Origin: Synergistaceae bacterium | Lineage (GTDB): Bacteria; Synergistota; Synergistia; Synergistales; Synergistaceae | Assembly (NCBI GenBank): GCA_031274115.1 | Contig: JAISQP010000079.1 | Location: forward strand, 1-6,590 | Direction: 5' to 3' | Length of the DNA stretch: 6,590 nucleotides | Shown: positions 1-6,590 of the stretch, one piece after another | How the letters are laid out: every line of letters begins with the position of its first letter | Numbering within the stretch: position 1 is the first letter of the stretch | Made by a program: the position numbers and the translations under genes | Notes under the pieces: model-generated | Told to the model about the DNA's origin: nothing | Database searches by the model: none | The model's input: only the letters and a program-made list of their open reading frames with translations

Positions 1-2456
1 CTGCATGACATGCAAGATCTCCTCAAATCGCCGAGAAGCTCTATTATACGGCCCGCGTCCGCCCCTGTTTTAGCGCTCTTCTCCGGTTCGGACGAGAGAG
101 ACGTTTCAAGCAGAGCGTCCCTGACGGCAAGCATTGCGCGGCATACGGCTTCGGTCTTCTCCGCGCAGACTGCCGTGTTTCGTTCTTTCGACGCTATTTC
201 AAGTTCATAGGCCGACTTCGATATCTCCTCCGCGCCTACGCTCGCGAACGCCGATTTCAAAGCGTGCATCTGTATGGAGTAATCTCCCCAGTTTTCGTCG
301 GCCAGAAATGACCTGACGTCCTCGACGCGGCCGGCGAGAGTATCGCGGAGCCGCCGCAAGACCTCAATATACATGGAGCTGCCGCCGCCCGAATATTTCA
401 GCCCAAGTTCGACGTCAAGCCCGTCGATTCGTCGGAGTTCGCTGAGCAGCCCGTCATGTCGGGTATCCTCGCCCCTCTTTTCAGTCTCTTCCGCGGCTGC
501 TATTTTTTCAGGCGGCAGCCACCTTGCGAGTACGGCGTTCAGCTTGTCGCTCTCGATGGGTTTGGATATGAAATCGTTCATCCCGGATTTGATAAAGGTC
601 TCCATCACGCCGGACACCGCGTTGGCGCTCAAAGCCACTATGGGCACGGTCTCGCATACGCCGCCCATTGCCCTTATGCGCGCTGTGGCCTCTATACCGT
701 CCATGTCCGGCATCATGTGATCCATAAAGATTATTTCGTATTTTTTCGCGCGCAGCTTCTCGATGGCCTCACGCCCGCTCATCGCGGTATCCGCGTCTAT
801 TTTATGTCTTGCCAGAAATCCCTTCGCCACTGTGAGGTTGACGGCGTTGTCATCGACCACCAGCACATTCGCGCCCGGCGCGGCAATGATCATGGGACGT
901 CCGGCGCCCTCTTCCAAGGCGGCAGGGTCGCCCTCGACCAGAGGCAGCAGTATCGTGAACGTCGAACCCTTGCCGTACTCGCTCTCGACGGAGACGCTCC
1001 CGCCCATAATGTCGATCAGCTTTTTGGTTATGGAGAGGCCGAGCCCGGCGCCCGCGATGCGGCGGTTTTTCTCCCTGTCCAGCTGTTCGAAGACGCCGAA
1101 CAGCTTTGGAAGGTCCTCATCCTTTATGCCGATTCCCGAGTCGGACACGGTGAAGGCGACATACTCCCCTGAGCGCGATACCCGCCTCGCGCTCAAGTCA
1201 ACATACCCGTCTCTCGTGTACTTGACGGCGTTATTCACGACATTCGTCACAACCTGACAGATGCGGACCTCGTCCCCGCGCAGCACGCCCGGAATGTTCC
1301 CGTCAAAGCTATGCGTGAATTTCAGGCCCTTTGCCGACGCGAGATAATTTCCAATCGAGCATATATTGTCGAACGCTTCTCTGAGGTTGAAGTCCGTCAC
1401 GATCATCTCCATCTTACCGGCCTCTATCCTCGAGAAATCCAGGATATCGTTGATGATCTGCAACAGGGACCTGCCCGCCTTTTGTATATCGTAAAGGTAA
1501 CTTCTCTGCGCGTCGTTGAGGTTGTCGGCGTCCATGAGTTCGCTCATCCCCAGTATGGCGTTCATGGGAGTTCGGATCTCGTGGCTCATGCTGGCCAGGA
1601 ACTGGCTTTTGGCCTGATTGGCGAGCAGCGCCTCTTTCTTGCTCTCTTCCAGCTCGAAGACAAGCGATTTGATGTTCGCTACAGTGATGTTATACTGACT
1701 GGCCAGAGCCCCCAGGTCGTCGTTCGAAAAAATTTTCGCCCTGACGCTGAAATCGCCCTCAGCCACCGATCTGGATACCCGAAGCAGCTCGTCTATGGAA
1801 ATCCTTATGCTTCTCGACATGACGACCGTGATGACGACTGACAGCGCGCTGATCAGAGCGAGCATGAAAATTGTCATCTCAATTGTCGTCTCATATATCT
1901 CGGAGCTGGTCTTCGTCTCCGCTTCGCTGCCGGCTTTGTTGAAATCGACGAGCGACCTGACGCTCGATTCCAAGGCGATATAGGCGTCCATGGACTCTCC
2001 TTCTATGAGGTCCGTCGCGTCCCCGGCGCAGTTTGCGTCGAGCAGCCCGATGATTTTTCCCGACAGCGCCCAGTAAGAGCGCCACCGGTCGATCACGGCG
2101 TTTATCGCGTCTGTGTCCTGTTGTTTCTGAGCCTCGGAGTCGTATTTAACGGTGTGAATATAGTTTTTATAATTATTTACATATTCCTCGATACGCTTAC
2201 TTACGCTCTCTCGCGCGGCCAGAATATTTTTCAGCTTCCGCGGGTCCCTGACGATGGCGTAGTTGATGTCGTATCTTCTCGCGGCCGATATATTCATCGC
2301 GAGGTCGCCGAGTTCCGACAGTACGCCGGCCCACGCGTCCGAGAACACGACCTCCTCGTTTATTCGCGACAGCGAGCGCACAACGTACAGCCCAAAACAT
2401 ATATTCAACAGAACTATCGTCGTAAAACTCAGGATCAGCTTAGTTTTGGTACTCAT
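1..2456 (-). CDS. Membrane hybrid histidine kinase with receiver and Hpt domains (3' end outside window)
   Basis: An inner-membrane sensor kinase for a multistep phosphorelay (His to Asp to His). I translated 818 codons without a stop; the C-terminus lies beyond the left edge. Order of parts: membrane helix about 5-25; extracytoplasmic helical region about 26-194, resembling a four-helix-bundle sensor; second helix about 195-213; HAMP about 215-267; HisKA with SHEIRTPMN, phospho-acceptor His292; HATPase with N-box Asn409, DSGIG at 439-443 and GAGLGL at 469-474 (the usual Thr of GTGLGL is Ala); receiver about 530-645 with acid pair Asp535/Asp536, phospho-acceptor Asp579, Ser610 in place of the common Thr, and Lys632; Hpt with HALKS, His731. 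All catalytic residues are present, so it should be active. The start is firm: an in-frame TAA lies 9 bases upstream and GGAG at 2468-2471 precedes the ATG by 11 bases. It is the last visible gene of a three-gene operon. The ligand is unknown, and there is no DNA-binding domain in the visible part. Confidence 0.96.
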   Translation of the reverse strand, partial: MSTKTKLILSFTTIVLLNICFGLYVVRSLSRINEEVVFSDAWAGVLSELGDLAMNISAARRYDINYAIVRDPRKLKNILAARESVSKRIEEYVNNYKNYIHTVKYDSEAQKQQDTDAINAVIDRWRSYWALSGKIIGLLDANCAGDATDLIEGESMDAYIALESSVRSLVDFNKAGSEAETKTSSEIYETTIEMTIFMLALISALSVVITVVMSRSIRISIDELLRVSRSVAEGDFSVRAKIFSNDDLGALASQYNITVANIKSLVFELEESKKEALLANQAKSQFLASMSHEIRTPMNAILGMSELMDADNLNDAQRSYLYDIQKAGRSLLQIINDILDFSRIEAGKMEMIVTDFNLREAFDNICSIGNYLASAKGLKFTHSFDGNIPGVLRGDEVRICQVVTNVVNNAVKYTRDGYVDLSARRVSRSGEYVAFTVSDSGIGIKDEDLPKLFGVFEQLDREKNRRIAGAGLGLSITKKLIDIMGGSVSVESEYGKGSTFTILLPLVEGDPAALEEGAGRPMIIAAPGANVLVVDDNAVNLTVAKGFLARHKIDADTAMSGREAIEKLRAKKYEIIFMDHMMPDMDGIEATARIRAMGGVCETVPIVALSANAVSGVMETFIKSGMNDFISKPIESDKLNAVLARWLPPEKIAAAEETEKRGEDTRHDGLLSELRRIDGLDVELGLKYSGGGSSMYIEVLRRLRDTLAGRVEDVRSFLADENWGDYSIQMHALKSAFASVGAEEISKSAYELEIASKERNTAVCAEKTEAVCRAMLAVRDALLETSLSSEPEKSAKTGADAGRIIELLGDLRRSCMSC

Positions 2457-2483
2457 ATTCCGTTAATCTCCGTCTATGCGCGG

Positions 2484-3026
2484 CTATTCGACCCGACTCA
2501 GAAAAACCTGGGCGGAACAGACGCAGTTCCGCCCGCATATCGGACAGAAGTAACCGAAAAGGTCAAAACCCTTGTAAAAATCCTTATAGTATCCCATATC
2601 CATCCTTTCGCCGAATATATCAAGTACGCGTATGGCTGGAATCTCCCCGTCGGGCGTCACCCACAGCTCGTGAAGGACATATTTGGCGCCCCTTCGGATC
2701 AGTTCTTCCTTCGCCCTCGCGTATAGCAGGCCGGAGACGCCCCAGTGTCTGTACTCCTCTGTGACCAGAACAGCCTCGCCTGAATACGACCGATCTTCTC
2801 CGACAATCTCGCGTATTTTTTCGAGGATATCGTGATGAGAACCGAATATCACCGTTCCCTCCACATAAATCAACAAGCCCGCCATGGCCCCGCCCAGCGC
2901 CGTATACTTCAGGCAGATGTTCTCCGGGTTCTCCAGCGTCTCCTTCAAACGGGGGGCCACGCCATACCCATAGTTGATATAGGCGCAGTGAAGCCTCACG
3001 AGTTCGTTCAGGTCATCCGCGGCCAT
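2484..3026 (-). CDS. GNAT-family N-acetyltransferase with a C-terminal Cys cluster
   Basis: A predicted cytoplasmic acetyltransferase of 180 residues, the usual size for a single GNAT domain; the substrate is unknown. Residues 85-117 match the GNAT acetyl-CoA-binding motif A: a beta strand (AVLVTEEYR), then the R/QxxGxG/A pyrophosphate loop in a relaxed form (Arg93-His-Trp-Gly96-Val-Ser98), then a helix ending in ELIRRGAKYV. Residues 119-150, including PDGEIPA and a Gly/Tyr-rich segment, correspond to the region where GNATs place the Asn/Ala helix and the final strands. The tail carries CPICG then CVC, giving Cys161, 164, 168 and 170 (CxxCxxxCxC), a likely metal site not typical of GNATs. The ATG at 3026 is chosen because GGAG at 3035-3038 sits 8 bases before it. 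A longer reading frame exists but would overlap the upstream gene by almost 300 bases. It starts 17 bases after the upstream stop and ends 27 bases before the kinase gene. Fold assignment is good; function is open. Confidence 0.85.
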   Translation of the reverse strand: MAADDLNELVRLHCAYINYGYGVAPRLKETLENPENICLKYTALGGAMAGLLIYVEGTVIFGSHHDILEKIREIVGEDRSYSGEAVLVTEEYRHWGVSGLLYARAKEELIRRGAKYVLHELWVTPDGEIPAIRVLDIFGERMDMGYYKDFYKGFDLFGYFCPICGRNCVCSAQVFLSRVE

Positions 3027-3034
3027 CCACCCGA

Positions 3035-3038
3035 CTCC
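3035..3038 (-). promoter_or_regulatory. Ribosome binding site of the acetyltransferase gene
   Basis: GGAG on the minus strand lies between the stop codon of the membrane-transporter fusion (3044-3046) and the ATG at 3024-3026, with 8-base spacing. It fixes the start of the acetyltransferase and rejects the longer in-frame extension that runs back into the upstream gene. The short gap also makes translational coupling between the two genes likely. Confidence 0.7.
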
Positions 3039-3043
3039 GCCGG

Positions 3044-6004
3044 TCAAACGCGTCCCTCTCCTTCCGTCCGTACGAAACGGTTTTCCATGACGCCAAACAT
3101 AATGAAGATGAGCAGGAAAATCGTTCCAGCGCCGCCCACCAACAGACAGGCCTTGTCGTAACCCATCCCCAGCAGGGCCCCCAGGACAGCCGGGCCGCTC
3201 GCCAAGGCGAGACTCGACGCCAGGTTGTAAATGCCCATTGACCTGTCGCCGCCGTAAGCGATAACGACGCCGAGAGTCGCGAAATAAATATTCTGTATCA
3301 CCATGCCGAAACCGTCCAGAATATTTATCACGCACGCCGCTATGACGGAGGACGCAAATGAGGGGATAACGCCGAAGATAATTATCCCCGAGATATACGC
3401 GAGATTTACGGCGACGTTTCCATACTTCGCGCCAATGCGCCCCCGGATGTACTCCGCAAGCGGCGCCCCCGCAAATATCGCCGCGGCGCCGGAGAACAGC
3501 AGTACCTGGCCTATTGTGACGTCCGAATAGCCAAGCCCGCTGACATAGAGAGGAAAGACGTAGTCCTTAAACCCAAGGATGACATTGAACGGCAGCATCA
3601 AAAGCAGGAAGAACATGCACACATGACGGTCCGCCAGGAACCGCCCCGTCGATATTGACCTGGAATCAGCGGACGCCGCCATCGCGGGAGCGTCTCCGGG
3701 AGTACAGGCGTATCCGAAGAACAAGGCGGACAGCGTAAGCGCTGAAGCGCATCCGAAGGTAAACGGATAGCCGGACACTTCGGCAATGTACGGGCCGATC
3801 GACGCGCCGACCACGACGCCGGACATTATGCCGGTGTTCACGCCCCCCAGGAGGCTGTTGCGGCGACTCTCGTCCTGAAAACACATGGGGACGGCGTTCG
3901 TGACGACCGTGCTCAGGCTCAGCCCGACGCCGGTCGCGGCCTCGCCGGCGAGCAGCATCCAGTAATTGCCCGCGGCGACGGCTGCCGAGATAACCGCCAG
4001 TCCCGCGGACTGCGCCAGGATACCGCCGCAGAGAACACGCCTCTGCCCCAGTCTGCCGATCAGCCTGCCGGCGGCGGCGGACGACAAGGCGACAGAGAAC
4101 AGTTTGACCGACAGGGGCAGGGCGGAGCTCATAGCGCCTGAAATAGGCAGCGCAATGGACGAGCTCTCATATACGCGGGCGGATAACTGCGCGATAAACG
4201 CCGCGCTCACGTTGTCGGCGAAGAAGGCGATGAAAGTCACGGAACGGATGAATTCGGGTATGCTGCCGCCCGGACCGGCGCGCAACCTGGGAAAATCCCG
4301 TCCGCAATCGGACACCGCCACGATTTCGGAGGACAGGAGAAGAAATATTATGACGAGCACCGCGGCGCCGAGGGCGGTTTCCCTGATCTGCGCGGCCTTC
4401 GCGAGCCTGTCAGAAAAGAGATTGTAGCCGAACTCGATCAGCCCGACGATATCCCCGGCAGAGTTATACGCCGGAGCGGCGACGAACGTCCATGCGCCGT
4501 AGACGTCGCTCTCGCTCCGATACATATACGGGACGTCGCCCTTTGCGATCTCGTCGTAGCCCGAACCCGCAAACGCTCCAATCGGGTATACCGTCGGTAT
4601 CGTGTCCTCGTAATCCATGACGCCGTACAGGGCGTCCTCCTCCCACGAAAATTTCATGACCGCGTAGTACATGTACGCGCCTTCCCGCGCGGCCGAGTCG
4701 CATGGCGGCGCCAGGAACGACCGCACGCGGTTGAACGCGTCGCCCCCGTGATCCCCGAGAGACGTGATGGACTCGAGGCTGTCGCCGTAAGTGTCCTGTG
4801 AGATTTTGGACATCGCCTGCGCCAGTTGAACGAGGCCCTGACGACGCGTCTCCGACATTCGCTCACTCTCAGACCTCAATATTCCGGCGCAAACAAGCGA
4901 CGATGTGATTACGACCGAAACCCCTACGGCAAGCGTCAGCCTGACGCGAACGCTGGATTGTTCAGACGCGGCGCGCGCCGCCAGGCGTATGACAAGATAC
5001 GACGCTTCCGCAAAAACCGCGAGCAAAAGGCCCCAGATGACGAAACGCCCGAGTAAAAAGCCCTTCGACAGGGGGAAGACATCGCCCGAATATAAAAGCG
5101 CGCCGTCGCCGGTTGTCTGATACACCCTCTCCGCATCGGCGACGCTTATGATATCCTTTTCGTTGACCGTCATGCCGTGGGGGATGCTTTTTGTTTTAAA
5201 AACTTCCGCGTATTCGGGCAGACTGACCACGCGTGACGCGGCAAGGTCCGTCGCGAAAAGGCGCCCGCCCGAACCGGTCGCGATCTCCCACGGTATTTGC
5301 CCGCGTCCGTCTCCTGACCAATCATACGCGCTCCGCATCACGCCGTTCGATTCGGAATACAGTTCGCAGCGCAGGTTCATGACGTAAATGGCGTCTTGCG
5401 GCGCATCGTACAGCACATGCCTCGAGTCGGCATACGAAAGCGCGTCATATAAAACACCTCGGACGATTGAGACCTGTCCGTCAGAAATCCGATGCAAATC
5501 AAGCGAGTCGGCGCCTTTCAAAACGAAGAAAAGCGATCCGCCGTAATATTGCAGCGACCGGATGTTTCCGTACTGCATGAGTTTATCCCGAGCGTCCTCA
5601 TAGAGGCGCTCGAACAGGATTTTTTCGTAACGCCCGTCGGCCGAGTACTGAATGACGCGTTCCGCCGCAATGTTGGTGCTGACCGAGTCGTACCTGACGT
5701 CCGCTATATATACTTTTTCCCCGTCGGTAACGGCGTACTCGGCGTAATAGAATCCCTCCGTCTCCACGCCGCCGCTCGCGATACCGCGCACGCTCCCTTC
5801 CCTGATGACCGAGACTCTCGTTTTGCTCCTGTCGACTACGAGCATGACGCCTTCGGGCGACGTCGAGACATACGATGGCTGCTCCAGGGCGAGTTCGAGT
5901 TTAAATGGGTTTGAATAGAGCATATGCCGCTGTGAATAGATAGTCAAAACAAAAACGATGACTGACAAGATGTTTGTGATTTTAAAAATCTTCGCGCCAA
6001 ACAT
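3044..6004 (-). CDS. Beta-propeller/Cache/MFS fusion: sensor-transporter membrane protein
   Basis: An inner-membrane protein of 986 residues, more than twice the length of an ordinary MFS carrier (about 400). Parts in order: signal-anchor helix about 10-27; extracytoplasmic domain about 35-310 with repeated beta-strand units of NHL/six-bladed-propeller style (for example GVMLVVDRSKTRVSVI near 52-67, EKVYIAD near 96-102, GRLFATDLAASRVV near 247-260); helix 318-341; short basic loop; helix 354-376; extracytoplasmic domain about 378-540 ending in PAYNSAGDIVGLIEFGY (511-527), the pattern typical of Cache sensors; helix 543-562; MFS about 586-972 with 12 hydrophobic segments, motif A at 646-658 (GRLIGRLGQRRVL) and a central loop near 768-792. 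Basic residues fall in the predicted cytoplasmic loops, giving a consistent 16-helix topology. The start is firm: an in-frame TAG directly precedes the ATG, and GAGG/GGGG lies at 6011-6016. It is the first gene of the operon with the acetyltransferase and kinase. Whether it transports, senses or both is unknown, as is the substrate. Confidence 0.92.
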   Translation of the reverse strand: MFGAKIFKITNILSVIVFVLTIYSQRHMLYSNPFKLELALEQPSYVSTSPEGVMLVVDRSKTRVSVIREGSVRGIASGGVETEGFYYAEYAVTDGEKVYIADVRYDSVSTNIAAERVIQYSADGRYEKILFERLYEDARDKLMQYGNIRSLQYYGGSLFFVLKGADSLDLHRISDGQVSIVRGVLYDALSYADSRHVLYDAPQDAIYVMNLRCELYSESNGVMRSAYDWSGDGRGQIPWEIATGSGGRLFATDLAASRVVSLPEYAEVFKTKSIPHGMTVNEKDIISVADAERVYQTTGDGALLYSGDVFPLSKGFLLGRFVIWGLLLAVFAEASYLVIRLAARAASEQSSVRVRLTLAVGVSVVITSSLVCAGILRSESERMSETRRQGLVQLAQAMSKISQDTYGDSLESITSLGDHGGDAFNRVRSFLAPPCDSAAREGAYMYYAVMKFSWEEDALYGVMDYEDTIPTVYPIGAFAGSGYDEIAKGDVPYMYRSESDVYGAWTFVAAPAYNSAGDIVGLIEFGYNLFSDRLAKAAQIRETALGAAVLVIIFLLLSSEIVAVSDCGRDFPRLRAGPGGSIPEFIRSVTFIAFFADNVSAAFIAQLSARVYESSSIALPISGAMSSALPLSVKLFSVALSSAAAGRLIGRLGQRRVLCGGILAQSAGLAVISAAVAAGNYWMLLAGEAATGVGLSLSTVVTNAVPMCFQDESRRNSLLGGVNTGIMSGVVVGASIGPYIAEVSGYPFTFGCASALTLSALFFGYACTPGDAPAMAASADSRSISTGRFLADRHVCMFFLLLMLPFNVILGFKDYVFPLYVSGLGYSDVTIGQVLLFSGAAAIFAGAPLAEYIRGRIGAKYGNVAVNLAYISGIIIFGVIPSFASSVIAACVINILDGFGMVIQNIYFATLGVVIAYGGDRSMGIYNLASSLALASGPAVLGALLGMGYDKACLLVGGAGTIFLLIFIMFGVMENRFVRTEGEGRV

Positions 6005-6074
6005 CTAAGGCCCCTCTCTCAAACCATCATGAACACATATTGCCTCTCGCGCTTTACCAATCTGTCCTTAAGCC

Positions 6075-6103
6075 ATCTTCGCCAAAAGAGCGTCCTTTGT
6101 CAA
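6075..6103 (-). promoter_or_regulatory. Candidate sigma-70-type promoter for the three-gene operon
   Basis: In the 129-base gap upstream of the fusion gene, the minus strand has a perfect TTGACA (6098-6103), a 17-base spacer and GAAGAT (6075-6080), which matches TATAAT at only three of six positions. Transcription would start near 6068, leaving a leader of roughly 65 bases before the ATG at 6004. Overlapping palindromes AACGTT (6105-6110) and TTTCGAAA (6109-6116) lie just upstream of the -35 box and could be a regulator site, but are short enough to be chance. I see no convincing intrinsic terminator for the preceding gene in this gap, so read-through is also possible. Confidence 0.45.
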
Positions 6104-6133
6104 CAACGTTTCGAAATCCATGTACTTTTCGCG

Positions 6134-6590
6134 TCAGTCAAAATTTTCGGTGTTATATATGCCTTTTCCCCTATATTCTCCCGCTAAAATATCGAATCCA
6201 TATTCGTAAAAAATCTTTTCCCGGTAAAAAAACACGGCAGACGACAACTCCGAAGGATAGCTTTCGAGTCTCGATCTCTCGTTAAAATGAGCATAAGCCT
6301 GATATTTTACAATATAATTATCGCTCCACTCTTTTGTCCGGTAGAGGCTGACGTTTTTAGAGAAACTTGCGATCAAGAGGACCGTCAGGATGACTTTAAG
6401 GCAGGGAAGAATAATTTTAATGTTTTTGGCTTTGTTCCTTATCGCCTCTCCGTACCAACCGGCAATCTCGACGATGGAGCAGACTATCAGCGGAAACGAC
6501 GCCAACACGCCGCGTTCCGGCGGATAGATGTTCGTTAATAAATTAGCCAGGAACCACAAAAAAAAATGAACTGTCAGAGGAAGCAGGAAT
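6134..6590 (-). CDS. C-terminal part of an unidentified polytopic membrane protein (5' end outside window)
   Basis: The reading frame is open from the right edge for 151 codons to a TGA at 6134-6136; the start lies outside the window. A TTG at 6559 is in frame but has no reason to be the start, since the frame stays open and hydrophobic before it. Visible parts: a hydrophobic segment about 1-18, a short loop with NIYPPERG (20-27), a hydrophobic segment about 28-45, a basic stretch about 50-58 (RNKAKNIK), a hydrophobic segment about 59-77, and a polar, Tyr- and Glu-rich tail of about 74 residues. I do not recognise the family with certainty. A membrane helix bundle followed by a short soluble tail, with a PPER loop, would fit the end of a GT-C-like or DUF6056-like membrane protein, but this is a weak guess. 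The stretch is more AT-rich than the operon to its left, so the two probably have different histories. It is separated from the next gene by 128 bases, more than within the operon. Confidence 0.7.
   Translation of the reverse strand, partial: FLLPLTVHFFLWFLANLLTNIYPPERGVLASFPLIVCSIVEIAGWYGEAIRNKAKNIKIILPCLKVILTVLLIASFSKNVSLYRTKEWSDNYIVKYQAYAHFNERSRLESYPSELSSAVFFYREKIFYEYGFDILAGEYRGKGIYNTENFD

Follow-up and report, generated by a model that had tools for sequence, protein, structure and literature searches.

A propeller-Cache-MFS fusion protein encoded together with a SpoIIE phosphatase or hybrid histidine kinase in Synergistaceae and Clostridia

A single gene on contig JAISQP010000079.1 of a Synergistaceae bacterium (the window, that is, the whole stretch of 6,590 nucleotides analysed here) encodes a 986-residue protein in which two predicted extracytoplasmic sensor domains, an NHL-type beta-propeller and a Cache domain, precede a 12-helix carrier of the major facilitator superfamily (MFS). 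Relatives of this fusion recur across two phyla with a constant gene order, and in a census of 38 loci, wherever the surrounding sequence leaves room, the carrier is co-encoded with a sensor phosphatase or a sensor kinase. The initial annotation had offered a gated transporter or a receptor retaining the fold of a carrier; the pair of alternatives was well chosen, and since every one of the 36 census loci with room also encodes a SpoIIE phosphatase or histidine kinase, the gene neighbourhood favours the receptor, with a putative sensory role. That the fusion is a receptor derived from a transporter, with input into a phosphatase partner switch or, in the window, a kinase, is in our estimate an evenly balanced proposition.

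Architecture and integrity of the fusion

The features of the fusion gene and its neighbours in the window are the following.

3044..6004, minus strand: fusion gene, 986 amino acids, ordered anchor, propeller, transmembrane hairpin, Cache, transmembrane helix, MFS (open frame, structure model, relatives)
5933..6001, minus strand: predicted N-terminal membrane anchor, residues 2-24 (helix in the structure model)
5069..5896, minus strand: six-bladed NHL-type beta-propeller, residues 37-312, predicted outside (DSSP strands of the model, profiles)
4877..5065, minus strand: transmembrane hairpin, residues 314-376 (model helices 314-347 and 352-404)
4382..4876, minus strand: single Cache sensor domain, residues 377-541, predicted outside
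4250..4381, minus strand: membrane helix and low-confidence cytoplasmic linker, residues 542-585 (model helix 529-569)
3080..4258, minus strand: MFS carrier, residues 583-975
3563..3568, minus strand: Lys813-Asp814 in TM7 (basic in 39/39 and acidic in 38/39 aligned sequences, respectively)
2484..3026, minus strand: GNAT-type protein with a C-terminal CPxCx3-4CxC cluster at 2517-2546 (Pfam, alignment)
3..2456, minus strand: hybrid histidine kinase, 4HB_MCP-HAMP-HisKA-HATPase-REC-Hpt, cut by the contig end

Beginning with an ATG, the fusion frame (6004..3044, minus strand) runs through 986 codons uninterrupted, and the plus-strand reading of the same stretch contains stops. Anchor, propeller, hairpin, Cache, helix and 12-helix MFS had all been read from the translation in the initial annotation, which also called for a structure prediction; the model recovers the propeller strands, the Cache fold and the 12-helix MFS and, together with profile and fold searches, confirms this layout, with low confidence in the linker (pLDDT about 54 at residues 571-580). 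An assembly or annotation artefact joining two genes, named at the outset as the finding that would undo the fusion, was rejected because full-length frames from many records occupy 33 of the 38 loci found and because purifying selection is similar in all segments; moreover, a 90% identical frame of equal length lies on a separate contig. The 38 loci include one broken frame (L038) and one shortened frame (L004), no support for an artefact was found, and we regard its probability as negligible.

Among Pfam families, MFS is the sole confident match in the protein (2.6e-20, residues 590-938). The NHL match (14.5 bits, cut-off 20) and the dCache_3 match (14.3 bits, cut-off 25.7) both fall below their cut-offs, and NCBIfam gives a sub-threshold match to a multidrug-resistance superfamily, so that these two libraries alone are too weak to name the sensor domains of the window's fusion. 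The separate profile check proposed for the propeller region returned NHL-type matches among PDB sequences, namely Pizza7H (4.8e-25) and the PknD sensor (2.6e-12), and one relative (P0006) passes the Pfam NHL threshold with 25 bits. The full-length model and these sequence profiles are the basis on which an NHL-type propeller fold is predicted, and the count of six blades is our reading of the DSSP strands in the model. For the following domain a Cache/PAS-like extracytoplasmic fold was found, the assignment being settled by fold search; its sequence profile reached E-values of 0.34 or worse against solved structures, and Pfam sCache_3_3 was matched by 17 of 33 proteins scanned at E<=1 (best 0.0013).

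The MFS body is the best conserved part of the fusion, with a mean column identity of 51% as compared to 45% in the Cache and 38% in the propeller. It folds with 12 helices in the model, scores 73.1 bits against Pfam MFS_1 in the window (gathering cut-off 33.4), and MFS_1 matches all 39 aligned sequences at E<=0.1. Such conservation, which includes intrahelical polar and charged residues, speaks against an MFS that merely serves as a 12-helix anchor positioning the propeller and Cache domains; the loss of the motif A acid in the window and a non-acidic residue in the NorA D307 column of 39/39 sequences would fit such a dead scaffold, which we nevertheless consider very improbable.

By profile and fold the nearest proteins are drug exporters such as NorA, and VMAT; the solved chains of NorA, VMAT and MdfA comprise about 390-510 residues and carry no such sensor domains. 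NorA and the fusion have the TM7 acidic site in common, since Asp814 aligns with NorA E222, whereas the column of NorA D307 is acidic in 0/39 family members. Both of these NorA residues, E222 and D307, are altered in the mutant structures of that exporter. Two of the 39 sequences, those of the window and its nearest relative, have Asp897 one position before the D307 column, and Asp897 may thus provide a similar acid in the window. At the positions that we take to represent motif A, the Asp of loop 2-3 is Gly650 in the window, Glu in 21/39 and Asp in 5/39 sequences, while Gly653 is kept in 37/39 and the basic residue 655 in 38/39; the initial description of motif A as readable was therefore an overstatement, although the glycine and basic residues remain. 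The presumed basic position of motif B is Glu in the window and Lys in 27/39. Motif A varies within the MFS, and for this reason the loss of its Asp does not exclude membership by fold. Judged from these residues, solute transport by the MFS body is possible.

These data bear directly on a gated transporter, in which ligand binding to propeller and Cache would gate an active MFS and the adjoining signalling genes would merely control its expression. A complete 12-helix fold with close matches to active carriers, the retained E222-equivalent acid, Asp897 and the conserved part of motif A are all as expected of such a protein; set against this are the altered motif A Asp, the D307 column, the Glu at the basic position of motif B and, in our judgement unusual for a plain transporter, the constant tie to a phosphatase or kinase described below. 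Taken together, we consider a gated transporter rather unlikely.

Distribution and gene neighbourhood of the family

Besides the protein of the window itself, a protein search returned seven relatives with identities of 26-90% across 92-98% of the query length; two of them carry Synergistaceae names. Repeating the search with the resulting 8-row alignment gave the same eight proteins back. Scanning genome contigs with an alignment of relatives yielded 38 loci: 33 full-length single frames, three cut by contig ends, the broken L038, and L004, an 881-residue protein lacking roughly the initial third of the propeller, whose aligned part begins at about residue 139 of the window protein. According to their record titles these loci belong to Synergistaceae, Lachnospiraceae, Oscillospiraceae/Ruminococcaceae, one member of the Tissierellia, one of the Syntrophomonadaceae (L038) and less defined Clostridia, and many derive from gut or rumen samples. 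A further search with a Lachnospiraceae member gave 41 proteins, including the query's own. Where the source records name family members at all, they are called MFS transporter or permease. In whole genomes (profile E<=1e-60) the family was matched in 15 of 185 Synergistota and in 9 of 391 evenly drawn Clostridia (five matches spanning the whole protein, four only part of it); both counts are rough, as centre genomes were included and few candidates were scored per genome. The survey suggested in the initial annotation thus reveals a recurrent yet uncommon family and no isolated oddity.

The neighbourhood census comprised 38 loci, that is, 37 from the contig scan, L038 having been dropped, and the window. 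It holds at least one near-duplicate, since L021 and L023 are 99.7% identical; both were kept in the census, and L023 was omitted from the protein alignment (A2), which also lacks the contig-edge fragments L034-L036 present in the census and lists L001 and L002 as P0002 and P0003. L004 was excluded from the propeller alignment and from the tree. The 39 aligned proteins form 19 clusters at 50% identity.

In the window the fusion, GNAT-type and kinase genes all point in one direction, with gaps of 17 nt between fusion and GNAT gene, if the latter starts at the ATG at 3026, and of 27 nt between GNAT and kinase gene. No Rfam family was detected in the window at gathering score, and promoter-like sites (6 versus 4.1 in shuffles) and terminator-like sites (7 versus 6.4) were about as frequent as in shuffled sequence. 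The SpoIIE, STAS and RsbW set of an Rsb-type switch is absent from the window, which encodes the kinase instead and ends there with the contig.

Across the census, a GNAT-type gene follows the fusion as the next gene in all 37 loci with room for it (at least 350 nt), and a SpoIIE gene (33 loci) or a hybrid histidine kinase gene (three loci) is present in all 36 with room (at least 1700 nt). The kinase loci are the window, L001, where a receiver protein adjoins the kinase, and L002, where the kinase gene lies just upstream of the fusion. This order is constant among fusion proteins about 21-25% identical to that of the window. Because the GNAT and SpoIIE profiles used in the census were built from the same loci, the census measures gene order, and Pfam scans serve as the independent check. 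Pfam detected SpoIIE in 26/26 partners scanned (of 33), HAMP in 15 and a fused RsbW-type ATPase in five; the SpoIIE partners are membrane phosphatases with a sensor of their own. At E<=0.01, GNAT was detected in 23 of the 27 GNAT proteins that had been aligned out of 37 found (for SpoIIE, 26 of 33 were aligned); the window's own protein, with 16.2 bits against a cut-off of 20.7, is not among them. The C-terminal Cys cluster is invariant in all 27, and NCBIfam assigned these members no named family and gave two stray matches.

Further components of a partner switch were found at part of the loci. RsbW-type sequence occurs within 6-7 kb in 16/38 loci (seven of them fused to SpoIIE, some with weak scores) and STAS in 12/38; either is present in 20/38 and both in 8/38, while 18/38 loci have neither RsbW nor STAS in the stretch examined, many of these stretches being short. 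A gene for an ECF sigma factor lies directly upstream in L006 and L016.

We favour a receptor because the gene order is conserved and because two kinds of output enzyme accompany the same kind of input protein. A relationship between the fusion's Cache and the sensor part of the SpoIIE phosphatases (hhalign probability 96.9, E 1.5e-10) also speaks for it, as do the partner-switch components found at part of the loci, and CbrA is a precedent for carrier domains in signalling. In such a receptor, the NHL propeller and Cache would bind ligands or protein signals outside the membrane, and the MFS body with its conserved TM7 charged pair could, as an additional ligand-binding or proton-linked element, undergo conformational change. 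Contact within the membrane would then relay the overall state of the fusion to the signalling enzyme of the same locus. The receiving enzyme in Bacillota would be the sensor-bearing SpoIIE phosphatase, which would act on a STAS/RsbW partner switch; for the window and its relatives in Synergistaceae, the hybrid histidine kinase would fill this role. For the GNAT-type protein and its Cys cluster we consider a place in this pathway probable, be it as regulatory partner or as modifying enzyme.

Other observations point away from a receptor. Both partner enzymes carry sensors of their own and may not need the fusion for input, the fusion has no cytoplasmic output domain, and the TM7 acid is kept as expected if transport continues, with Asp897 of the window and its nearest relative next to the D307 column in addition. 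Furthermore, the comparable protein CbrA can signal without its carrier domain, according to the available part of PMC7096432.

Divergent relatives, partner exchange and peptide export genes

Twenty further genome stretches with divergent relatives were analysed. In L056, L057 and L060 the genes for RsbW, fusion, SpoIIE and STAS stand in a row, without the GNAT gene of the main clade, and the parts of this row in L056 were confirmed by Pfam. Eight loci have a gene related to that for the LPG_synthase_C-type protein of L067, presumably a GNAT fold. In L071 and L072 (770-790 amino acids) a different sensor region is joined to a related MFS. No SpoIIE, GNAT or kinase partner was found in the stretch examined of L061-L065 (divergent Synergistota), L066, L054 and L055, and these loci count against a universal link of the fusion to a signalling enzyme.

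In a tree of 55 fusions (midpoint rooting, SH-aLRT support from a quick search, long branches flagged), the three kinase-linked Synergistaceae proteins and one protein of unknown context form a set with 100% support. Two more proteins of unknown context join this set, and its sister clade holds the SpoIIE-linked L003. Most simply, this topology would mean that a kinase replaced the phosphatase in the course of evolution.

Genes for NHLP-type peptide export ABC proteins lie upstream of the fusion in L006, L056, L057, L059, L062, L063, L064 and L070, with TIGR03797 over cut-off on the same contigs as NHLP-neighboured fusions, and L062 also encodes a Nif11-type leader peptide. In Synergistota, TIGR03797 is over cut-off in 8 of 15 genomes with the fusion versus 16 of 170 without (Fisher p 9e-5, a value that ignores kinship), and in six of the eight positive genomes the gene is on the fusion's own contig. 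In Clostridia this applies to two of nine fusion-matching genomes, one of them on the same contig. Two genomes of the window's clade were searched and neither had TIGR03797 over cut-off (best 338 bits in G001; none at E<=1e-100 in G002), nor is there an NHLP-type export gene in the window; the NHLP link therefore concerns the family at large and the window at most indirectly.

This association could also indicate a role in handling peptides or antibiotics, where the MFS would export or protect against a peptide or small toxic molecule, the GNAT protein would modify it and the switch would control the set. The eight NHLP-neighboured loci, the skewed occurrence of TIGR03797 and the resemblance of the MFS to drug exporters and VMAT agree with this idea; identity to drug exporters is 9-19%, the NHLP and fusion pair occurs in L006 alone within the first locus set, and the association is sparse in Clostridia and missing from the window and its clade as searched. 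We judge such a role improbable. Returning to the receptor, its fuller version, in which the MFS body and two sensor domains are the transmembrane input of a phosphatase-driven partner switch of mostly gut-derived bacteria, with an output enzyme exchangeable for a hybrid histidine kinase, and in part of the family control NHLP-type peptide export, is a tentative proposal that we would put somewhat short of even.

Relation to known systems and significance

UhpC consists of the MFS carrier body alone, lacking propeller and Cache, and acts as a sensor on a separate histidine kinase, UhpB. The arrangement proposed for the window is similar, in that an MFS protein would provide the input to a separately encoded membrane kinase, whereas most fusion relatives are partnered with a SpoIIE phosphatase. 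The available part of PMC7096432 mentions UhpC as an example of a transporter linked to a signalling system. The same source and PMC13022988, as far as available, describe CbrA, in which STAC connects an SLC5 carrier to a histidine kinase; a complete carrier body is tied to a signalling enzyme in both CbrA and the fusion family. CbrA has its kinase on the same chain and short interhelix loops, and its carrier domain, dispensable for signalling, only modulates kinase kinetics (PMC7096432, available part). In contrast, the fusion has an MFS carrier, two large sensor domains ahead of it and an output enzyme on a separate gene, usually a phosphatase.

The clustering of SpoIIE, RsbW-type kinase, STAS and, in two loci, a sigma factor with the fusions is reminiscent of the RsbU/RsbV/RsbW system. 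The components of the Rsb switch given in the available part of PMC11619594 are a sensor phosphatase, anti-sigma factor, anti-anti-sigma factor and sigma factor, with no MFS component among them. 5TMR receptors, fused to a SpoIIE/PPM phosphatase or to an NRAMP-like carrier, likewise use a transporter-like membrane fold as receptor and a phosphatase as output (PMC11109136, available part); theirs is the S-component/5TMR membrane fold, and the terms 'MFS' and 'major facilitator' are absent from the text of that source as available. Among the term matches listed from titles and abstract starts of the open-access literature there was neither a propeller-Cache-MFS protein nor an MFS protein in a SpoIIE/STAS operon, both weak absences. 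These comparisons suggest that the fusion would belong to an already known kind of transporter-derived receptor, with CbrA, UhpC and 5TMR as the nearest cases, and that its architecture, which none of these shows in the passages available, and the constant operon of its main clade are new.

Few characterised bacterial carriers also serve as receptors, and CbrA is termed a 'rare' transceptor (PMC13022988, available part). Specialists may be surprised that the operon stays the same in two phyla and that an MFS body is linked to a partner switch, with a function proposed here from gene context. Should the receptor reading hold, the family would provide a natural series for studying the conversion of a transport fold into a receptor, since the same type of input protein occurs with two distinct output enzymes, and it would also warn that MFS annotations can conceal signalling proteins.

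Gene neighbourhoods of the propeller-Cache-MFS fusion

Several relatives' loci, together with the window, hold additional genes around the fusion gene:

Window, 6134-6589, same strand as the fusion (minus) and upstream of it: partial membrane-protein frame
L006, 1334-13020: consecutive genes for STAS, RsbW, two NHLP-type peptide export ABC proteins, an ECF sigma factor, the fusion, the GNAT-type protein and SpoIIE
L030, 6903-7568, and L033, 6870-7535: lone ABC ATPase gene, with STAS on one side and RsbW on the other
L062, 3728-4624: DUF7005 protein gene
L062, 4621-5991: gene for a 457-aa protein

The genes upstream of the fusion in L001, a Synergistaceae locus whose fusion is 90% identical to that of the window, differ from the partial membrane-protein frame, and this frame therefore probably lies outside the module of the fusion.

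Among the loci seen, L006 carries the most complete form of the cluster. The STAS, ABC ATPase and RsbW set is located directly upstream of the fusion in both L030 and L033. The two L062 genes, both conserved, separate the export ABC genes from the fusion and are found in six (DUF7005) and seven loci (457-aa protein). An HExxH-like stretch was read by eye in the DUF7005 protein of L062, while the 457-aa protein of this locus had no match in Pfam or NCBIfam.

Unusual fusions and MFS relatives

L054, 5617-11536: a tandem pair of fusion genes carried by a single contig
L073, 5698-9357: 1220-aa frame with Cache and MFS, SpoIIE and RsbW genes close by
L071, 3868-8116, and L072, 4446-8874: genes for related MFS proteins, 770-790 aa long, in which the sensor region is different, and their neighbours

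The usual partner genes were not recognised in the surroundings of the tandem fusions. In the L073 protein, the propeller profile does not match the N-terminal region and the MFS part is interrupted by a long Gly/Arg-rich insert. The MFS genes of L071 and L072 adjoin a solute-binding-protein-like and a GNAT-like gene, both likenesses being read from the sequences; of these two loci, the GNAT-like neighbour scored with Pfam GNAT (20.7 bits) in L071 only.

Cysteine cluster of the GNAT-type protein

Window, 2484-3026: GNAT-type protein with a C-terminal CPxCx3-4CxC cluster

No fitting named family was found for the GNAT-type proteins in NCBIfam. The C-terminal CPxCx3-4CxC cluster, which suggests metal binding, was invariant in all 27 proteins of the GNAT-type alignment (A3).
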